This document shows, one piece after another, positions 1 through 56,740 of a stretch of DNA of 56,740 nucleotides. The notes beneath the pieces were generated by a model, which was not told where the DNA came from, searched no databases, and worked only from the letters and a program-made list of their open reading frames with translations. Both the position numbers and the translations under genes were made by a program. The first letter of the stretch is position 1. Each line of letters starts with the position of its first letter. This DNA is from Gaiellales bacterium (lineage in GTDB: Bacteria; Actinomycetota; Thermoleophilia; RBG-16-64-13): assembly GCA_012719395.1 (NCBI GenBank), contig JAAYAL010000039.1, positions 1-56,740 of the forward strand, written 5' to 3'.

Positions 1-666
1 CGGCAGCGGCAGGTGTGTCGTCTGCGGTCCGCGGGACTCGAGCAACTCCAGCATGTACTCGAGGTCCGAGATGTCCTGCGAGTACATGCGCTCCCTGATG
101 GCGCTGATGACGTAGGCCAGGCCGCCAATCAGCAGACCCAACACCGTGACCGAGAAGGCCACGCGTAGATTGCTGGCCAGAACCTGGGTGTCTCCTTCCG
201 CCAAGGCGGTCAGTGCGGGGGACAGCGGGATGAGCGTGCCCATGAGCCCCAGCATGGGGCCCACGCGAACCAGTACCCGGGTCTTGCTCAGGCGTTGCTG
301 CGTCTGGAACTCGAATTCTTCCAGCAGTTTCAGCGGCTTCTCCGGGATCTGAGCCGTCTGGTAATTACGGATCAACTCGTAGAGGAAGCGCACCACCACC
401 AGCGAGTAGCGGTTCTGAGAGAGGTAGGTGTAGGCTTCATTGGGCCTGCCGTTGAGGAAGGACTGTCGCGCATAGAGCGCGCGGGACTCCAGCTTCTCCA
501 GGTTCCGGTACCGCGTGCGCAGGTAGATCTCGTATCCCATCCAGCCGAGCTCCACCAGCACCCAGGCCAGGCAGGCGATTGCCCCGATGAGCACCGGGTA
601 GAGCAGCGCCCGGGCCACCACGAAGATGATCTGTTCTATGGCCTGGGCCAGAGAGATGGCAACCAC
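1..666 (-). CDS. MotA/TolQ/ExbB-family proton channel protein (C-terminus cut by window edge)
   Basis: The visible 222 residues show an N-terminal membrane segment, a charged cytoplasmic stretch (residues about 45-125) and the family signature RVGPMLGLMGTLIPL at about 134, followed by a third hydrophobic segment (VLGLLIGGLAYVISAI). This layout is typical of ExbB/TolQ/MotA proton-channel subunits, which energise work outside the membrane using the proton gradient. The start is GTG at 666: an AGGAGG lies four bases upstream, and the ATG two bases closer runs into a stop after ten codons. The gene begins just after the stop of the toroid protein, so it is the last visible gene of the B12-riboswitch operon. 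An ExbD-like partner would be expected beyond the left edge, but this is inference. The family call is firm; the substrate or partner is unknown. Confidence 0.8.
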   Translation of the reverse strand, partial: MVAISLAQAIEQIIFVVARALLYPVLIGAIACLAWVLVELGWMGYEIYLRTRYRNLEKLESRALYARQSFLNGRPNEAYTYLSQNRYSLVVVRFLYELIRNYQTAQIPEKPLKLLEEFEFQTQQRLSKTRVLVRVGPMLGLMGTLIPLSPALTALAEGDTQVLASNLRVAFSVTVLGLLIGGLAYVISAIRERMYSQDISDLEYMLELLESRGPQTTHLPLP

Positions 667-674
667 ATGTCCTC

Positions 675-2648
675 CTAATCGGGGAGAGGGAGGTGCGCCA
701 GCCGGTGCCGGAGGCGACCCTGGAACTGGACCCACGCGGCCTGGTCGCGGGCGGCGGTCACGTCTGCCGGAGGCACGGGGGCGTCGGGATCATCCTCAGG
801 GAGAACGGCGCCCACTTCTTGGAACACCGATCCCAGGAGCGAGGTCCGCTTGCGCAAAGAGGCCTGGGATAGGAGCGCACCCAGCGGCAGCAGCGCCACA
901 ATGCCTCCCACCAGGAGCCCGGTGGCGGCTTTCCCCTCCCCTTCGTCCTCAGGTATCTTCTGCCCGGTCACGGCGATGTCGCCGCCGTCAGCCTCGCCAA
1001 AGGTGCCGTCCTCCGGAGTCTGCATGGCTGTGCCCGCCACAAGCCCATCGTTGGTCTGCAGAGGCATGGCCTCGCCTGCCCGGGTCTGCGCGTGTCCGGC
1101 AGAGTCGGTACCGATGCGGGTGCGGGCAGTGCTGGTGGTGTACCCCAGAGGATCATAACCCGAGGGAGTACCGATGCGGGCGGGACGCGTGGAACCGCCT
1201 GAGGTACCACCGCCGCCGGATCCGGTTCCGCCCACATAGGTGACCCGGCGGGTGGTGGTTGTGGTGGTGGTTGTGGTGGTGGTTGTGGTGGCTGCCACCG
1301 AGATGGTGGACTCCTGGGTCAGCGTATGGCCGGCCAGGTCACCGATAGTGAGCGAGAGACTGTGTTGACCGGCGCCCAGGTCATCGATGACCAGGGTGAA
1401 GCCGCCTGTCGTGGCGCTGTTGGCGGGGACCTGCCTCTCCGCCCCGTTGATCTTCAGATGTATGCGGGCCTGGTCCAAGCCGGTGCCGCCGGTGTTGTCG
1501 GCGAAGGAGGCCACGATCTCGAAGGCCCCCGAGGGCAGTTGCGCACCGGCTGTCGGAGCGAAGGAGTGCAGGATGGGAACATAGTCCGGGGCAACCGCGT
1601 TCGCCGTCAACGTCACCGGAAAGGGCCGGCCGCACAGGGCGATGATGGCCTGGGTGGTGGTCATCACCGGAGTGGCCACTTGGCCTTGGTAGTGGGCGAA
1701 GCATCCATCGGCCTGCTGCAGCGCCAGGAGGTAGGAGATGGGGTTGGCCCCCTCGGAAGTGGTCCAGGTGGAGGGGTCCCCGCCGGCGGCCAGTATGGCC
1801 TGTACCGCCCAGGAGGTTGACTCGGCCGTGCTCTTGTTGCTGACGCCCCAGCCCAGGAAGCCGCCATCGGGCAACTGACTGCTACGCAGGTAGTCAAGCG
1901 CGCGGGTGACCGCGGGATCCGCGGCATCCACGCCGGCTGCGAGCAACGCCTGTACCGCCGCCCCGGTGTCATCCACGTCCGTGGCCGCGGCACTGGAGGA
2001 CTGGAAGGCAAAACCGCCGTTTTCCCCCTGCACGCTTGACAGCCACTGAGCCGCCCGGGCCGCATCCTCACTGCGACCGGCCGCCGCCAGGGCCAGTGTG
2101 GCCCAGATGGTGGTGCTGATGTCCGCCGAGGTGCTTCCCGCAGATATGCGGAACCGCCCGTCGGCAGCATCCTGGTAGGAGAGAAGGGTGGAGACCAGGT
2201 CCAGTGAGGGATTGCCGGCCAGCACAGCCAGGTCCGGCCGGCCGGCCGCTGTGAAGGCGAGTATCAGCTTGGCGTAGAAAGCAGGCGTGTTGTTGCTGCC
2301 CGAGCCTCGCTCCGCTTCCTGTTCCAGGTCTGCGTCACGCAATAGAGTCACCAGATCGTTGCCATCTGCCATCCAGGTGCTGGGATCGTAGCCCGCGGCG
2401 GAAATGGCCATGATGGCCCAGGGGGTGGAGCCCAGGTCGCCGGTGCTCGAAGAGGGTGAGAAACCGCCGTTGTCACGCCACTGCGCATGCAGGTAGTCAA
2501 GCCCCTTGGCTGAGGCCTGCTCGGGTGTGGCCGCCTGCGCGGCGGAGGGCATGGCGGCCGCCGTCAACAGGAGGAGGACCAGCAGGGCCGCCGAGAGCGC
2601 GGTCGTCCGGGGGTGGATTGCGTGTGAGAAGCGACGACGATGGCTCAT
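675..2648 (-). CDS. Membrane-anchored terpenoid-cyclase-like (alpha6/alpha6 toroid) protein, transcobalamin alpha-domain-like
   Basis: The 657-residue protein has a signal peptide (cleavage near AQA39) and then squalene-cyclase/prenyltransferase-type repeats to about residue 345. The repeats carry recurring QxxxGGF motifs: QWRDNGGF, VQGENGGF, SQLPDGGF and QQADGCF. Next come an Ig-like domain (about 360-460), a run of threonines, a glycine-rich linker, a hydrophobic anchor (GLLVGGIVALLPLGALL) and a cytoplasmic tail of about 60 residues. No catalytic DxDD motif of cyclases is evident. The same toroid fold forms the alpha domain of intrinsic factor and transcobalamin. Because the gene sits in an operon with two DUF4430 proteins and an ECF transporter behind a cobalamin riboswitch, I infer a role in B12 capture at the outer face of the membrane. 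The ATG overlaps the preceding stop by four bases and is preceded by GGAG. Fold call strong; ligand inferred. Confidence 0.8.
   Translation of the reverse strand: MSHRRRFSHAIHPRTTALSAALLVLLLLTAAAMPSAAQAATPEQASAKGLDYLHAQWRDNGGFSPSSSTGDLGSTPWAIMAISAAGYDPSTWMADGNDLVTLLRDADLEQEAERGSGSNNTPAFYAKLILAFTAAGRPDLAVLAGNPSLDLVSTLLSYQDAADGRFRISAGSTSADISTTIWATLALAAAGRSEDAARAAQWLSSVQGENGGFAFQSSSAAATDVDDTGAAVQALLAAGVDAADPAVTRALDYLRSSQLPDGGFLGWGVSNKSTAESTSWAVQAILAAGGDPSTWTTSEGANPISYLLALQQADGCFAHYQGQVATPVMTTTQAIIALCGRPFPVTLTANAVAPDYVPILHSFAPTAGAQLPSGAFEIVASFADNTGGTGLDQARIHLKINGAERQVPANSATTGGFTLVIDDLGAGQHSLSLTIGDLAGHTLTQESTISVAATTTTTTTTTTTTTRRVTYVGGTGSGGGGTSGGSTRPARIGTPSGYDPLGYTTSTARTRIGTDSAGHAQTRAGEAMPLQTNDGLVAGTAMQTPEDGTFGEADGGDIAVTGQKIPEDEGEGKAATGLLVGGIVALLPLGALLSQASLRKRTSLLGSVFQEVGAVLPEDDPDAPVPPADVTAARDQAAWVQFQGRLRHRLAHLPLPD
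1251..1291. repeat. 12-bp tandem repeat coding a poly-threonine linker
   Basis: On the plus strand the unit GGTGGTGGTTGT is repeated about 3.4 times without mismatch. On the coding (minus) strand it gives the threonine run between the Ig-like domain and the glycine-rich linker of the toroid protein. The unit is a multiple of three, so copy-number change would alter linker length without shifting the frame. The threonines could be glycosylated. Confidence 0.85.
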
Positions 2649-3427
2649 GAGGTCTCCAGGGGGAGGAAGCGGCAGTTGGTACGGGCCCGGTAGCGCGTCA
2701 ACATGCGAACGGTGGCGGGCCCGAAGAGGAGGCAGAAGAGGCCGGTGGCTGCACCATGCGCAGCGTCAAAAGGGAGGCCTCTGACGTAGAGGGCGAGCAG
2801 AGACGGCCAACTGTGATCGGTGAAGGAGAGGAACATCCACAAGGACACGAACCAGTCGAACAGCACGGACAGCATGGCGCCGACCGCGACGAGCATCCAC
2901 CGTGACGGCATCCGGCCTCGGCCGGCCAGGCCGGCGCCGGCTAGGCCGATCAATCCCCAGGCCAGCATTTGCCAAGGTGTCCAGGGGCCCTGCCCGAAGA
3001 ATAGATTCGAGATCAAACCGGTGGTGGCTCCAACCATGAAGCCGGGTCCCGGTCCCAGCGCGGCCCCGGCCACGAAGACCAGGTAGGTCACCGGCTTGAA
3101 GTTGGGCAAAGCGGCAAACAGGACGCGGCCGGCGGTGGCCACTGCCGCCAGGGTGGCCACCAGAGCCAGTTGCTGCGCCGTCTGCACGCGCCGGGACAGC
3201 AACGCATAGAGGAGCCCGCAGAGTAGGAGCACCGCCAGCATGGAGAAGGTTCCCCAGGTGAGCGTGCCAGGCCTGATGAGCCCCCAAGCCACCAACCCCA
3301 AGCATCCGGCGCCCATGGCGAGCGCGGGCCAGAGACCGCCATGATGAGCCGGCGCGTTCGGCGTCGTCGGGGCAGAGCGAAGGGCGGCCGCCGCAGCGCC
3401 CGTAGGGATGTCTCTCTCAGGCGGCAC
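2645..3427 (-). CDS. ECF transporter substrate-binding S component (predicted cobalamin-specific)
   Basis: A 260-residue integral membrane protein with a variable N-terminal segment and then five to six hydrophobic helices. It includes the ECF-S-like stretch PNFKPVTYLVFVAGAALG followed by FMVGATTGLISNLFFG. S components bind a vitamin with high affinity and dock onto the EcfT-EcfA energy module. I chose the GTG at 3427 because AGGAGG lies six bases upstream; it overlaps the end of the ATPase gene by 11 bases. Longer versions of this frame are out-of-frame readings of the ATPase gene. The family is well supported. Cobalamin as substrate is inferred from the upstream B12 riboswitch and the DUF4430/toroid neighbours, in line with riboswitch-controlled Cbr-type ECF systems. 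Confidence 0.82.
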   Translation of the reverse strand: MPPERDIPTGAAAAALRSAPTTPNAPAHHGGLWPALAMGAGCLGLVAWGLIRPGTLTWGTFSMLAVLLLCGLLYALLSRRVQTAQQLALVATLAAVATAGRVLFAALPNFKPVTYLVFVAGAALGPGPGFMVGATTGLISNLFFGQGPWTPWQMLAWGLIGLAGAGLAGRGRMPSRWMLVAVGAMLSVLFDWFVSLWMFLSFTDHSWPSLLALYVRGLPFDAAHGAATGLFCLLFGPATVRMLTRYRARTNCRFLPLETS

Positions 3428-5105
3428 AGGTGGCCTCCTCTCCGCCCAAGGCCACGTCTTCCACCACCAGCACCCCCGGGAGGCTGCGCCTGAGTAGCCG
3501 GTTGATCTGGGTGGAGAAGAACAGGGAACCATCGAGTACCTCTCCGGCCGGGCCGTCCGCCACGATGCCACCATCTCCCAGGATGACGACCCGGTCGGCA
3601 AAGCGGGCGGCGAACTCCACATCGTGGGTCACCAGCAGCACGGCGGTTCCCGTGCCCACCCAGTCTTTTAGAACGGTGCCGAGCAGCAGTTTCGTCTCCG
3701 GGTCCAGGCCGCGCGTGGGCTCGTCAAGCACCAGCACGTCCGGATGGCCGGCGGCCACCAGCCCGAGTGCCGCACGGGTACGTTCGCCACCGGAGAGATC
3801 CCGGGGATGTCGGTCCAGCAGACCCTGGAGGTGCAGTTCCTGTGTGATGCGTGCTTGTTCGGCCTCCAACTCCACTCCACCCATTCCGCGCAGGGTCAAG
3901 GAGTAGCGCAGTTCCTCTTCGACCGTGTCCTTGACGAAGTAGTCACGCGGGTTCTGGGTCAGAAGCGCACAGCGCGTGGCTCTCTGTGCGGCGGGTAGCG
4001 ATTCGATAGGCGTCCCCCCCAACATGACTTGTCCCGCGAGTGGGCGGCTCAGGCCCATCAGGTGCCGGATCAGCGTGGATTTGCCGCTGCCATTCTCGCC
4101 CATGAGGGCGGTGAACTCCCCCTCATGGATTGCCAGGCTCAGCCCGTCCAGTACCGGTGCATCCGGTGGGTAGCCCACTGTCAGGCCGTGCGCTACGATG
4201 CGCGCCACACCGCGGTGGGAGGAAGGGGCGAGCGGGGGTCGCACCCGGCGCGCCGTCAATCCCCGGTCTCCCAGAGCGCGGCGGGCCTCCTTCACCGTCA
4301 GCGGCAGCACGGACTTCCCACCCTGCCCGTCCCCCTGTGCGTGTGGCGACGCGGCCAGGAGGCTCGTCACCGGCGGTAGGTAGAGAGGCTTGTGTGTGTC
4401 GGCCCACGAGCACAGCTCACGTGGAGCGGCGTCCTTGACGATGGAGCCCTGCTCCAAGAAAAGGACGCGTGAGGCAAGATGAAGGCATCGGTCAACACGA
4501 TGCTCTGCCAAGAGGATGGTGGAGCCGGTGTCCTCACTCAGGCGCCGTAGCGCGGAAAGCAGTTCCTCCGCACTGACCGGGTCCAGTTGCGATGTGGGTT
4601 CGTCCAGCAAGATTATCTGCGGCTGGAGTGCCAGGACGGCGGCCAGCGCCACCTTCTGCAGTTCTCCCCCGGAGAGGGTGGCCAGGGACGCGCGGCGCAG
4701 CCGGGAGAGCCCCAGCGACACCAGCGATTCCTCCACCAGACGTCCTATGGCTGGCGCGGGGATGCCCATGTTCTCGAGCCCAAATGCGATCTCCCTCTCC
4801 ACTGTGGTCATGACCGCCTGGCTTTCCGGATCTTGAAACACCATGCCCACCATGGTTGCCAGATCACGCGGACGGCAGGAGCGGGTGTCACAGCCTCCGA
4901 CGCGCACCTGGCCTCCGAAGGTTCCTCCCGCGAAGTGGGGGACAAGGCCGTTGACGGCGCGCAGCAGGGTGGATTTACCACAGCCTGAGGCACCCAGCAG
5001 CAGCACCACCTCCGCCTCGCCGATCTTGAGGTTGATGTCACGAAGGCCGAGGCAACCGTCGGGGTAGCTGTAGCTGACACTTCTGAACTCTATGAGTGGC
5101 GCCAT
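3417..5105 (-). CDS. Fused EcfA1-EcfA2 ATPase of the ECF transporter
   Basis: The 562-residue protein carries two ABC ATPase domains in tandem. Domain 1 has Walker A GASGCGKST, signature LSGGELQK and Walker B IILLDEPTSQLD. Domain 2 (from about residue 305) has GENGSGKST, LSGGERTR and VLVLDEPTRGLD. Both sites look complete, so both should hydrolyse ATP. In most ECF systems EcfA and EcfA' are separate genes; here one chain supplies both. The start is ATG at 5105, where homology begins (MAPLIEFRSVSYSYPDG). It overlaps the end of ecfT by 16 bases and has only a weak AGGGA upstream, which suggests translational coupling. A longer reading to 5234 is out-of-frame ecfT sequence. Confidence 0.93.
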   Translation of the reverse strand: MAPLIEFRSVSYSYPDGCLGLRDINLKIGEAEVVLLLGASGCGKSTLLRAVNGLVPHFAGGTFGGQVRVGGCDTRSCRPRDLATMVGMVFQDPESQAVMTTVEREIAFGLENMGIPAPAIGRLVEESLVSLGLSRLRRASLATLSGGELQKVALAAVLALQPQIILLDEPTSQLDPVSAEELLSALRRLSEDTGSTILLAEHRVDRCLHLASRVLFLEQGSIVKDAAPRELCSWADTHKPLYLPPVTSLLAASPHAQGDGQGGKSVLPLTVKEARRALGDRGLTARRVRPPLAPSSHRGVARIVAHGLTVGYPPDAPVLDGLSLAIHEGEFTALMGENGSGKSTLIRHLMGLSRPLAGQVMLGGTPIESLPAAQRATRCALLTQNPRDYFVKDTVEEELRYSLTLRGMGGVELEAEQARITQELHLQGLLDRHPRDLSGGERTRAALGLVAAGHPDVLVLDEPTRGLDPETKLLLGTVLKDWVGTGTAVLLVTHDVEFAARFADRVVILGDGGIVADGPAGEVLDGSLFFSTQINRLLRRSLPGVLVVEDVALGGEEATCAA

Positions 5106-5998
5106 ACCGTCCCTGCGATTCCAGGAAGGGCCAGCGAGACGAGCAGCAGCATCGGCCAGAACGAGAGGAAGGTAGAGAGCGGGTCGTCGACGGCGGGGAA
5201 GTAGGCGAAGCTCACGGAACCGGCTGCCGCGCAAGTCACGGCCAACGCCGTGCCGGTCAGCCCGATGCCGGTGAGGAGGGCGTCACCCCTGGCAAAACGT
5301 CTGCGGCCGGACCACGTGGTGCGATGCCGCCTACCGAATCCCCTGGATTCCATGGAGGCGGCCACGTCACCGGCTCGCTCCAAGCTCTGGCCCAGGAGAC
5401 CGCTGAGAAGTGGCCCGCGGGCGGCGGCGCGGCGGTGCCATCGCCCGCGGTCCAGCTCCGCTCCCCGGGACCTCTGCGCATCGCTGATGCGGCAGGCATC
5501 CTGGGAGAGCACGGGGAGCAGTCTGGTGGCTAGGGATACCACCAAGGCCGAACGGAAGGAGAGCCGGCTCAGCAGGGAGAGTTGATCGTCTGGGTCGAGC
5601 AGGGAATTGAACTGTCCGAAGGCCAGCACCACGGCCAGCAGGTGCAGGGACTGGCCCACGCCTGCTACCAGCCCTTCCCAGGTGATGCGTAGTGTCAGTG
5701 GTCCCACTCGGGCGGTGAGGAGCGGAGTGATTCCCCCTTGGCTGCAGAGCGGGTTGATAACCAAGACCACGAGAGACGTGTAGAGGCCCACCTTCACGTA
5801 GGGGGCGGCGGCGGGCAGGCGGCCCGCCGCCCATAGGGTCAGCAGGTTGAGGCCCACCAGAATGACCAGAGCCAGTGGATTCTCCACCACAAGAGCTGCC
5901 ATCACCATGGCTACGCTGACGGTGAGCAGCGCCAGGGGATGGCGGGCGGCCAGCCCACGAGCCGCCTTCTGCCGACGGTACTCTGGGCGCCCGGTCAC
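5090..5998 (-). CDS. EcfT-type transmembrane coupling subunit
   Basis: The 302-residue protein has four N-terminal hydrophobic segments, a cytoplasmic coupling region and a C-terminal pair of hydrophobic segments. The coupling region holds the two arginine signatures typical of EcfT/CbiQ: QRSRGAE and, about 55 residues later, SMESRGF. These helices contact the grooves of the two ATPase domains and transmit ATP-driven motion to the S component. The ATG overlaps the stop of the DUF4430 lipoprotein gene by four bases (ATGA), and the 3' end overlaps the ATPase start, so the transporter genes are tightly coupled. Confidence 0.93.
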   Translation of the reverse strand: MTGRPEYRRQKAARGLAARHPLALLTVSVAMVMAALVVENPLALVILVGLNLLTLWAAGRLPAAAPYVKVGLYTSLVVLVINPLCSQGGITPLLTARVGPLTLRITWEGLVAGVGQSLHLLAVVLAFGQFNSLLDPDDQLSLLSRLSFRSALVVSLATRLLPVLSQDACRISDAQRSRGAELDRGRWHRRAAARGPLLSGLLGQSLERAGDVAASMESRGFGRRHRTTWSGRRRFARGDALLTGIGLTGTALAVTCAAAGSVSFAYFPAVDDPLSTFLSFWPMLLLVSLALPGIAGTVWRHS

Positions 5999-6966
5999 GA
6001 GCCGGCTCCGGCCGGCAGGGTTTGGACTGCGTCATCCGAAAGGTACACGCCGACGTGACCACTCAGGTCGCCGGGAGAGATTTGCTGGAGGAATGCCTCA
6101 AGAGAGGCCTGGTCAGAGGCCAGCACCAGCAAGACCAGGGCATCCGGCGCGGAGGGGTTGCGAACGGCCAGAGCGATCGCCTCTGCCGGTCCCTCTACAT
6201 CTCCCTGTTCGGTGAGCACCTGGAGCCTCTCGCCGTTCACCTGGGCAAAGATGCCGGCGCGGGCGCCTGCCTTCAGCGCCTCCATCACCCACGTCGGCAG
6301 GCCGGTGTCCAGTGTGTAGGCGGCAGCGGCATGGCCCGCGCCTGGCACGTCGCCGGCGTCCGGGCCATCATGGTCATGCGGGAGCGCGGTTTCCACCCCG
6401 GCTTCGGCCAGCCATTCGCGCAGCGCCGCTGCGGTGTCCGGGCCCAGGACCTGCACGGGCGCCACGGAGAAGGGGCGGGGGAACGCCGCCAGCGTCGACT
6501 GGATCATCGCGGCCCCCGACCAGGGATGATAGTCCCACCACACAGTTTGCCCGGCGACCAGCGCGTGGTCTCCCGCTCCTACCTCGCCAAGCGAGCCATC
6601 CACCCAATAGAACCAGTCGTGGGGCGCCGAGGCCCCGCTCCTGCCGAAGGTGGAGGCCAGACCGTCGATGGCTCCCACGAACCCTCCACCGTAGCCGGTC
6701 TCCACCTCCGTAGCCGACGCCAGCAGGCTCATGGCCGTCATGCCGTCCGCGTGGGGAGCGGTGGTGTCCAGAAGCACCTGGGCGCCGAAATCTCGTGTGA
6801 TGAGCAGCCTTACGGGTGAGCTCACGGAGTCGGCATTGAGGACGGCCGTGGTGGGAGCGGTGTCAACCGAGCACCCGGTCAGGAACAGCGCGAAGGCGAG
6901 AAGGCCGAGCAGGGCCATGGCCCGTAGGCCTTCTCGCCTTCGCGTGGTGTCCGCGCGCGGAGTCAT
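5995..6966 (-). CDS. DUF4430-domain lipoprotein
   Basis: The 323-residue protein begins with a basic N-terminus, a hydrophobic core and the lipobox LTGC (Cys at about 32), so it should be lipid-anchored on the outer face of the membrane. A DUF4430 domain follows (about 50-160), with the aromatic core DWFYWVDGSLGEVGAGDHALV followed by VWWDY. DUF4430 matches the beta domain of transcobalamin and intrinsic factor. A second half of about 150 residues has no family I recognise; it contains a His/Asp-rich patch (PHDHDGPDAG). Its place between the SLH-DUF4430 gene and ecfT, in a B12-riboswitch operon, suggests it hands cobalamin or a corrinoid to the transporter. That role is inferred. The ATG overlaps the preceding stop. 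Confidence 0.85.
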   Translation of the reverse strand: MTPRADTTRRREGLRAMALLGLLAFALFLTGCSVDTAPTTAVLNADSVSSPVRLLITRDFGAQVLLDTTAPHADGMTAMSLLASATEVETGYGGGFVGAIDGLASTFGRSGASAPHDWFYWVDGSLGEVGAGDHALVAGQTVWWDYHPWSGAAMIQSTLAAFPRPFSVAPVQVLGPDTAAALREWLAEAGVETALPHDHDGPDAGDVPGAGHAAAAYTLDTGLPTWVMEALKAGARAGIFAQVNGERLQVLTEQGDVEGPAEAIALAVRNPSAPDALVLLVLASDQASLEAFLQQISPGDLSGHVGVYLSDDAVQTLPAGAGS

Positions 6967-8315
6967 TCAGCCAGCGAGTCGTTGAGGTCGAGGTAGTTGT
7001 TGATGACCTGCGCGGCTTCAGCCCGTGGCATAGGCGCCCAGGGGTCGGCGGCAGAGCCGTGGAGGTCGAGGCCCTCCAGTAGTCCGTTGTGCTGGGCCAG
7101 GGCGGCCAGGGGTGCATGGACCTCGGAGAAGTTGCCCCAGGCGCTCTGGAAGTTGGCGGGTGGTTCAGCCGTCAGTCCTTGCTGGATGGCCGCCCTGGTC
7201 ACCATGGTGACCACCTGGGCGCGACTCACGTCCTCATAGGGGCCGAACGAGTTCGCCCCGGTTCCATTGACGATGCCGGCCCTATGCGCGGCCGCCACGT
7301 AGTCGTGCGGGTAGGGGTTGCCCGCTTGGCGTTCGCCCAGATCCCAGAAAGGCGAGGAAGCCCCGGGCACCACATCCAGTCCCACGGCCAAAGAAATCAT
7401 CTTGGCAAACTGGGCGCGGTAGAGCGAGGCCAAGGGGCGGAACTCGGTGCCGGTGGCCGAGGCATAGCCACCCACAATGCCAAGAGCGGCGATGCGGTGG
7501 ATGGCCTGATAGTGGGGGTTGCCGGTGGGCACGTCACTGAACTCCGCCACCAGCACGCGGCTGGGCGAGCTGCTCACGTACTGCCATTGGTCGTCGAAGG
7601 GCTTCTCCGCCCACACGCGATAGGCACCGGCGGGCAGATCTGTGATGGTGGCTCTCCCATCCGCTGCGGTCTGGTACGTGCGATCCCCTACGTGCAGGTT
7701 GGCTCCGACCACCGGCGCGAACTGCGAGGCGGTCTCCACCTGAGTGGCGGGATCCAGCCCGAACTTGGGCGCGTCGTCCGGGGAGTTGGCCTTGCCCAGG
7801 TCATCCCCGCGCACGGTGAAGGTGACCGCCTGTCCGGCCGGCGTCGCTGACGACCCCTCGACCACGAGCTCCTTGATGGTCCAGGGCGCCAGTGGATCGC
7901 CGCCTGCTTCGAAGTAGAGGAGCGTCTCCCCTTCGTCCAGCACCCAGTCCAGCATCCCCACCGCCGGCATGCAGCCGTTGACCGCATAGAGCCACCAGCT
8001 GGCCCAGTCGGCGGCCGGTCCGCCAATCCCCGCGATGGAACCGATGAAGGCCCCCCCATAGGTGGTGGCGAAATCGTCTTCGCTGTGCAGCGTGGTGAGA
8101 TACAGCGCGCCCAAGGGGTTGGCGGTGGTGCACTCGATGACCACGCCCTCGGCGTCAACGGCGGTCAACTGCTCCGGTACGGTCAGGGTCAAAGGGGAGG
8201 AGAGCTCCCAGCCCAAACCCTGGATACGGGTGGTGACATCCACAGCGAGCGCGGGAGGGACGGTCACTGCCAACAGGAGCAGCGCGAGGACAGCGGCCAG
8301 CAGGGGCTTCTTCAT
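6963..8315 (-). CDS. S-layer-anchored DUF4430 protein (DUF4430 - CnaB-like - three SLH)
   Basis: The 450-residue protein has a signal peptide (MKKPLLAAVLALLLL, cleavage near ALA25). The DUF4430 domain (about 26-150) has the core DWASWWLYAVNGCMPAVG. A short beta-sandwich resembling a CnaB or carboxypeptidase regulatory domain follows (TITDLPAGAYRVWAEK). Three SLH repeats end the protein, at about 265-445 (FSDVPTGNPHYQAIHRIAALG; FGPYEDVSRAQVVTMVTRA; MPRAEAAQVINNYL). SLH domains bind cell-wall polymers, so the DUF4430 domain would be displayed at the surface. This is the first gene after the cobalamin riboswitch and terminator. The ATG at 8315 has AAGGA about nine bases upstream; the longer in-frame reading crosses the riboswitch terminator and is not credible. 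Confidence 0.88.
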   Translation of the reverse strand: MKKPLLAAVLALLLLAVTVPPALAVDVTTRIQGLGWELSSPLTLTVPEQLTAVDAEGVVIECTTANPLGALYLTTLHSEDDFATTYGGAFIGSIAGIGGPAADWASWWLYAVNGCMPAVGMLDWVLDEGETLLYFEAGGDPLAPWTIKELVVEGSSATPAGQAVTFTVRGDDLGKANSPDDAPKFGLDPATQVETASQFAPVVGANLHVGDRTYQTAADGRATITDLPAGAYRVWAEKPFDDQWQYVSSSPSRVLVAEFSDVPTGNPHYQAIHRIAALGIVGGYASATGTEFRPLASLYRAQFAKMISLAVGLDVVPGASSPFWDLGERQAGNPYPHDYVAAAHRAGIVNGTGANSFGPYEDVSRAQVVTMVTRAAIQQGLTAEPPANFQSAWGNFSEVHAPLAALAQHNGLLEGLDLHGSAADPWAPMPRAEAAQVINNYLDLNDSLAE

Positions 8316-8372
8316 CTTCCAGCTTCCTTTCTTCTCCGCCGGCGCGGCCGCTGCGCTGTGAAGGGCCCCTAG

Positions 8373-8403
8373 AAACAAAAACCCCGCTGCTGCTGCAGCG
8401 GGG
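8373..8403 (-). terminator. Riboswitch-controlled intrinsic terminator
   Basis: On the minus strand CCCCGCTGC pairs perfectly with GCAGCGGGG across a four-base loop, followed by TTTTTGTTT. It lies between the cobalamin riboswitch and the first gene of the operon, so bound B12 should favour termination here. Confidence 0.92.
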
Positions 8404-8451
8404 TGCACTTCACCATATGGTTGCCGAGCACCCATCCGCGTGGGTTAGCAG

Positions 8452-8657
8452 CTCTTGGCGGCTTGGTCAGGTCTTCTGGCTTCCGGTCCTCTTCATGCCC
8501 GCCTCCGCATGCCTTCCCAGGTTTCCAACCCAGTGGCTTCTCCGGCACCCTGGAGGCGACGGAGAACGCGGTGGCGGCGACCGGCTACAGCGACGGGATC
8601 GCGCCGGACTCTCACCGGCTTCCCTTGGCCATGCCGCGCGCCGAACTTGATACGCAC
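8452..8657 (-). promoter_or_regulatory. Cobalamin riboswitch (B12 element)
   Basis: Read on the minus strand, the leader holds the hallmark blocks in the right order. GGGAAGCCGGTGAGAGTCC is followed by GCGCGATCCCGTCGCTGTA, then GAAGCCACTGG (B12-box core GCCACTG), AACCTGGGAAGG and GAAGCCAGAAGACCTG. The element starts just downstream of a sigma70-like promoter and ends about 50 bases before an intrinsic terminator, the layout of transcriptional control by attenuation. It is known that adenosylcobalamin-type ligands bind this RNA and switch genes off. The operon behind it should therefore be induced when B12 is scarce. Ends are approximate. Confidence 0.95.
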
Positions 8658-8661
8658 CTGC

Positions 8662-8690
8662 ATCGTAGTCCCGAGGGAGCGGGAATGCAA
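8662..8690 (-). promoter_or_regulatory. Sigma70-like promoter of the cobalamin-uptake operon
   Basis: On the minus strand TTGCAT (8690-8685) and TACGAT (8667-8662) are separated by exactly 17 bases. Transcription would start near 8655, at the 5' edge of the riboswitch. Confidence 0.6.
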
Positions 8691-8809
8691 GTCCGCGCGC
8701 CTGCTACCTCTCGGCCGGCGGAGCGGCGCGCCACGTTGTAGCCGCGGAGAGGTCGCGCTAAGGTGATGCGGGGGATAGGACCGAGGGTACCCGGAGAAGA
8801 GGAGCCAGG

Positions 8810-9325
8810 ATGACCGGTTACGTGCAGGTCTACACGGGAAACGGGAAAGGGAAGACCACCGCAGCGTTGGGCTTGGCAATGCGTGCCGCCGGCGCGGGGC
8901 TGCGCGTGCTCTTCGCCCAGTTCATCAAGGGCATGGACTACAGCGAATTGGCGGCGCTGGCCCGCTTCAGCGATCTCATCGAGGTGCGCCGGTATGGGCG
9001 GGGTTGCTTCATCGTGGGGGAGCCGGAGGAGGAGGATTGCCGGCTGGCGGCAGCCGGCTTGTCCGATGCCGCGGAGGCCTTGGCATCCGGCGTCTACGAC
9101 CTGGTGGTACTGGACGAAGCCAATGTGGCCGTCTTCTTCGGGCTCTTCTCGGCGCAGGATCTCTTGCGGGTGGTTGAGATGCGGCCGCCGAGAGTGGAAC
9201 TGGTGATCACGGGGCGGTACGCCCCCGTTGAACTCATCGACCGCGCCGATCTGGTCACGGAGATGGTGGAGGTCAAGCACTACTACAGCAAGGGCGTGGA
9301 GGCGCGCCGCGGCATCGAGAGCTGA
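8810..9325 (+). CDS. cobO: Cob(I)yrinic acid a,c-diamide adenosyltransferase
   Basis: The 171-residue protein is a BtuR/CobO-type ATP:corrinoid adenosyltransferase, which transfers adenosyl from ATP to the cobalt of corrinoids. Visible features are the P-loop GNGKGKTTAALG at residue 10, the Walker-B-like VVLDEANVA and the C-terminal family signature VKHYYSKGVEARRGIE. Length fits the family. The ATG follows AGGAG by about five bases. The gene is divergent from the B12-uptake operon and shares its upstream region, but has no riboswitch on its own strand. The nearby genes do not include corrin-ring synthesis, so it probably converts imported corrinoid to the coenzyme form. Confidence 0.95.
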   Translation: MTGYVQVYTGNGKGKTTAALGLAMRAAGAGLRVLFAQFIKGMDYSELAALARFSDLIEVRRYGRGCFIVGEPEEEDCRLAAAGLSDAAEALASGVYDLVVLDEANVAVFFGLFSAQDLLRVVEMRPPRVELVITGRYAPVELIDRADLVTEMVEVKHYYSKGVEARRGIES

Positions 9326-9348
9326 GGGGGTTGCCTCTGGAAGGGCTC

Positions 9349-11004
9349 CTAGCGTTCCAGCGTGGCCAATAGGCCGTCCAGATCAGTACGGGAGTGCCAG
9401 CGCCCGGCGGCCATGACGCCGCGGATATCGCGCACGCGGCTGATGTCCTCGAGGGGATTTGACCCCAACAGCACCAGATCGGCTCGAGCGCCGGGCGAGA
9501 TGACGCCCCACTCGCCCGTGTGCCCCACGCTCTCCGCCGCTCGGCTGGTGGCTGCTGCCAATGCTTGGTACGGGGTCATTCCTGCGTCCACCAGTGCCTC
9601 CAGCTCGCTGTGGAGGTCGAATCCCCAGACCACGCCCGGCGCGCCGGCGCTGGAACCTGCCACCAGGAGCGCTCCTGCCTCCTGTAGCGCCGGCACCAGC
9701 TCGGCCAGGGTCGCGGCGTAGGCCTTCATCTGCTCTGCCTGCTCCCCGTATCGCGCGGCGTAGATGTTCTCCTCCCGGCTCCAAGAGCGGAGGACCTCAT
9801 CCGGCAGGTACACGGTTTCGGGGCGCTCGAGGATTGCGTCGACGTCCCGCGCCTGCAGAGCTACCTGCCGGGCGAGGAAGAGACCGCTGCCTATCGAGGC
9901 ACGGGAGGTGGCGACCAGGCGTGCGATGTCGCCGGCCGAGGTGGTATCGAGCTCGTAGGCAGCGTAGGGATGGGCAGGATCGAAATCCCGCTGCATGAGT
10001 GGGAGGAGTTGATCCACCCGGACGAGGTCCTGTCCGCCGCGGGTCAGCGCGATGAGCGGCCCCACGCCCCAGGGGATCTCCCCTGCCGGTCGTACGCCGG
10101 TGCCTGCGGCGCCATCCAGCAGAGCGTCGTAGAGGGCCGGAGGCAGTTCGGCGGCCACGGCAGTGAAGTCGAAGCCGGCCTGTGCTTGGGCGGAGGGGGC
10201 ACGCTCCGCCTCTTGGGCAGAGTCGATGAGGGCCACGTAGGGACCGGCTACATCTGGCAAGCCGAACACCCACAGCGCGAAGTAGGTTGACCCTGCCAGA
10301 GCGGCGAAGGCGACCCCGGCGAGGGACCGCCGGGTGGGCCGTGGGAACCCGTAGCGGCCTCGGGCCGTGCGGAGCGTCACCCAGCCTACCCCGAAGAGCA
10401 AGGCGGCCAACCCGATCAGCATGAGTGGCCGGATGAAGTGAGCCGCGCCGCCCAGCACCGAGGAGGGCGCCGGCACGGGACCGGAAGTCAGGAGGGTGGG
10501 TCCGTCAAGCTCGCCTCGGGCAATCTGCCCGCGCCAGTCCAAGTGTTCCTCCCTGCCTCCGAAGTTGCGGGCCGTGGTGACGCCGTTGGCCAGGAGCAGG
10601 GAGAGTGCTGCTGGCTGGTCGTAGCCGGCCAGGTTGATGTTCATGTCAGCGAGGCCGGGGATCAGGAAGAGACCTCGACCTTCGATTTGCAGGGTATCTG
10701 GAGAGAGGGTGGTGGTGGCCGAGGGCGTCACGGAGACGATGCGCCCGTCGCGCACCACCACGGTCTGTTCCGGGTATACGTGGAGTGCGGCTGCCGCCGA
10801 CTGCTCGGCATTCCCCTGGGGGGAGTGTCCGCCATCCATGGGAATCACGTTCACGTTGACAACGGCGAGGGGGCGCACCGCGGTCTCCTGGGCGTGAAGG
10901 GCCCCCGGTGCCAGGAGTCCCAGGGCGGCTATCAACGCTGCCACAAGGGCCAGAAGGCCGGTTATGCGAAGCGCACGGCCCAGCGGGGCAGACGACGTTC
11001 TCAG
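9349..11004 (-). CDS. Membrane-anchored amidohydrolase-like protein lacking metal ligands (probable pseudo-enzyme)
   Basis: The protein is about 551 residues. A signal or anchor segment (about 12-36) precedes the amidohydrolase N-terminal barrel part (VVVRDGRIVSV; GLFLIPGLADMNINLAGYD) and the C-terminal part (GMTPYQALAAATSRAAESVG; PGARADLVLLGSNPL). In active members the strand-1 motif is DxHxH and a later motif is GTDAG. Here they read DMNIN and GSSAG, so the metal-binding histidines and the catalytic aspartate are gone. Two hydrophobic segments are inserted in mid-domain (LMLIGLAALLFGVGWVTL; SLAGVAFAALAGSTYFALWV). No ATG, GTG or TTG lies in frame between the SDR stop and the signal segment. 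CTG at 11004 has GGGAG seven bases upstream and is the likeliest start. Function unknown; possibly binding or scaffolding. Confidence 0.7.
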   Translation of the reverse strand: MRTSSAPLGRALRITGLLALVAALIAALGLLAPGALHAQETAVRPLAVVNVNVIPMDGGHSPQGNAEQSAAAALHVYPEQTVVVRDGRIVSVTPSATTTLSPDTLQIEGRGLFLIPGLADMNINLAGYDQPAALSLLLANGVTTARNFGGREEHLDWRGQIARGELDGPTLLTSGPVPAPSSVLGGAAHFIRPLMLIGLAALLFGVGWVTLRTARGRYGFPRPTRRSLAGVAFAALAGSTYFALWVFGLPDVAGPYVALIDSAQEAERAPSAQAQAGFDFTAVAAELPPALYDALLDGAAGTGVRPAGEIPWGVGPLIALTRGGQDLVRVDQLLPLMQRDFDPAHPYAAYELDTTSAGDIARLVATSRASIGSGLFLARQVALQARDVDAILERPETVYLPDEVLRSWSREENIYAARYGEQAEQMKAYAATLAELVPALQEAGALLVAGSSAGAPGVVWGFDLHSELEALVDAGMTPYQALAAATSRAAESVGHTGEWGVISPGARADLVLLGSNPLEDISRVRDIRGVMAAGRWHSRTDLDGLLATLER

Positions 11005-11030
11005 CTGAGCACTCCCGCCTGAGCGCCTGC

Positions 11031-11783
11031 TCAGTCCCGGCAGCAGCTGAGCCCCCCGTCCACGCGGAACACCTGTCCCGTGATCCAGCCTTGTTCCGGG
11101 GCCAGGAGCCAGGTCGCGGCGGCGGCCGTCTCCTCTGCGCCTCCCTCGCGGCCCAGAGCCGGCAGGGGCAGTGCGGAGGGGAACACCTCGGTCATCTCCG
11201 GGTCCCACCCTTCCATGGCCGGGTCCGCCAGTGGGCCGGGTGCGACGCAGTTGAAGCGCAGATCGAAGCGCGCGTAGGCGGAGGCGGCGGAGCGTACCAG
11301 TCCCTCCACTCCCGACTTCGCTGCCGACCACAACTCCAGTCCGCCGAAGCCCACGCGGGTGGCCGCTCCCGAACAGAGCACCACGGAGCCTCCGTGATGC
11401 CGCATGACCGTGGCCGCCGCCCGTACGGTGGCCACGGCCGAGGTGAGGTCTTTGGCGAGGATTTCCAGCCACTCGTCAGGTGTGATGTCGGCCACGTCTT
11501 TCCGCACCGGTCGGGTGCCTACACAGCTGACCACTCCATCCAACCTTCCCATCGAGCGCCGCGTGTGCTCGAGGGCGGCCTCCACGTGATCGAAGCGGGT
11601 GGCGTCGAGGGACATCGCCGGAGCGCGAAGCTCATCCGAGAGCGCTGCAAGGCGCTCGCCGTCGTGGGCGGCGATGATCAAGCGGGAGCCGCCTGCGGCC
11701 ACCCGGCGGCTCACAGCACTCCCCAGGTTGCCGGTAGCGCCCAAGACCATGTGCACGGGAGCGTTTTCCTTGTCGGCACTCAA
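11031..11783 (-). CDS. Short-chain dehydrogenase/reductase-fold protein with altered catalytic Tyr
   Basis: The 250-residue protein has the SDR architecture: a dinucleotide-binding start VLGATGNLGSAVSRR, the central stretch LDGVVSCVGTRPVRKD, and the C-terminal FNCVAPGPLADPAMEGW and WITGQVFRVDGG. The catalytic YxxxK motif reads WSAAK (about residue 165), so Trp replaces the essential Tyr; a Ser remains in VVLCSGAATRVG. Nucleotide binding therefore looks possible, while classical oxidoreductase chemistry looks unlikely. It lies directly upstream of, and in the same direction as, the amidohydrolase-like protein that also lacks catalytic residues; the two probably form an operon. Family call firm, function unknown. 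Confidence 0.82.
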   Translation of the reverse strand: MSADKENAPVHMVLGATGNLGSAVSRRVAAGGSRLIIAAHDGERLAALSDELRAPAMSLDATRFDHVEAALEHTRRSMGRLDGVVSCVGTRPVRKDVADITPDEWLEILAKDLTSAVATVRAAATVMRHHGGSVVLCSGAATRVGFGGLELWSAAKSGVEGLVRSAASAYARFDLRFNCVAPGPLADPAMEGWDPEMTEVFPSALPLPALGREGGAEETAAAATWLLAPEQGWITGQVFRVDGGLSCCRD

Positions 11784-12121
11784 CCGTTGCTCCTTCCCTT
11801 CGGCTACGCATCACCATTGTATCTACTGGCTGACCTGAGGTCGGTGTGGGTGTGGGTGTGGGGGACAGGGTCGAGGATCTTCACCTTGTGCGGGAGTGGG
11901 GCCTCCGCGGTGGTTCGGCGTGGCCGTCACGACGGCGTGCCGGGGCGGATTCCGGTCAGGGATTGGCGCCGTTCGCCGGTGCAGGAGACCATCGCCATGG
12001 GCCGCGGCCCATTTGCCGGCGTTTCCCCTTGCAGCGCCGTGCTGCGCTCGGTATTCTACTGCTTACATGCAGTTTACATATAGATGCCGAGGCCGTGACC
12101 TCAACGCGGTAGGAGCGGGCA
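11784..12121. other. Intergenic region with GT-rich repeat; divergent upstream region of SDR and PadR genes
   Basis: No convincing gene is seen in these 338 bases. A hexamer-like repeat GGTGTG occurs three to four times at 11843-11864 and ends in five G, giving three close G-tracts that could form a G-quadruplex on the plus strand. The right part holds the promoter of the PadR gene. Confidence 0.5.
12029..12079 (+). promoter_or_regulatory. Promoter and TTACAT repeat upstream of the PadR gene
   Basis: TTGCAG (12029-12034) and TATTCT (12052-12057) are 17 bases apart, a weak sigma70-like promoter. Just downstream, TTACAT occurs twice with starts 11 bases apart (12063 and 12074), one helical turn. 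This could be an operator for the PadR protein itself or for an OmpR-type regulator. Confidence 0.45.
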
Positions 12122-12598
12122 ATGGGTCACAACTGTGAAGGTAGCCGCACGGGACCGACGCTGAACGAGGATGCCGTTGGCACGTGCCCCCGTCTCCGGG
12201 GCGGAGCCGGGCGGGGCAGGCTGCGGCAGGGACTGCTGCAGACCGCCTTGTTGTCGCGTCTGGCGGAAGGGGAGGCGCATGGGTATTCGCTCATTGACTC
12301 GGCCGCTTCGCTGATCGGTAGGCAGGCCTGCGTGGATCCGGGCACTGTGTATCGGATACTGCGTGCCCTTGAAGCAGAGGGGTGCGTTACCTCCCATTGG
12401 GAGTCGCCCACCAGCGGCCCGGGGCGGCGGGTGTATGAGATCATGCCCGCCGGCCTTGACCTCCTGCGCACGTGGTGTGTGTTCCTGGAGAGGCGTGCCG
12501 AGGGCCTGCTGGCCGTGGCACGCTGGGGTCGTAGCGCGCTGGGGGAGCCGCCGTTTGCCGGTGCCGGTCAAGAGAGCGCGGTTTGTCCACCTGATTAG
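12122..12598 (+). CDS. PadR-family transcriptional regulator
   Basis: The 158-residue protein has a PadR winged-helix domain at about 35-115. The pattern LLQTALLSRLAEGEAHGYSL leads to DPGTVYRILRALEAEGCV, where the recognition helix lies, and then GPGRRVYEIMPAGLDLL, the wing and start of the dimer helix. Such proteins usually repress neighbouring genes in response to small ligands. The N-terminus carries a Cys/His-containing extension (MGHNCEG). The ATG has TAGGAG seven bases upstream. The next gene, 72 bases downstream on the same strand, is a NifX-like protein, so the pair may be co-regulated. Confidence 0.85.
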   Translation: MGHNCEGSRTGPTLNEDAVGTCPRLRGGAGRGRLRQGLLQTALLSRLAEGEAHGYSLIDSAASLIGRQACVDPGTVYRILRALEAEGCVTSHWESPTSGPGRRVYEIMPAGLDLLRTWCVFLERRAEGLLAVARWGRSALGEPPFAGAGQESAVCPPD

Positions 12599-12670
12599 GA
12601 AGCGTAATTCCGACCGGCCAACTTGACGCAGGATGCAATCCGCCTCACCCTGGGGCACAAAGGAGGAACC

Positions 12671-13096
12671 TTGGCTACGGAAACCACGAAGGTAGAAACG
12701 AAGCCTACTGCTGCCCGTGTACTCGCTATACCAAGTCTCAGCCAAGATGGCTTGGAGGCGCAGCGTTCGGGTCATTTCGGTCATGCGGACTACCACACTC
12801 TGGTGTACCTTGCCGGTGACGAGATGATCGGCGTGGATACCATGGAGAACCCACCTCATTCAGAGGGCGGCTGTCTCGAGCCCGTTCTCCGGCTGGTAGA
12901 GCGGGGTGTGACTGACATGGTGGTAGGCGGCATGGGACTGCGGCCCCTGAATGGGCTGTTGAGCGCCGGGGTGCGCGTCTATGTGATGCCGGAGCAGGGC
13001 ACGGTACGGGAGGGCCTCCAAGCCGTGCTCGATGGGACGGCTCCCATGATGTCTCCCGCCCACGCGTGTGGCGGCCATGGCGGTGGCTGCCAGTAG
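12671..13096 (+). CDS. NifX/NifB-like dinitrogenase iron-molybdenum cofactor biosynthesis domain protein
   Basis: The 141-residue protein has the single-domain fold of the NifX/NafY/MTH1175 group. Visible are AIPSLSQDGLEAQRSGHFGHA near the start, GGCLEPVLRLVERGVTDMVVGGMG in the middle and a GVRVYV strand. It ends in a Cys/His-rich tail (HACGGHGGGCQ) that may bind metal. I chose the TTG at 12671 because AGGAGG stands four bases upstream; the upstream ATG frame adds 16 residues with no ribosome binding site. No other nif gene is in the window, so nitrogen fixation is not implied. Many anaerobes carry such proteins as general Fe-S or metal-cluster carriers. Confidence 0.8.
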   Translation: MATETTKVETKPTAARVLAIPSLSQDGLEAQRSGHFGHADYHTLVYLAGDEMIGVDTMENPPHSEGGCLEPVLRLVERGVTDMVVGGMGLRPLNGLLSAGVRVYVMPEQGTVREGLQAVLDGTAPMMSPAHACGGHGGGCQ

Positions 13097-13141
13097 TCTT
13101 CGTTCAGGGAACAGGTCGCCACGCCGGCGGCAACCGACCAC

Positions 13142-13179
13142 GGGGAGTGGCATGACGGCGCTGCGTTGAGCCACTCCCC
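13142..13179. terminator. Hairpin between convergent genes
   Basis: GGGGAGTGGC (13142-13151) pairs perfectly with GCCACTCCCC (13170-13179). It lies between the convergent NifX-like and DUF2283-like genes and probably ends both transcripts, although there is no clear U-tract. Confidence 0.55.
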
Positions 13180-13207
13180 CCCTCCTATTGCCGACAGCCG
13201 CCTCTAT

Positions 13208-13531
13208 CTAGGCGCACGTGCCCCCATAGAGGGACGGCATCCAAAGGTGGCGTCGGTCGGACTTGGCGGGGTTGTGCTCGTGCTCCCCGGGAAGGGTCAC
13301 CTCAATGGGGCCGTCGAATAGACGGGCCTGGTACTCCTTCACCACGAGGCCGACCACCGATCCCTCCTGATCCAGCAGAACCTCGTGCCCTTCCGGTGTC
13401 AGGTGGCGGGCGAAGCCTTCTCGCTCTCCATTCCATAGTTCGAGCAGGTCGGTGAGGGGATCGTAGCTGCGGCGGGAGAACGTGATGGAGCCCAAGCGGG
13501 CCAGGATGGGTGTGTCATTCTCTGTGCTCAT
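13208..13531 (-). CDS. Small DUF2283-like protein
   Basis: The 107-residue protein starts MSTENDTPILARLGSI and contains the pattern SYDPLTDLLELWNG followed by VLLDQEGSVVGLVVKEY. This resembles the DUF2283 group (YDPxxDxLYI followed by LDxxGxVVGIEI), whose role is unknown. The ATG at 13531 is preferred because upstream codons of this frame lie inside the DUF1634 gene. It follows the DUF1634 gene by 17 bases on the same strand. Confidence 0.6.
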   Translation of the reverse strand: MSTENDTPILARLGSITFSRRSYDPLTDLLELWNGEREGFARHLTPEGHEVLLDQEGSVVGLVVKEYQARLFDGPIEVTLPGEHEHNPAKSDRRHLWMPSLYGGTCA

Positions 13532-13548
13532 GGCCAAACGATAGCACG

Positions 13549-13950
13549 TCAGGAACCGAACAGCAGGCCGTAGGACATGACCAGCACGGAGGCCAGGCCT
13601 ACGGCAACGAATCCCCATTCTTGGCGCTGTGCCAGCAGGCCCACGGCCAGGAGTTCTCGGGCCGGTGGGGTGAGCAGCAGGAGGAGCACGGCCAACTGGA
13701 TCAGCTCCGAGGCATGCCCGGCCAACGCTCCGGACACAATGCCTGCCGGACTGCACAGGTCCTCCGGGAGTGGCTGAAACACGTCAAAGGGCACCGGTTG
13801 GGAGCCGTGTTGCACCAAGTAGTAGATCCCTCCCGCCAAGCCGAGGCAGACGGCGGTGGCCAAGACGGCTCGCAGGAACGTGCTGAGCACGTGCTCCACC
13901 GCTTGTGAGTTCGCCCGCGGTTGCGGCGGAGGTCCACAGGGGTCACCCAC
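13549..13950 (-). CDS. DUF1634 membrane protein, partner of TauE/SafE permease
   Basis: The 133-residue protein has three predicted membrane segments: FLRAVLATAVCLGLAGGIYYLV, LIQLAVLLLLLTPPARELLAVG and FVAVGLASVLVMSYGLLFG. The pattern TPPARELLAVGLLAQRQEW is typical of DUF1634. In known genomes this family is commonly encoded right after a TauE/SafE permease, as here: the GTG start overlaps the permease stop by eight bases. It probably works as an accessory subunit of the transporter; the substrate is not visible from sequence. Confidence 0.85.
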   Translation of the reverse strand: MGDPCGPPPQPRANSQAVEHVLSTFLRAVLATAVCLGLAGGIYYLVQHGSQPVPFDVFQPLPEDLCSPAGIVSGALAGHASELIQLAVLLLLLTPPARELLAVGLLAQRQEWGFVAVGLASVLVMSYGLLFGS

Positions 13951-14779
13951 CTGCGCCCACCCCTTGGTAGATCATTCGCACGGCCATGATGGTCACGACG
14001 ATGGAGAAGACCAGGCGCAGTCCCCCGGTCCGCACCTTGCCCAGCACTGCTGAGCCCATCACCGCTCCGGGTAGGGTCCCGAGCAGGACGGGCACGGCGA
14101 TGGCCGGGTGTATATAGCCCCGGCTGAGGTAGACGCCCGCGCTGGCGGCGGCCGTGACTCCCATCATGAAGTTGGAGGTGGTGGTGGACACTTTGAACGG
14201 CAACTTCATGATCTGGTCCATGGCCAGAACTTTGAAGGCCCCTGCCCCGATGCCCAGAAGCCCGGAGAGCGCGCCTGCGCCAAGCATCACCGAGCCGGCT
14301 AGGCCCACACCGTGCACATCGTAGGCCACGCGCACCCCATCCCGCGGATAGGACGAGGCCAAGCTCAAGCGCTGAGCCAAGGGATCGACCTTGGGTTCGC
14401 CCCCATTCTTCCTGCGCGTGCGGTTGGTCAGGGCGATGGTCACCAGAAGGACGATGCCGAAAACCACCTGCAGCCGGCCGGGCGAGAAAAGGCCGGCCAG
14501 GTAGGCGCCCCCTATCGCCCCAACGGCCGTGGCCAACTCGAGCAGCATCCCCACTCTCAGGTTGGTGAAGCCTTGGCGAAGATAGGCGGCGGTGGAGCCG
14601 GAGGAGACGGCGATGATGGACACCAGCGAGGCACCAATAGCGTAGCGGATATCCACGCCCAGGGCCAGGGTCAGAAAGGGAATGAGCACTATGCCGCCGC
14701 CCAGTCCGGTCATGGCGCCCAGAAGCCCGGCTACGATTGAGCCTAGCCACAGGAGGACGCTGAAAGTGAGCGTGCTCAT
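13943..14779 (-). CDS. TauE/SafE-family anion permease
   Basis: The 278-residue protein has about eight hydrophobic segments. It carries the duplicated family pattern: LGSIVAGLLGAMTGLGGGIVLIP in the first half and LGAGALSGLLGIGAGAFKV in the second. Family members export or import sulfite, sulfonates or related small anions. It is followed by an overlapping DUF1634 gene, the usual pairing. The ATG at 14779 begins a typical N-terminus. The gene is divergent from the CDGSH gene. Confidence 0.9.
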   Translation of the reverse strand: MSTLTFSVLLWLGSIVAGLLGAMTGLGGGIVLIPFLTLALGVDIRYAIGASLVSIIAVSSGSTAAYLRQGFTNLRVGMLLELATAVGAIGGAYLAGLFSPGRLQVVFGIVLLVTIALTNRTRRKNGGEPKVDPLAQRLSLASSYPRDGVRVAYDVHGVGLAGSVMLGAGALSGLLGIGAGAFKVLAMDQIMKLPFKVSTTTSNFMMGVTAAASAGVYLSRGYIHPAIAVPVLLGTLPGAVMGSAVLGKVRTGGLRLVFSIVVTIMAVRMIYQGVGAGG

Positions 14780-14876
14780 GGGGGCGGAGCATACACGAGC
14801 CTAGAGTAATATATCCAAAGAGCGGAGAGCGGCCGAAGGGAGGTGGGTTGAACGACCGGGAGCAGGAGACGCCGCC

Positions 14877-15491
14877 ATCGAGGCCCCGCCAGACGGCCCT
14901 TATTGCGTGCGGGACGTGGTGGAGCTCAGGAGTTCTCGAGGAGAGATCATCTCCCGGGATCGGGAGATGTGGTTGTGTCGCTGCGGTTGCTCCAAGGACA
15001 AACCTTTCTGTGACTCCTCGCACGAGGCAGCAGGCTTCTCGGGTGAGAGGCGCGTCTGCGGTTCCCAGGATGCCTTCAAGGACTACCCCGGGCGGGTGCT
15101 CACGGTGCATGACAACCGCCGCATTTGCGCTCACGTGGGCTACTGCACCGCCGGGGCTCCGGGAACGTTCCGCAAGGATGAGCGCCTTTGGATCAGCGCG
15201 GAAGGCGATCCCCCGGTGGTGGTGAAGCAGACCATCAGCCGTTGTCCGTCCGGGGCGCTGGCCTACAGTGAGAACGGGCAGCGGCATGAGGAAAGGGAAC
15301 GCCCGGCTGGCGTCTCCATCTGCCGGCATGGCCTGTACGAAGTGGTGGGGGGCCCCGGACTCCAGGGGCAGGTGGAGTCCCCGCCGGTCTGCACGGAGCA
15401 CTGCACCCTCTGCCGCTGCGGGGAGTCGGCCAACAAGCCGCATTGTGATGGCAGCCACAGAGAAGCCGGCTTTCGGGACGAGAAGAACTGA
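14877..15491 (+). CDS. Double-CDGSH iron-sulfur protein with central divergent ferredoxin-like domain
   Basis: The coding region gives at least 204 residues with three metal sites. The first CDGSH-type motif is CRCGCSKDKPFCDSSH, where Ser replaces the usual Gly. The central divergent mono-cluster ferredoxin region has CAHVGYC followed by SRCPSGAL. The second CDGSH motif is CRCGESANKPHCDGSH. CDGSH motifs bind 2Fe-2S clusters through three Cys and one His and act in redox or cluster transfer. Conserved N-terminal sequence (IEAPPDGPYCVRDVVEL) begins before the first canonical start (GTG at 14907). In this frame no ATG, GTG or TTG occurs between 14800 and 14907. ATC at 14877 has AGGAGA seven bases upstream. 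A frameshift from the TTG at 14848 is the alternative. Confidence 0.85.
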   Translation: MEAPPDGPYCVRDVVELRSSRGEIISRDREMWLCRCGCSKDKPFCDSSHEAAGFSGERRVCGSQDAFKDYPGRVLTVHDNRRICAHVGYCTAGAPGTFRKDERLWISAEGDPPVVVKQTISRCPSGALAYSENGQRHEERERPAGVSICRHGLYEVVGGPGLQGQVESPPVCTEHCTLCRCGESANKPHCDGSHREAGFRDEKN

Positions 15492-15493
15492 AC

Positions 15494-15865
15494 ATGTCCG
15501 CCGATTCCCTCAGGGCCCTGGCCACGTTGGCGCTCCTTCACGAACTGGCTGATGACGCGTGGAGGGCGGCGGTGGAGCGGGGGCGCGCGCAGAGGCCACA
15601 GGCGCCGGGAGCTGGGGCTGACACCTTTCTGGACGGGTTGGCGGCCTTGGTGGCCGAGGAGAGAGACAGGCTTCGTCGGGAATGGGCGGAGGGTGATGTG
15701 TCTGCGCGAGAGCCCGACGCGCTCGCCCGGGAAATGGCCGAGCTGCGCTTTGAGGTGGCGGAGATGCGGGGCCGGCTGGAGGCCGTGGAACAGCTCCTGG
15801 ATGGCCTGCGGGCCGGCGTCGAGAGATTGGTCGCTTCCCGTGAAGGGACGGGTCGGTGCGGTTGA
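15494..15865 (+). CDS. Hypothetical coiled-coil protein
   Basis: The 123-residue protein is unrecognised. The first half is Ala/Arg-rich; residues about 75-115 form a heptad-like coiled coil (LAREMAELRFEVAEMRGRLEA, then VEQLLDGLRAG). It starts two bases after the CDGSH stop and ends 33 bases before the UbiB-like kinase, so the three genes are probably one operon. Confidence 0.65.
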   Translation: MSADSLRALATLALLHELADDAWRAAVERGRAQRPQAPGAGADTFLDGLAALVAEERDRLRREWAEGDVSAREPDALAREMAELRFEVAEMRGRLEAVEQLLDGLRAGVERLVASREGTGRCG

Positions 15866-15898
15866 GGTGGCCGCTCGCCGGCAGGTGAAGACGGATAG

Positions 15899-17272
15899 AT
15901 GTCCCGTTTCGGCCGTATTCTGACTGTAGTAGTCGGGCACAGCCTGGCGGCTGCGAAGGGGACACGGTTCGGCCTGGTCTCGCGTGAAGAGCGACGCCGG
16001 ATGCTGGCCGTCGAGGTGCGGCGGGCCTTGGAGGACTTGGGGCCTGCCTTCATCAAGATCGGACAGCTCATGTCCGTGCGTCCGGATGTGTTCCCGCCGG
16101 AATTGGCGGTTGAGCTCGGCGCACTCCGCGATTCGGTGGCGCCCGTGGATCCCACGTTGGTGCGCGGGGTCATCCAGCACGACCTCGGTTTTCCGGCAGA
16201 GGTGCTGTTCAGCTCCTTTGACCCGGTGCCGATTGCCTCGGCCTCCATCGCTCAGGTGCACCGTGCGCGGCTGCGGGAGGCTTACCGACCGGTGTGCGGC
16301 GCCACTCTTCCCGCCGGCACGGCGCTGGCCGTCAAAGTGGTGCGGCCGGGCATCGAGGAGGAGGGTGCTGCAGATCTGGAGGCAGCCGCACGGCTCGCCC
16401 GCGGTCTCCACCATCGAGGCCTTCTGCGTCGTTGGAATCTGCCTGCGTACGCTCTGGAGTTGCGGGATTCCTTCCGGCGCGAATCGGACCTGCGCAACGA
16501 AGCGCGGGTGGCGGTGCGCTTTGCCTTTGACTTCCGCGATGACCCGCTGGTTCGCGTCCCGCGCGTGGTGTGGCCGCTGAGCTCTCGTCGGGTGCTCACC
16601 ACCGAGTACGTGGAGGGCTGGCCTCTCAGTCGCGTTGAAGAGGCCAGGCGGGCCGGTGTCGACGCTCGTGGGCTGGCTGCGCACGGCGCTCGGGTCTTCA
16701 TGCGACAGGTGCTCGAGCACGGGCGCTTCCACGCGGACCTGCACCCGGCCAACCTACTTCTCACGCCCGACGGCCGCATCGCCTATCTGGATTTCGGCAT
16801 GGTGGGCAGGTTGTCTGCGGCTGAGCGTGTCGGGGTGGCGCAGGTGCTGGCCGCGCTGGTGTTCCGCGATGCGGAACGGGCACTTCGTTACTCCTCACTG
16901 CTGGGCCTGGAGGTGCCGCCGGATGTGCGGGCGCGGCTGGTGGGAGAGGTCGGCGGCCTTATGCAGCGAACGCTGAGGGAAGGCCGGGGGGATGGCCGGG
17001 TGGGGCGCACGGACGTGAAGGGCTTTGGCGTGGGCCTCCTGGGCATCTTGGGGCGGCACCACGTGCCCATCCCCGAAGGCTACGGGCTACTGGTGAAATC
17101 GCTGGTGACGGTGGAAGGGGTGGCCCGCGCGCTCTACCCGGAGATCGACATCATCGAGACCGCCCGCCCCTTCGTAACCCGTCTCCTGGCCCGGCGGGTG
17201 CTCGATCCATCGACGCTGGCATCGCGTTGGGCAACGGCCCTTCGTGCGGCGGCGGTAGAGGTCAGTGGCTGA
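15899..17272 (+). CDS. UbiB/AarF (ABC1) atypical kinase
   Basis: The 457-residue protein has the UbiB/AarF family motifs. The N-terminal KxGQ signature lies in FIKIGQLMSVRPDVFPPE. The Ala-rich nucleotide loop is IASASIAQVHRA. A catalytic Lys is in LAVKVVRPG, the catalytic loop is HADLHPANLL and the metal-binding motif is DFGMVG. Members support quinone or other isoprenoid lipid metabolism, probably by ATPase activity rather than protein phosphorylation. The C-terminal membrane-helix pair of some family members is not obvious here. It follows the CDGSH and coiled-coil genes on the same strand. The specific role is unknown. Confidence 0.9.
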   Translation: MSRFGRILTVVVGHSLAAAKGTRFGLVSREERRRMLAVEVRRALEDLGPAFIKIGQLMSVRPDVFPPELAVELGALRDSVAPVDPTLVRGVIQHDLGFPAEVLFSSFDPVPIASASIAQVHRARLREAYRPVCGATLPAGTALAVKVVRPGIEEEGAADLEAAARLARGLHHRGLLRRWNLPAYALELRDSFRRESDLRNEARVAVRFAFDFRDDPLVRVPRVVWPLSSRRVLTTEYVEGWPLSRVEEARRAGVDARGLAAHGARVFMRQVLEHGRFHADLHPANLLLTPDGRIAYLDFGMVGRLSAAERVGVAQVLAALVFRDAERALRYSSLLGLEVPPDVRARLVGEVGGLMQRTLREGRGDGRVGRTDVKGFGVGLLGILGRHHVPIPEGYGLLVKSLVTVEGVARALYPEIDIIETARPFVTRLLARRVLDPSTLASRWATALRAAAVEVSG

Positions 17273-17323
17273 CTCCACGCGGCGCCCCGGCCCGCCACGG
17301 AAGGCGGTTCTCTACCCCGGGGC

Positions 17324-18316
17324 TCAGTCGTCCGTTGGTGCGATCGATCGGCTGGGTACTGTCACCAGAGATTCCTCTTCCAGCATCACCGGCGCCACTT
17401 GGCAGCCAACGCGCCTGGTCCTGAGCACGGAGACGGCGATGGAAGCCGCCAGCGCGGCCGCGATCACGCCCAGTGCTATCACCGTGGGCAGGTGATAGAA
17501 GTCCGCCAACAGCATCTTGATGCCCACGAAACCCAGAATGACCGCCAAGCCGTAGTGGAGATACGCGAAGCGGTTGATGCACCCGGCCAGGGCGAAGTAC
17601 AGGGCACGTAGGCCCAGGATGGCGCACACGTTCGAGGTGAAGGCGATGAAAGGATGCCGACTGATGGCCAGGACGGCCGGGACCGAGTCGACGGCGAAGA
17701 CCAAGTCGGCAGACTCGATGGCCAGCACGGCCAGCATGAGCGGTGTGAAGAGGAGCCGGCGGTTCTTGCGGAACCAGAAGGCATGGCCCTTGTAGCCGAA
17801 GTCGAAGGAAAGGTGCCGTTCGGCGAACTTGACCAGAGGGTTGGTGTCTGGGGCAACGCTGGCGCTCTCTGTTCGCCACATGCGCACCGCGGTGTAGATG
17901 AGCAGGGCTCCGAAGACGTACATGGTCCAGGAGAAGCGCTCCAGCAGAGCCAGCCCGCCCAGGATGAACAGTAGGCGGAAGACGATGGCGCCGAAGATGC
18001 CCCAGAAGAGCACCTTGTGCTGATGGGCGGGGTGGATGCCCAAGGCGGTGAACACGAGCAAGAAGACGAAGATGTTGTCAACGCTGAGCGACTTCTCCAC
18101 CAGGTAGGCGGCGATGAACTCCTTGGCCTCTGCGGCCCCCAACCACATCCAGATCACACCGGCGAACGCGAAGGAGAGCGCGATCCAGAAGCCGCTCCAG
18201 CCCAGCGCCTCGCGTACGGAAAACTCCTTCTCACCACGGTTAATGACCACGAGATCGAGCACCAGCAGCACTGCTACCGCAATCCCGAACGCCACCCATG
18301 GCCAATAGCCGCTCAC
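17324..18316 (-). CDS. TerC-family membrane protein, predicted manganese exporter
   Basis: The 330-residue protein has about nine hydrophobic segments. It carries the acidic family motifs EKSLSVDNIFVFLLVF in the first half and IESADLVFAVDSVPAVLA in the second, which supply metal-coordinating Asp and Glu residues. TerC/Alx/MeeF-type proteins are linked to manganese export. The start is GTG at 18316, with GGAGGT five bases upstream. The leader is a yybP-ykoY riboswitch with a terminator, which independently points to Mn2+. The gene is convergent with the UbiB-like gene and divergent from rlmKL. Confidence 0.92.
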   Translation of the reverse strand: MSGYWPWVAFGIAVAVLLVLDLVVINRGEKEFSVREALGWSGFWIALSFAFAGVIWMWLGAAEAKEFIAAYLVEKSLSVDNIFVFLLVFTALGIHPAHQHKVLFWGIFGAIVFRLLFILGGLALLERFSWTMYVFGALLIYTAVRMWRTESASVAPDTNPLVKFAERHLSFDFGYKGHAFWFRKNRRLLFTPLMLAVLAIESADLVFAVDSVPAVLAISRHPFIAFTSNVCAILGLRALYFALAGCINRFAYLHYGLAVILGFVGIKMLLADFYHLPTVIALGVIAAALAASIAVSVLRTRRVGCQVAPVMLEEESLVTVPSRSIAPTDD

Positions 18317-18360
18317 ATGCCACCTCCGCGCCCATCGAGTGTCGCTGCGGCGAAGGCCAC

Positions 18361-18398
18361 AAAAAAAGACCTCCGGCGCAGCTGCTGCCGAAGGTCTT
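18361..18398 (-). terminator. Terminator hairpin of the yybP-ykoY leader
   Basis: On the minus strand GACCTTCGGC pairs with GCCGGAGGTC (one G-U pair) across nine bases, followed by seven T. It lies between the riboswitch core and the TerC gene, 45 bases before the start codon. Confidence 0.9.
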
Positions 18399-18497
18399 GC
18401 CGCGAGACGCGCCCGGGGATCTCGATAGCTCGAATCCCGTCCTGACGAACGCGCCGCCTACCCACTTGTGGCGGGTAGACCGGCTACTCCCCTTCAC
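18361..18497 (-). promoter_or_regulatory. yybP-ykoY manganese riboswitch
   Basis: The minus-strand leader contains the signature AAGGGGAGTAGCCGG near its 5' end and the later CGTCAGGACGGG block, followed by GCAAGACCTTCGGC, which merges into the terminator. These match the yybP-ykoY family, which is known to bind Mn2+ and to switch expression on, commonly in front of Mn exporters including TerC-family genes. A -10-like TATTCT lies just upstream (18508-18503), placing the transcript start close to the first riboswitch base. Ends are approximate. Confidence 0.88.
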
Positions 18498-18610
18498 ACC
18501 TCCAGAATATCACGACGTGAGCCGGAATCCGTATCGCGAGGTGCGCCGGGCGTATACTTGCTGCCATCGCCGCTATCATCGACACGCATGTCTTCTTCGC
18601 CGCCTGTCCT

Positions 18611-20827
18611 TTGGGAGTTGAGGATCTCCTGGCAGTGGAGCTGCGCGGCTTGGGGGCGGAGCGGGTGAAGGAGACCAGGGCGGGAGCCGCCTTCGCTGGA
18701 TCGTTGGCAGTGGGCTTGAGGGCCTGCCTCTGGTCGCGGGTGGCCAGTCGCGTTCTGCTCCACCTTGGCGCGTTCCCGGCCGCCGATGCAGACCAGCTGT
18801 ACTCCGGGTCATCCGCCATCCCCTGGGAGGAGCATCTCAGCCCCACCTGCACTTTCGCCGTCTCTGCCAACGTCTCCGCCTCGGTCGTCTCACACAGCGG
18901 CTTTGCCGCCCTCAGGGTCAAGGATGCGGTGGTGGATCGCCTGCGCCGCGTGGAGCGTCGGCGGCCTGAGGTGAGGACGGAGAGGCCCGATGTCAAGGTT
19001 GACCTCTACCTTCATGGTGACCAGGCTGTCCTCAGTCTTGATCTTTCCGGTGAAGCTCTCAGCAACCGTGGCTACCGGCGGGCGGGCGGGCCGGCACCCC
19101 TGCGCGAGAACCTGGCGGCGGCCGTGCTGTTGCGGGCGCACTGGCCTGCCTTCGCCTCCGCCGGCGCTTCGCTGCTGGATCCCATGTGTGGGTCGGGGAC
19201 GCTGGTCATTGAGGGCGCGCTCATGGCGGCGGATATCGCTCCGGGCTTGATTCGCGACTACTTCGGTTTCCTGGGTTGGCGCGGGTTGCCGCGCGCGGTC
19301 TGGGAAGAGGTGCGCAGTGAAGCGGTGGAGCGCGCTCGGGCCGGTGTTGCACATCTCCCCCCCGTGCTGGGCCTGGACAACGATGTGTTGGCCGTGCAGG
19401 CCGCCGAGCGCAACGTAGTGGCGGCCGGGCTGCGTGGCAAAGTCTCCATTCTGACCGGCGATGTGGCCGGGTTGACGGTCCCGGAGACGCTGCGGGACCG
19501 TCCGGGGCTCATAGCCACCAATCCTCCCTACGGTCGGCGTTTGGGTGACCGCGATTCACTCCGGCCTCTCTATGCCACGCTGGGTGCGCGGCTGCGCACC
19601 CAGTTCGGGGGATGGGAAGCGGCCGTGTTGGTGGAGGACGAGGAGTTGGGCTACGGGCTGGGCCTGAGAGCGCACAAGGTGCATCATCTCTACAACGGCC
19701 AGGTGCCCTGCCTGCTTCTTCATTTTCACCTGGGTTCGCCGCCACGCCGGGAGGTGTCTCACCGTGTTGGTGCCGGCGGCGCGCAACCCGAGCCGGAGGT
19801 TGCGGCCGCCCCCCGCGAATACGCAATGCTTTCGTCATCCACCGTGGACCAAAACGGGCAGCAGTCTCTCCTCAACCGTTTAAGGAAGAACCTGCGACGG
19901 CTGAAGCCCTGGGCGAAACGTGAGGGAGTCACATGCTATCGCCTCTATGACCGAGATCTCCCTGATTACAACTTCGCCGTGGACCTGTACGAGGACTGGG
20001 TGGTGGTGCAGGAGTTCGAAGCGCCCCCGGAGATAGATCGGCTCAAGGCCAGAAGGCGCCTGCGTGAAGGGCTGGCTGCCGTTCAGGAAGTGACGGGGGT
20101 GCCGGTGGATCACGTGGTCTATCGTTTGCGGCGGCCTCAGCGGCGCGGGGGTCAGTACGGCGCACAGGGACCACAGCGCGGCGAGGTTGAGGTGGGCGAG
20201 GGCGGGCTGCGCTTTCTGGTGAACCTGGCCGAATACTTGGACACTGGGCTCTTCATGGACCACCGCGTGGTTCGTGGCATGGTCCGTGAATGGTCCAGGG
20301 ACGTCCATTTCCTGAACCTGTTCAGCTACACAGCCGCGGCCAGCGTGTATGCGGCGGACGGTGGGGCGTTGTCCACTACCTCGGTGGATCTCTCCCGCCG
20401 CTACCTGGACTGGGCCAGGCGGAATCTCCTGCGGAACGGTTTCGTGGATGGCCGGGCCCATCAGCTCGTGCATGCCGATTGCTTGGAGTGGCCGGCGCGT
20501 GCCCGCGGCCGATACGGGCTCATACTGGCCGACGTGCCCACCTTCTCCAATTCCAAGGCCATGCGCGACACCTTTGATGTGCAGCGGGATCACGCGCAGC
20601 TGCTGGAGGCGGCCGCCCGGCTGCTGGAGCCGGGCGGCCGCCTCCTCTTCTCCACCAATCGCCGCCGCTTTCGGCTGGAGGGCTCCCGGTTGCAGAAGCT
20701 GGGGCTCACGGTGGAGGACATCACCGAGCGCACCTTGCCTCCCGACTTCCGCCGCCGCCCGCCCACACACCGTTGCTGGCTGCTGCGCCCGGCGGGGACG
20801 TCTCCGGCCCTGGGCCGGGTGCTCTGA
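18611..20827 (+). CDS. rlmKL: Bifunctional 23S rRNA methyltransferase RlmK/RlmL
   Basis: The protein has at least 738 residues and two methyltransferase domains. The N-terminal RlmL half has a THUMP-like region, the SAM motif LDPMCGSGTLVIEGA and the catalytic motif IATNPPYGRRLGD; it would make m2G2445. The C-terminal RlmK half has FLNLFSYTAAASVYAA and ADVPTFSNSKAMRDTF; it would make m7G2069. The two are separate genes in many bacteria and fused as here in others. The TTG at 18611 is the first canonical start, but homology (VFFAACPLGVEDLL) begins before it. The frame is open back to a TGA at 18518 without ATG, GTG or TTG, so the true start is probably non-canonical. A -10-like TATACT lies at 18553. 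Confidence 0.9.
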   Translation: MGVEDLLAVELRGLGAERVKETRAGAAFAGSLAVGLRACLWSRVASRVLLHLGAFPAADADQLYSGSSAIPWEEHLSPTCTFAVSANVSASVVSHSGFAALRVKDAVVDRLRRVERRRPEVRTERPDVKVDLYLHGDQAVLSLDLSGEALSNRGYRRAGGPAPLRENLAAAVLLRAHWPAFASAGASLLDPMCGSGTLVIEGALMAADIAPGLIRDYFGFLGWRGLPRAVWEEVRSEAVERARAGVAHLPPVLGLDNDVLAVQAAERNVVAAGLRGKVSILTGDVAGLTVPETLRDRPGLIATNPPYGRRLGDRDSLRPLYATLGARLRTQFGGWEAAVLVEDEELGYGLGLRAHKVHHLYNGQVPCLLLHFHLGSPPRREVSHRVGAGGAQPEPEVAAAPREYAMLSSSTVDQNGQQSLLNRLRKNLRRLKPWAKREGVTCYRLYDRDLPDYNFAVDLYEDWVVVQEFEAPPEIDRLKARRRLREGLAAVQEVTGVPVDHVVYRLRRPQRRGGQYGAQGPQRGEVEVGEGGLRFLVNLAEYLDTGLFMDHRVVRGMVREWSRDVHFLNLFSYTAAASVYAADGGALSTTSVDLSRRYLDWARRNLLRNGFVDGRAHQLVHADCLEWPARARGRYGLILADVPTFSNSKAMRDTFDVQRDHAQLLEAAARLLEPGGRLLFSTNRRRFRLEGSRLQKLGLTVEDITERTLPPDFRRRPPTHRCWLLRPAGTSPALGRVL

Positions 20828-21137
20828 GGCAGGCACGCACCCGCCCGCAGTCCCGGCTTGGCCCGCCATCCACGGCGCCACCTCTTCATCGGGTTGTCGG
20901 TTCACATCCACTGCTGAGCCCGAGGGGCCGAGGCAGGAGTCAGGCGAATGCCACGAACTGCAGCGAGTCCAGCTCCAGCAGCCGGCGTGGCTGTCCGCGG
21001 AGCGGTTCTTGAGCACGGGCACTTGGAGCTCGGCGAGAGTATCCTCAAGGAGGCCGAGACCATAGGTGCTTCCCTCCTCAGCGGATTGATTGTACTGTAC
21101 CCCCAACGCTCACCGGACCGAGGGGAAGTATCTGGAG
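20828..21137. other. Intergenic stretch without supported gene
   Basis: I see no gene I can support in these 310 bases between rlmKL and the acyl-CoA synthetase. An open plus frame from 20948 and a minus frame starting near 21070 are protein-like, but match nothing I recognise and run into or against the neighbours. No clear terminator is visible. Confidence 0.4.
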
Positions 21138-23375
21138 ATGACTGCTACCGGCCAGGGCGGGTCAAGTGGCGATCGCTTCGCCGGGGTCGGGGCGGCGTTG
21201 GCGGCCGGCCGCGCGGCGCTCAGCGAGGTGGAGGCCAAACAGTTTCTCGCTTCACAGGGGATCGCGGTCCCAGAGGGAGCGCCGGCCACCTGCGCGGAGG
21301 AAGCCGTGGCGGCCGCAGGCGGGATCGGCTACCCGGTGGTGATGAAAGGCATCTCCACCACCATCCTGCACAAGACGGAGGCCGGCCTGGTGCGCCTGGG
21401 GATCCAGGACCAGGAGGGCGTGCGAGTCGCTTTCGCCGCACTGAGCCAGGCGGGAGGTGACGCGCTCAGCGGCGTGTTCGTGGAGCGCCAGCTCCCGCGC
21501 GAGCGCGAGTTCATGGCCGGCATGGTTCGGGACCCTCAGTTCGGCGCTGTGATCATGCTCGGCCTGGGCGGCATCCTGGCCGAGGTACTCGATGATGTGG
21601 CTTTCGCGGTAGCCCCGCTCTCCCGTGCGGATGCGCTGCGGACGATCGAGGCGCTGCAGGCGCGCGCAATCCTGGGCTCCTACCGCGGTCTGCCGGCCGT
21701 GGATCGGGGGGCCTTGGTGGAGTTGCTCTGCATCTTGGGGCGCATGGCGCTGGAGTACCCGGAGATCGCCGAGATGGATCTCAATCCGCTTCTGGTAGAC
21801 CAGAGGCGTCCCGTGGCTGCCGACTGCCTTATCCGTCTGCAGCCTCCCGCCGCAGCCGCGCCCGCGCGTCTGCCCGTCAACCTTGCAGCGCTGGATGCCC
21901 TCTACGCGCCGCGCAGCGTCGCCATAGTGGGAGCGTCCAATGACCCGTCGAAGTGGGGCGGGACTATCCTGACCAACCTGATCGCCGGCGGCTACCCGGG
22001 CCGGCTGTATCCGGTGGCGCGCGCCGCCGAGACGGTGATGGGCATGAAGGCCTACGGCACTGTCTCGGAATTGCCGGAGGCACCAGATGTGGCCGTGGTG
22101 GCCGTGCCCGGCTCCGCCGCCCTGCCCGTGGTGCAGGAGTGCGGTGTCAAGGGAGTGCGTGCCGTGGTGATGGTCACCGCCGGCTTCTCCGAGACGGGGG
22201 CCGAGGGCCGCCACCGGGAGCGGGAGTTGGCGGAGGCGGCAGCGCGCCACGGAATGGCTCTGATAGGTCCCAACTGCATGGGCGTGGTGTCGTCGGCCGC
22301 CCGCTTTTTCGGTGTGGGTGCGGTGCCTCTGCATCCCAAGCCGGGGCCGGCGGCATTCGTCTCCCAATCCGGCAACATCGGTGCGCAGCTGATGGTGAGC
22401 GCCGAACAGAGGGGTGGCGGCATAGGCAGCTTCGTGGGCGTTGGCAACGAGGCTCTCTACCAGACGGCGGATCTGCTGGACTACCTCAAGGACGATCCAC
22501 GCGTGGGGGTGGTGGCCGCCTACGTGGAAGGTTACGAGGACGGTCGCCGTCTCCTGGAGAGCTCACGGGCGCTGGCGGCCAAGAAGCCGCTGGTGGTGTT
22601 GCGTGCCGCCGTCAGCGACTACGGGCGGCGGGCCGCCGCCTCTCACACCGGGGCGTTGGCAGGCGCACAGAAGGTGTTTGAGGGTGCGGCCCGACAGGCA
22701 GGCATGCTGCTCACCTTCGATCCGGACGAGTTCCTCGACACTGCGCTGGCCTTCTCCTATCTCCCCCTTCCTCGGGGCGATCGTGTGGGCATTGTGACCA
22801 TGGGAGGCGGATGGGGAGTGTTGAGCGCGGACGAGGTGGCACGTACCGGGCTGAGCCTGGCCGAGTTTGACCCCGGACTCCTGTCTCGCCTGGATGGCCT
22901 GCTGCCCCCCTACTGGAGTAGGGGTAATCCGGTGGATCTGGTGGCCACGCTGGTGGAGGGGGCTGCCGAGCGGGTGGTGGAGGAGATCATCGCTTCCGAC
23001 TCGGTGGACCTCCTCCTCGTGTCCGGCGTGGTGAGCGTCTTTGGGCTGGCCGAAGCCATTCTCGTCCAGGCGGAGCGGCTGAACGCGGAGGGAGCCATTG
23101 AGCTCAACGAGGGGCAATTCGCCGATCCTGGCTTCTTCGCGCGCCGGCGGGAGCAGTTCATCCGTCACCTGATCTCCCTCATGGAGCGCTACGAGAAGCC
23201 CATCCTCAGCGTTGCCGCCGTTCCCCTCGCCCAAGGCGTGTTCCCAGACTGGGGCCGATACGGTGTGGTGGTGATTTCTTCGCCTCTGAGGGCCGTGCGG
23301 GTGGCGGCAAACATGGTGGAGTATGCAGATCGCTTCAGGGTCGATCAGGGGCAGTGTGGGCCGTGCCGCGAGTGA
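21138..23375 (+). CDS. Acyl/acetyl-CoA synthetase (ADP-forming), fused beta-alpha order
   Basis: The 745-residue protein is a NDP-forming acyl-CoA synthetase that interconverts acyl-CoA plus ADP and phosphate with acid, CoA and ATP. The ATP-grasp (beta) domain comes first (about 15-245), with GYPVVMKGISTTILHKTEAG and AEMDLNPLLV. A CoA-binding Rossmann domain follows (about 253-375: SVAIVGASNDPSKWGG; IGPNCMGVVS). The succinyl-CoA-ligase-like part comes last, with the phosphohistidine motif AAASHTGALAG. Many fused members have the opposite alpha-beta order. ATG 21138 is favoured because homology starts soon after; the upstream TTG has no ribosome binding site. Its end overlaps the histidine kinase start by 22 bases, so the genes are co-transcribed. 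Confidence 0.88.
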   Translation: MTATGQGGSSGDRFAGVGAALAAGRAALSEVEAKQFLASQGIAVPEGAPATCAEEAVAAAGGIGYPVVMKGISTTILHKTEAGLVRLGIQDQEGVRVAFAALSQAGGDALSGVFVERQLPREREFMAGMVRDPQFGAVIMLGLGGILAEVLDDVAFAVAPLSRADALRTIEALQARAILGSYRGLPAVDRGALVELLCILGRMALEYPEIAEMDLNPLLVDQRRPVAADCLIRLQPPAAAAPARLPVNLAALDALYAPRSVAIVGASNDPSKWGGTILTNLIAGGYPGRLYPVARAAETVMGMKAYGTVSELPEAPDVAVVAVPGSAALPVVQECGVKGVRAVVMVTAGFSETGAEGRHRERELAEAAARHGMALIGPNCMGVVSSAARFFGVGAVPLHPKPGPAAFVSQSGNIGAQLMVSAEQRGGGIGSFVGVGNEALYQTADLLDYLKDDPRVGVVAAYVEGYEDGRRLLESSRALAAKKPLVVLRAAVSDYGRRAAASHTGALAGAQKVFEGAARQAGMLLTFDPDEFLDTALAFSYLPLPRGDRVGIVTMGGGWGVLSADEVARTGLSLAEFDPGLLSRLDGLLPPYWSRGNPVDLVATLVEGAAERVVEEIIASDSVDLLLVSGVVSVFGLAEAILVQAERLNAEGAIELNEGQFADPGFFARRREQFIRHLISLMERYEKPILSVAAVPLAQGVFPDWGRYGVVVISSPLRAVRVAANMVEYADRFRVDQGQCGPCRE

Positions 23376-24967
23376 AGACCCGTCTCTCGGGGGCCGCAGA
23401 CAAGCCGCTGTGGGTGCAATTGGCGCTCGGCTTGGTGGTGGTAGCTGCCTGCACGCTGGCCTGCCTCCCGCTTTCCACCCTCTTTCCGCTGGCCGAGCTG
23501 GTCATGGTATACATCCTGGGAGTGATGCTGGCTTCGCTGCAGTTCAGCCGCATGGCGTCGGCGGTCACCGCCGTGATGTGCGCGGCGGCATTTGACTTCT
23601 TCTTCGTGCTGCCTCGCCTCAGCTTTGTACCCACCGACCTCAAGCATTTGGTGACGGTGGCGGGGTTGCTGACGTTGGGGCTTGTCATCAGCACGCTGAC
23701 GGCGCGACTGCTCCACCAGATCACGGTGGTGGCGGTTGAGCAGGAGAGGACGCGCGCGCTTCTGGCTCTGAGCCGTGAGCTGGCGCGGACCGAGTCCATT
23801 GCGGATCTGGCGGCGGAGGCGGCGGAGCACGTGGGGCGCTTCTTCTCTGCCGCCGCCGCTGTGTTCTTGGCGGAGGACGCGCAGCCTCTGCACGTGCTGG
23901 CTGCAGCGGGGGTGAGCCGAGGGAGGGCCGCTGAAGCGCAGCCGCAGCTCGACGCGGTGAACCAGGACGTGTCGTGGCGTGAGCTGGCCACCAGGGCCTT
24001 TGCGACCAGGCAGGACGAGGACATTGCGGTCGTGGGCGCTCCGGGGTCGGCCGCTGTACCGCTGACCGGGTCGCGAGGCAACCTGGGGGCTCTGGTGGTT
24101 CGCTCAGATACAGCGTGGACCATCTCCGCCGAGCAGGCGTCTCAGCTGAAGGCCTTTGCGGCGCAGACCGGCTTGGCCATCGAGAGGGCGCAGTTGGAGG
24201 TGGAGGCGGAGCAGGCCAGGGTGGCCGTGGAAACGGAGCGCTTGAGGGGCGCGTTGCTCAGCTCCGTGTCCCATGATCTACGGACGCCTCTCGGTGCCAT
24301 CACCGGCGCCACAAGCGCGTTGTTGGATGACGAGCAGCTGCTTCGCTCCGAGCCCGGCCGTGATCTGTTGACCACCGTCTACGAGGAGGCCGTGAGACTC
24401 AACCGACTCGTGGGGAGCCTTCTGTACATGACGCGGTTGGAGGCGGGGGCGGTGGCCGCCAACAAGGAGTGGCAGCCCTTGGAAGAGGTCATTGGGGCGG
24501 CGTTGACGCGTCGAGCCTCTGAGCTTGCAGGGCACGAGGTGACGGTCAAGATGGACTACGCGCTACCCTTGATGGAGATTGACTCCGTGCTCATCGAGCA
24601 GGCGCTGGGCAACATACTGGACAATGCCGCCCGACACACGCCGACCGGCACGGTGATCGAGGTGGAAGCGTGGCCCCTGGGGAGAGGCGTGGAGATTCGG
24701 GTGGCCGACCGTGGCCCCGGCCTGGAGCCCGGGGAGGAGTCCCTGGTCTTCGACAAGTTCTACCGGGGTGCCGCGGGCCGCATGGGTGGGGCGGGGCTGG
24801 GATTGGCCGTGGTGAGGGGTATCATCGAGGTGCACGGCGGGCGGGTATGGGCCGAGCGGCGGGAGGGTGGAGGTTCCGTTTTCCACGTCTTTCTACCCAT
24901 TGAGGCCAATCCCCCTGATCTCGCTCTGTCCGCGGCCCGGGAAGATGACCTAGTGGAGGGAGAGTGA
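23354..24967 (+). CDS. KdpD-like sensor histidine kinase lacking the N-terminal KdpD/Usp domains
   Basis: The 537-residue protein starts with a DUF4118-type block of four membrane helices (about 20-120; the AAFDFFFVLPRLSF motif is typical of KdpD). A GAF-like domain follows (about 135-270), then HisKA with SSVSHDLRTPLGAI (phospho-acceptor His307) and an ATPase domain (NILDNAARHTP, ADRGPGL, GAGLGLAVVRG). Full KdpD proteins have about 350 further N-terminal residues with a Walker-type KdpD domain and a universal-stress domain; these are absent, so the signal sensed may differ. No kdpFABC genes are in the window. GTG at 23354 overlaps the previous gene. The response regulator follows with a one-base overlap. 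Confidence 0.9.
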   Translation: MWAVPRVKTRLSGAADKPLWVQLALGLVVVAACTLACLPLSTLFPLAELVMVYILGVMLASLQFSRMASAVTAVMCAAAFDFFFVLPRLSFVPTDLKHLVTVAGLLTLGLVISTLTARLLHQITVVAVEQERTRALLALSRELARTESIADLAAEAAEHVGRFFSAAAAVFLAEDAQPLHVLAAAGVSRGRAAEAQPQLDAVNQDVSWRELATRAFATRQDEDIAVVGAPGSAAVPLTGSRGNLGALVVRSDTAWTISAEQASQLKAFAAQTGLAIERAQLEVEAEQARVAVETERLRGALLSSVSHDLRTPLGAITGATSALLDDEQLLRSEPGRDLLTTVYEEAVRLNRLVGSLLYMTRLEAGAVAANKEWQPLEEVIGAALTRRASELAGHEVTVKMDYALPLMEIDSVLIEQALGNILDNAARHTPTGTVIEVEAWPLGRGVEIRVADRGPGLEPGEESLVFDKFYRGAAGRMGGAGLGLAVVRGIIEVHGGRVWAERREGGGSVFHVFLPIEANPPDLALSAAREDDLVEGE

Positions 24968-25662
24968 TGAGCGGCGGCGAAGCCTCGGTGTTGGTGGTGG
25001 AGGACGAGCCTCAGATGCTGCGCTTTCTCCGCACCACTCTCGTCAGCCAAGGCTTTCAGGTGCTGGAAGCCATGACCGGCAAGGATGCGATCGAGGCGGT
25101 GGCCTTTCGCAATCCAGAGGTCATACTACTGGATCTCATGCTGCCGGACATGGACGGGTTGGATGTTATCCGCACCGTGCGTGAGTGGTCTCACACGCCC
25201 ATAGTGGTCATCTCGGCTCGAGGGCGGGAGGACGACAAGATCTTGGCCCTGGATCTGGGAGCGGATGACTATCTCACCAAACCCTTCGGCACGGGCGAGC
25301 TCTTTGCCCGTATCCGAGTCTCGCTCCGCCATGCCGTCAAGGCTGCGAGTGATGAGCAGGCGGTCTTTGTGGCGGGGGATCTCACGGTGGACATGGCCAA
25401 GCGGCAGGTAACCGTGGGGGGGGAAGGAATCCACCTTACCAAACGGGAGTACCGGCTGCTCATCACGCTCATCAAGCACGCGGATCGGGTGGTCACGCAT
25501 CGTCAACTGCTGCAGGAGGTCTGGGGACCGGGCTATGAGACGGAGCTCCCCTACCTGCGGGTCTACGTGGGTCAACTACGGCGCAAGCTGGAGCCGGATC
25601 CGGCGCGGCCGCGTCTGCTGCTCACCGAGCCGGGGGTGGGCTACCGCTTGAAGGCCGAATGA
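24967..25662 (+). CDS. KdpE/OmpR-family response regulator
   Basis: The 231-residue protein has a receiver domain with phospho-acceptor Asp56 (ILLDLMLPDMDG), the acidic pair ED12-13 and Lys in YLTKPFG. A winged-helix DNA-binding domain follows (LTKREYRLLITLIKHADRV; LRVYVGQLRRKLEPD). ATG 24967 is chosen over the GTG three bases earlier because a GGAGGG lies about seven bases upstream and the ATG overlaps the kinase TGA. OmpR-type regulators bind direct repeats spaced 11 bases apart; four such repeats lie 22 bases beyond the stop codon. Confidence 0.93.
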   Translation: MSGGEASVLVVEDEPQMLRFLRTTLVSQGFQVLEAMTGKDAIEAVAFRNPEVILLDLMLPDMDGLDVIRTVREWSHTPIVVISARGREDDKILALDLGADDYLTKPFGTGELFARIRVSLRHAVKAASDEQAVFVAGDLTVDMAKRQVTVGGEGIHLTKREYRLLITLIKHADRVVTHRQLLQEVWGPGYETELPYLRVYVGQLRRKLEPDPARPRLLLTEPGVGYRLKAE

Positions 25663-25683
25663 AGATTAAGACGGCGCCAGGAC

Positions 25684-25727
25684 CTTACCCATTGCTTACC
25701 TGGCGCTTAGGGGACTCTTAGGGCGCC
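25684..25727 (+). promoter_or_regulatory. Four 11-bp-phased CTTA repeats, probable response-regulator operator
   Basis: CTTA occurs at 25684, 25695, 25706 and 25717, exactly 11 bases apart: CTTACCC, CTTACCT, CTTAGGG, CTTAGGG. Direct repeats with this period are the known binding pattern of PhoB/OmpR-type winged-helix regulators. The first two also lie between arms of an 8-bp inverted repeat (GCGCCAGG at 25674, CCTGGCGC at 25699). The array is between an OmpR-type regulator gene and the small membrane-protein gene at 25809, so autoregulated or direct control of that gene is the simplest reading. Confidence 0.6.
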
Positions 25728-25808
25728 TGCCAAACCCTTTGGGCATTTTTTAGGCATCTCTCACTAAGCTATGGGCAGGTAAGGTTCCATGCGAGGGGAG
25801 GTCACTTC

Positions 25809-26048
25809 ATGAAGATGAGTAGGGTGGGGGCCGCCATCTTCGCAATCGCCGCGGTTGTGTTGCTGGTGCTGTCGGTCATTGAGCGCGACGCGGGCCTCTT
25901 GTGGATGCCGGTGCTTCACATTGTGGGATGGTTGTTGCTGTTGGTGGCGACGGCGCTGGCCACCTACAATCCGGTGGCGGCTGAAGCGGCGAGGTCGTTC
26001 GCTCAGGGGGAGGTTGCCAAGGAGGCCGAGGCCAAAAGGGTGGCTTAG
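25809..26048 (+). CDS. Small two-helix membrane protein
   Basis: The 79-residue protein has two hydrophobic helices (VGAAIFAIAAVVLLVLSVI and MPVLHIVGWLLLLVATALA) and a charged C-terminal tail rich in Ala, Glu and Lys. No family is recognised. A strong ribosome binding site (GGGGAGGT, eight bases from ATG) supports it. It is the first gene after the 11-bp repeat array and is probably the direct target of the adjacent two-component system. Confidence 0.75.
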   Translation: MKMSRVGAAIFAIAAVVLLVLSVIERDAGLLWMPVLHIVGWLLLLVATALATYNPVAAEAARSFAQGEVAKEAEAKRVA

Positions 26049-26104
26049 TGGCCCAAGGGCACCTCGACGGGGGTGCAGGGCTTGGCCTGTGATCTCGGGA
26101 GTGG

Positions 26105-26142
26105 ATCGGGGGGGCGGCGCTGGGAGGCGCCGCCCCCCCGAT
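26105..26142. terminator. Bidirectional hairpin terminator
   Basis: ATCGGGGGGGCGGCGC (26105-26120) pairs perfectly with GCGCCGCCCCCCCGAT (26127-26142) across a six-base loop. It ends one base before the stop of the convergent racemase gene and should end transcripts from both sides. Confidence 0.75.
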
Positions 26143-26143
26143 G

Positions 26144-26935
26144 CTACTTGGTGGGATACCGTGGCGCGAAGCGCCGCAACTCCAGGCCGCCGGCGCTCAT
26201 CTCGATCAGCGCGATGAGGTCGAAGACCGGCAGCGAGTATGCCGTGACCAGATCGGCTCTGAAGCTCACCAGGTTGGGGCATTCCAGCAGCCATGCGCCT
26301 ATTCGTGGCTCGCGATCACGGAGCTCGGCGGCCGCCGATAGCATGCCCCAGCGTACGGCATCGGGGTCCAGGTTGGGGCCGCGGTTGATGACCGCGCGCA
26401 CGAACTCGCGGCAGTTCTCCATCCCCACCACGGCGGTTCGCTCCAGATCAGCGCCCACGGCGGTGAGGTGGTTGTCCGTGAGGTATGCGGTGTGCCCGGT
26501 GATTACCGCCACCTTGAGTGAAGCTGGGAGCAGGAGCTGCAGCAGCGGCAAGAGGGTGAGGGCGGAGCCGAGGAACGGGACGTGGAGCGCTGCCGCGATC
26601 TCCTTCTGGTAGAGGGAGAAGAGCCCGCAGTCGGTGGAAACGAAATGCACGCCGCGCTCCTCCAGCCTACGAGCCGCCTCCAGGACGGGCCTCAGGCGCG
26701 ATGGGTCGTAGTGTCGGAGATCATTGGCAGAGAAACCCGGGACGACCTCATAGGTCACCGGGAAGTCGAAGGTCTGGGCATGAGCGGGGTCGCCCGGGGG
26801 TCGGGGCGTGGTGGAATCGAAGACCAGGATGCCTACCACGAAGCCGTAGAACGGCCGGCCACCGGCGTACTCGGTGGCCGGCCCGGCGCCCGGGCCCTGG
26901 GGCACGGTCGCCCAGCCGTCATCCATGCCGGTCAT
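26144..26935 (-). CDS. Asp/Glu/hydantoin racemase-family protein
   Basis: The 263-residue protein resembles the aspartate/glutamate/hydantoin racemase superfamily, whose cofactor-free mechanism uses two cysteines. Candidate catalytic cysteines are in VHFVSTDCGLFSLYQ (first half) and AWLLECPNLVSF (second half), with the characteristic VAVITGHTAYL strand between them. The ATG at 26935 has GGGAG seven bases upstream; the longer frame to 27016 lacks this. It lies directly downstream of a dihydropyrimidinase-like gene on the same strand, so a hydantoin or amino-acid substrate is plausible. Specificity cannot be read from the sequence. Confidence 0.75.
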   Translation of the reverse strand: MTGMDDGWATVPQGPGAGPATEYAGGRPFYGFVVGILVFDSTTPRPPGDPAHAQTFDFPVTYEVVPGFSANDLRHYDPSRLRPVLEAARRLEERGVHFVSTDCGLFSLYQKEIAAALHVPFLGSALTLLPLLQLLLPASLKVAVITGHTAYLTDNHLTAVGADLERTAVVGMENCREFVRAVINRGPNLDPDAVRWGMLSAAAELRDREPRIGAWLLECPNLVSFRADLVTAYSLPVFDLIALIEMSAGGLELRRFAPRYPTK

Positions 26936-27070
26936 GTGGCCACTCCCATGAGGCTCGTCTGGGGCGTGGCGTGCGACGGCTCGCAGGCCGCGCGGAGAGC
27001 GGACACCGGTGTCCACCGGTGTCCGCCGCCTGCCGTGCTTCTGATCAGGGACAAGGTGGGCGTCTCCCCC

Positions 27071-28432
27071 CTAGATACTCCGAGCAAGGTATCTGCCGAT
27101 GCCCGGCTCGACTCTGATCTCATGGTTCTCCACGGCCACGACGCCGCCCTTGATGGTGGCCACCGGCCAGCCCTTCAACGTCCGGCCTTCCCAGATGGAG
27201 TAGTCGGCGAAGGAGTAGAGCTCGGCGGCGTGCACCACCCGCTCCTTGTCAAGGTCGACAACCACCAAGTCGGCGTCGGAGCCAACGGCGATGGTCCCCT
27301 TCTGCGGGTAGAGGTTGAAGATCTTGGCCGGATTGGCGCAGGCCTTCTCCACGATGGTCTCCAGCGGCACGCCCCTGCTATTGACGCCCTCGTGCAGCAG
27401 TACAGGGAGGTGTGTGGCGATGACCGGATAGCCGGGCATAGCGCCCATCATGCCCTTTTCGACACCCTTGACTGCCAGGCTGAGCGGCGTGTTGTCGGTG
27501 CCGAAGGAATCGATGATGTCTTCCATGACACCTTCCCACAGCGCCTCACGGTCGCACTCGTCCTTGATCGGCGGCAGCATCTTGGCCCGGAGGCCGGCCG
27601 GGTCGTCCTTGGTGAGGGATAGGTAGGGCGAAGTGGTCTCCACGAACAGATTGTCCGGCCGGTGGTCGGCGGCCGCGATCACGCCCTCCTCCGAAGACAT
27701 GTGCACGATGTAGATCTTCGTTCCGGAGACGTGGGCGAGGTAGCAGGCGCGAATGACCGCCAGCTCCTCTGCCTCCGCCGGGCCGATCTTGGCCCACTCA
27801 CAGAGGTCCCCGCCTGCGGAATCACCGTAGCCTGCCACCAGCTCGGCGAGCGCCGCGTCCACCATGGACTGGTCTTCGCAGTGGATACAGGCGGTGAGCT
27901 TGTCACTGATCCCGCGCATCCTCCTGAGCCCTTGCAGGATGAAGGCGTCGGTAACGTTGGGGAATACCCCAGGGATACCGGTCATGTAGAACTTGAATTC
28001 GGCAACCCCGTGATCCTTGACGCACCGCTCCATCTCGTCCATCTGCTGGGATGTGAACATAGCCAGATGCAGGAAGGTATCGGCGGAGGCCTTGGCATTC
28101 AGAGTGTCAACCAGTCCGGGGAGCTGGGGCAGGTATGGCTCGGTGCCGCCCATGAAGAGGCCCACAGTGGTGACGCCACCGGCCAAAGCTGCCCGGGTCT
28201 CGTGCTCGGTTTCGTAAGCGAAGTCGCCGGTGAAGATGCCCAGGTGGCAGTGCGGGTCGATAACGCCGGGAATGACGTACTTGCCGCCCGCGTCATACAC
28301 GCTGGCGGCTTCGGGCAGGTCGGCGTCTTTGGCCAGCACCACGATCTTGCCGTCCTTGCAGCCGATCCCCGTCTCCACGATGCCGGTGCCGGGGATGACC
28401 GCCTTTCCATTGACTGCTTTGAGATCAAGCAT
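27071..28432 (-). CDS. Dihydropyrimidinase/dihydroorotase-like cyclic amidohydrolase
   Basis: The 453-residue protein has the binuclear-metal amidohydrolase fold. The ligands are all visible: HxH in VIDPHCHLG, the carboxylated Lys in EFKFYMTG, His in ACIHCEDQ, His in YIVHMSSEEG and Asp in SFGTDNTPLS. It should hydrolyse a cyclic amide such as a hydantoin, dihydropyrimidine, allantoin or dihydroorotate. The neighbouring racemase favours a hydantoin-type substrate. ATG 28432 is preceded by AAGGA and by a perfect operator-like palindrome; the longer frame upstream crosses non-coding sequence. Family sure, substrate not. Confidence 0.85.
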   Translation of the reverse strand: MLDLKAVNGKAVIPGTGIVETGIGCKDGKIVVLAKDADLPEAASVYDAGGKYVIPGVIDPHCHLGIFTGDFAYETEHETRAALAGGVTTVGLFMGGTEPYLPQLPGLVDTLNAKASADTFLHLAMFTSQQMDEMERCVKDHGVAEFKFYMTGIPGVFPNVTDAFILQGLRRMRGISDKLTACIHCEDQSMVDAALAELVAGYGDSAGGDLCEWAKIGPAEAEELAVIRACYLAHVSGTKIYIVHMSSEEGVIAAADHRPDNLFVETTSPYLSLTKDDPAGLRAKMLPPIKDECDREALWEGVMEDIIDSFGTDNTPLSLAVKGVEKGMMGAMPGYPVIATHLPVLLHEGVNSRGVPLETIVEKACANPAKIFNLYPQKGTIAVGSDADLVVVDLDKERVVHAAELYSFADYSIWEGRTLKGWPVATIKGGVVAVENHEIRVEPGIGRYLARSI

Positions 28433-28447
28433 CTGTCCTTCCACCCT

Positions 28448-28462
28448 CCCATATCGTATGGG
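28448..28462. promoter_or_regulatory. Operator-like palindrome before the dihydropyrimidinase-like gene
   Basis: CCCATATCGTATGGG is a perfect 6+3+6 inverted repeat, 16 bases upstream of the ATG and beside the ribosome binding site. A repressor bound here would block the transcript start or translation. The FadR-type regulator at 31120 is one candidate, without direct evidence. Confidence 0.45.
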
Positions 28463-28656
28463 TGACAGTAGTAACAATCTACAGCAGATCAGAGGCGCAC
28501 AGATAACCCGTGTGCCGCTCAGACCGGCGCCCGGCCGGCACGACTGCCTAACCCCTACGGGGACCACGTAACCCTCGCTTTCGGTATACCACCAGACTCC
28601 TTTTCCACGTATCGGCCGAGCTCCTACGGAGGCAGCTGCGCCGGGGTGGGAATGAG

Positions 28657-28682
28657 GCCGGGCGGACGGTGGCCCGCCCGGC
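28657..28682 (-). terminator. Hairpin downstream of the class V aminotransferase gene
   Basis: GCCGGGCGG and CCGCCCGGC pair perfectly across eight bases, about 30 bases beyond the aminotransferase stop. There is no U-tract. The rest of the gap 28433-28712 holds the upstream region of the dihydropyrimidinase-like gene. Confidence 0.5.
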
Positions 28683-28712
28683 AGGAGGAGCGAGTGCGAC
28701 AGGGGCCGGCTG

Positions 28713-29909
28713 TTACGGCCGGGGCGTGGAGGCCGCCAGCTCTGGAGAGGCATACACATCGGCCAGCCTATCCAAGGCGATCTCCACTTCCTCCGGCGTG
28801 TTGTAGAAGTGAGGTGCCAGACGGATGACGGAGCCTCGGGCGGAGACCATGACGTCGGCCTTCTTCATGAGTGTCTCGGCTCGGTGGGAGTCACCGGGGC
28901 ACACGAAGGCGCACACCGGGGTCTTGCGTTCCACATCGTCTGTACCGTAGAGGCGAAGACCTCGGGCTCTGCCGCCCTCAATGAGCTGTGCGGACAGGCG
29001 TTGCGTCCAACTGCGAATGTTGCCCACTCCCACCTGCCGGATGATCTGCAGGCCGGCTCTGGCCACGTAGGCGGCGGCCACCGGCCAGGTACCGGTCTCC
29101 AGCCGTTGGGCGGTGGGATGCCAGTCGAGCAGCCGGGGGTTGAAGGCGAAGGCGTCCGTGCGGCCGAACCAGCCGGTGAGGGCGGGATGGAGGCGCTCGG
29201 TGAGGTCCCGCTTCACGTAGATGAACGCCACGCCCGGTATGCCGAACAGCCACTTGAGATTGCCGGTGGCCAGGAAGTCGATGCCCATGGCTTTGACGTC
29301 AATGGGGACCACCCCGGCCGTCTGGTAGGCGTCCACGTACACCATGGCACCGTGGGCATGAGCTTTGGCGGCGATGGCGGCGATGTCCTGCACGTAGCCG
29401 CTCTGGTAGAAGGCGTGGGTGGCGGAGACCAGGAGCGTGTCATCGTCGATGACGTCGTCGTAGTCCTCCAGGCGGATGGTGCCGTCCGGCTGCAGCGGCA
29501 CCCAGCTCAGTTCCAGACCGTAGCGGGTGTGGGCAACCAGCGTGTGAGCCACACCGGGGAACTCGGCCCCCGTGGTGACGATCTTGCGGCGGCCGTCCTG
29601 GGGGAGGCCGCTCACCAGGGAGCCGGTGGCCTCGGAGACGGAGGTGGACACGGCCACCTCGTCGGGGTCGGCGTTGATGAGCCGGGCGAACTCGTGTCGT
29701 GCAGCGGCTACTTCATCGGTCCAGGCATCCCAATCCATTCCGGCGGTGTTCCAGGACTCCAGATAGCGTTCTGCCGCCATGCGCGTATAGTCGCACTGGG
29801 GTGTCTGCGAGCAGTTGTGCATCATCACCAGCTTCCGGCACAGCGGGATGCGGCTGCGCCAGCCGTTGAGGTCGAAGGGTGGCTCTTCGGATGGTATGGA
29901 AATGCTCAT
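28713..29909 (-). CDS. Class V PLP-dependent aminotransferase (cysteine desulfurase/selenocysteine lyase-like)
   Basis: The 398-residue protein has the class V fold type I pattern. It shows VSTSVSEATGSLVSGL (cofactor phosphate region), VSATHAFYQSG, the Asp-containing strand VYVDAYQTAGVVPID and the PLP-binding Lys in LATGNLKWLFGIPG. The C-terminal small domain ends ARGSVIRLAPHFYNTPEEV. The Cys-containing loop of true cysteine desulfurases is not obvious, so it may be an aminotransferase or lyase of another substrate. ATG 29909 has GGGGAA four bases upstream. It is divergent from the threonine aldolase gene, with 132 bases between them. Confidence 0.82.
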   Translation of the reverse strand: MSISIPSEEPPFDLNGWRSRIPLCRKLVMMHNCSQTPQCDYTRMAAERYLESWNTAGMDWDAWTDEVAAARHEFARLINADPDEVAVSTSVSEATGSLVSGLPQDGRRKIVTTGAEFPGVAHTLVAHTRYGLELSWVPLQPDGTIRLEDYDDVIDDDTLLVSATHAFYQSGYVQDIAAIAAKAHAHGAMVYVDAYQTAGVVPIDVKAMGIDFLATGNLKWLFGIPGVAFIYVKRDLTERLHPALTGWFGRTDAFAFNPRLLDWHPTAQRLETGTWPVAAAYVARAGLQIIRQVGVGNIRSWTQRLSAQLIEGGRARGLRLYGTDDVERKTPVCAFVCPGDSHRAETLMKKADVMVSARGSVIRLAPHFYNTPEEVEIALDRLADVYASPELAASTPRP

Positions 29910-30041
29910 GGTCTTCCCCTAGTGACTCGTTTGGAGCGCGACGAAGAGGCCGCAGTATGGGAGAATTGGGCTGCGGTCAACTCATCAGACCACATACTAG
30001 AAGGCACGCTCGGGGATGTCAACTTCAACCAAGGGGCCGGC

Positions 30042-31079
30042 ATGCGGGTTGTCGAACTGCGCAGTGACACGAAGACTCAGCCGTCCGCGGCCATGCGCGA
30101 GGCCATGTCTCGCGCGGAGGTGGGCGACGATGTCTCGGGCGAGGATCCCACTGTCAACCGACTGGAGGAAACGGCCGCCGACCTTCTGGGAAAGGAGGCA
30201 GGTCTGTTCGTGGCCAGTGGGACCATGGGCAATCTGGTTTCCGTTCTCACGCATTGCGGCCGGGGCGGCGAGATCATCGTGGGGGAGCACGCGCATATCT
30301 ACTGGGCGGAGGTGGGGGGTGCCGCCGCTCTGGGAGGGGTGAGCTACCACCCGGTTCCCAATCAGGCTGACGGCTCCATGGCGCTGGAGGACGTTGCCGC
30401 CGCCATCCGGCCCAGCGATATCCACTACGCCGTCACGCGCCTCATCTGCCTGGAGAGCAGCCACAACCGTATGGGCGGTCGGGTGCTCTCGCTGGACTAC
30501 ATGGAACAGGTGGCGGCGCTGGCTGCAGAGCACGGCCTTCCTGTTCACTTGGACGGCGCCCGCATCTTCAACGCCGCGGCCTATCTGGATGTGCCGCCCG
30601 CCCGCGTGGCGGCCGCGGCCGACAGCGTGCAGTTCTGCCTCTCCAAAGGACTGGGTGCGCCGGTGGGGTCCGTGGTGGTGGGCCCGCGCGAGTTCATAGG
30701 CAGGGCCCGCAAAGTCCGCAAGATGCTGGGTGGCGGCATGCGCCAAGCGGGAGTGATCGCGGCGGCCGGACTGTACGCCCTCGAGCAGAACGTGGCGCGC
30801 ATCCCGCAGGACCACGCCAATGCCCGTGTGCTGGCCGAGGGCCTGGCCCGGATCTCCGGGTTGGTGGTTGATCCGGCTTCGGTCCAGACCAATATCGTCA
30901 ACGTGAGCTTGGCAGGTGGCGGGATGAGTGGATGGGAGTTCGAAGCCAAGATGGCCGCCCGCGGAGTTCTCTTTGGTGCGCTGGACGAGCGTTCTGTGCG
31001 CATGGTCACTCACCTGCAGGTCTCGGAGTCTGATATCTTGTGGGCCACTGAGCAGATCGCATCCGTGACGGCTGCGTAG
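30042..31079 (+). CDS. ltaE: Low-specificity L-threonine aldolase
   Basis: The 345-residue PLP enzyme cleaves L-threonine or L-allo-threonine to glycine and acetaldehyde. Visible are the N-terminal VELRSDTKTQPSAAMREAM, the EVGDDVSGEDPTVNRLE-like block, FVASGTMGNLVSV, HLDGARIFNAAAYL and the cofactor Lys in CLSKGLGAPVGS. Length fits the family. ATG 30042 has AAGGGG six bases upstream; the much longer open frame back to 28809 is antisense to the aminotransferase gene and is not coding. A FadR-type regulator follows 40 bases downstream. Confidence 0.92.
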   Translation: MRVVELRSDTKTQPSAAMREAMSRAEVGDDVSGEDPTVNRLEETAADLLGKEAGLFVASGTMGNLVSVLTHCGRGGEIIVGEHAHIYWAEVGGAAALGGVSYHPVPNQADGSMALEDVAAAIRPSDIHYAVTRLICLESSHNRMGGRVLSLDYMEQVAALAAEHGLPVHLDGARIFNAAAYLDVPPARVAAAADSVQFCLSKGLGAPVGSVVVGPREFIGRARKVRKMLGGGMRQAGVIAAAGLYALEQNVARIPQDHANARVLAEGLARISGLVVDPASVQTNIVNVSLAGGGMSGWEFEAKMAARGVLFGALDERSVRMVTHLQVSESDILWATEQIASVTAA

Positions 31080-31119
31080 CGTCCCGGACGTCGTCACCGG
31101 CGGACAGGAGGCCGGTCTC

Positions 31120-31869
31120 GTGGATAACAACGAAGTCTTTCGCTCTGTCAAGCCCAAACGGCTCTCCGATAGCGCCGTGGACCAAATCCTGGAGTTGGTG
31201 CGCAGCGGCCAGCTGGGTTCGGGTGCCAAGCTGCCGGCGGAACGGGAGTTGATCACGCGTCTGGGCGTGAGCCGTACCTCCCTGCGCGAGGCCATCCGCA
31301 TCCTGGAGACCATGGGCGTGCTGCGGGTGGTACCCGGGCGGGGCACTTGGGTGCGCGAGGACTGCATGCAGCCCCAGATAGGCGAGCTGGTCTCCTGGAT
31401 CCCCACCCACGAACATGATGTCATGCAGCTCTTCGAGTTGCGCGAGGTTCTGGAGGTGAGGGCCGCGCAGCTGGCGGCGGAGCGCATCAATGAAGAGCAG
31501 CTCATCACCATGAGCCGCAGCATTCAGCGACTGCGTGAAGCGATCGAGCGAAGAGACAACGAAGCCATGCTCCTGGCGGACCGCGAATTTCACGAGGCCT
31601 TGGGAGCTGCATCCGGGAATGTCCTATTGGCGGATGTGCTTACCAGTCTGGGCCATATGGTGACAAACACGCGACAGGCGCTCTTGGCCATCCCCGGAAG
31701 GCCCGAGGCCATCCTACGGGAGCATCAGGCGGTGCTGGAGGCTCTCTTGGGGCGCAATGGCCGCGCTGCCGGCAAGGCCATGTTGAACCACGTGACCAAG
31801 GCTGAGCATGCCGCGCGCGCGGCGGCCAGTGCCGGTCAGTTGCTGGTGGAAGCGCCCTCGAAACAGTAG
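31120..31869 (+). CDS. FadR/GntR-family transcriptional regulator (FCD domain)
   Basis: The 249-residue protein has an N-terminal winged helix (GAKLPAERELITRLGVSRTSLREAIRILE) and an all-helical FCD domain. The FCD carries the usual metal/ligand set: Asp and His in LADREFHEAL, His in GHMVTN, His in LREHQAVLEAL and His in MLNHV. FCD regulators respond to organic acids or amino-acid metabolites. GTG 31120 has GGAGG eight bases upstream. It lies next to the threonine aldolase gene and may control it and the divergent aminotransferase. Confidence 0.92.
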   Translation: MDNNEVFRSVKPKRLSDSAVDQILELVRSGQLGSGAKLPAERELITRLGVSRTSLREAIRILETMGVLRVVPGRGTWVREDCMQPQIGELVSWIPTHEHDVMQLFELREVLEVRAAQLAAERINEEQLITMSRSIQRLREAIERRDNEAMLLADREFHEALGAASGNVLLADVLTSLGHMVTNTRQALLAIPGRPEAILREHQAVLEALLGRNGRAAGKAMLNHVTKAEHAARAAASAGQLLVEAPSKQ

Positions 31870-31926
31870 TGCGGGGGAGCAGTGGAGAAGCCGGCCCTGG
31901 GCGGCGCAGTCCCGGGTAGCGTCGCG

Positions 31927-33042
31927 TTACATGGGTTGCAGTGCGCTCCCCGCTCTGCCCGCCGCCGCCCAGCCGGCGCCGGCCGCCGCCGCGGCGATGG
32001 CCACGATGGCGCCTATCTCCGCCGCGCTGAGCGGCTGCGCCAAGATGAGGAAGCCCATGAGCGCGGCGATGGCCGGCTCGATGCTGAGCAGGACGCTGTA
32101 GGTGGAGGCCCGCACCCGCTGCAGCGCGGTTATCTCCAGGAAGTAGGGGATGGCCGAGGAGAGCATGGCCACAGCCAGCCCGAGCAGGATGGCCCGGCCC
32201 TGCCCGGCGATGCGCACGCCGCTGGCCAGGAGGAAGGGCGTGAGCAGGAGGGAGGAGCCCGCCAGCATGAGGGTGGTGGCCCGGAGGGCGTCCATGTTGC
32301 CGGCGGTGCGCTTGGCCAGCAACAGGTAGAGGGCCCAGAAGGCGCCGGAGGCCAGCGAGAACAGGATGCCTACCACGCCCGCCGAGCCGGAGGGGTTGGC
32401 CAGGACGGCGATGCCGGCCGCGGCCAGCACCACCCACAGGATATCGAGGGCCCGACGAGAGCCGGCCACGGCCAGCGTCAGCGGCCCCACGAACTCCACC
32501 GCCACCACGATGCCCACGGGTGCGCGGCTGATGGCCTCGTAGAAGCAGAGGTTCATGCCCAGCAGCGAGATCACCAGCCAGAGCATGCCCAGACGATGCC
32601 CCCGGGCCGGCAGCCGCAGCGAGCGCGGCCGTAGGGCGGCCAGCACGGCGGCGGCGAAGACGGTCCGCAGCCACAGGGCTTCGATCACTCCCACTGAGTC
32701 GATCACCCGCACGGCCAGTGCCGAGCCGGCCTGCATCACCACGCCGATGGCCACGACCAAGAACGTGGAGAAGGCGGCGTCGCGGCGGGAGGGAACCGCG
32801 GGAGTGGCCGGTTGTGGCTCCGCCCGGCCTGCCGGCGCCGCGTGCGTGGCGGCGACGGCGTCGGTCGCGGGCAGAACCCCAATCTCAGCGGTGGGGGAGG
32901 AGCCGGGCCCGGCCGGCCGCGCCTCCGACGCTTGTGTCAGATGCCTACGTTGTTCACCCACGGCGGTACTTCGGCTCGAGAGTCGATGGCTTTGCCCACG
33001 CTGAGGGCCTGCGTCGCTGCCCAGGGACTCGCAGATCAGCAT
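31927..33042 (-). CDS. EamA/RhtA-type transporter
   Basis: About ten hydrophobic segments form two EamA repeats (FLVVAIGVVMQAGSALAV to LDILWVVLAAAGIAVL; VVGILFSLASGAFWALYLLL to IGAIVAIAAAAAGAGWA). The pattern APVGIVVAVEFVGPLTLAV in the first repeat is RhtA-like, so threonine/homoserine or other amino-acid efflux is plausible beside a threonine aldolase. The first 75-80 residues are Ala/Pro-rich and not conserved. ATG 33042 has no ribosome binding site; GTG at 32960 is an alternative start. It lies 27 bases after tex on the same strand. Confidence 0.82.
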   Translation of the reverse strand: MLICESLGSDAGPQRGQSHRLSSRSTAVGEQRRHLTQASEARPAGPGSSPTAEIGVLPATDAVAATHAAPAGRAEPQPATPAVPSRRDAAFSTFLVVAIGVVMQAGSALAVRVIDSVGVIEALWLRTVFAAAVLAALRPRSLRLPARGHRLGMLWLVISLLGMNLCFYEAISRAPVGIVVAVEFVGPLTLAVAGSRRALDILWVVLAAAGIAVLANPSGSAGVVGILFSLASGAFWALYLLLAKRTAGNMDALRATTLMLAGSSLLLTPFLLASGVRIAGQGRAILLGLAVAMLSSAIPYFLEITALQRVRASTYSVLLSIEPAIAALMGFLILAQPLSAAEIGAIVAIAAAAAGAGWAAAGRAGSALQPM

Positions 33043-33069
33043 ACGCCGCCGCGGAGGGAGGATGGGCGG

Positions 33070-35271
33070 TCAGTCGCCGCCCCTCATGCTGAGGGAGATG
33101 CGGCGCCGCTTCAGGTCCACTTCCACCACGGTGACCTTGACTCTCTGGTTGACCTTGACCACGTCCGCGGGATCGCGCACGAATCGGTCGGCCAGCCGGC
33201 TGATGTGGACCAAGCCGTCCTGATGCACGCCCACGTCCACGAAGGCTCCGAAGCGGGTGACGTTGGTCACGATGCCCGGGAGCCTCATCCCCGGCTCCAG
33301 GTCCTCCAGCTTCTCCACCCCGGGAGCGAAGGAGAAGGCCTCGAACTCGCGCCGGGGGTCGCGGCCGGGGCGGGCCAGCTCGGCGATGATGTCCATGAGG
33401 GTGGGGAGGCCCACCTCGGCGGAGACATAGTGGTCGAGGTGGAGGCGCCCGCGCGCAGCCGGGTCGCGCAGGAGGTCGGGCACGGTGACGCCCAGATCGC
33501 GCGCCATCCGGTCCACCAGGGCGTAGCGCTCGGGGTGGACGGCGCTGGCGTCCAAGGGGTTGGCGGCCCCGCGTATGCGCAGAAAACCGGCCGCCTGCTC
33601 GAAGGCCTTGGGTCCCAGCCGGGACACCTTCAGCAGCTCGCGACGGGAGGTGAAGGGCCCGTTCTCCTGCCGGTGGGCCACGATGTTGCCGGCCAACTGG
33701 GGGCCCAGCCCCGACACGTAGGTGAGGAGCTGGGCGCTGGCCTGGTTCACCTCCACTCCCACGCTGTTCACGCAGCTCATGACCACGTCATCCAAGGCGC
33801 GGCGCAGGGCGGCCTGGTCCACGTCATGCTGGTACTGGCCCACGCCGATGGAACGGGGATCGATCTTGACCAGCTCCGCCAGCGGATCCTGCAGCCGCCG
33901 TCCGATGGAGACGGCGCCGCGGACGGTGACATCGTGGTCGGGGAACTCCTCCCGGGCCAGCTCGGAGGCGGAGTAGACGGAGGCGCCACTCTCGTTGACC
34001 ATGACCACCACCACCTGAGGGGGCAGGCCCAGGCCGCGGATGAAGGCCTCGGTCTCCCGGCCCGCCGTGCCGTTGCCCACGGCCACGGTCTCCACGGCGT
34101 ATCGCTCCACCAACTCGCGTACTCTGCGCCCGGCCACCTCCCGCATCCGCTCCGACTGGTGCGGGAAGATGGCATCGTGGTCCAAGAGGGCACCCTGCGC
34201 ATCCAGCACCGCCAGCTTGCAGCCGGTGCGGAACCCCGGGTCCACCGCCAGCACTGCCCTCTGGCCCAGCGGCGGCGCCAGCAACAGCTCGCGCAGGTTC
34301 TCGGCGAAGACGCGGATGGCCTCTTCCCCGGCCCTCTGCCGGATGTCGGCGCGGGCCTCCGTCTCCAACGACGGGCCCAGCAGGCGTCCGTATGAATCCT
34401 GCACCGCCATCCACACCTGCTCGCCGGCCGGGTCCCGGCCGGCGACGAAGCGTGCACCCAGCAGGGCCAGCGCCTCCTCCTGCGGCGGCTCCAGATGGAG
34501 TACCAGGAAGTCTTCCTTCTCGCCGCGGAACATGGCCAGCACGCGGTGGGAGGGGGCCTTGGCTGCTACCTCCGACCAGGCGAAGTAATCGCGAAACTTG
34601 GCTCCTTCCTCCTCCTTGCCTCGGGCCACGGTGGAGGCCAGCAGCCCCTTGCGGGCGAAGAGGTCGCGTAGGCGGGAGCGGGCTGCGGCGTCCTCCGAGA
34701 CCCACTCGGCCATGATGTCGCGGGCGCCAGCCAGTGCGTCTTGCGCCGTGGGCACGCCCGCTTCTTCGTTGACAAACGCGGCGGCCGCTTCCGAGGGTTC
34801 GAAGGGGTCGGCGGGATCCTGGGCGAAGAGGCGGGTGGCCAGCGGTTCCAGGCCGCGCTCCCGGGCGATGGTGGCCCGCGTGCGGCGCTTGGGTCGGAAG
34901 GGCAGGTAGAGGTCCTCCAGTTCGCTGAGGGTGCCGGCCGACTCCAGGGAGGTCGCGAGCTCGGGAGTGAGCAGTTCCCGTTCCGTCAGCGAGCGCACGA
35001 TGGCCTCGCGGCGCTTGTCCACCTCGGCCAGTTGCTCCAGACGGTCGCGGATGGTGGCGATGGCCACCTCGTGCAGGGAGCCGGTGGCCTCCTTGCGGTA
35101 GCGGGCGATGAAGGGGATGGTGGCGCCGGTGTAGAGCAGGGCGGCGGTGGCGGCCACCTGCCCCGGACTCACGCTCAGTTCCTGCGCCACAACGGCGTGA
35201 TGGTCAGCGGTCAGGGTTGCTCTCCTTCGGCCTGATGTAGGGGCGGGTGGGCCTTCCCCTGGATTGTCCAC
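33070..35271 (-). CDS. tex: Tex-family RNA-binding transcription accessory protein
   Basis: The protein is about 714-733 residues. It shows the Tex order: N-terminal helical domain (ATIPFIARYRKEATGSL), YqgF-like domain (VLAVDPGFRTGCKLAVLD), helix-hairpin-helix region (YVSGLGPQLAGNIVAHR; LGPKAFEQAAGFLRI) and a C-terminal S1 domain (GIVTNVTRFGAFVDVGVHQ, GLVHIS). Tex binds nucleic acid and influences transcription. Two starts compete: GTG 35271 without a ribosome binding site, and CTG 35214 with AAGGAG seven bases upstream, immediately before the conserved region. I list the longer form. Confidence 0.95.
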   Translation of the reverse strand: MDNPGEGPPAPTSGRRRATLTADHHAVVAQELSVSPGQVAATAALLYTGATIPFIARYRKEATGSLHEVAIATIRDRLEQLAEVDKRREAIVRSLTERELLTPELATSLESAGTLSELEDLYLPFRPKRRTRATIARERGLEPLATRLFAQDPADPFEPSEAAAAFVNEEAGVPTAQDALAGARDIMAEWVSEDAAARSRLRDLFARKGLLASTVARGKEEEGAKFRDYFAWSEVAAKAPSHRVLAMFRGEKEDFLVLHLEPPQEEALALLGARFVAGRDPAGEQVWMAVQDSYGRLLGPSLETEARADIRQRAGEEAIRVFAENLRELLLAPPLGQRAVLAVDPGFRTGCKLAVLDAQGALLDHDAIFPHQSERMREVAGRRVRELVERYAVETVAVGNGTAGRETEAFIRGLGLPPQVVVVMVNESGASVYSASELAREEFPDHDVTVRGAVSIGRRLQDPLAELVKIDPRSIGVGQYQHDVDQAALRRALDDVVMSCVNSVGVEVNQASAQLLTYVSGLGPQLAGNIVAHRQENGPFTSRRELLKVSRLGPKAFEQAAGFLRIRGAANPLDASAVHPERYALVDRMARDLGVTVPDLLRDPAARGRLHLDHYVSAEVGLPTLMDIIAELARPGRDPRREFEAFSFAPGVEKLEDLEPGMRLPGIVTNVTRFGAFVDVGVHQDGLVHISRLADRFVRDPADVVKVNQRVKVTVVEVDLKRRRISLSMRGGD

Positions 35272-35606
35272 TCAGAAGCTCGGCAAGTCTAGCAGGGCGG
35301 CCGGCCTCCGGCCCCGGCGCGTGTCAACCGAACCAAGGGGCGGGCCCCAGTCTCCGCAATCGCCTTCGACAGAGAACGGCGGCGACACCCGGGTGGAAAG
35401 AACCGGACCTCGCGACGAGCCTATTGGCCTATAATATATACTGAACAAATAACAGTGGCCCAATGAACGATGATTTATGATCTGGCTCGCGCTGCTCAAT
35501 CAACCCCGGCCGCCTCGGAGTGAGGTAGGGGCCGGGTGAGCTGAGTCCAGAACTGGGGCTTGGGGGGAGAGTTCCAGCTGCGTTGCGATCGTGCTGCGGG
35601 GTGTGA
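35272..35606. other. Intergenic region with AT-rich promoter-like island
   Basis: No gene is supported here. A perfect TATAAT (35430-35435) in a locally AT-rich stretch is the best -10 element of the window, although no good -35 stands 16-18 bases before it. It probably serves the GGDEF gene. A small GC hairpin (GGCCGG CCT CCGGCC) lies near 35300. Confidence 0.4.
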
Positions 35607-37889
35607 ATGAAGGGGAAGACGGGGGAGGGGCGGGTTCGCCGTCAACCTGCTCGGGGGGTTCTCGCGGCGAGGCGTAACAGGGCATTGCAGAATGCTCGCC
35701 GAGAGGTGGCCTTCCTGCAGAGGGTTCTTGACGCAATCCCGAGCCCCGTGTATTTGAAGGATCTCGACGGCCGCTACCGGGTCTGTAACGAGGCGTTCGC
35801 CCGGTTCCTGGGACGGGACGGCGCCGAGATCATCGGCCGCACCGTTCAGGAGATCACAGCAGAAGACACCGCACGGCGCCACGAGGAGATCGACAGGCAG
35901 TTGTTGGCCGGCTTCCGTGCGCCGTTGGACGGATCGGGTTGGGTGGAGTACGAGTCTGATCTGGCCTCAGCCGCACACGAGATGACGCACGGCATCTCTC
36001 GCAAAGCAGTCATGAAAGACGAGAGTGGAGCGGCCCTGGGTGTGGTGGGGACGGTAGTTGACGTAACGAAGCTGAAAGCGGCGCAGGACGGCTACAGACG
36101 TGCCCAGAAGTACCTGTCGGCCATAATCGAATTCCTACCCGATCCCACCTTCGTGGTTGACGCGCAGCACCGTGTGACGGCCTGGAACAAGGCCATGGAG
36201 GCCATGACCGACACTCCGGGGGACGAGGTTCTCGGGACAACTGGGCATGCTCAGGCGTTCTACGGCTTTCAACGGCCGATGCTCGTGGATGTCCTGCTGG
36301 ATGGCGTGGCGGCGAGTGACGGGGATTACGAACAGGTCTGCAGGGACGGGGACGGCGTTGTGGCCGAAGCCTTCGTGCCGCATCTCTATGGGGGTAGGGG
36401 CGGCTACATCTGGGGCAAGGCGGCCCTTCTGTATGACGAGGAGGGACAAGGTGCCGGCGCCGTGCAATCGCTGCGCGACGTGACAGACCGTAGGAATGCG
36501 GAGAGCGCTCTCGCGAACGCCAAGAGATTCGCGGAGGAGTTGCTGGATCGCATTGCCGTGCCCAGCCTCGTGATCGGCAGAAACCATGAGGTGTTGTTGT
36601 GGAATCGCAGCCTCGCCGATCTAACCGGCGTGCAGTCCGCGGACACGGTGGGGACCGATCGACAGTGGCGGGGCTTCTATGAGACCGGAAGGCCGGTTTT
36701 GGCGGATTTGGTGTTGGAGCAGGACGCCGAGCAGATCGCGCGGTTCTATCCGAATGCCGTCCCCTCGCACACGGAGCCGGGAGGTTGGCGGGACGAGGGC
36801 TGGCTGCAGGCCGACACGAGGGAGCGGCGCTACGTGGTGTTCGAGGCTCTGCCGGTGCGCATCGCCGGGCGGATAGAGGCCGTGATCCAGACCACGAGCG
36901 ACCTCACCGAGATCAAGATGGCGGCTGAGGCGGTGGAGGAATCCATGCGCAAGTACCAGCTCATCAGCGAGCGCTCCCTGGTGGGGATATACGTCACCAC
37001 GATGGACCGTTTTGCCTATGTCAATCCCAAGATGACTGAGATCTTCGGGTACACAAGGGAGGAGTTCCTGGCCGGAATGGGTCTGCTTCAGCTCGTGGTG
37101 CCGGCCGACAGGCGCGTGGTTCGCATGAGCGTCCGTGACCGACTGGAGGGAGCTGCCGTTGGCACCGCGGTTTCTTTTCGAGGGCGGAAGAAGACCGGAC
37201 AGCTGGTCTACTTGGAGGAGTACGGTGCGGCGGCGATGTATGAAGGCGAGCGTGCCATCATCGGTTCAATCATGGATGTCACCGCTAGGAAGACGGCAGA
37301 GAACCGCACCCTGGCCATGAGCGCGTGGCTGGAAGAGGTCAATGCAGCGCTGAAGCAGGCCAACGAGAAGTTGGAGGTGCTTTCCTCGACGGATTCCCTG
37401 ACGGGCTTGGCCAATCGCCGCGCTTTCGATACTCGGATGCGTACCGAGTGGCTGCGGGCGGTTCGGGAGCACTGTCGGCTGTCGCTGGTGGTCGCGGACG
37501 TCGACTTCTTCAAAGCCTACAACGACACGTACGGCCACCCCGAGGGCGATGAGTGCCTCAAGAGGATCGCCGAGGTGCTGGGGCGTGCCGCTCGGCGGCC
37601 GGGAGATCTGGCCGCTCGCTTCGGCGGCGAGGAGTTCGTCCTGCTTCTACCCAACACGGAACCGGCGGGGGCCGAGGAAGTTGCGAAGCGCGTGCTGGCG
37701 GAGGTTCAGGCGCTGAGCATCGCACACCCGGGTTCGTGTGTGAGCGCAGTCGTCACGGTCAGCCTGGGTGTTGCTTCCATGATCCCGGCTCGAGGGGACC
37801 ATCCACAGATTCTGATCTCAGCCGCCGATGACGCGCTCTACCGGGCGAAGTCGGCAGGGCGCAACAGGGTCGAGGCGGCGCGTTGCTGA
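35607..37889 (+). CDS. Multi-PAS diguanylate cyclase
   Basis: The 760-residue soluble-looking protein has four PAS domains (about 32-150, 170-300, 310-440 and 448-565; for example AIPSPVYLKDLDGRYRVCNEA and LVGIYVTTMDRFAYVNPKM). A short coiled coil follows, then a C-terminal GGDEF domain with DSLTGLANRRAFD and the active-site motif RFGGEEFVLLLP. An RxxD inhibitory site (RPGD) stands five residues before the active-site motif, so product inhibition by c-di-GMP is likely. It should synthesise c-di-GMP in response to a PAS-sensed signal. No membrane segment or EAL domain is present. The ribosome binding site is weak (GGGGTG). Confidence 0.93.
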   Translation: MKGKTGEGRVRRQPARGVLAARRNRALQNARREVAFLQRVLDAIPSPVYLKDLDGRYRVCNEAFARFLGRDGAEIIGRTVQEITAEDTARRHEEIDRQLLAGFRAPLDGSGWVEYESDLASAAHEMTHGISRKAVMKDESGAALGVVGTVVDVTKLKAAQDGYRRAQKYLSAIIEFLPDPTFVVDAQHRVTAWNKAMEAMTDTPGDEVLGTTGHAQAFYGFQRPMLVDVLLDGVAASDGDYEQVCRDGDGVVAEAFVPHLYGGRGGYIWGKAALLYDEEGQGAGAVQSLRDVTDRRNAESALANAKRFAEELLDRIAVPSLVIGRNHEVLLWNRSLADLTGVQSADTVGTDRQWRGFYETGRPVLADLVLEQDAEQIARFYPNAVPSHTEPGGWRDEGWLQADTRERRYVVFEALPVRIAGRIEAVIQTTSDLTEIKMAAEAVEESMRKYQLISERSLVGIYVTTMDRFAYVNPKMTEIFGYTREEFLAGMGLLQLVVPADRRVVRMSVRDRLEGAAVGTAVSFRGRKKTGQLVYLEEYGAAAMYEGERAIIGSIMDVTARKTAENRTLAMSAWLEEVNAALKQANEKLEVLSSTDSLTGLANRRAFDTRMRTEWLRAVREHCRLSLVVADVDFFKAYNDTYGHPEGDECLKRIAEVLGRAARRPGDLAARFGGEEFVLLLPNTEPAGAEEVAKRVLAEVQALSIAHPGSCVSAVVTVSLGVASMIPARGDHPQILISAADDALYRAKSAGRNRVEAARC

Positions 37890-38017
37890 ACCCGAGGTTG
37901 CTCTATCTGATCGCCATCACGGCCTACGACGGGATGGTCGCGCACCCCGGCTTCCCGCTTGATTGGCGATGAGCCGTGTTTTCCGAGCTGTGACGGTTTC
38001 TGTCCAGTTGCCCAGCG

Positions 38018-38443
38018 GTGAACGCCGCAGCAAGCACTTGGACCCATCAGGACTTCAGCTTCTACTTCGAGTCTCTTCCCTTGGGAGATAGCTCAACCGA
38101 CCATACCATCGGTCTATCCGACCTGGGGGCTGGCGGCCCAACCGCCTGCGTGTATGGCGGGGCCGTATGGGACAGCCAGCAATGGCGAGCTGAAATCGGT
38201 CCCTGGTATATGCGCTTCACCACCAGGGCAACCTGGTGCAACGGGGCAGTGGCCGGCCAATATGATCGGCAGGCTTGCGCGACGCATGAATTTGGGCACT
38301 GCCTGCGGCTCCTCGATCTCCAAGGCAGCTGGTTGCAGAGTTCGAGGCCGACGATGGAGGGAAGCTGCTACGCGAATGACATCTGCCAAAGGTCGCTGGC
38401 CGCGGGGGATGTTACCGGCATATGCAATTTGTACCCATGGTAA
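38018..38443 (+). pseudogene. Matrixin-like zinc metalloprotease, probably 5'-truncated
   Basis: The frame gives 141 residues of an M10A-like catalytic domain. It begins abruptly inside the fold (VNAAASTWTHQDFSFYF). The zinc site is ATHEFGHCLRLLD, a metzincin HExxH in which Gly is replaced by Arg and the third ligand position is Asp. The Met-turn is RPTMEGS and the end is DVTGICNLYPW. There is no signal peptide or propeptide, and the same frame meets TGA 33 bases before the GTG. I read this as the remnant of a secreted protease. A short intracellular or misannotated form is less likely. Confidence 0.55.
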
Positions 38444-38475
38444 GGCTGACTCTTCGTGATTGCGGAGGTGAGTGT

Positions 38476-39135
38476 ATGACAGCCCTAAGCAGATGTAAGA
38501 CAGCGATCCGCCGTCCGATCTTGTTCTTGGCGCTGGTGTGCCTCATTGGACTGGCCGGTTGCGGCAATGCGCCGACGGCGGAGAAGTGGACCATGGATGC
38601 CAGCTGGGCTTACGGCACCCGCACGATCAAGACCCAGACGGAGACAGCGGAAATCATAGCCGTCGGTGAAGTGACGAAAGTCGACCCAGCGCGATGGAAC
38701 AGCCCGGACGGCAAGCAATGGGAGCCAAAGGAAGAGGGCTCGCTGGCTATGGTCTACACCACGTTCTATGTACAGCCGACCAGACTCCTCAAAGGCGAAT
38801 CGAAGTTCGGTACGCCAATTCCATTCCGGGTCGTCGGAGGCATCATCGGAGACACAGGCCAAGCGGCGAACGCAGGAGCGGATGCAAAGTTCTCGACGAT
38901 CGCTTCCGGTCAGCAAGTAATCGTCTTCGGTCTCGATGACCATCGCTTTGGCTCTGAATGCTCTTGGACTCCGGCGGCCTACTGGTTACCTTCTGATGTC
39001 AATTCCATGTGGCGGATGGAGGGCGATACGTACAATTGCCTGGGGCAGACCGATCTCGAGGGGGAACAGAGGATGGCCCGCCCGGATCTCGAAGCCGCCA
39101 TCTCAGGCTACCTCAGTACGACGAAGTCGAAATAG
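38476..39135 (+). CDS. Lipoprotein of unknown function
   Basis: The 219-residue protein has a lipoprotein signal (RRPILFLALVCLIGLAGC, lipobox LAGC with Cys near residue 29). The rest, about 190 residues, is not recognised; it is mainly polar with strands such as AEIIAVGEVTKVD and IASGQQVIVFGLDD, and two later cysteines. ATG 38476 has GGAGGT six bases upstream, which decides the start against the in-frame ATG at 38422. It sits in an accessory-looking patch between a truncated protease and a transposase remnant. Confidence 0.75.
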   Translation: MTALSRCKTAIRRPILFLALVCLIGLAGCGNAPTAEKWTMDASWAYGTRTIKTQTETAEIIAVGEVTKVDPARWNSPDGKQWEPKEEGSLAMVYTTFYVQPTRLLKGESKFGTPIPFRVVGGIIGDTGQAANAGADAKFSTIASGQQVIVFGLDDHRFGSECSWTPAAYWLPSDVNSMWRMEGDTYNCLGQTDLEGEQRMARPDLEAAISGYLSTTKSK

Positions 39136-39153
39136 CCCCGCGCGGTTTGAGTC

Positions 39154-39196
39154 AGCAAAGGCGGCGCGGGCGGTAGAGTCTGCCGCCGCCTTTGCT
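39154..39196. terminator. Strong hairpin after the lipoprotein gene
   Basis: AGCAAAGGCGGC (39154-39165) pairs perfectly with GCCGCCTTTGCT (39185-39196), 19 bases beyond the lipoprotein stop. A U-tract is missing, so termination is probable but not certain. Confidence 0.5.
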
Positions 39197-39306
39197 CTCC
39201 CCACGCCGCATGAACGTCTGGCTCCCAGGTCATGTGGGTTTGTACTGGATCGTCCCCCCAGGCTGCTACTTTTGGTCCGGCCTCCGGAATGAGTACCGCC
39301 TGAAGT

Positions 39307-39895
39307 GTTAGCAGGCCGTTGAAAGACCACCTACGGCAGCCGGCATGTGGGGATAGAACTGGCATGCGTGGGGATGAGGAGCGCCAGGAAGCGGTCTTCT
39401 TGCTCGAGTCGCTCAAGGACCGCGTGCCGGTCGGCCACCCATTGCGCAAGATCCGCCGCTTGGTGGATACTGCCCTTGCCGATCTCGGCCACCTGTTTGC
39501 GCAGCTCTACGCCGAGGTGGGGCGGCCTTCGATCCAGCCCGAGTACCTCCTGCGCGCGGCGCTCCTTCAGAAGCTCTACGTATTTCCCTTGGAGCGCGGG
39601 CTCTGCCAGCACGTGGAGTTCAACCTGCTGTTCCGCTGGTTCGTGGGCCTGCCTTTCTCAGAAGCCGCTTGGGATTGCTCCACCTTCTCCCGCAACCGGG
39701 AGCGCATTCTTACCCCTGAGATCTTCACTGCCTTCTTTGAGGCCATCAGACGACAGGCTGAATCGCGCCGCCTGCTTTCCAAGGAGCACTTCTCGGTGGA
39801 TGCGACCCTGATCGAGGCGGCGGCCTCCATCAATAACTCCCGGCCGAAAGAAGAGCCCGGGGCCGCCGTGGGTCACTCGAAGACCAACCGTAACG
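39307..39895 (+). mobile_element. Truncated IS1182-like insertion sequence
   Basis: A probable left end (GTTAGCAGGCCGTTGAAAG, similar to the CAGGCTGTTGAAAAA-type ends of IS1182 elements) is followed by the 5' half of a transposase gene. The catalytic 3' half and right end are absent; sequence after about 39895 is the upstream region of typA. Confidence 0.65.
39364..39894 (+). pseudogene. IS1182/IS5-family transposase, N-terminal fragment
   Basis: About 177 residues from the ATG at 39364 match the N-terminal (DUF772) part of IS1182-type transposases: VPVGHPLRKIRRLVDTAL, PSIQPEYLLRAALLQKLYV, FNLLFRWFVGLPFSEAAWD, STFSRNRERIL and HFSVDATLIEAAAS, which holds the first catalytic Asp region. Homology stops near NNSRPKEEPG; the second Asp and Glu of the DDE triad are missing. 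The frame stays open to 40044 but that tail is not transposase. It cannot be active. Confidence 0.75.
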
Positions 39896-40036
39896 ATGGC
39901 GCGGAGACTCGCGCAGGTCCCCACAGCCCCCATGCAGACGCGGTATACTGCCTGAGCCGCATTTCTCGGGGCCCCGCCCCACGATCCCGGCCCCACCATC
40001 CTGAGAGGTATCGCGCGCCTGGCTGCGCCTGTATGT

Positions 40037-42016
40037 ATGACTGACCACCTGACGTCCGCAAGCTCCCCGACCGGCGCCGCCGTGCGTGCCTCGGCCGCCT
40101 CCGCCGTCGCCTCCAGCTCTTCGGCGCCACCCCCGGACGGCGGCGGCCGCATCCGCAACATCGCTATCGTGGCCCACATCGACCACGGTAAGACCACGCT
40201 CATCGACTCCATCTTCCGCGCCGCTCACGTCTTCCGGGAGAACCAGCAGGTGGAACGTCGGGTCATGGACAACAACGAGCTGGAGCGGGAGCGGGGCATC
40301 ACCATCCGGTCCAAGCACTGCACAGTGGAGTGGAACGGTTACCTCATCAACATCGTGGACACCCCGGGCCACGCCGACTTCTCCGGCGAGGTGGAGCGCG
40401 TCCTCTCCATGGTGGATTCCGTGCTGCTGCTGGTGGATGCCAATGAGGGCCCCATGCCGCAGACGCGCTACGTGCTCATGCGCTCGCTGAAGCTGGGGCA
40501 CCGGCCCATCGTGGTGGTGAACAAGGTGGACCGGCCGCGGGCCGATCCCCACGGCGCCCTGGACAAGACCTTCGACCTGTTCTTGGAGCTGGGCGCCACC
40601 GACGAGCAGGCCGACTTCCCCGTGGTCTTCGGCTCGGCCCTGGAGGGCTGGATCGTGCGGGACCCGGACCGGGATGCTCATGAGGGCATGGAGGCGCTCT
40701 TCGAGACCATCGTCAACGAGGTGCCGCCGCCGCGGGTGAATCTGGACGCGCCCTTCCGCATGCAGGTCTCCACGCTGGCCTGGAGCGACTATCTGGGCCG
40801 CATCGGCTGTGGGCGCGTGCTGGAGGGCCGGCACGGGCGGGGGGATGAGCTGGTACGGGTCTCCACGCGCTGGGTGGGCGAGGGACGGGGGCCGGAGGAC
40901 TGGGAGATAGTGGGGCTGGAGAACGCCCGCTCCTCGCACCTCTACGTGACGCGCGGCCTGGAGCGGCAGGAGGTGGAGGAGGTGCAGGCGGGGGACATCG
41001 TGTGGATCGTGGGCCCGCCGGACATCACCATCGGTGACACGCTGCAGGCGCCGGAGCGCGGCAGTGAGGCCCTGGCGCCGCTGGAGATCGAGGAGCCCAC
41101 CGTCGCCATGTTCTTCCTGGTCAACAGCGGGCCCTTCGCCGGCAAAGAGGGCAAGGCGGTCACCCTGCGCCAGATCCGCGATCGCCTGGAGCGCGAGCAG
41201 CGGGTCAACGTGGCGCTGCGCGTGGAGGACATTGGACGGGCGGACGGGGTCAAGGTCTCGGGGCGGGGGGAGTTGCACCTGGGCATCCTCATCGAGGAGA
41301 TGCGGCGCGAGGGCATGGAGCTGTGCGTCTCGCGGCCGGAGGTCATCACGCAGCGTGATGCCGCCGGGCATCTGCTGGAGCCCATGGAGGAGACCATCAT
41401 TGATGTGCCCGAGGAGTACCAGGGCGCGGTCATCGAGAAGCTGGCGCTGCGCCGGGGGGAGCTGACCGGCATGCACAACGCCGGGGCCGGGCTGGTGCGG
41501 CTGGAGCTGCGCATCCCCACCCGGGGCCTCATCGGCTATCGCAACGAGTTCCTCACCGATACCCGCGGCCTAGGCATCATGTCGTCCCGCTTCGTGGGCT
41601 ACGGGCCCTGGTGTGGGGAGGTGACGCACCGGGATCGGGGGTCGCTCATCAGCATGGAGTCCGGCACGGCCACCGGCTACGCTCTGGAGAGCCTGCAGGC
41701 GCGGGGCACGCTTTTCGTGTCACCCACGGACCCGGTCTACGAGGGCATGATCGTGGGCGAGCACTCCCGCCCTGACGATCTGGCCTGCAACCCCACGCGC
41801 AGCAAACGGCTGGGCAACTACCGGGCGGAGACCAAGGAGATCGACGTGGGCTTCAAGGTCCCGCGCAAGATGACCTTGGAGCAGGCGCTGGAGTGGATCG
41901 CCGCCGACGAGTTGGTGGAGGCCACGCCCACGTCGGTGCGGGTGCGCAAGGCGGTGCTGGAAATGGAGGAGCGGAAGCGCCAGGCCAAGAACGCGGCGGC
42001 CGTGGGACGCACCTAG
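40037..42016 (+). CDS. typA: Translational GTPase TypA/BipA
   Basis: The 659-residue protein has a GTPase domain with P-loop [10 protein letters not shown], switch region [17 protein letters not shown] and NKVD. An EF-Tu-like domain 2, two EF-G-like domains and the BipA-specific C-terminal region follow ([20 protein letters not shown]). TypA acts on ribosomes in assembly and stress or cold adaptation. The first 36 residues are a low-complexity Ala/Ser/Pro-rich extension not typical of the family. ATG 40037 has no ribosome binding site; a -10-like TATACT at 39944 gives a leader of about 85 bases. Confidence 0.96.
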
Positions 42017-42058
42017 CCGCAGGACCGCGCGTATCTGTGACGAGATCAGGGTAGCATG

Positions 42059-42075
42059 CCGGTGACGTGCACCGG
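42059..42075. promoter_or_regulatory. Inverted repeat between typA and the OCD-like gene
   Basis: CCGGTG and CACCGG pair perfectly across five bases, 43 bases after the typA stop and 17 bases before the next start. It may be a small terminator or an operator. Confidence 0.35.
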
Positions 42076-42092
42076 GTGTCTGGGGGGTGACT

Positions 42093-43085
42093 ATGGCTAG
42101 GTTTCTCGTCTTGGACCACTGCACCGTGTGCACCCTGCTGCCTTTCGACGAGATCATCGGGCTGATGGAGGAGACTTTCAGTGCGCTGGGCGAGGGTCGC
42201 GCCGCCCAGCCTTTGCGCAGCGTCTCCACGATCCCCGGTCAGAAGGCGGTCATCGCTCTCATGCCTGGGTATGTGGGAAGTCAACCACCCGCGCTGGGCG
42301 TCAAGGCGCTGACGGTCTTTCCTGGCAACACGGGCCGGGGTCTGGACACCCATCAGGGCGCGGTACTCCTCTTCAGTCCTGATACCGGGGAACTGCGGGC
42401 GGTCATCAATGCCGGCGCCGTCACCGCCCGGCGTACAGCGGCGGTATCCGCTCTCGCCACCCGCTACCTGGCGCGCGAAGGAGAGCTGACCTTGGTGGTG
42501 ATAGGGGCGGGCAGGCAGGGGAGGGCGCATCTGCAGGCACTGGGCGAGGTGCGGCCACTGCGGGAGGCATTGGTGGTGGATCGGGAGCCGGAAAAGGCGC
42601 GGGCATTGGCAGAGGACGTGGACGCGAGCCTGGCCTTTCCCGTGCGGGCCGTGGAAAGCCTGCGTGAGGCTCTGGCGGCGGCCGATATCGTGGTGACCAC
42701 CACCAGCTCTCATGAGCCCATTCTTCGTCGGGAATGGGTGAGGGCGGGAACCCACATCTGCGCCGTGGGCGCCTCACGACCGCCGGAGCAGGAACTGGAC
42801 GCGGAAACCGTGGCGGAGGCCTCGCTGTTCGCGGACCGAAGGGAGTCCCTGGTACATGAGGCCGCCGACTATCAGGAGGCGCTGCGGCGAGGTCTCATAC
42901 CCGGTCCTGCCCACATACGGGCGGAGTTGGCGGATCTGGTGCTGGGGCGGCATCCGGGGAGACGCTCCGTTGAGGAGGTGACGGTGTTCCGTTCGATGGG
43001 ACTGGCCATTGAGGATGTGGCGGCGGCGGGCTACGCGTTCCACAGAGCTGTGGAGCAGGGCGAGGGATGCTGGGTCGAGGTGTGA
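42093..43085 (+). CDS. Ornithine cyclodeaminase/mu-crystallin-family NAD(P)-binding protein
   Basis: The 330-residue protein shows the OCD/mu-crystallin pattern. It has the substrate part GVKALTVFPGNTGRGLDTHQG, the conserved TARRTAAVSALATRYLA, the Rossmann start LVVIGAGRQGRAHLQAL and ADIVVTTTSSHEPIL followed by HICAVGASRPPEQELD. Family members include ornithine cyclodeaminase, alanine dehydrogenase and imine reductases; the substrate here is unknown. ATG 42093 is favoured over the GTG six bases earlier because a GGGGGG stretch is well placed before it. It is convergent with the PfkB kinase gene. Confidence 0.85.
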   Translation: MARFLVLDHCTVCTLLPFDEIIGLMEETFSALGEGRAAQPLRSVSTIPGQKAVIALMPGYVGSQPPALGVKALTVFPGNTGRGLDTHQGAVLLFSPDTGELRAVINAGAVTARRTAAVSALATRYLAREGELTLVVIGAGRQGRAHLQALGEVRPLREALVVDREPEKARALAEDVDASLAFPVRAVESLREALAAADIVVTTTSSHEPILRREWVRAGTHICAVGASRPPEQELDAETVAEASLFADRRESLVHEAADYQEALRRGLIPGPAHIRAELADLVLGRHPGRRSVEEVTVFRSMGLAIEDVAAAGYAFHRAVEQGEGCWVEV

Positions 43086-43095
43086 GCCGAGGCCG

Positions 43096-44040
43096 CTAGG
43101 GCATAGGAGTGGTGGTCACTCGCTCGAAGAGGGCCTCGGCTGTAGCCTTGTCTCCCATCTGCGTGCCGGTCCGCGTCACGGCTGCCGTGCCTGCGGCCAC
43201 TCCCCAGCGGAAGGCCTCCTCTACCCTTTTCCCATGCGCGAGGGCCCAGCTCATGCCGGCCACGAAGCTGTCGCCCGCCCCGATGGTGGTGCTGACCTCA
43301 ACCGGCGGGCTCTCCGCGCGCAGCAGGCCCTCCGGCCAGGCACAGATGGCTCCCTCAGCACCCAGTGTGAGCGCGACAATCTGGGCTGCGCCACTTTCCG
43401 TCAGATCTCGGGCGGCCTGAGCCAGTTCCTCCATGGTCATGATGCCGTGGCCGGTCAGTTGGGCAATCTCCCGACGGTTGGGCTTGACCAGGTAGACGCC
43501 CTCCTCCAGAGCCAGCCGCAGTGGCTCCTGGGATGTGTCCAGCACCACCCTCACGCCGTGCTTCTTGGCCAAGCGAACTGCCCGCGCGTGGAAATCCGCC
43601 GGGACCCCTTGCGGCAGGCTCCCGCTCACCACCAGATGCGTGCAGCCCTTCTGCAGTTCGGTTTCCAGGGCGTCCAGGCAAGAGCGCCATTCCGATTCGC
43701 TGAGCTCAGGACCGGGCAGCACGAAGCGGTACTGACGTCCGCTGCTTGTCTCCATGGCCGAGAAGTTCTCGCGCGTGGCGCCTTTCACGTCAATTGCGTG
43801 CCGGGGCACACCGGCTTGGTCGATCAGCTGCTCCAGGAGCCTCCCGGTGAGGCCACCCGCGCAGAAGAGGGCGATGACGTCACTTCCGAAGGCTTGCATC
43901 ACCCGGGCCACGTTGAGACCTCCGCCTCCCGGCTCGCGGAGTGGGGAGGTGCAGCGCAGCTTGTCGTAGGGAACGACTTCGTCCACGTCGACCGAGTAGT
44001 CCAGGGTTGGGTTCAGGGTCATGGTGACGACTTGTGACAT
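43096..44040 (-). CDS. PfkB-family hexose kinase (1-phosphofructokinase-like)
   Basis: The 314-residue protein is a PfkB sugar kinase of the FruK/LacC/PfkB subgroup. It starts VTMTLNPTLDYSV, has the glycine motif PGGGGLNVARV, the substrate part VSGSLPQGVPADF and the C-terminal signature TTIGAGDSFVAGM with catalytic Asp. Likely substrates are fructose 1-phosphate, fructose 6-phosphate or tagatose 6-phosphate. ATG 44040 has GGAGG six bases upstream. No sugar transporter or phosphotransferase genes are adjacent, so the pathway is unclear. Confidence 0.9.
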   Translation of the reverse strand: MSQVVTMTLNPTLDYSVDVDEVVPYDKLRCTSPLREPGGGGLNVARVMQAFGSDVIALFCAGGLTGRLLEQLIDQAGVPRHAIDVKGATRENFSAMETSSGRQYRFVLPGPELSESEWRSCLDALETELQKGCTHLVVSGSLPQGVPADFHARAVRLAKKHGVRVVLDTSQEPLRLALEEGVYLVKPNRREIAQLTGHGIMTMEELAQAARDLTESGAAQIVALTLGAEGAICAWPEGLLRAESPPVEVSTTIGAGDSFVAGMSWALAHGKRVEEAFRWGVAAGTAAVTRTGTQMGDKATAEALFERVTTTPMP

Positions 44041-44090
44041 GGGGTGCCTCCAGTCCGGTTGTGCCACGGACCTCGCGGTCGTGGGGTGGC

Positions 44091-44353
44091 GTCAGAAACC
44101 GGGTGTCGCAGAAAGCTCTCGATGACGCCCTTCACCACCTCCGCGACGGCGAAATCTGCACGAGTACCTCCGCTCTACACGCTCACTGTCGGGCAAGGAT
44201 AGAGCAAACGCCGGCAACCGGCCGCCTCAGGCGCATGGGAGCGCGCGCTTCACCTTCGGCCGCTACAATCCGGAGGAGGACGCGGACGGCGTCATCGGTG
44301 CCGTTGCCGACGTGGCGGGGCAGGGAACGAGCCTCTCGGGACGTATGAGATAG
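44091..44353 (+). pseudogene. Decayed cysteine desulfurase (NifS/IscS-like) C-terminal remnant
   Basis: Two frames of this otherwise gene-free stretch read like successive parts of a cysteine desulfurase C-terminus. One frame gives ALDDALHHLRDGEICTSTSALH, reminiscent of the ALD-GIxVSTGSAC loop. The other, from about 44231 to a TAG at 44351, gives HGSARFTFGRYNPEEDADGV, close to the GSIRFSLGRYTTEEDVD end of the family. The active-site Cys region is altered and no start exists. The similarity was judged by eye; the second segment is the stronger. Confidence 0.45.
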
Positions 44354-44432
44354 GATGGCCCGCGGCGCAGGATCTCCCGCCGGGAGGTGGATGCCAACGG
44401 TTGCTGAGTTGCCGTGCCGGGAGGAAGTCTGA

Positions 44433-44693
44433 GTGGGCATACTATCGTGGATTGTGCTGGGGGGCTTGGCGGGATGGGTGGCCAGCCTCATCATGCATCG
44501 CAACCGCCAGATGGGCTGCATCGCCAATATCGCCGTGGGTGTGATTGGGGGCGTGATCGGAGGCTGGATCATGAGCCTCTTCGGCTCCACGGGCGTGACC
44601 AACTTCAGTTGGCGGAGCTTCGTGGTGGCGTTGCTGGGAGCCGTGGTGTTGCTGGCCGTCCTGGGGCTCTTCACCCGCGGCCGGGGGCGCTGA
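44433..44693 (+). CDS. GlsB/YeaQ/YmgE-family small stress-associated membrane protein
   Basis: The 86-residue protein has three hydrophobic segments. It shows the family pattern ILSWIVLGGLAGWVASLIM, the central CIANIAVGVIGGVIGGW and the C-terminal FVVALLGAVVLLAVLGLF. The family is often stress-induced; the biochemical role is unknown. GTG 44433 has GGGAGGA about eight bases upstream. Confidence 0.88.
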   Translation: MGILSWIVLGGLAGWVASLIMHRNRQMGCIANIAVGVIGGVIGGWIMSLFGSTGVTNFSWRSFVVALLGAVVLLAVLGLFTRGRGR

Positions 44694-44791
44694 CCGCCGG
44701 GTGCGGCTCTGCAGTGCACTGGGTGTCTGAAAGCTGTGTGTGGGAAGCGAGGTTGGGCGGTCGGTGCCGCTCAGCGAGGGGAGGTGCTGCC

Positions 44792-47131
44792 ATGACGGAA
44801 GTTGGATCCGCGCGCGTGAGGCGAGGTGCCGCGGCCGCGGTCGTGCTCTGCCTGCTGCTGGCCCTGCTGGTGCTGTTGATGGCCCCGGCGGCAGCCCTGG
44901 CCGATATCTGGAGCGACATCAGCGATGCCGAGTGGTTGTCTGTCTACCATGTGACGGCCACGGACGCCCACGATCTGGCCCAGGGCTACCCCGGGAACCT
45001 GTTCAAGCCCGCGGAGCCCGTGACCAGGGGCCAGTTCGCCAAGATGGCGGTCCTGGGGCTGGACGTGCCCACGCTGACCCCAGGGGAGGCCACATTCCCC
45101 GATGTGCCGTGGGGCAGCACCTTCTACCCGTATGTGGAGGGCGCCGTTGCCGCCGAGATAATCGGCGGGTATGTGAACGGCACCTATGGCCCGGATGACA
45201 ACCTGCTGCGCCAGCAGGCCTACTCCATCCTGGGCAAGCACCTGTCCTCGTTCGAGATCGCGACCTACGGCCGTCTAGTGGGCGAGGACGGCACGTACGC
45301 CAACCTGGCCCAGTGGTACTCAGCCGAGGGACTCGCCCTTCTCAGCAAGTACACCGACGCCAGTCTCGTTGAACCGGTGCACCGGGCGGCCACGGCCTAT
45401 CTGGTCTCGCGTCAGGTGGTGCTCGGCTCGCAGGTGGGAGGCAAATGGTACCTGTCGCCCGGGGCCACTCTGAACCGCGCGCCCGCCGTGGCCATGATCC
45501 TCCGCACCACGCGAGAAGTGGCCAAGTCGGGTCTCCCCACCATCACGTCGGTGACGCCGGCGGAAGGCCCGGTGGGGGGCGGCACTGCTGTTGTCATCCA
45601 GGGGCACGGTTTCGTGGACGTGACCCGGGTCGGCTTTGGGAACCAGGACGCGGAGTCGTTCACGGTCAACAGCGGCACCAGCATCACCGCCATCTCACCT
45701 GACGTCGGCTCCGGTCGCAGCGTTGACATCTCCGTGACCAACAGCTTTGGTGTCTCAGACAACACACCGGCGGACAACTTCACGTATCTGGTGGCACCGG
45801 TGATCACGCTACTGAGCCCCTCCACCGGCCCAACTGCAGGGGGCAACGAGGTTGCCATCCACGGGGCCAACTTCGTGGGCGTCAGCAGCATCATGTTCGG
45901 GGACGCCACGGTGACCGCCTACGTCGTCGGCAGCAGCACGCTCATCACGGCCACGGCGCCTGCCCACCTTGCGGGCGACGTCACGGTGCAGGTGACGGCC
46001 GGTGGAGGTACCAGCTCACAGGCCCTGCCGGCGGCCCGCTACACATACGGCGTGGCGCCCACCCTCCGCGCGGTGGAGCCTCGCTCGGGCCCGGTCGTGG
46101 GTGGCAACACCGTGACCATAACCGGCGCCCACCTCTCAGGGGCAACCGGAGTCAGCTTCGGCGCTCAAGCAGGCCAGATCCTCACCGCGGCGGACGGCAC
46201 CATCACCGCCGTGGTACCGGCGCAGCCCGTGGGCAGTGGACAACTCCCGCGTGATGAGGCGGTGGCGGTCTCGGTAGTGACGCCCGTGGGCACGGCCACG
46301 CTGCCGGCCGGCTACATGTATCTGCTTCCGCCCACCCTCACCCACGTGGATCCCGAGGCCGGGCCGCACGGTGGGGGGCAGACGGTGACCATTGCCGGAT
46401 ACCATCTCTTCCAACTCAGTGAGGTGACCTTCGGCGGGCAGGACGCCACCGTGGTGAGCACGGCGGCGGACGGTCGCTCCGTCACCGTGAAGACGCCGGC
46501 CCACGTGGCGCAGAAGGTTGACGTTGTGGTGGGGACACCGGGGGGAAGCGCTACGCTTCCTGAGGCCTATCGGTTCGTGGAGCCTCCCACCATCATGTTG
46601 CTGAGCCCCACCTCGGCGCCGGCCGCGGGGCCGCCCGTGGACGTGACCATCACGGGCACCAACTTCGTGGACGTGACCGCGGTCAGGTTCGGCACTACCA
46701 ACTGCGTGGCGGAAACCGTGAATGAGCAGACCCTGCGTGTGACGGTTCCCTCTCACGCCGGCGGGGTGTTCGACGTCTTCGTCAGAGCTGTTGGAGGCGA
46801 GGTCACCGCTGAAGATGCGTTCACCTTCACCTACACCTTGAGCGGTGTGGTGAAGGATGACACGACCGAGGAACCCATCAAGGGCGCCACCGTCACCATT
46901 TACAGAGTCGAGGGCGCAACAACAACGGAGGTGGTCGTCGCCACCACGGGCGCTGACGGCACGTACGGCCAGGCGTTGCCGCCGGGCACGTACAAGGTGA
47001 AGGCTGAGGCGGAAGCCTTCGACGTCCAGTGGTACAACGACAAGGCCGACGAGGCCACCGCCAACGCAGTGAGCCTGCTCAGCGGCAGCGAAGCGGCTGT
47101 CAACTTCAGTCTCGTGCCAGTCGAGACGTAG
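44792..47131 (+). CDS. Large S-layer-type surface protein (SLH - five IPT/TIG - CnaB-like)
   Basis: The 779-residue protein starts with a signal peptide (AAAVVLCLLLALLVLLMAPAAALA). Three SLH repeats fill about 40-245 (VTRGQFAKMAVLGLDV; FPDVPWGSTFYPYVEGAV; LNRAPAVAMILRT). Five IPT/TIG beta-sandwich repeats follow (about 250-685), each opening with a variant of PTITSVTPAEGPVGGGTxV and a GxxFVxVTxVxFG segment. A CnaB or carboxypeptidase regulatory-type domain ends the protein (LSGVVKDDTTEEPIKGATV; LPPGTYKVKAEAEAFDVQWY). It is likely exported and held to the cell wall by its N-terminal SLH repeats, projecting an adhesive stalk. ATG 44792 has GGGGAGGT six bases upstream. Confidence 0.9.
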   Translation: MTEVGSARVRRGAAAAVVLCLLLALLVLLMAPAAALADIWSDISDAEWLSVYHVTATDAHDLAQGYPGNLFKPAEPVTRGQFAKMAVLGLDVPTLTPGEATFPDVPWGSTFYPYVEGAVAAEIIGGYVNGTYGPDDNLLRQQAYSILGKHLSSFEIATYGRLVGEDGTYANLAQWYSAEGLALLSKYTDASLVEPVHRAATAYLVSRQVVLGSQVGGKWYLSPGATLNRAPAVAMILRTTREVAKSGLPTITSVTPAEGPVGGGTAVVIQGHGFVDVTRVGFGNQDAESFTVNSGTSITAISPDVGSGRSVDISVTNSFGVSDNTPADNFTYLVAPVITLLSPSTGPTAGGNEVAIHGANFVGVSSIMFGDATVTAYVVGSSTLITATAPAHLAGDVTVQVTAGGGTSSQALPAARYTYGVAPTLRAVEPRSGPVVGGNTVTITGAHLSGATGVSFGAQAGQILTAADGTITAVVPAQPVGSGQLPRDEAVAVSVVTPVGTATLPAGYMYLLPPTLTHVDPEAGPHGGGQTVTIAGYHLFQLSEVTFGGQDATVVSTAADGRSVTVKTPAHVAQKVDVVVGTPGGSATLPEAYRFVEPPTIMLLSPTSAPAAGPPVDVTITGTNFVDVTAVRFGTTNCVAETVNEQTLRVTVPSHAGGVFDVFVRAVGGEVTAEDAFTFTYTLSGVVKDDTTEEPIKGATVTIYRVEGATTTEVVVATTGADGTYGQALPPGTYKVKAEAEAFDVQWYNDKADEATANAVSLLSGSEAAVNFSLVPVET

Positions 47132-47139
47132 AGTGACCG

Positions 47140-47175
47140 GGGGCGGCCCGGGGGCTCAAGCCCCCGGGCCGCCCC
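47140..47175. terminator. Perfect 17-bp GC hairpin
   Basis: GGGGCGGCCCGGGGGCT pairs perfectly with AGCCCCCGGGCCGCCCC across a two-base loop, eight bases after the surface-protein stop. It is probably that gene's terminator although no U-tract remains, because the intron remnant begins at once. Confidence 0.65.
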
Positions 47176-47188
47176 ACCGTACGCCTGC

Positions 47189-48391
47189 ATGAACGACAGC
47201 TTGTGGCCGGAGGTCCGCGCTCGTCTTGACGCAGGCACCTGCCGCCCGCAACCCGTGCGCCGGGTCTTCATCCCCAAGCCCGGCGGCAAGGTGAGAGGCC
47301 TGGGGGTGCCGGCGGTCCTTGACCGTCTTATGCAGCAGGCTCTTCTTCAGGTGCTCACTCCCATCTTCGATCCCGGCTTCTCGGAGGCGAGCTACGGCTT
47401 CCGGCCCAAGCGCTTGGCGCAGCAGGCCGTGCGCCGGGCTCAAGAAGCCATCGCACGCGGTCACTCCTGGGTGGTCGACCTCGACCTGGAAGCCTTCTTC
47501 GACCGGGTGAACCATGACGCCCTCATGGCTCGTCTCGCGCACAGGATAGACGATAAGAAAGTGCTTCGGCTCCTTCGTGCCTACCTGAAGGCGGGCGTCA
47601 TGCAGGACGGCGTGAAAGCGCCCCAAGAAGAAGGTACTCCCCAGGGCTCACCGCTCTCGCCGCTTCTCGCCAACATCATGCTGGACGACCTCGATCGGGA
47701 ACTTGACGCTCGGGGTCACCAGTTCGTCCGCTATGCCGACGACATCATGATCTACGTGAAGAGCGCAAGAGCCGGTGGGCGGGTGATGGCGAGCACCAGG
47801 ACCTTCGTCGAGAAGCGGCTGAAGCTCCGGGTGAACGAGGCCAAGTCAGCGGTGGCTCCCGCCACCAGTCGCCCGTTCCTCGGCTTCGCCTGCTATCGCA
47901 GAGACAAAGAGGTGAAGGTGAGGCTCGACCCAAAGGCCAAGGCGGCGGCGAAAGCTAAGATTCGCCGCCTGACTGGACGCTCCTGGCGGGTCTCCATGGA
48001 AGTGCGGATAAAGGTCCTGAACCGCTTCACGTGGGGCTGGGTCGCCTACTTCGCGCTGGCCGACACCTTCTCAGTCTTCGCAGAACTCGACGAATGGCTT
48101 CGTCGAAGGCTGAGGCAGGTCCGCTGGAAGGAGTGGAAGAAACGGACGGGTCGCTACCGCGGCCTGGTCGCCTGCGGCATCCCGCCGTGGCTGGCTCGGA
48201 AATGGGCCGGCTCCGGTCGGGCGTGCTGGCGCGTTGCCGGTTCACCCGTGCTCCAGCGCGCCCTCCCGGTTTCATACTGGCAAGAGATGGGTCTGGCTGG
48301 ATTTCTCGGTCCCTACCGTCAGCTTCGGGATGCTCGGCGAACCGCCGGATGCGGGCCCGCATGTCTGGTGGTGTGGGAGGGGCCGGGGTGA
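47189..48391 (+). CDS. Group II intron reverse transcriptase/maturase, N-terminally truncated
   Basis: The 400 residues begin within RT block 1-2 (PQPVRRVFIPKPGGKVRGLG). They continue through ASYGFRPKRLAQQAV, WVVDLDLEAFFDRVNHD, GTPQGSPLSPLLANIMLD, the active-site YADD (FVRYADDIMIYV) and the RLKLRVNEAKSAV block, to the thumb/maturase region (RRRLRQVRWKEWKKR). Complete proteins have about 60-80 more N-terminal residues. The polymerase motifs are intact, but without the first RT block and ribozyme the element should not move by itself. The stop codon lies inside domain VI of the intron. Confidence 0.88.
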   Translation: MNDSLWPEVRARLDAGTCRPQPVRRVFIPKPGGKVRGLGVPAVLDRLMQQALLQVLTPIFDPGFSEASYGFRPKRLAQQAVRRAQEAIARGHSWVVDLDLEAFFDRVNHDALMARLAHRIDDKKVLRLLRAYLKAGVMQDGVKAPQEEGTPQGSPLSPLLANIMLDDLDRELDARGHQFVRYADDIMIYVKSARAGGRVMASTRTFVEKRLKLRVNEAKSAVAPATSRPFLGFACYRRDKEVKVRLDPKAKAAAKAKIRRLTGRSWRVSMEVRIKVLNRFTWGWVAYFALADTFSVFAELDEWLRRRLRQVRWKEWKKRTGRYRGLVACGIPPWLARKWAGSGRACWRVAGSPVLQRALPVSYWQEMGLAGFLGPYRQLRDARRTAGCGPACLVVWEGPG

Positions 48392-48409
48392 GCCCGGCCC
48401 CTACCCGAT
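48339..48409 (+). ncRNA. Group II intron domains V and VI
   Basis: CCGGATGCGGG pairs with CCCGCATGTCTGG, with G-U pairs, as in domain V. It is followed by GTGTGGGAGG and a domain VI hairpin (GGGGCCGGG / CCCGGCCCC, 48379-48401) ending in CTACCCGAT, a typical 3' end. The expected domain V start AGC is not perfect here (ACCGCC), so activity is doubtful. Confidence 0.6.
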
Positions 48410-48429
48410 CCTCGTCATCCGCGGCGTCT

Positions 48430-50520
48430 CTACTCCGAGAGGGCCTGTGTCACAGCGCTCGGCTCCGTGACCGGCGGTGAGCAGGAGGCACCTCGGCATA
48501 CCCAAGCTGTGGCAGCGGCATCCGGCCCCTGGGGCTCGCGGCCTTTGAGGAGCGGGACTTGGGTGGGGCGACCCGGTTCACGGAAGCCCAGCACCACGTG
48601 CGGAAGGAAACGGTCCCGCACGGCGGAGAGGAGGTCCTGGGTGTCTGCTCGGCCGCTCGGGCCCACCACTGCCACCTCCCATCCCGCCTTGGCCGCCAGT
48701 TCCAGCGCGATCAACCACTGCCCAAAGGCGGTGGGGTAGCGCAGGGGTAGGTCTCCCACCGTGGCCAGCGCCGCCTCTGCCGCCCGCCTGTATCTGTCCT
48801 CACCGGTGAGGGCCGCCAGGCGCAGCAGCGCCGTGGCGGCCACCGAGCCACCGCAGGGGACGGCGTTGTCCTGCAGTTCACGGGGGCGGGAGATAAGCGG
48901 TTCGTGATCGTGGGGCGTATCGAAGAACCCCCCGCATGGCGCGGCAAAGTGCTCAAGGATCTTCTCCGCCAGGTCACGGGCGGTCACGAACCACTTCTCG
49001 TCCAGGTCGGCCTGGTAGAGGGCGAGCAGTCCCTCCATCACGAAGGCCTGGTCCTCCAAGAAGCCCTCGCGCCGAGGGGCCCCCTCCAGCCGGCTGTGCG
49101 ACAGCCGCCCGTCCGGCAGTCGCATGGTCTGGAGGAGGAAGGTGGCGTTCGCACGCGCGGCCTCCAGGTAGTCGGGGCGTCCCAGCGCGGTTCCCGCCTC
49201 CGCCAGCGCCATCAGCGTCAGCCCGTTCCAGGAGGACAGGATCTTGTCGTCGCGATGTGGCCGCACGCGCTTCGCGCGGGCGGCCCGCAACCGGTCTCGC
49301 ACCCCTGCCAAGGCTTCGGCGGCATGGGTGGAGGATAGGCCTCGCGCTGCCGCGGGTCGCGCGACGATCTGGTCCAGGCGCCCTGCGCGGCGCAGGATGT
49401 TCCGCCCTTCGAAGTTGCCCTCCTCTGTCACGCCGTACACCTCGGCATAGAGCCCGTCCGGCGTGTCGGCTTGGGCCACCTCGCCCTGCTCCCATACGTA
49501 GAATCTGCCCTCTTCGCCTTCCGTGTCGGCGTCGAGCGTGCTGTAGAAGGCTCCCGCCGGGTGGCGCATCTCCCTCAGCAAGAAATCCAGGGTCTCCTCC
49601 ACCACCAGCCTCAACTCTGTGTCGCCGGTGAGCCGGTAGGCGTGCAGGTAGGCGCGGGCCAGCAAGGCGTTGTCGTACAGCATCTTCTCAAAGTGGGGGA
49701 CCGTCCAGACTTCATCGGTGGCGTAACGGTGGAAGCCGCCGCCCAGGTGGTCGAAGATGCCCCCCGCGGCCATGGCCTCGAGGGCGTACAGCGCAGCCTG
49801 CAGCGCGGCGGTGTCACGGTGCAGCGCGTAGTGGTGCAGGAGGAAGTCCACCACCAAGGCCTGGGGGAACTTGGGGGCATTCCCCCAACCCCCATTGACC
49901 TGATCCTGCGACTCCACCAAGTCGGCCGCCGCCTGCCGGAGCATGTGGCGCACCGCTTCCCGCCCGCCTTGCGTCCCCATTTCCGTCCAGAGCCCGGCCT
50001 CGGCCACTTCGTTGCCACCTTCACCTCCGACAAGGGCGACGGCCATCCGTTCGGCGGACTCGCGTACCTCCGCCTCTCGTGTGCGCCACGTGTCGGCCAC
50101 GGCCTGCAGTACCTGCCGGAAGCTGGGCCGGCCCCAGCGTGGCGTGGGCGGGAAGTAGGTGCCGCCGTAGAAGGGCATGCCCTCGGGCGTCAGCCACACG
50201 CTCATGGGCCACCCGCCCTGCCCGGCGATGTGGATCACCGCTTTCATGTAGATGGCGTCCAGGTCGGGCCGCTCCTCCCGATCCACTTTGATGCAAATGA
50301 ACGTATCGTTGAGAAGGCGGGCGGTGTCGAGATCCTCAAAGGATTCGTGAGCCATGACGTGGCACCAGTGGCAGGCGGAGTATCCGATACTGAGGAACGC
50401 GGGGCGATTCTCCGCCCGCGCCCGATGAAAGGCCTGCTCACCCCAGGGATACCAGTCGACGGGATTCAGGGCGTGCTGGCGAAGGTAGGGGCTGGATTCC
50501 TGAGCCAGATGGTTGGCCAT
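48430..50520 (-). CDS. DUF255/YyaL-type thioredoxin-domain protein
   Basis: The 696-residue protein matches the DUF255 family (bacterial YyaL, animal SPATA20). An N-terminal thioredoxin-like domain starts [20 protein letters not shown] and has the redox-type motif [10 protein letters not shown] glycosidase-like alpha/alpha toroid follows ([53 protein letters not shown]). The family is widespread and its reaction is unknown. ATG 50520 begins the conserved N-terminus. The gene is convergent with the intron remnant. Confidence 0.93.
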
Positions 50521-50629
50521 ACGGTCTCCTTTGCCGAGGTGGCAGTCTCTCTCCGTGTGTGGTTACCTTCAGACTACGTGACCCCCAGCCCTGGTGTGAG
50601 ACCAAGCCCCTAGCACGAGGAGGACCTCG

Positions 50630-51754
50630 ATGGGTAGCCCGGAAGCCGACGCCGCGTCCGTTTCGTCCGCGGCTGTGCCAGCTCTGACCGCGGAGCCGGG
50701 CATGGAGGTGGCACCTTACACGCGCCTCTCTCCGGCCGAGCAGAGCAAGGTCCAGGAGATCCGAGAGGCGATTGACCTGAATGACCCTCAAGCGGTGCTG
50801 CAGTTCGGGTTGCCGGCACAGAACCGTATCGCCGCCTTCGCCGACACGCTGCTGGCCGATGTGCGCGCCAAGGACACAGGCTACGTGGGTGAAGCCCTCA
50901 ACGGCCTGCTGCAGCGGGTGAAGGATGTGGATGTGGACGCCCTGTCGGCGTCGGCGGAAGGGTCACGTATCCCGTTGATCGGGCGGTTTCTGGACTCCTT
51001 CGGCCGTTTCACGCAGCGGTATCGGAAGCTGTCGGTGGAGATCGAACAGATCCTGGACGCGCTGGAGCGCTCCCGCATGAACCTGCTGCGCGACGTCACC
51101 GTGCTGCAGAAGATGTACGAGCTGAACCTGGAGTACCTCAAGCAGCTGGATCTGTTCATCGCTGCCGGCGAGAAGGAGCTGGAGGAGGCGCAGACCACGG
51201 TGCTCCCCGTCCTGGAGGCAGAGGCGGCCGTGACCCGCGACCCGCTGCACGCGCAGAAGGTGGCGGATCTGCGCCAGACCCTCAACCGCTTCGAGAAACG
51301 CCTGCACGACCTCAAGCTCAGCCGTATGGTCTCCATCCAGACCGCCCCCCAGATCCGGCTCATCCAGAACAACAACCAAGCGCTGGTTGAGAAGATACAG
51401 ACCTCCATCACCACCACTGTCCCACTGTGGAAGAACCAGATCATCATCGCCCTCACCCTCTACCGGCAGCGCAGGTCCCTGGAGCTGCAGCAGGAGGTGA
51501 GCAAGACCACCAACGAGCTGCTGGCCAAGAACGCGGAACTGCTGCGGCAGAGCTCGGGCGCCGTGGCCAGGGAGACCGAGCGGGGTGTGGTGGATGTGGA
51601 GACACTGAAGAAAGTGAACGACGAGCTCCTGGCCACCATAGAGGAGACACTGCAGATCCAAGCAGAGGGCCGGGTGGCCCGGCAGGCAGCCGAGGTGGAG
51701 CTGCGCCGGCTGGAGGATGAGCTGAAGGGGAAGATGATCGAGGCGCGCCGCTGA
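50630..51754 (+). CDS. TelA/YaaN-family toxic-anion resistance protein
   Basis: The 374-residue, mostly helical protein has the TelA pattern: LNDPQAVLQFGLPAQNRIAA, ALNGLLQRVKDVD, FDSFGRFTQRYRKL-like and the long block QTAPQIRLIQNNNQALVEKI followed by TTVPLWKNQIIIAL. It ends in coiled coil. TelA proteins are linked to tellurite and cell-envelope-stress resistance; the mechanism is not known. ATG 50630 has GAGGAGG about seven bases upstream. A TerC-family gene lies elsewhere in the window (17324), but the two are not linked. Confidence 0.92.
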   Translation: MGSPEADAASVSSAAVPALTAEPGMEVAPYTRLSPAEQSKVQEIREAIDLNDPQAVLQFGLPAQNRIAAFADTLLADVRAKDTGYVGEALNGLLQRVKDVDVDALSASAEGSRIPLIGRFLDSFGRFTQRYRKLSVEIEQILDALERSRMNLLRDVTVLQKMYELNLEYLKQLDLFIAAGEKELEEAQTTVLPVLEAEAAVTRDPLHAQKVADLRQTLNRFEKRLHDLKLSRMVSIQTAPQIRLIQNNNQALVEKIQTSITTTVPLWKNQIIIALTLYRQRRSLELQQEVSKTTNELLAKNAELLRQSSGAVARETERGVVDVETLKKVNDELLATIEETLQIQAEGRVARQAAEVELRRLEDELKGKMIEARR

Positions 51755-51785
51755 GGAAGTGCTCCCCGCGGCAAACGGCGCCTTC

Positions 51786-51804
51786 CGACTCCGCGGCGGA
51801 GTCG
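51786..51804. terminator. Hairpin between convergent genes
   Basis: CGACTCCG and CGGAGTCG pair perfectly across three bases between the telA-like and HAD genes. There is no clear U-tract on either strand. Confidence 0.5.
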
Positions 51805-51817
51805 CTGCGCTCGAAGC

Positions 51818-52474
51818 TCAGCCCAGGGCGCGAATGAAGACGGTGGTGAGCTGCTCCAGGCCCTCCAGCACGGCATCGGCCAAGGAGGCGTTGAGCGCTC
51901 CGGCCGACGCGTGTATGGGGGGCACGCTCACGGTGCGCAGCCCGGCGTCCCGTGCCGAGCGCAGCCCATCGGGTGAGTCCTCCACGGCCAGGCAGGATGC
52001 GGGGGGAAGACTGAGTCGGTGGCACACTTCCAGGTACACATCCGGGGCCGGTTTGCCGATGCCCACGTCGTCAGACGAGGCCCAGGCCGAGAACAGCCGG
52101 GCTACATCCATGGTTTCCAGCGTGAAGGCGATCACATCAGCGGGCAAGCTGGAGGCCAGCCCCAATCGGAAATCGCGGGCCAGGCGCCGGACGGCGGCTT
52201 CCGCACCGGGCATCACGGGCAGGTGAAGGCGGTAGCGGGCCAAGAGCCCGGCGATCACATCAGCGCGGATCTGTTCGTGGCTGAGCGTCAGCTGGTGACG
52301 GTCCTTGAGCCAGGCGGCCCACTGCCGTGAGCAGCCGCCGGCCAGAGTCTCGTCGACGGTCAGGGGGCGCCAACGCCCCCCCTGTGCCTTGATGAACTCG
52401 CGAACAGTGGTGTCCCAGATCTGCTGGGAATCCAGCAGCACGCCATCCAGGTCGAACACCACCGCTCTGATCAT
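51818..52474 (-). CDS. HAD-superfamily phosphatase/phosphoglucomutase-like
   Basis: The 218-residue protein has all four HAD motifs: VFDLDGVLLDS (nucleophile Asp and acid/base Asp), LASSLPADV (Ser), GIGKPAPDVYL (Lys) and AVEDSPDGLRSARDAG (acidic pair). The cap is a helical subtype I insert as in beta-phosphoglucomutase and phosphoglycolate-type phosphatases. The substrate is unknown. It is divergent from the signal peptidase gene. Confidence 0.92.
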   Translation of the reverse strand: MIRAVVFDLDGVLLDSQQIWDTTVREFIKAQGGRWRPLTVDETLAGGCSRQWAAWLKDRHQLTLSHEQIRADVIAGLLARYRLHLPVMPGAEAAVRRLARDFRLGLASSLPADVIAFTLETMDVARLFSAWASSDDVGIGKPAPDVYLEVCHRLSLPPASCLAVEDSPDGLRSARDAGLRTVSVPPIHASAGALNASLADAVLEGLEQLTTVFIRALG

Positions 52475-52598
52475 TTCTTCCCCACCTCATGTCGCCGCCG
52501 ACAGCCTCCCCACGCTACGCTGAGGCAGTTGGCTCGTCAACCTATGTCGCGTGAGCGCTCCTGCCGGTCAGAGGCGTCTCTCTGCGGGGGAGTGTAGA

Positions 52599-53204
52599 AT
52601 GATGCCGGTGGAATCAACAGCGCCTCCCGACCAACAGCCTCTGCCTCAGGCTGAGCCTGACAGTGCCCGCTCCGGTCAGCCGCTGCCTCTGTGGCGGCGC
52701 ATCCTGGAGGTCGTTGCCATGGTGGTGGCGGCCTTCGCCTTGGCCATGCTCATACAGGCCTTCGTGGTGAAGCCGTACGAGGTGCCCACGGGCTCTATGC
52801 TGCCCACCATCCAGCTCGGGGACCTGGTGCTGTGTGACCGCATCACTTTCCACTTCCGCGAGCCGCGAGTGGGAGACATCGTGGTCCTGGACAACCCCAC
52901 TCAGGGGGATCCGCCCTTGGTCAAGCGCGTGGTGGCCGTGGGGGGCCAGACGCTGGATATCCGGAACGGCTGGGTCTACCTGGACGGCGAGCGACAGCCG
53001 GAGACGTACGTGGAGGACTCGCGGCGAGACGCCTACTCGTTGCCTTTCCCTGTCACCATCCCCGTGGGTGAGGTGTGGGTCATGGGCGACAACAGGGCGG
53101 ACAGCGCCGATTCGCGCTATTTCGGGACCAGGAAGGTGAGCACGGTCTTCGGGCGGGCCTTCTTCGTCTACTGGCCCATCCCTCGCTTCGGCTCCCTGCA
53201 CTAG
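52599..53204 (+). CDS. lepB: Signal peptidase I
   Basis: The 201-residue protein has one N-terminal membrane anchor (EVVAMVVAAFALAMLIQAFVV). The catalytic serine is in VPTGSMLPTI and the catalytic lysine in PLVKRVVAVGG. The conserved MGDNRADSADSRYFG box is present. It cleaves signal peptides from exported proteins such as the SLH proteins in this window. ATG 52599 has a GGGGGAG about seven bases upstream; the frame opens earlier but without support. Confidence 0.95.
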   Translation: MMPVESTAPPDQQPLPQAEPDSARSGQPLPLWRRILEVVAMVVAAFALAMLIQAFVVKPYEVPTGSMLPTIQLGDLVLCDRITFHFREPRVGDIVVLDNPTQGDPPLVKRVVAVGGQTLDIRNGWVYLDGERQPETYVEDSRRDAYSLPFPVTIPVGEVWVMGDNRADSADSRYFGTRKVSTVFGRAFFVYWPIPRFGSLH

Positions 53205-53283
53205 GCTTTGCTGCAGCCCTGGGCGGGCGGGCGTGTTACTCTCGCTGTGCTGTCCCCGACACGGCATGCAGGAGAGAGAACGG

Positions 53284-54864
53284 GTGAAATCCACTAACTG
53301 CGCGTGGTGGGTCAAGCGCTGGAGCGAGTTGTATCCGCAGAAGCCCGCCATCATCTTCGAGGAGAACGTCACTACCTACGCCGATCTTGACCGGCGCACC
53401 CGGGCTGTGGCCACCTGGCTGCAGACGGCGGGCATCGAGAAGGGCGACCGCGTGGTCGTCCTGCTGGAGAACTGCCCCGAGTTCATTGAGCTCTATCTGG
53501 CCTGTGCGCGCCTGGGAGCCATTTTCGTCCCGCTCAACTACAGGTTGATGGCTGAGGAGATAGACTACGTCATCCGCAACTGCCGCCCACGGTTGGTGGT
53601 GTGGGGAAATAGGGTACGTGCGGCCATCGACCACGTGCACCTGGCCCAGTATCGACCACCGTTGCTCCCGGCGATGGTGGGCGAGGTGGGGATTGAGGAT
53701 CTGGCCCGGGGCATCGCGGACTACGCGGCGGAGACGGCCGCCTTTGAAGGCCAGACCCCGGTGCTGACGCCCTCGCTGTCTCCCGACGATCTGGAGGATC
53801 CCCAGGTCATCATGTACACCTCGGGTACCACCGGCTGGCCCAAGGGCGCGGTTCTCACGCATCGGAAGACCTTCTTCAATTGCCTCAATGCGGATCACTT
53901 CTTCGACATGGGCTTTCACGACGTCATGCTCATCGCCCTGCCGCTCTTCCACTCCGGGGGTCTCTTCATCCAGGCCACGCCCTCGCTCTACAAGGGTGCC
54001 ACCATCATCCTTCACCGCCGCTTCGATCCGCAGCGGGCCTACGATGACATCGAGCGCTTCCAGGTGACCAAATTCCAGGGTGTGCCCACGGTGTTCCGTG
54101 CTCTCCTCAAGATTGAACAAGAGCGCCGGGGGCATCTGGAGTCGCTGGCGGTGGCGGCCATCGGTGGGGAGCGGGTCACCCCTGAGATCATGGAGCAGTG
54201 TGGAGCTTCGGGCTTCCCTCTGCGGGTGGTAATGGGTCAGACGGAGACCTCCATCCTGCTGTGGGCCACCCAGGAAGAAGTCAAAGAGCGCCCAGGCACG
54301 GTGGGGAGGCCGGTGTTCCATGCCGAGGTCGACCTCATGCACGAGAACGGCGGGCCGGTGGAGACGGGGGCCGTGGGCGAACTGGTGGTGCGCGGCAGCG
54401 TCACCATGAAGGAATACTGGCAGGATCCGGAGCTCACCGAGACGGTGATGGCCGGCGGTTGGCTGCGCACGGGTGATCTGGCCCGACGTGACGAGGACGG
54501 CTACTACTACCTGGTGGACAGGGTGAAAGACGTGTACACCTCTGCCGGCGAGAACGTCTACCCGGCGGAGGTGGAACGCATCCTTTCGCAGCACCCGGAC
54601 GTGGCGGAGGTGGCTGTGGTGGGTGTTCCCGACCAGGAGTTCGGGGAGGTGGGCTATGCCTTTGTCATACCGCGGGAAGGCGCGGCGGTTGGTCACGAGC
54701 CCTTGGCAGACTGGGCCCGGGGGCGCCTGGTCGACTACAAGGTTCCCCGCTACGTGAGCGTTGTGGACGAATTCCCGCGCACCGCCTTGGGCAAGGTCAA
54801 GAAGTTCCTGCTGCGGCGTGACGCTCTGGCACACCTTTCCTGGGCCACGACCGAGGAGGCCTAG
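53284..54864 (+). CDS. AMP-forming acyl-CoA synthetase (long-chain fatty acid-CoA ligase-like)
   Basis: The 526-residue protein belongs to the ANL adenylating family. Motifs are MYTSGTTGWPKGAVLTH (nucleotide loop), VMGQTETS, the hinge region LRTGDLARRDEDGYYYLVDR and the C-terminal catalytic Lys in PRTALGKVKKFLL. It should activate a carboxylate with ATP and transfer it to CoA. GTG 53284 is preferred because AGGAG lies nine bases upstream; an ATG at 53266 is in the same frame. Substrate chain length is not readable. Confidence 0.92.
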   Translation: MKSTNCAWWVKRWSELYPQKPAIIFEENVTTYADLDRRTRAVATWLQTAGIEKGDRVVVLLENCPEFIELYLACARLGAIFVPLNYRLMAEEIDYVIRNCRPRLVVWGNRVRAAIDHVHLAQYRPPLLPAMVGEVGIEDLARGIADYAAETAAFEGQTPVLTPSLSPDDLEDPQVIMYTSGTTGWPKGAVLTHRKTFFNCLNADHFFDMGFHDVMLIALPLFHSGGLFIQATPSLYKGATIILHRRFDPQRAYDDIERFQVTKFQGVPTVFRALLKIEQERRGHLESLAVAAIGGERVTPEIMEQCGASGFPLRVVMGQTETSILLWATQEEVKERPGTVGRPVFHAEVDLMHENGGPVETGAVGELVVRGSVTMKEYWQDPELTETVMAGGWLRTGDLARRDEDGYYYLVDRVKDVYTSAGENVYPAEVERILSQHPDVAEVAVVGVPDQEFGEVGYAFVIPREGAAVGHEPLADWARGRLVDYKVPRYVSVVDEFPRTALGKVKKFLLRRDALAHLSWATTEEA

Positions 54865-54869
54865 ATCCC

Positions 54870-56696
54870 GTGCGAGGGCTTGATCCCGTTCTGCCGCCTT
54901 CCGTGCGCCCGCCCCGCACTGCCCGTCGGCTGGAGGCACGTCGCTGCGCCATGGGCGAACTCCCCCCTGACCTGCTGCTCTCCGGCGGCGTCGTCTTCAA
55001 CGGCGTGACCGGCGAGTTCCTGTCCGGGCTCAATATCTGGGTGAAAGAGGGACTGATCGCATATGTGGGGCCGGAATTGCCGTCCGACTGGGCTGCGGAG
55101 ATCCCCCTGGGGGGCAGGGCGGTGGTGCCCGGCCTCATAGATGCCCACACCCACCCTTTGAGCTTCGTCCGGCTGGAGGAGTTCGTGGAGCACGTGGTGC
55201 CCAGCGGGGTCACCACGGCCATCTTGGAAACTGATGACCTGCCACGCGTGGTGGGGATGGCCGGCTATCGTGAGGTGGCTCGGCAGGCGGCTGTGCAGCC
55301 GCTTCGTCTCTTCTACACCGCTTCGCCATTGGGTGGGCTCACGCCGGCAGAGGAGCTGATGGTTCCGGGGTGGGAGGAGATCGCCACGTTGTTCTCCGAC
55401 CCTCGTTGCCTGGGTGTGGGAGAGGTCTATTGGAGCAACCTGCTGTTGCCGGGAGAGCAGGGCGAGCGGCTCCGGAGTCTGATCAATGCGGCGCTGACGG
55501 CAGGCCGGCTGGTTGAAGGGCACACCGCCGGAGCGGGGGGGAACAAGCTGCAGGCCTACGTGACCGAAGGAATCTCCTCGTGCCACGAGCCCATCACGGC
55601 GGAGGAAGTGGTGGATCGGCTGCGGCTGGGGCTGTGGGTGCTGTTGCGGCAGGGCGGGGTGCGCAAGGAGTTGGAGGGTGCGTCCGCAGTCTTCGACCTG
55701 CCGCTGGATTTCCGGCGCCTGGCTCTCTCCACTGATGGCCAGAACCCACAGGGCTTCATTGACGAAGGCTACCTCGATGCGGCCGTGCGCGAAGCGCTGC
55801 GCCGCGGAGTAGCTCCGCGCATCGTATACCAAATGGTGACCATCAATGCGGCCGAGCACTTCAGACTGGACGGCATGGTGGGTGTGATCGCCCCCGGTCA
55901 CTACGCCGACTTGGTGATCATACCCTCGCCCCAGGACTACCGGCCGGAGCTGGTTCTGTGCGAAGGCCGCATCCTGTACGAAGCCGGAGGGCGCAAGGTG
56001 CGGCCCGCCGGTGCGGATTTCCCGGAGGCCTTCTACCACACCATGAACGCGGACCTGCCGGGGGCGGCGGAGCCGGCTTGGCCGGCGGAGCCCATCGCGG
56101 CCGGTGCCTGCCTGCGCTGCCTGGAGTACGTCAGTCGTCTGGTGACCAAGGAGACCAACCTGGAGCCGGAGGGGACGGAGGCGGTTGCCGCACGGGCTCT
56201 GCTGGCCGGCGATCCCCCTCCGCACGGCCGGGGGGATCTCAACCTACTGTTGGCCGTGGACCGGCTGGCTGCTCGAGGTGCCTTCCTGGGCCTGAGCAAA
56301 GGCTATGGGCTGCGGGAGGGCGCGGTTGGATCGAGTGTGTGCTGGGACACGGGCGATGTGTTGGCTATCGGTTGTGACCAGACGTCGCTGCGCACCGTGG
56401 TGGCCCGGTTGTCCGAAACCGGCGGGGGGGCCGTCTATGCGCGAGGAGGCGAGGTGGTGACGGAACTGCAGAGCCCCATCTGCGGCTTGGTGTCCGAGGG
56501 GTCCATGCGGGAGGTGGCGGACGGCATGCGCCGCCTGAGTGAGGCCCTGGTCCAGGCGGGGGTGCCCTGGGAGAACCCGGTCCTCTCGCTCATCACGCTG
56601 GCCACACCGGCCATACCGCATTTCCGGGTCACCCACCGCGGGTACGTGCGCCTGAAGGACCGAGCGGTCTTGGGAGTAGCCGTAGACCAAAGGTAG
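54870..56696 (+). CDS. Adenine deaminase-like amidohydrolase
   Basis: The 608-residue protein has the two-part adenine deaminase layout. The N-terminal amidohydrolase part shows PPDLLLSGGVVFNGVTGEF, the metal motif GLIDAHTHP, EGHTAGAGGNKLQAYVTEG, SSCHEP and LSTDGQNPQGFIDEGYLD. The C-terminal half shows TKETNLEPEGTEAV-like and LSLITLATPAIPHFRVT segments. Canonical enzymes have HVHIESS and TDD where this has HTHPLSF and TDG, so the substrate may differ. GTG 54870 is chosen because RRLEARRCAMGELPPDLL aligns with the usual N-terminal helix; ATG 54951 would remove it. It starts five bases after the acyl-CoA synthetase stop. Confidence 0.83.
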   Translation: MRGLDPVLPPSVRPPRTARRLEARRCAMGELPPDLLLSGGVVFNGVTGEFLSGLNIWVKEGLIAYVGPELPSDWAAEIPLGGRAVVPGLIDAHTHPLSFVRLEEFVEHVVPSGVTTAILETDDLPRVVGMAGYREVARQAAVQPLRLFYTASPLGGLTPAEELMVPGWEEIATLFSDPRCLGVGEVYWSNLLLPGEQGERLRSLINAALTAGRLVEGHTAGAGGNKLQAYVTEGISSCHEPITAEEVVDRLRLGLWVLLRQGGVRKELEGASAVFDLPLDFRRLALSTDGQNPQGFIDEGYLDAAVREALRRGVAPRIVYQMVTINAAEHFRLDGMVGVIAPGHYADLVIIPSPQDYRPELVLCEGRILYEAGGRKVRPAGADFPEAFYHTMNADLPGAAEPAWPAEPIAAGACLRCLEYVSRLVTKETNLEPEGTEAVAARALLAGDPPPHGRGDLNLLLAVDRLAARGAFLGLSKGYGLREGAVGSSVCWDTGDVLAIGCDQTSLRTVVARLSETGGGAVYARGGEVVTELQSPICGLVSEGSMREVADGMRRLSEALVQAGVPWENPVLSLITLATPAIPHFRVTHRGYVRLKDRAVLGVAVDQR

Positions 56697-56740
56697 TAGT
56701 CGTGCGGTGGTCCCGACCCGCTTGCCATGGGCGAGCGATA

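What the first reader, a model, noticed from the sequence alone, without database searches (positions are those of the whole stretch)
675..8690. Split transcobalamin-like B12 capture system in a riboswitch-controlled ECF operon
Seen: a cobalamin riboswitch drives an operon with two DUF4430 proteins (one SLH-anchored, one lipoprotein), a complete ECF transporter and a membrane-anchored alpha6/alpha6 toroid protein. Established: intrinsic factor and transcobalamin bind B12 between a toroid alpha domain and a DUF4430-like beta domain. Inference: this bacterium displays the two halves as separate proteins at different depths (cell wall, membrane surface, membrane anchor), forming a relay that passes corrinoid to the ECF permease. 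Two different beta proteins for one alpha protein suggest sequential hand-over or two ligands.
Basis: partly seen in the sequence, partly recalled or inferred. Interest (0 to 1): 0.82.

Follow-up and report, generated by a model that had tools for sequence, protein, structure and literature searches.

The report
Split bacterial transcobalamin-like vitamin B12 uptake operon
An uncultured actinobacterium carries a vitamin B12-switched operon that pairs a known type of B12 membrane pump with separate surface proteins resembling the two halves of the animal blood B12 carrier; the general kind was predicted in 2007, but the split form and its fusion to the pump in relatives are new and testable.

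Summary
A cobalamin riboswitch (68 bits, the only one in the genome) precedes D2 (DUF4430 + SLH), D1 (DUF4430 lipoprotein), a full ECF transporter and a membrane-anchored alpha6/alpha6 toroid; a corrinoid adenosyltransferase gene lies divergently next door.

Of 80 relatives, 67 hold D1+T+A+S+toroid. Where upstream DNA exists, 63 of 68 have a cobalamin riboswitch on the operon strand. In 36 loci toroid and DUF4430 share one polypeptide; a model of one such protein matches transcobalamin, haptocorrin and intrinsic factor as its 14 best PDB hits. In other relatives the toroid is fused to the CbrT-like protein, or D2 and toroid form their own riboswitch operon.

Corrinoid uptake is well supported and an alpha/beta transcobalamin-like trap likely. 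The staged relay is not shown. The general idea (DUF4430/toroid proteins with CbiO/CbiQ scavenge B12) was published in 2007 (PMC1796856). New here: the CbrT link, riboswitch statistics, the split and S-toroid-fused forms, and extension to Thermoleophilia and probably Streptomyces.

The parts
8469..8625 (-). Cobalamin riboswitch aptamer (RF00174), 5' of the operon
   Evidence: cmscan 68.3 bits, gathering 31.5; only copy in the genome
6963..8315 (-). D2: secreted DUF4430 (beta-grasp) protein with C-terminal S-layer homology (SLH) repeats; ORF can be extended to 8435 but the signal peptide starts near 8315
   Evidence: Pfam DUF4430 24.5 bits and SLH 49.4 bits; DUF4430 at 7923-8069; signal segment
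5995..6966 (-). D1: lipoprotein with DUF4430 (6526-6744) and a C-terminal extension
   Evidence: Pfam 48 bits; lipobox Cys invariant in 22 homologues; all 22 hit DUF4430
5090..5998 (-). T component (CbiQ/EcfT-like)
   Evidence: Pfam CbiQ 67 bits
3417..5105 (-). Energising ATPase, two ECF-type ABC domains fused (EcfA-EcfA'); ORF can be extended to 5234
   Evidence: two ABC_tran stretches, TIGR04520/TIGR04521 above cut-off
2645..3400 (-). S component, homologue of the vitamin B12 S component CbrT; ORF can be extended to 3622, start uncertain
   Evidence: phmmer to PDB 6FNP chain A, E 1.4e-12, only hit; profile E 1.3e-23
675..2648 (-). Membrane-anchored alpha6/alpha6 toroid protein (toroid domain about 1602-2561, Ig-like segment, C-terminal membrane helix about 870-926)
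   Evidence: SQHop_cyclase_C/Prenyltrans; AlphaFold2 model pLDDT 92.8; hydrophobic segments
8810..9325 (+). Corrinoid adenosyltransferase CobO/BtuR, divergent neighbour
   Evidence: Pfam 208.7 bits; a cobO gene also lies near the operon in several relatives

Best explanation
A high-affinity corrinoid (cobalamin/cobinamide) scavenging operon, repressed when cobalamin is plentiful. D1 (lipoprotein) and the membrane-anchored toroid act as the separated beta and alpha halves of a transcobalamin-like trap that closes over a corrinoid at the membrane surface and hands it to the CbrT-type S component, which the T/A module drives into the cell; CobO then adenosylates it. D2, held in the cell wall by SLH repeats, is a second beta half that captures corrinoid further out; in Bacillota its counterpart carries its own toroid in the same chain. 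Shown here by computation: the operon, riboswitch, S-component homology, conservation, fusions and fold. Inferred: ligand binding by the domains, D1-toroid or D2-toroid pairing, hand-over to S.
For: Riboswitch. S component = CbrT homologue; ECF-CbrT transports cobalamin and cobinamide and is PDB 6FNP (PMC5997447). Riboswitches found with a purpose-built model in most of 80 relatives, 72 of 75 on the operon strand. 67 of 80 loci hold D1+T+A+S+toroid. Toroid and DUF4430 in one chain in 36 loci; model of one such chain: top 14 PDB matches all transcobalamin, haptocorrin or intrinsic factor, E 1e-9 to 5e-7, over both domains. S fused to toroid in 16 ORFs. Separate riboswitch-D2-toroid operons (L042, L054, L056). 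Own genome: no CbiC, several B12-binding-domain proteins including an ornithine 4,5-aminomutase-type protein. Among 61 genomes those with DUF4430 have CbiC less often (3 of 23 against 16 of 38, Fisher p 0.023).
Against: The window's own toroid is closest in sequence and fold to squalene-hopene cyclases and other toroids, not to transcobalamin, and no PF01122 match was seen. D1's profile finds no transcobalamin chain by sequence. The fused model's superposition on transcobalamin is loose (TM about 0.45-0.50, rmsd about 10 A), so the arrangement of the two domains is not shown. No complex could be predicted and no binding is measured. Three relatives with the system also keep CbiC.
Confidence: 0.72

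Rival explanations
1. Corrinoid uptake is right, but the separate proteins do not form alpha/beta sandwiches: each DUF4430 domain binds corrinoid alone (or binds something else at the wall), and the toroid only docks on the S component as a scaffold or gate.
For: D1 and D2 differ from each other outside the DUF4430 core; toroid without DUF4430 sits next to or fused to S; the window toroid model is not specifically transcobalamin-like.
Against: 36 loci with toroid and DUF4430 in one chain and the transcobalamin-first fold match; in three genomes D2 and toroid alone form a riboswitch operon.
Confidence: 0.2
2. It is a cobalt uptake system: the T component is CbiQ-like and cobalt ECF transporters are also often under cobalamin riboswitches.
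For: CbiQ is the best Pfam match of the T component; B12 riboswitches often control cobalt transporters (general knowledge, not tested here).
Against: No CbiM or CbiN in the operon; the S component is a CbrT homologue and hits no other solved chain; no CbiC biosynthesis gene that would use cobalt.
Confidence: 0.03
3. The toroid is an enzyme (class II terpene cyclase or prenyltransferase-like) that happens to be in the operon.
For: Best matches in sequence and fold are squalene-hopene and drimenyl diphosphate cyclases; a DVDDT motif aligns with their catalytic DxDD, and its third residue is Asp in 42 of 42 homologues.
Against: Full DxDD in only 25 of 42; secreted and membrane-anchored; fused to DUF4430, SLH or the B12 S component in relatives, in corrinoid operons.
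Confidence: 0.04

Closest known systems
Bacterial transcobalamin-like SLBB/DUF4430 proteins with CbiO/CbiQ (Burroughs et al. 2007, PMC1796856)
   Same: DUF4430 domain, alpha/alpha toroid, surface location, second paralogous protein, operon with CbiO-like ATPase and CbiQ-like protein, predicted B12 scavenging
   Different: The passages read describe fused proteins and mainly low-GC Gram-positives; riboswitches are not mentioned. Here alpha and beta are separate proteins with three kinds of anchor, in Actinomycetota, with a CbrT-type S component
Animal transcobalamin, haptocorrin, intrinsic factor (PDB 2BB5, 4KKI, 2PMV)
   Same: Toroid plus beta-grasp domain; a fused bacterial relative matches these structures first
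   Different: Single soluble chain in animals; here two or three separate anchored proteins; toroid sequence nearer to squalene cyclases
ECF-CbrT of Lactobacillus delbrueckii (PDB 6FNP, PMC5997447)
   Same: S component homologous (E 1.4e-12), ECF module
   Different: No surface capture proteins were seen in the passages read; here the S component stands beside, or in relatives is fused to, a toroid
BtuG of Bacteroides (PMC6143338)
   Same: Surface lipoprotein that captures B12 ahead of the transporter
   Different: Beta-propeller, Gram-negative, works with BtuB; unrelated fold
Streptomyces SCO2321/SCO2322 family genes (NF053823, NF040672)
   Same: Toroid, small surface protein, T, A, S in one operon with riboswitch-like hits
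   Different: Toroid first in the operon; SCO2322 is not a Pfam DUF4430 member, only a weak profile match to D1 (86% probability)

Membership tests
Transcobalamin-like SLBB/DUF4430 scavenging systems (Burroughs 2007) | DUF4430 domain in secreted protein | tested here: met
Transcobalamin-like SLBB/DUF4430 scavenging systems (Burroughs 2007) | alpha/alpha toroid associated | tested here: met
   separate gene in the window (model); same chain in 36 relatives
Transcobalamin-like SLBB/DUF4430 scavenging systems (Burroughs 2007) | operon with CbiO/CbiQ-type genes | tested here: met
   67 of 80 loci
Transcobalamin-like SLBB/DUF4430 scavenging systems (Burroughs 2007) | host usually lacks de novo B12 synthesis | tested here: met
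   no CbiC in own genome; one marker gene only
Transcobalamin/intrinsic factor family proper | Alpha domain of the eukaryotic cobalamin-binding family (PF01122) | tested here: not met
   not among Pfam matches of the toroid or of 16 homologues
Transcobalamin/intrinsic factor family proper | Cobalamin bound between alpha and beta domains | not testable with these tools
   no ligand or complex modelling, no binding assay
CbrT-type ECF B12 transporter | S component homologous to CbrT | tested here: met
CbrT-type ECF B12 transporter | Transports cobalamin/cobinamide | not testable with these tools
   needs uptake assay
Cobalt ECF transporter (CbiMNQO) | CbiM S component | tested here: not met
   S matches DUF6580/ECF_trnsprt and CbrT, no CbiM

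The most novel reading that the evidence does not exclude
Bacteria assemble a transcobalamin-like trap from separate proteins at the cell surface, with the alpha half physically tied to the B12 S component, so that closing and opening of the alpha/beta trap directly loads the ECF permease; a wall-anchored second beta half passes corrinoid inward in a relay.
Probability: 0.3. Interest if true: 0.7.

Novelty: new variant of a known kind. Interest (0 to 1): 0.47.

Why it matters
How Gram-positive bacteria without an outer membrane capture scarce corrinoids is poorly known, and no experimental study of the bacterial transcobalamin-like proteins turned up in the held papers. A riboswitch, a CbrT-type S component and natural fusions of toroid to DUF4430 and of toroid to S give a concrete, testable chain of contacts. 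It also bears on the proposal that animals took transcobalamin from Gram-positive bacteria.

Tried and rejected
Sequence profile of D1 against the PDB: no transcobalamin hit, only chance matches. Window toroid model against the PDB: squalene-hopene cyclases and glycosidase-type toroids, transcobalamin not in the 50 listed; so the toroid alone does not prove the transcobalamin link. TPP riboswitch near L094 considered as a counter-example and rejected: between it and D1 lies a separate gene that reads like a thiamine S component. Cobalt uptake and terpene cyclase readings rejected (see rivals). Literature searches for SCO2321/CbrU/CbrV gave nothing useful.

Full report
Observation. Rfam finds one cobalamin riboswitch (8625-8469, 68.3 bits), the only one in the 2.43 Mb, 92-contig genome. 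Pfam gives DUF4430 plus SLH (D2), DUF4430 (D1), CbiQ (T), two ABC ATPase domains (A), an ECF substrate component (S) and squalene-cyclase/prenyltransferase repeats (toroid). A corrinoid adenosyltransferase (CobO/BtuR) is divergent at 8810-9325. Hydrophobicity shows a signal segment in D2, one in D1 with a lipobox, and N- and C-terminal segments in the toroid. The closest named relatives are Thermoleophilia/Actinomycetota assemblies.

Substrate. The S component alone finds one solved chain, 6FNP chain A, at E 1.4e-12, and its 21-member profile finds it at 1.3e-23. 6FNP is the ECF-CbrT complex, which transports cobalamin and cobinamide (PMC5997447). That chain A is the S subunit is inferred from its length of 182 residues and its homology to our S protein. 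With the riboswitch this makes corrinoid the most likely substrate and cobalt unlikely. The genome has no CbiC but has several B12-binding-domain proteins, among them a B12-dependent ornithine 4,5-aminomutase-type protein.

Conservation. In 60 relatives 22 others carry DUF4430; most of their loci hold the same operon and cobalamin riboswitches. A scan of GTDB genomes with the D1 alignment found 363 relatives; the best 80 were kept. Of these, 67 hold D1+T+A+S+toroid. A covariance model built from 22 of these riboswitches and Rfam place a cobalamin riboswitch upstream on the same strand in 63 of the 68 loci whose upstream DNA is not cut by a contig end (61 by script, plus L074 and L138 read by hand); 72 of 75 hits are on the operon strand.

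Rosetta-stone evidence. In 36 of the 80 loci toroid and DUF4430 lie in one polypeptide, often followed by SLH repeats. One such chain (Geosporobacter ferrireducens, L081 15970-17196, 409 residues, toroid first) was modelled (pLDDT 91.9, pTM 0.72); its 14 best PDB matches are all transcobalamin, haptocorrin or intrinsic factor, over both domains. The superposition is loose (TM 0.45-0.50), so fold content and domain order are supported, not the exact closed arrangement. In Thermoleophilia and Solirubrobacterales loci the toroid is instead fused to the CbrT-type S component (16 ORFs); no locus of the 80 shows both fusions. In three genomes D2 and the toroid form their own riboswitch-led pair (L042, L054, L056). 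The window has the fully separated form: two beta proteins, one alpha protein.

The window toroid itself. Its model is a confident alpha6/alpha6 toroid but its nearest structures are squalene-hopene cyclases and other toroids, as in sequence. An Asp that aligns with the cyclases' catalytic motif is invariant, yet the complete DxDD is present in only 25 of 42 homologues. An enzymatic role cannot be excluded from sequence but fits poorly with secretion and with the fusions.

Mechanism. Shown by computation: the operon, its switch, the CbrT homology, the conservation and the fusions. Inferred: D1 plus toroid form a trap at the membrane that loads S; D2 is an outer capture protein. Against a fixed three-step relay, some Actinomycetota relatives have a PQQ-type beta-propeller protein where D2 would be. 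So the outer protein looks exchangeable, whereas D1, toroid and S mostly stay together.

Known or new. Burroughs et al. 2007 (PMC1796856) already proposed that bacterial DUF4430-type (SLBB) proteins, fused to toroids and encoded with CbiO/CbiQ genes and a second paralogue, scavenge B12. The finding is therefore a variant of a known kind for which no experiment was found in the held papers. What is added: the CbrT-type S component, riboswitch linkage in numbers, the split form with three anchors, the toroid-S fusion, and probable extension to Streptomyces SCO2321/SCO2322 operons, where riboswitch hits are weaker and the SCO2322-D1 link is only 86% in profile comparison. The held library contains only open-licence papers, so subscription work could have gone further.

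Noticed in passing
L072 3441-6011, L086 7303-9924, L096 6938-9823, L113 7279-9825: In some Actinomycetota relatives the first gene after the cobalamin riboswitch is a secreted PQQ_2-type beta-propeller protein instead of D2; a beta-propeller in a B12 operon recalls BtuG of Bacteroides, without shown homology.
   Followed up: partly
L155-L160 (Streptomyces-type and other Actinomycetes): SCO2321-family toroid, SCO2322-like small surface protein, T, A, S in one operon with cobalamin riboswitch hits from model R1; two of the six also pass Rfam's threshold. Suggests a 1:1 split alpha/beta system in Streptomyces.
   Followed up: partly
G418, G359, G394, G288, G191 and others: Some Actinomycetota genomes have open frames of about 1000 to 2300 residues with several tandem DUF4430 domains.
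   Followed up: no
L038, L040, L047, L053: D1 homologue alone, without ECF T/S genes or riboswitch nearby, while D2 or D2-toroid sits elsewhere in the same genome.
   Followed up: no
L135 5510-9862, L118 5476-9630: Single proteins with one toroid and several DUF4430 stretches followed by SLH repeats.
   Followed up: no

Follow-up and report, generated by a model that had tools for sequence, protein, structure and literature searches.

In Escherichia coli, the operator recognized by KdpE, the response regulator of the KdpDE-KdpFABC system that turns on a potassium pump, has been described as two half-sites placed 11 bp apart (TTTATA-N5-TTTACA), and the same work identifies R193, R200, and T215 as residues essential for DNA binding by KdpE (PMC3264566). 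The N-terminal domain of the E. coli sensor, KdpD, phosphorylates KdpB (PMC11018627). The KdpE site of Mycobacterium smegmatis is a 22 bp sequence, CCGTAAAGAAACCATCAAGGCC, which was reported not to resemble other KdpE motifs noticeably and for which a SigF promoter was proposed (PMC5401905); in our own reading, the site resolves into the half-sites GTAAAG-N5-ATCAAG, again 11 bp apart. A search of published KdpE work, with most subscription journals lying outside its reach, found no description of a four-half-site operator or of a second site. In a different two-component system, PhoQ/PhoP, small membrane proteins of the MgrB type feed back on the sensor kinase (PMC2789325).

Here we describe a locus in a 56,740-nucleotide stretch of DNA (the window) where a sensor gene and a regulator gene are followed by an array of half-sites and a gene for a 79-residue membrane protein. 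We refer to the genome of this stretch as G000, to a genome of the same family as G002, and to the other genomes compared by further G numbers. As in E. coli, the regulator belongs to the KdpE clade and its half-sites lie 11 bp apart; in contrast to E. coli, KdpA was not found, the sensor lacks the KdpD and Usp domains, the array contains six half-sites, and the putative output is a small membrane protein. The M. smegmatis site is likewise an 11-bp half-site pair, but its letters differ. With the MgrB system as it is described, the locus shares a small membrane protein placed under an adjacent two-component system, any feedback being purely hypothetical here. We consider it highly probable that the array is a KdpE-type operator and promoter serving an orphan KdpDE circuit, with the small membrane protein as output.

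The Sensor, the Regulator, and the Small Membrane Protein

An acyl-CoA-synthetase-like gene on the forward strand (21090–23375; start codon uncertain), with Pfam CoA-binding, succinyl-CoA-ligase-like, and ATP-grasp domains, heads an apparent operon. The forward-strand sensor histidine kinase gene that follows (23354–24967) encodes the C-terminal half of KdpD only, with the Pfam domains DUF4118, GAF, HisKA, and HATPase. Its best NCBIfam match is KdpD (316 bits), confined to positions 402–886 of the 895 in the profile. Pfam detected neither PF02702, the N-terminal KdpD domain, nor Usp in the sensor, and a genome-wide profile search found PF02702 to be absent from the G000 assembly.

The third gene (24964–25662, forward strand) encodes a regulator for which KdpE is the best of 102 NCBIfam families at 255.9 bits, a score below the curated KdpE cut-off of 325, with the next family reaching 190.7. 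In an unrooted tree of 33 regulators, those of G000 and G002 fall within a 22-row KdpE clade (support 100/100) that contains E. coli KdpE and actinobacterial KdpE and leaves 11 other regulators outside. Alignment places R, R, and T in the G000 regulator at the equivalents of E. coli KdpE R193, R200, and T215. The frames of both sensor and regulator are intact, and their phospho-acceptor residues are present by inspection.

KdpA was not found in the G000 assembly, which is 98.21% complete and consists of 92 contigs. Given that the N-terminal domain of E. coli KdpD acts on KdpB, a joint loss of this domain and the pump would be coherent. Three genes for TrkH-type transporters are present in G000, and the 1500 bp upstream of each contain no convincing module. 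Genes of the TelA (toxic anion resistance) and TerC families lie on the same contig, apart from each other (50630–51754 and 17324–18316, respectively).

The putative output gene, an open reading frame (ORF) at 25809–26048 on the forward strand, encodes a membrane protein of 79 residues with two probable helices. This protein matches no Pfam or NCBIfam family at its cut-off. Among 18 genomes of the order, a relative was found only in G002; a search of 299 class genomes otherwise gave weak matches (E of 0.001 or worse). The next gene (26144–27016) lies on the opposite strand, and the site upstream can only drive the gene of the 79-residue protein.

A Periodic Array of Half-Sites

Between the regulator gene and the small gene, the word CTTA starts at 25684, 25695, 25706, and 25717. 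The sequence-only reading had drawn attention to these four repeats at an exact 11-bp period, to a halfway switch from CTTACC to CTTAGG, to an overlapping 8-bp inverted repeat, and to the position of the array just before the 79-residue ORF, all of which are present as described. Two further half-sites lie in register beyond the four repeats, giving six half-sites, or three pairs, on the forward strand. Half-sites A (CTTACC, 25684–25689) and B (CTTACC, 25695–25700) form an extra upstream pair, defined from the sequence and from a self-similarity score that rewards likeness among half-sites with no letters preset. The core, defined by the same score and by a class matrix presented below, comprises half-site 1 (CTTAGG, 25706–25711, offset 0), half-site 2 (CTTAGG, 25717–25722, offset 11), half-site 3 (TTTGGG, 25738–25743, offset 32), and half-site 4 (TTTAGG, 25749–25754, offset 43).

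The words are short and were reported for looking regular, as repeats arising by chance might be. Comparison with shuffled sequence makes this explanation exceedingly improbable. The window holds three copies of CTTA-N7-CTTA, all of them within the array, against a mean of 0.12 in 100 dinucleotide shuffles, none of which reached three. The genome-wide scan that had been suggested as a check confines the triple pattern CTTA-N7-CTTA-N7-CTTA to the array (two overlapping matches, with none for a reversed-pattern control) and returns five matches to the simple pair, compared with seven for its control pattern. Two of these five lie outside the array, on contigs C51 and C83, and no module surrounds either. 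The related pattern YTTWGG-N5-YTTWGG is found in G000 at 25706 only. For offsets 0/11/22/33, the self-similarity score reaches its window maximum at 25684 (62.7); for offsets 0/11/32/43, its maximum on the forward strand of the window falls at 25706 (60.9), the next unrelated places scoring 42–43. When the intergenic region was shuffled 5000 times by mononucleotide, neither value was reached. When the offset of the second pair was varied from 18 to 59, this score favored 32 at the G000 core; in another scoring, 22 came narrowly above 32 (56.7 versus 56.5), an effect of the overlap between the four upstream repeats and the core.

Past the array, a −10-like hexamer, TAAGCT (25765–25770, forward strand), begins 17 bp beyond 25748, where half-site 4 starts in the register of the class, and a Shine-Dalgarno-like sequence, GAGGGGAGG, was read at 25793–25801 on the same strand. 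A scan for σ70 promoters returned nothing at threshold.

The 8-bp inverted repeat, GCGCCAGG/CCTGGCGC (25674–25681/25699–25706, without strand), surrounds half-sites A and B and is probably incidental. Three perfect 8-bp inverted repeats in all could be taken to mean that the repeats belong to an RNA element behind kdpE, an attenuator or a terminator, and an RNA hairpin was rejected on its unremarkable fold (z of −0.60, with 59 of 200 shuffles matching or exceeding its stability). A terminator scan found no such site, and an 11-bp direct-repeat period is ill-suited to a hairpin, leaving an RNA element very unlikely.

Two overlapping perfect 8-bp inverted matches connect 25682–25702 with 25776–25785. 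The word GGTAAG at 25779–25784, the inverted form of CTTACC, lies just past the −10 hexamer near the expected transcription start and might serve as a half-site for a repressor or roadblock, or simply reflect chance.

Geometry of kdp Promoters in the Class and Beyond

KdpA is present in 86 of the 299 genomes of the class. Its matches yielded 72 regions upstream of kdpA, after exclusion of incomplete genes and of rows in which the start was not intact, with one genome (G124) contributing two regions. In the 450 bp that precede kdpA, CTTnA recurs at a spacing of 11 bp in 29 of the 72 regions, of 32 bp in 23, and of 43 bp in 22; shuffled regions average 0.11 per spacing. A half-site seed at offsets 0/11/32/43 scores at least 12 of 16 in 41 of the 72 class regions and in one of 360 shuffles, and when no letters are preset, 32 is the best offset for the second pair in 45 of the 72 regions versus 3 of 72 shuffled ones. 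The pattern nAnnnT stands exactly 17 bp past the start of half-site 4 in 40 of the 41 strong class operators, a fixed distance implying that the proximal pair occupies the −35 position. Although the 41 operators were picked by the half-site seed, the −10 position and the CTTnA spacing spectrum are free of that choice.

Outside the class and within the same phylum, offset 32 is best in 16 of 27 regions, compared with 1 of 135 shuffled regions. Among named kdp regions, mostly from other phyla, it is best in 3 of 11 (Duffyella, Mycetohabitans, and Phenylobacterium, the last resting on poor half-sites), and it ranks second in Comamonas; a first scan of named loci with kdpA had excluded 15 of 21, the gene start lying outside the region or being unmatched. 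Most of the named alphaproteobacterial kdp regions lack this geometry, which is therefore not universal. Half-site letters vary by lineage (CTTGA, TTCAG, CGTCA, TTTAG), and the spacing is constant. By inspection, the kdp promoter of E. coli MG1655 (NC_000913.3, near 728900; L215) carries TTTGCG and TTTGCA at +32 and +43 of the known half-sites, followed by TACCCT where the −10 would lie, and could hold a second KdpE site proximal to the promoter; in this T-rich promoter, the scan without preset letters did not pick 32 as the best offset. The comparison suggests that KdpE promoters may share a geometry (0/11/32/43, then the −10) rather than a sequence. If so, this would explain why published KdpE sites look dissimilar and would make KdpE targets predictable in uncultured bacteria.

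Some class kdp operons (L033, L034, L041, and L042) contain an extra small membrane ORF of about 25–30 residues between the operator and kdpF. At another locus (L015, genome G054), two consecutive KdpE-like modules located downstream of the regulator, on the reverse strand of the locus, surround a tiny single-helix ORF; one has 20 rather than 21 bp between its pairs, and the other is canonical (37.5).

Preserved Spacing and Apparently Drifted Letters at the Proposed Operator

The class matrix was built from the 41 class operators with their −10 columns included and with G000 left out. Applied to both strands of the window, it ranks 25705 first with 10.0, a small lead over the next scores of 8.2 and 7.5, and puts TAAGCT (25765) in the −10 place. 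The hexamer is in register only with half-sites that start one base before CTTAGG, and is one off from TTTAGG. Scored with this matrix, whose half-site letters are those of the class (CTTnA), the G000 operator falls below the lowest training operator (10.0 versus 19.6); its geometry is preserved, and its letters appear to have drifted from the class. The G002 operator scores 25.5, inside the leave-one-out range, and has a perfect TATAAT in the −10 place.

Divergence of the G000 half-sites from the class consensus would also be expected if the array served another regulator of the OmpR/PhoB family, PhoB-like or similar, and lay behind kdpE incidentally: tandem half-sites at 11 bp are general in this family, and the regulator query has nine matches in G000. 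Against this, the 0/11/32/43 spacing with its −10 marks the kdp promoters of the class when these are compared with shuffled regions, and an array lies directly behind kdpE in G000, G002, G024, G034, and G044. We regard an operator for another family member as quite unlikely. The original assignment to an OmpR/PhoB-family site, made from the helical period and the place beside a sensor-regulator pair, stands in its broad form and is refined to a site for a KdpE-like regulator with six half-sites rather than four and kdp operator geometry in its core.

Relatives and Other Orphan KdpDE Pairs

The gene order of G000 recurs in G002, where a relative of the acyl-CoA-synthetase-like protein (58.8% identity) immediately precedes a truncated sensor (51%), followed by KdpE (76%) and the operator. 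The G002 contig C55 (L004, 2190–2509) ends soon past the start of a small ORF, in an insertion-like element, and contig C74 (L060, 1–133) begins with similar element sequence and continues with the remainder of a gene related to that of the 79-residue protein. From a comparison of these ends by eye, with a presumed junction, the small gene of G002 appears to be split in its 5' part by an insertion element. A second relative of the 79-residue protein is encoded elsewhere in G002, on contig C8. An AT-rich partial module upstream of this copy was discounted as an operator: it scores 57.8 with base weights derived from the window and 39.6 with local weights, at which 46 of 2000 shuffles do as well, and the class matrix gives it only 2.6 with no −10 at the right place.

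The absence of KdpA and of the KdpD N-terminal domain in G000, together with the apparently split gene in G002, would fit an operator that is the relic of a lost kdpFABC operon, the circuit being dead and the small gene incidental. A dead circuit is hard to reconcile with the intact frames and phospho-acceptor residues of sensor and regulator, with six half-sites instead of decay, or with the same small-protein family in the same place in two genera, and we judge it unlikely. The repeats themselves had been expected to be conserved in close relatives; in G002, one genome from the same family, arrangement and geometry are found, but with different letters in the half-sites.

Three genomes from another family of the class (G024, G034, and G044) have a strong operator directly behind KdpE (30.3, 36.2, and 36.7, respectively), and KdpA was not found in any of them. 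KdpD lacks PF02702 in G034 and G044, the two of these genomes that were scanned. The next ORF after the operator encodes a small membrane protein in all three. These orphan KdpDE pairs thus resemble G000 in the order KdpE, operator, small membrane protein and in the failure to find KdpA; unlike in G000, the small proteins are apparently single-helix, and their sequences are unrelated to that of the 79-residue protein. Among 11 genomes lacking kdpA, a score of at least 20 occurs within 500 bp downstream of the best KdpE match in four (G002, G024, G034, and G044), G023 has a site upstream only (22.0), and the G000 score is 10.0. In G006, G060, G011, G049, and G019, no site lies in the 500 bp downstream of the KdpE match or in the 1500 bp upstream of it. 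With a strong downstream site in 4 of the 11 and none at all in 5, an orphan KdpE that has its own operator is a recurrent arrangement, though not a general one. The self-contained sensor-regulator-small membrane protein circuit proposed by the sequence-only reading is in part supported, its arrangement recurring in G002 and also in the three genomes of the other family, where the small proteins are unrelated.

A Proposed Circuit

The array, its geometry, the identity of KdpE, the gene order, and the absence of KdpA and PF02702 from the assembly all come directly from computation. From them we infer binding by KdpE, activation as the sign of its action, turgor or K+ as the signal, and a role for the small protein. 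In the orphan KdpDE circuit that we favor, phosphorylated KdpE from the adjacent gene would bind as tandem dimers, one dimer for every two half-sites 11 bp apart. Two dimers, on 25706/25717 and 25738/25749, would form the core, and the proximal one, at the −35 position, would set RNA polymerase on TAAGCT at 25765 for a start near 25777. The third dimer site (25684/25695), added upstream in G000, may raise affinity or shift the threshold of the response. The predicted transcript would encode the 79-residue protein alone, from a good ribosome site. A KdpD without its N-terminal domains and the failure to find KdpA suggest a kdp-type switch that was given, or has kept, a small-protein output. The 79-residue protein perhaps feeds back on the sensor, by analogy with MgrB, or acts on another membrane protein. 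Such a circuit, with one candidate gene as its output, would represent a potassium-stress switch that has outlived its pump or become detached from it.

A broader interpretation is offered tentatively, and we hold it to be possible rather than probable: KdpDE may have been uncoupled from the potassium pump and, on more than one occasion, reused as an independent stress switch whose output, a small membrane protein, would in turn affect the membrane or the truncated sensor, and the geometry of four half-sites and a fixed −10 would be a conserved grammar of KdpE promoters whose letters drift and whose spacing stays.

A second site had been suggested at the 11-bp-spaced TTACAT pair at 12063. The pair exists (TTACAT-N5-TTACAT, 12063–12079). 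Because it stands alone, with no partners at 32 and 43, and lies 59 bp before a PadR-family gene, we do not accept it as a KdpE site; it is more plausibly the operator of that gene itself. The PadR-family regulator gene (12122–12598) is followed by a gene for a Nitro_FeMo-Co domain protein (12623–13096).
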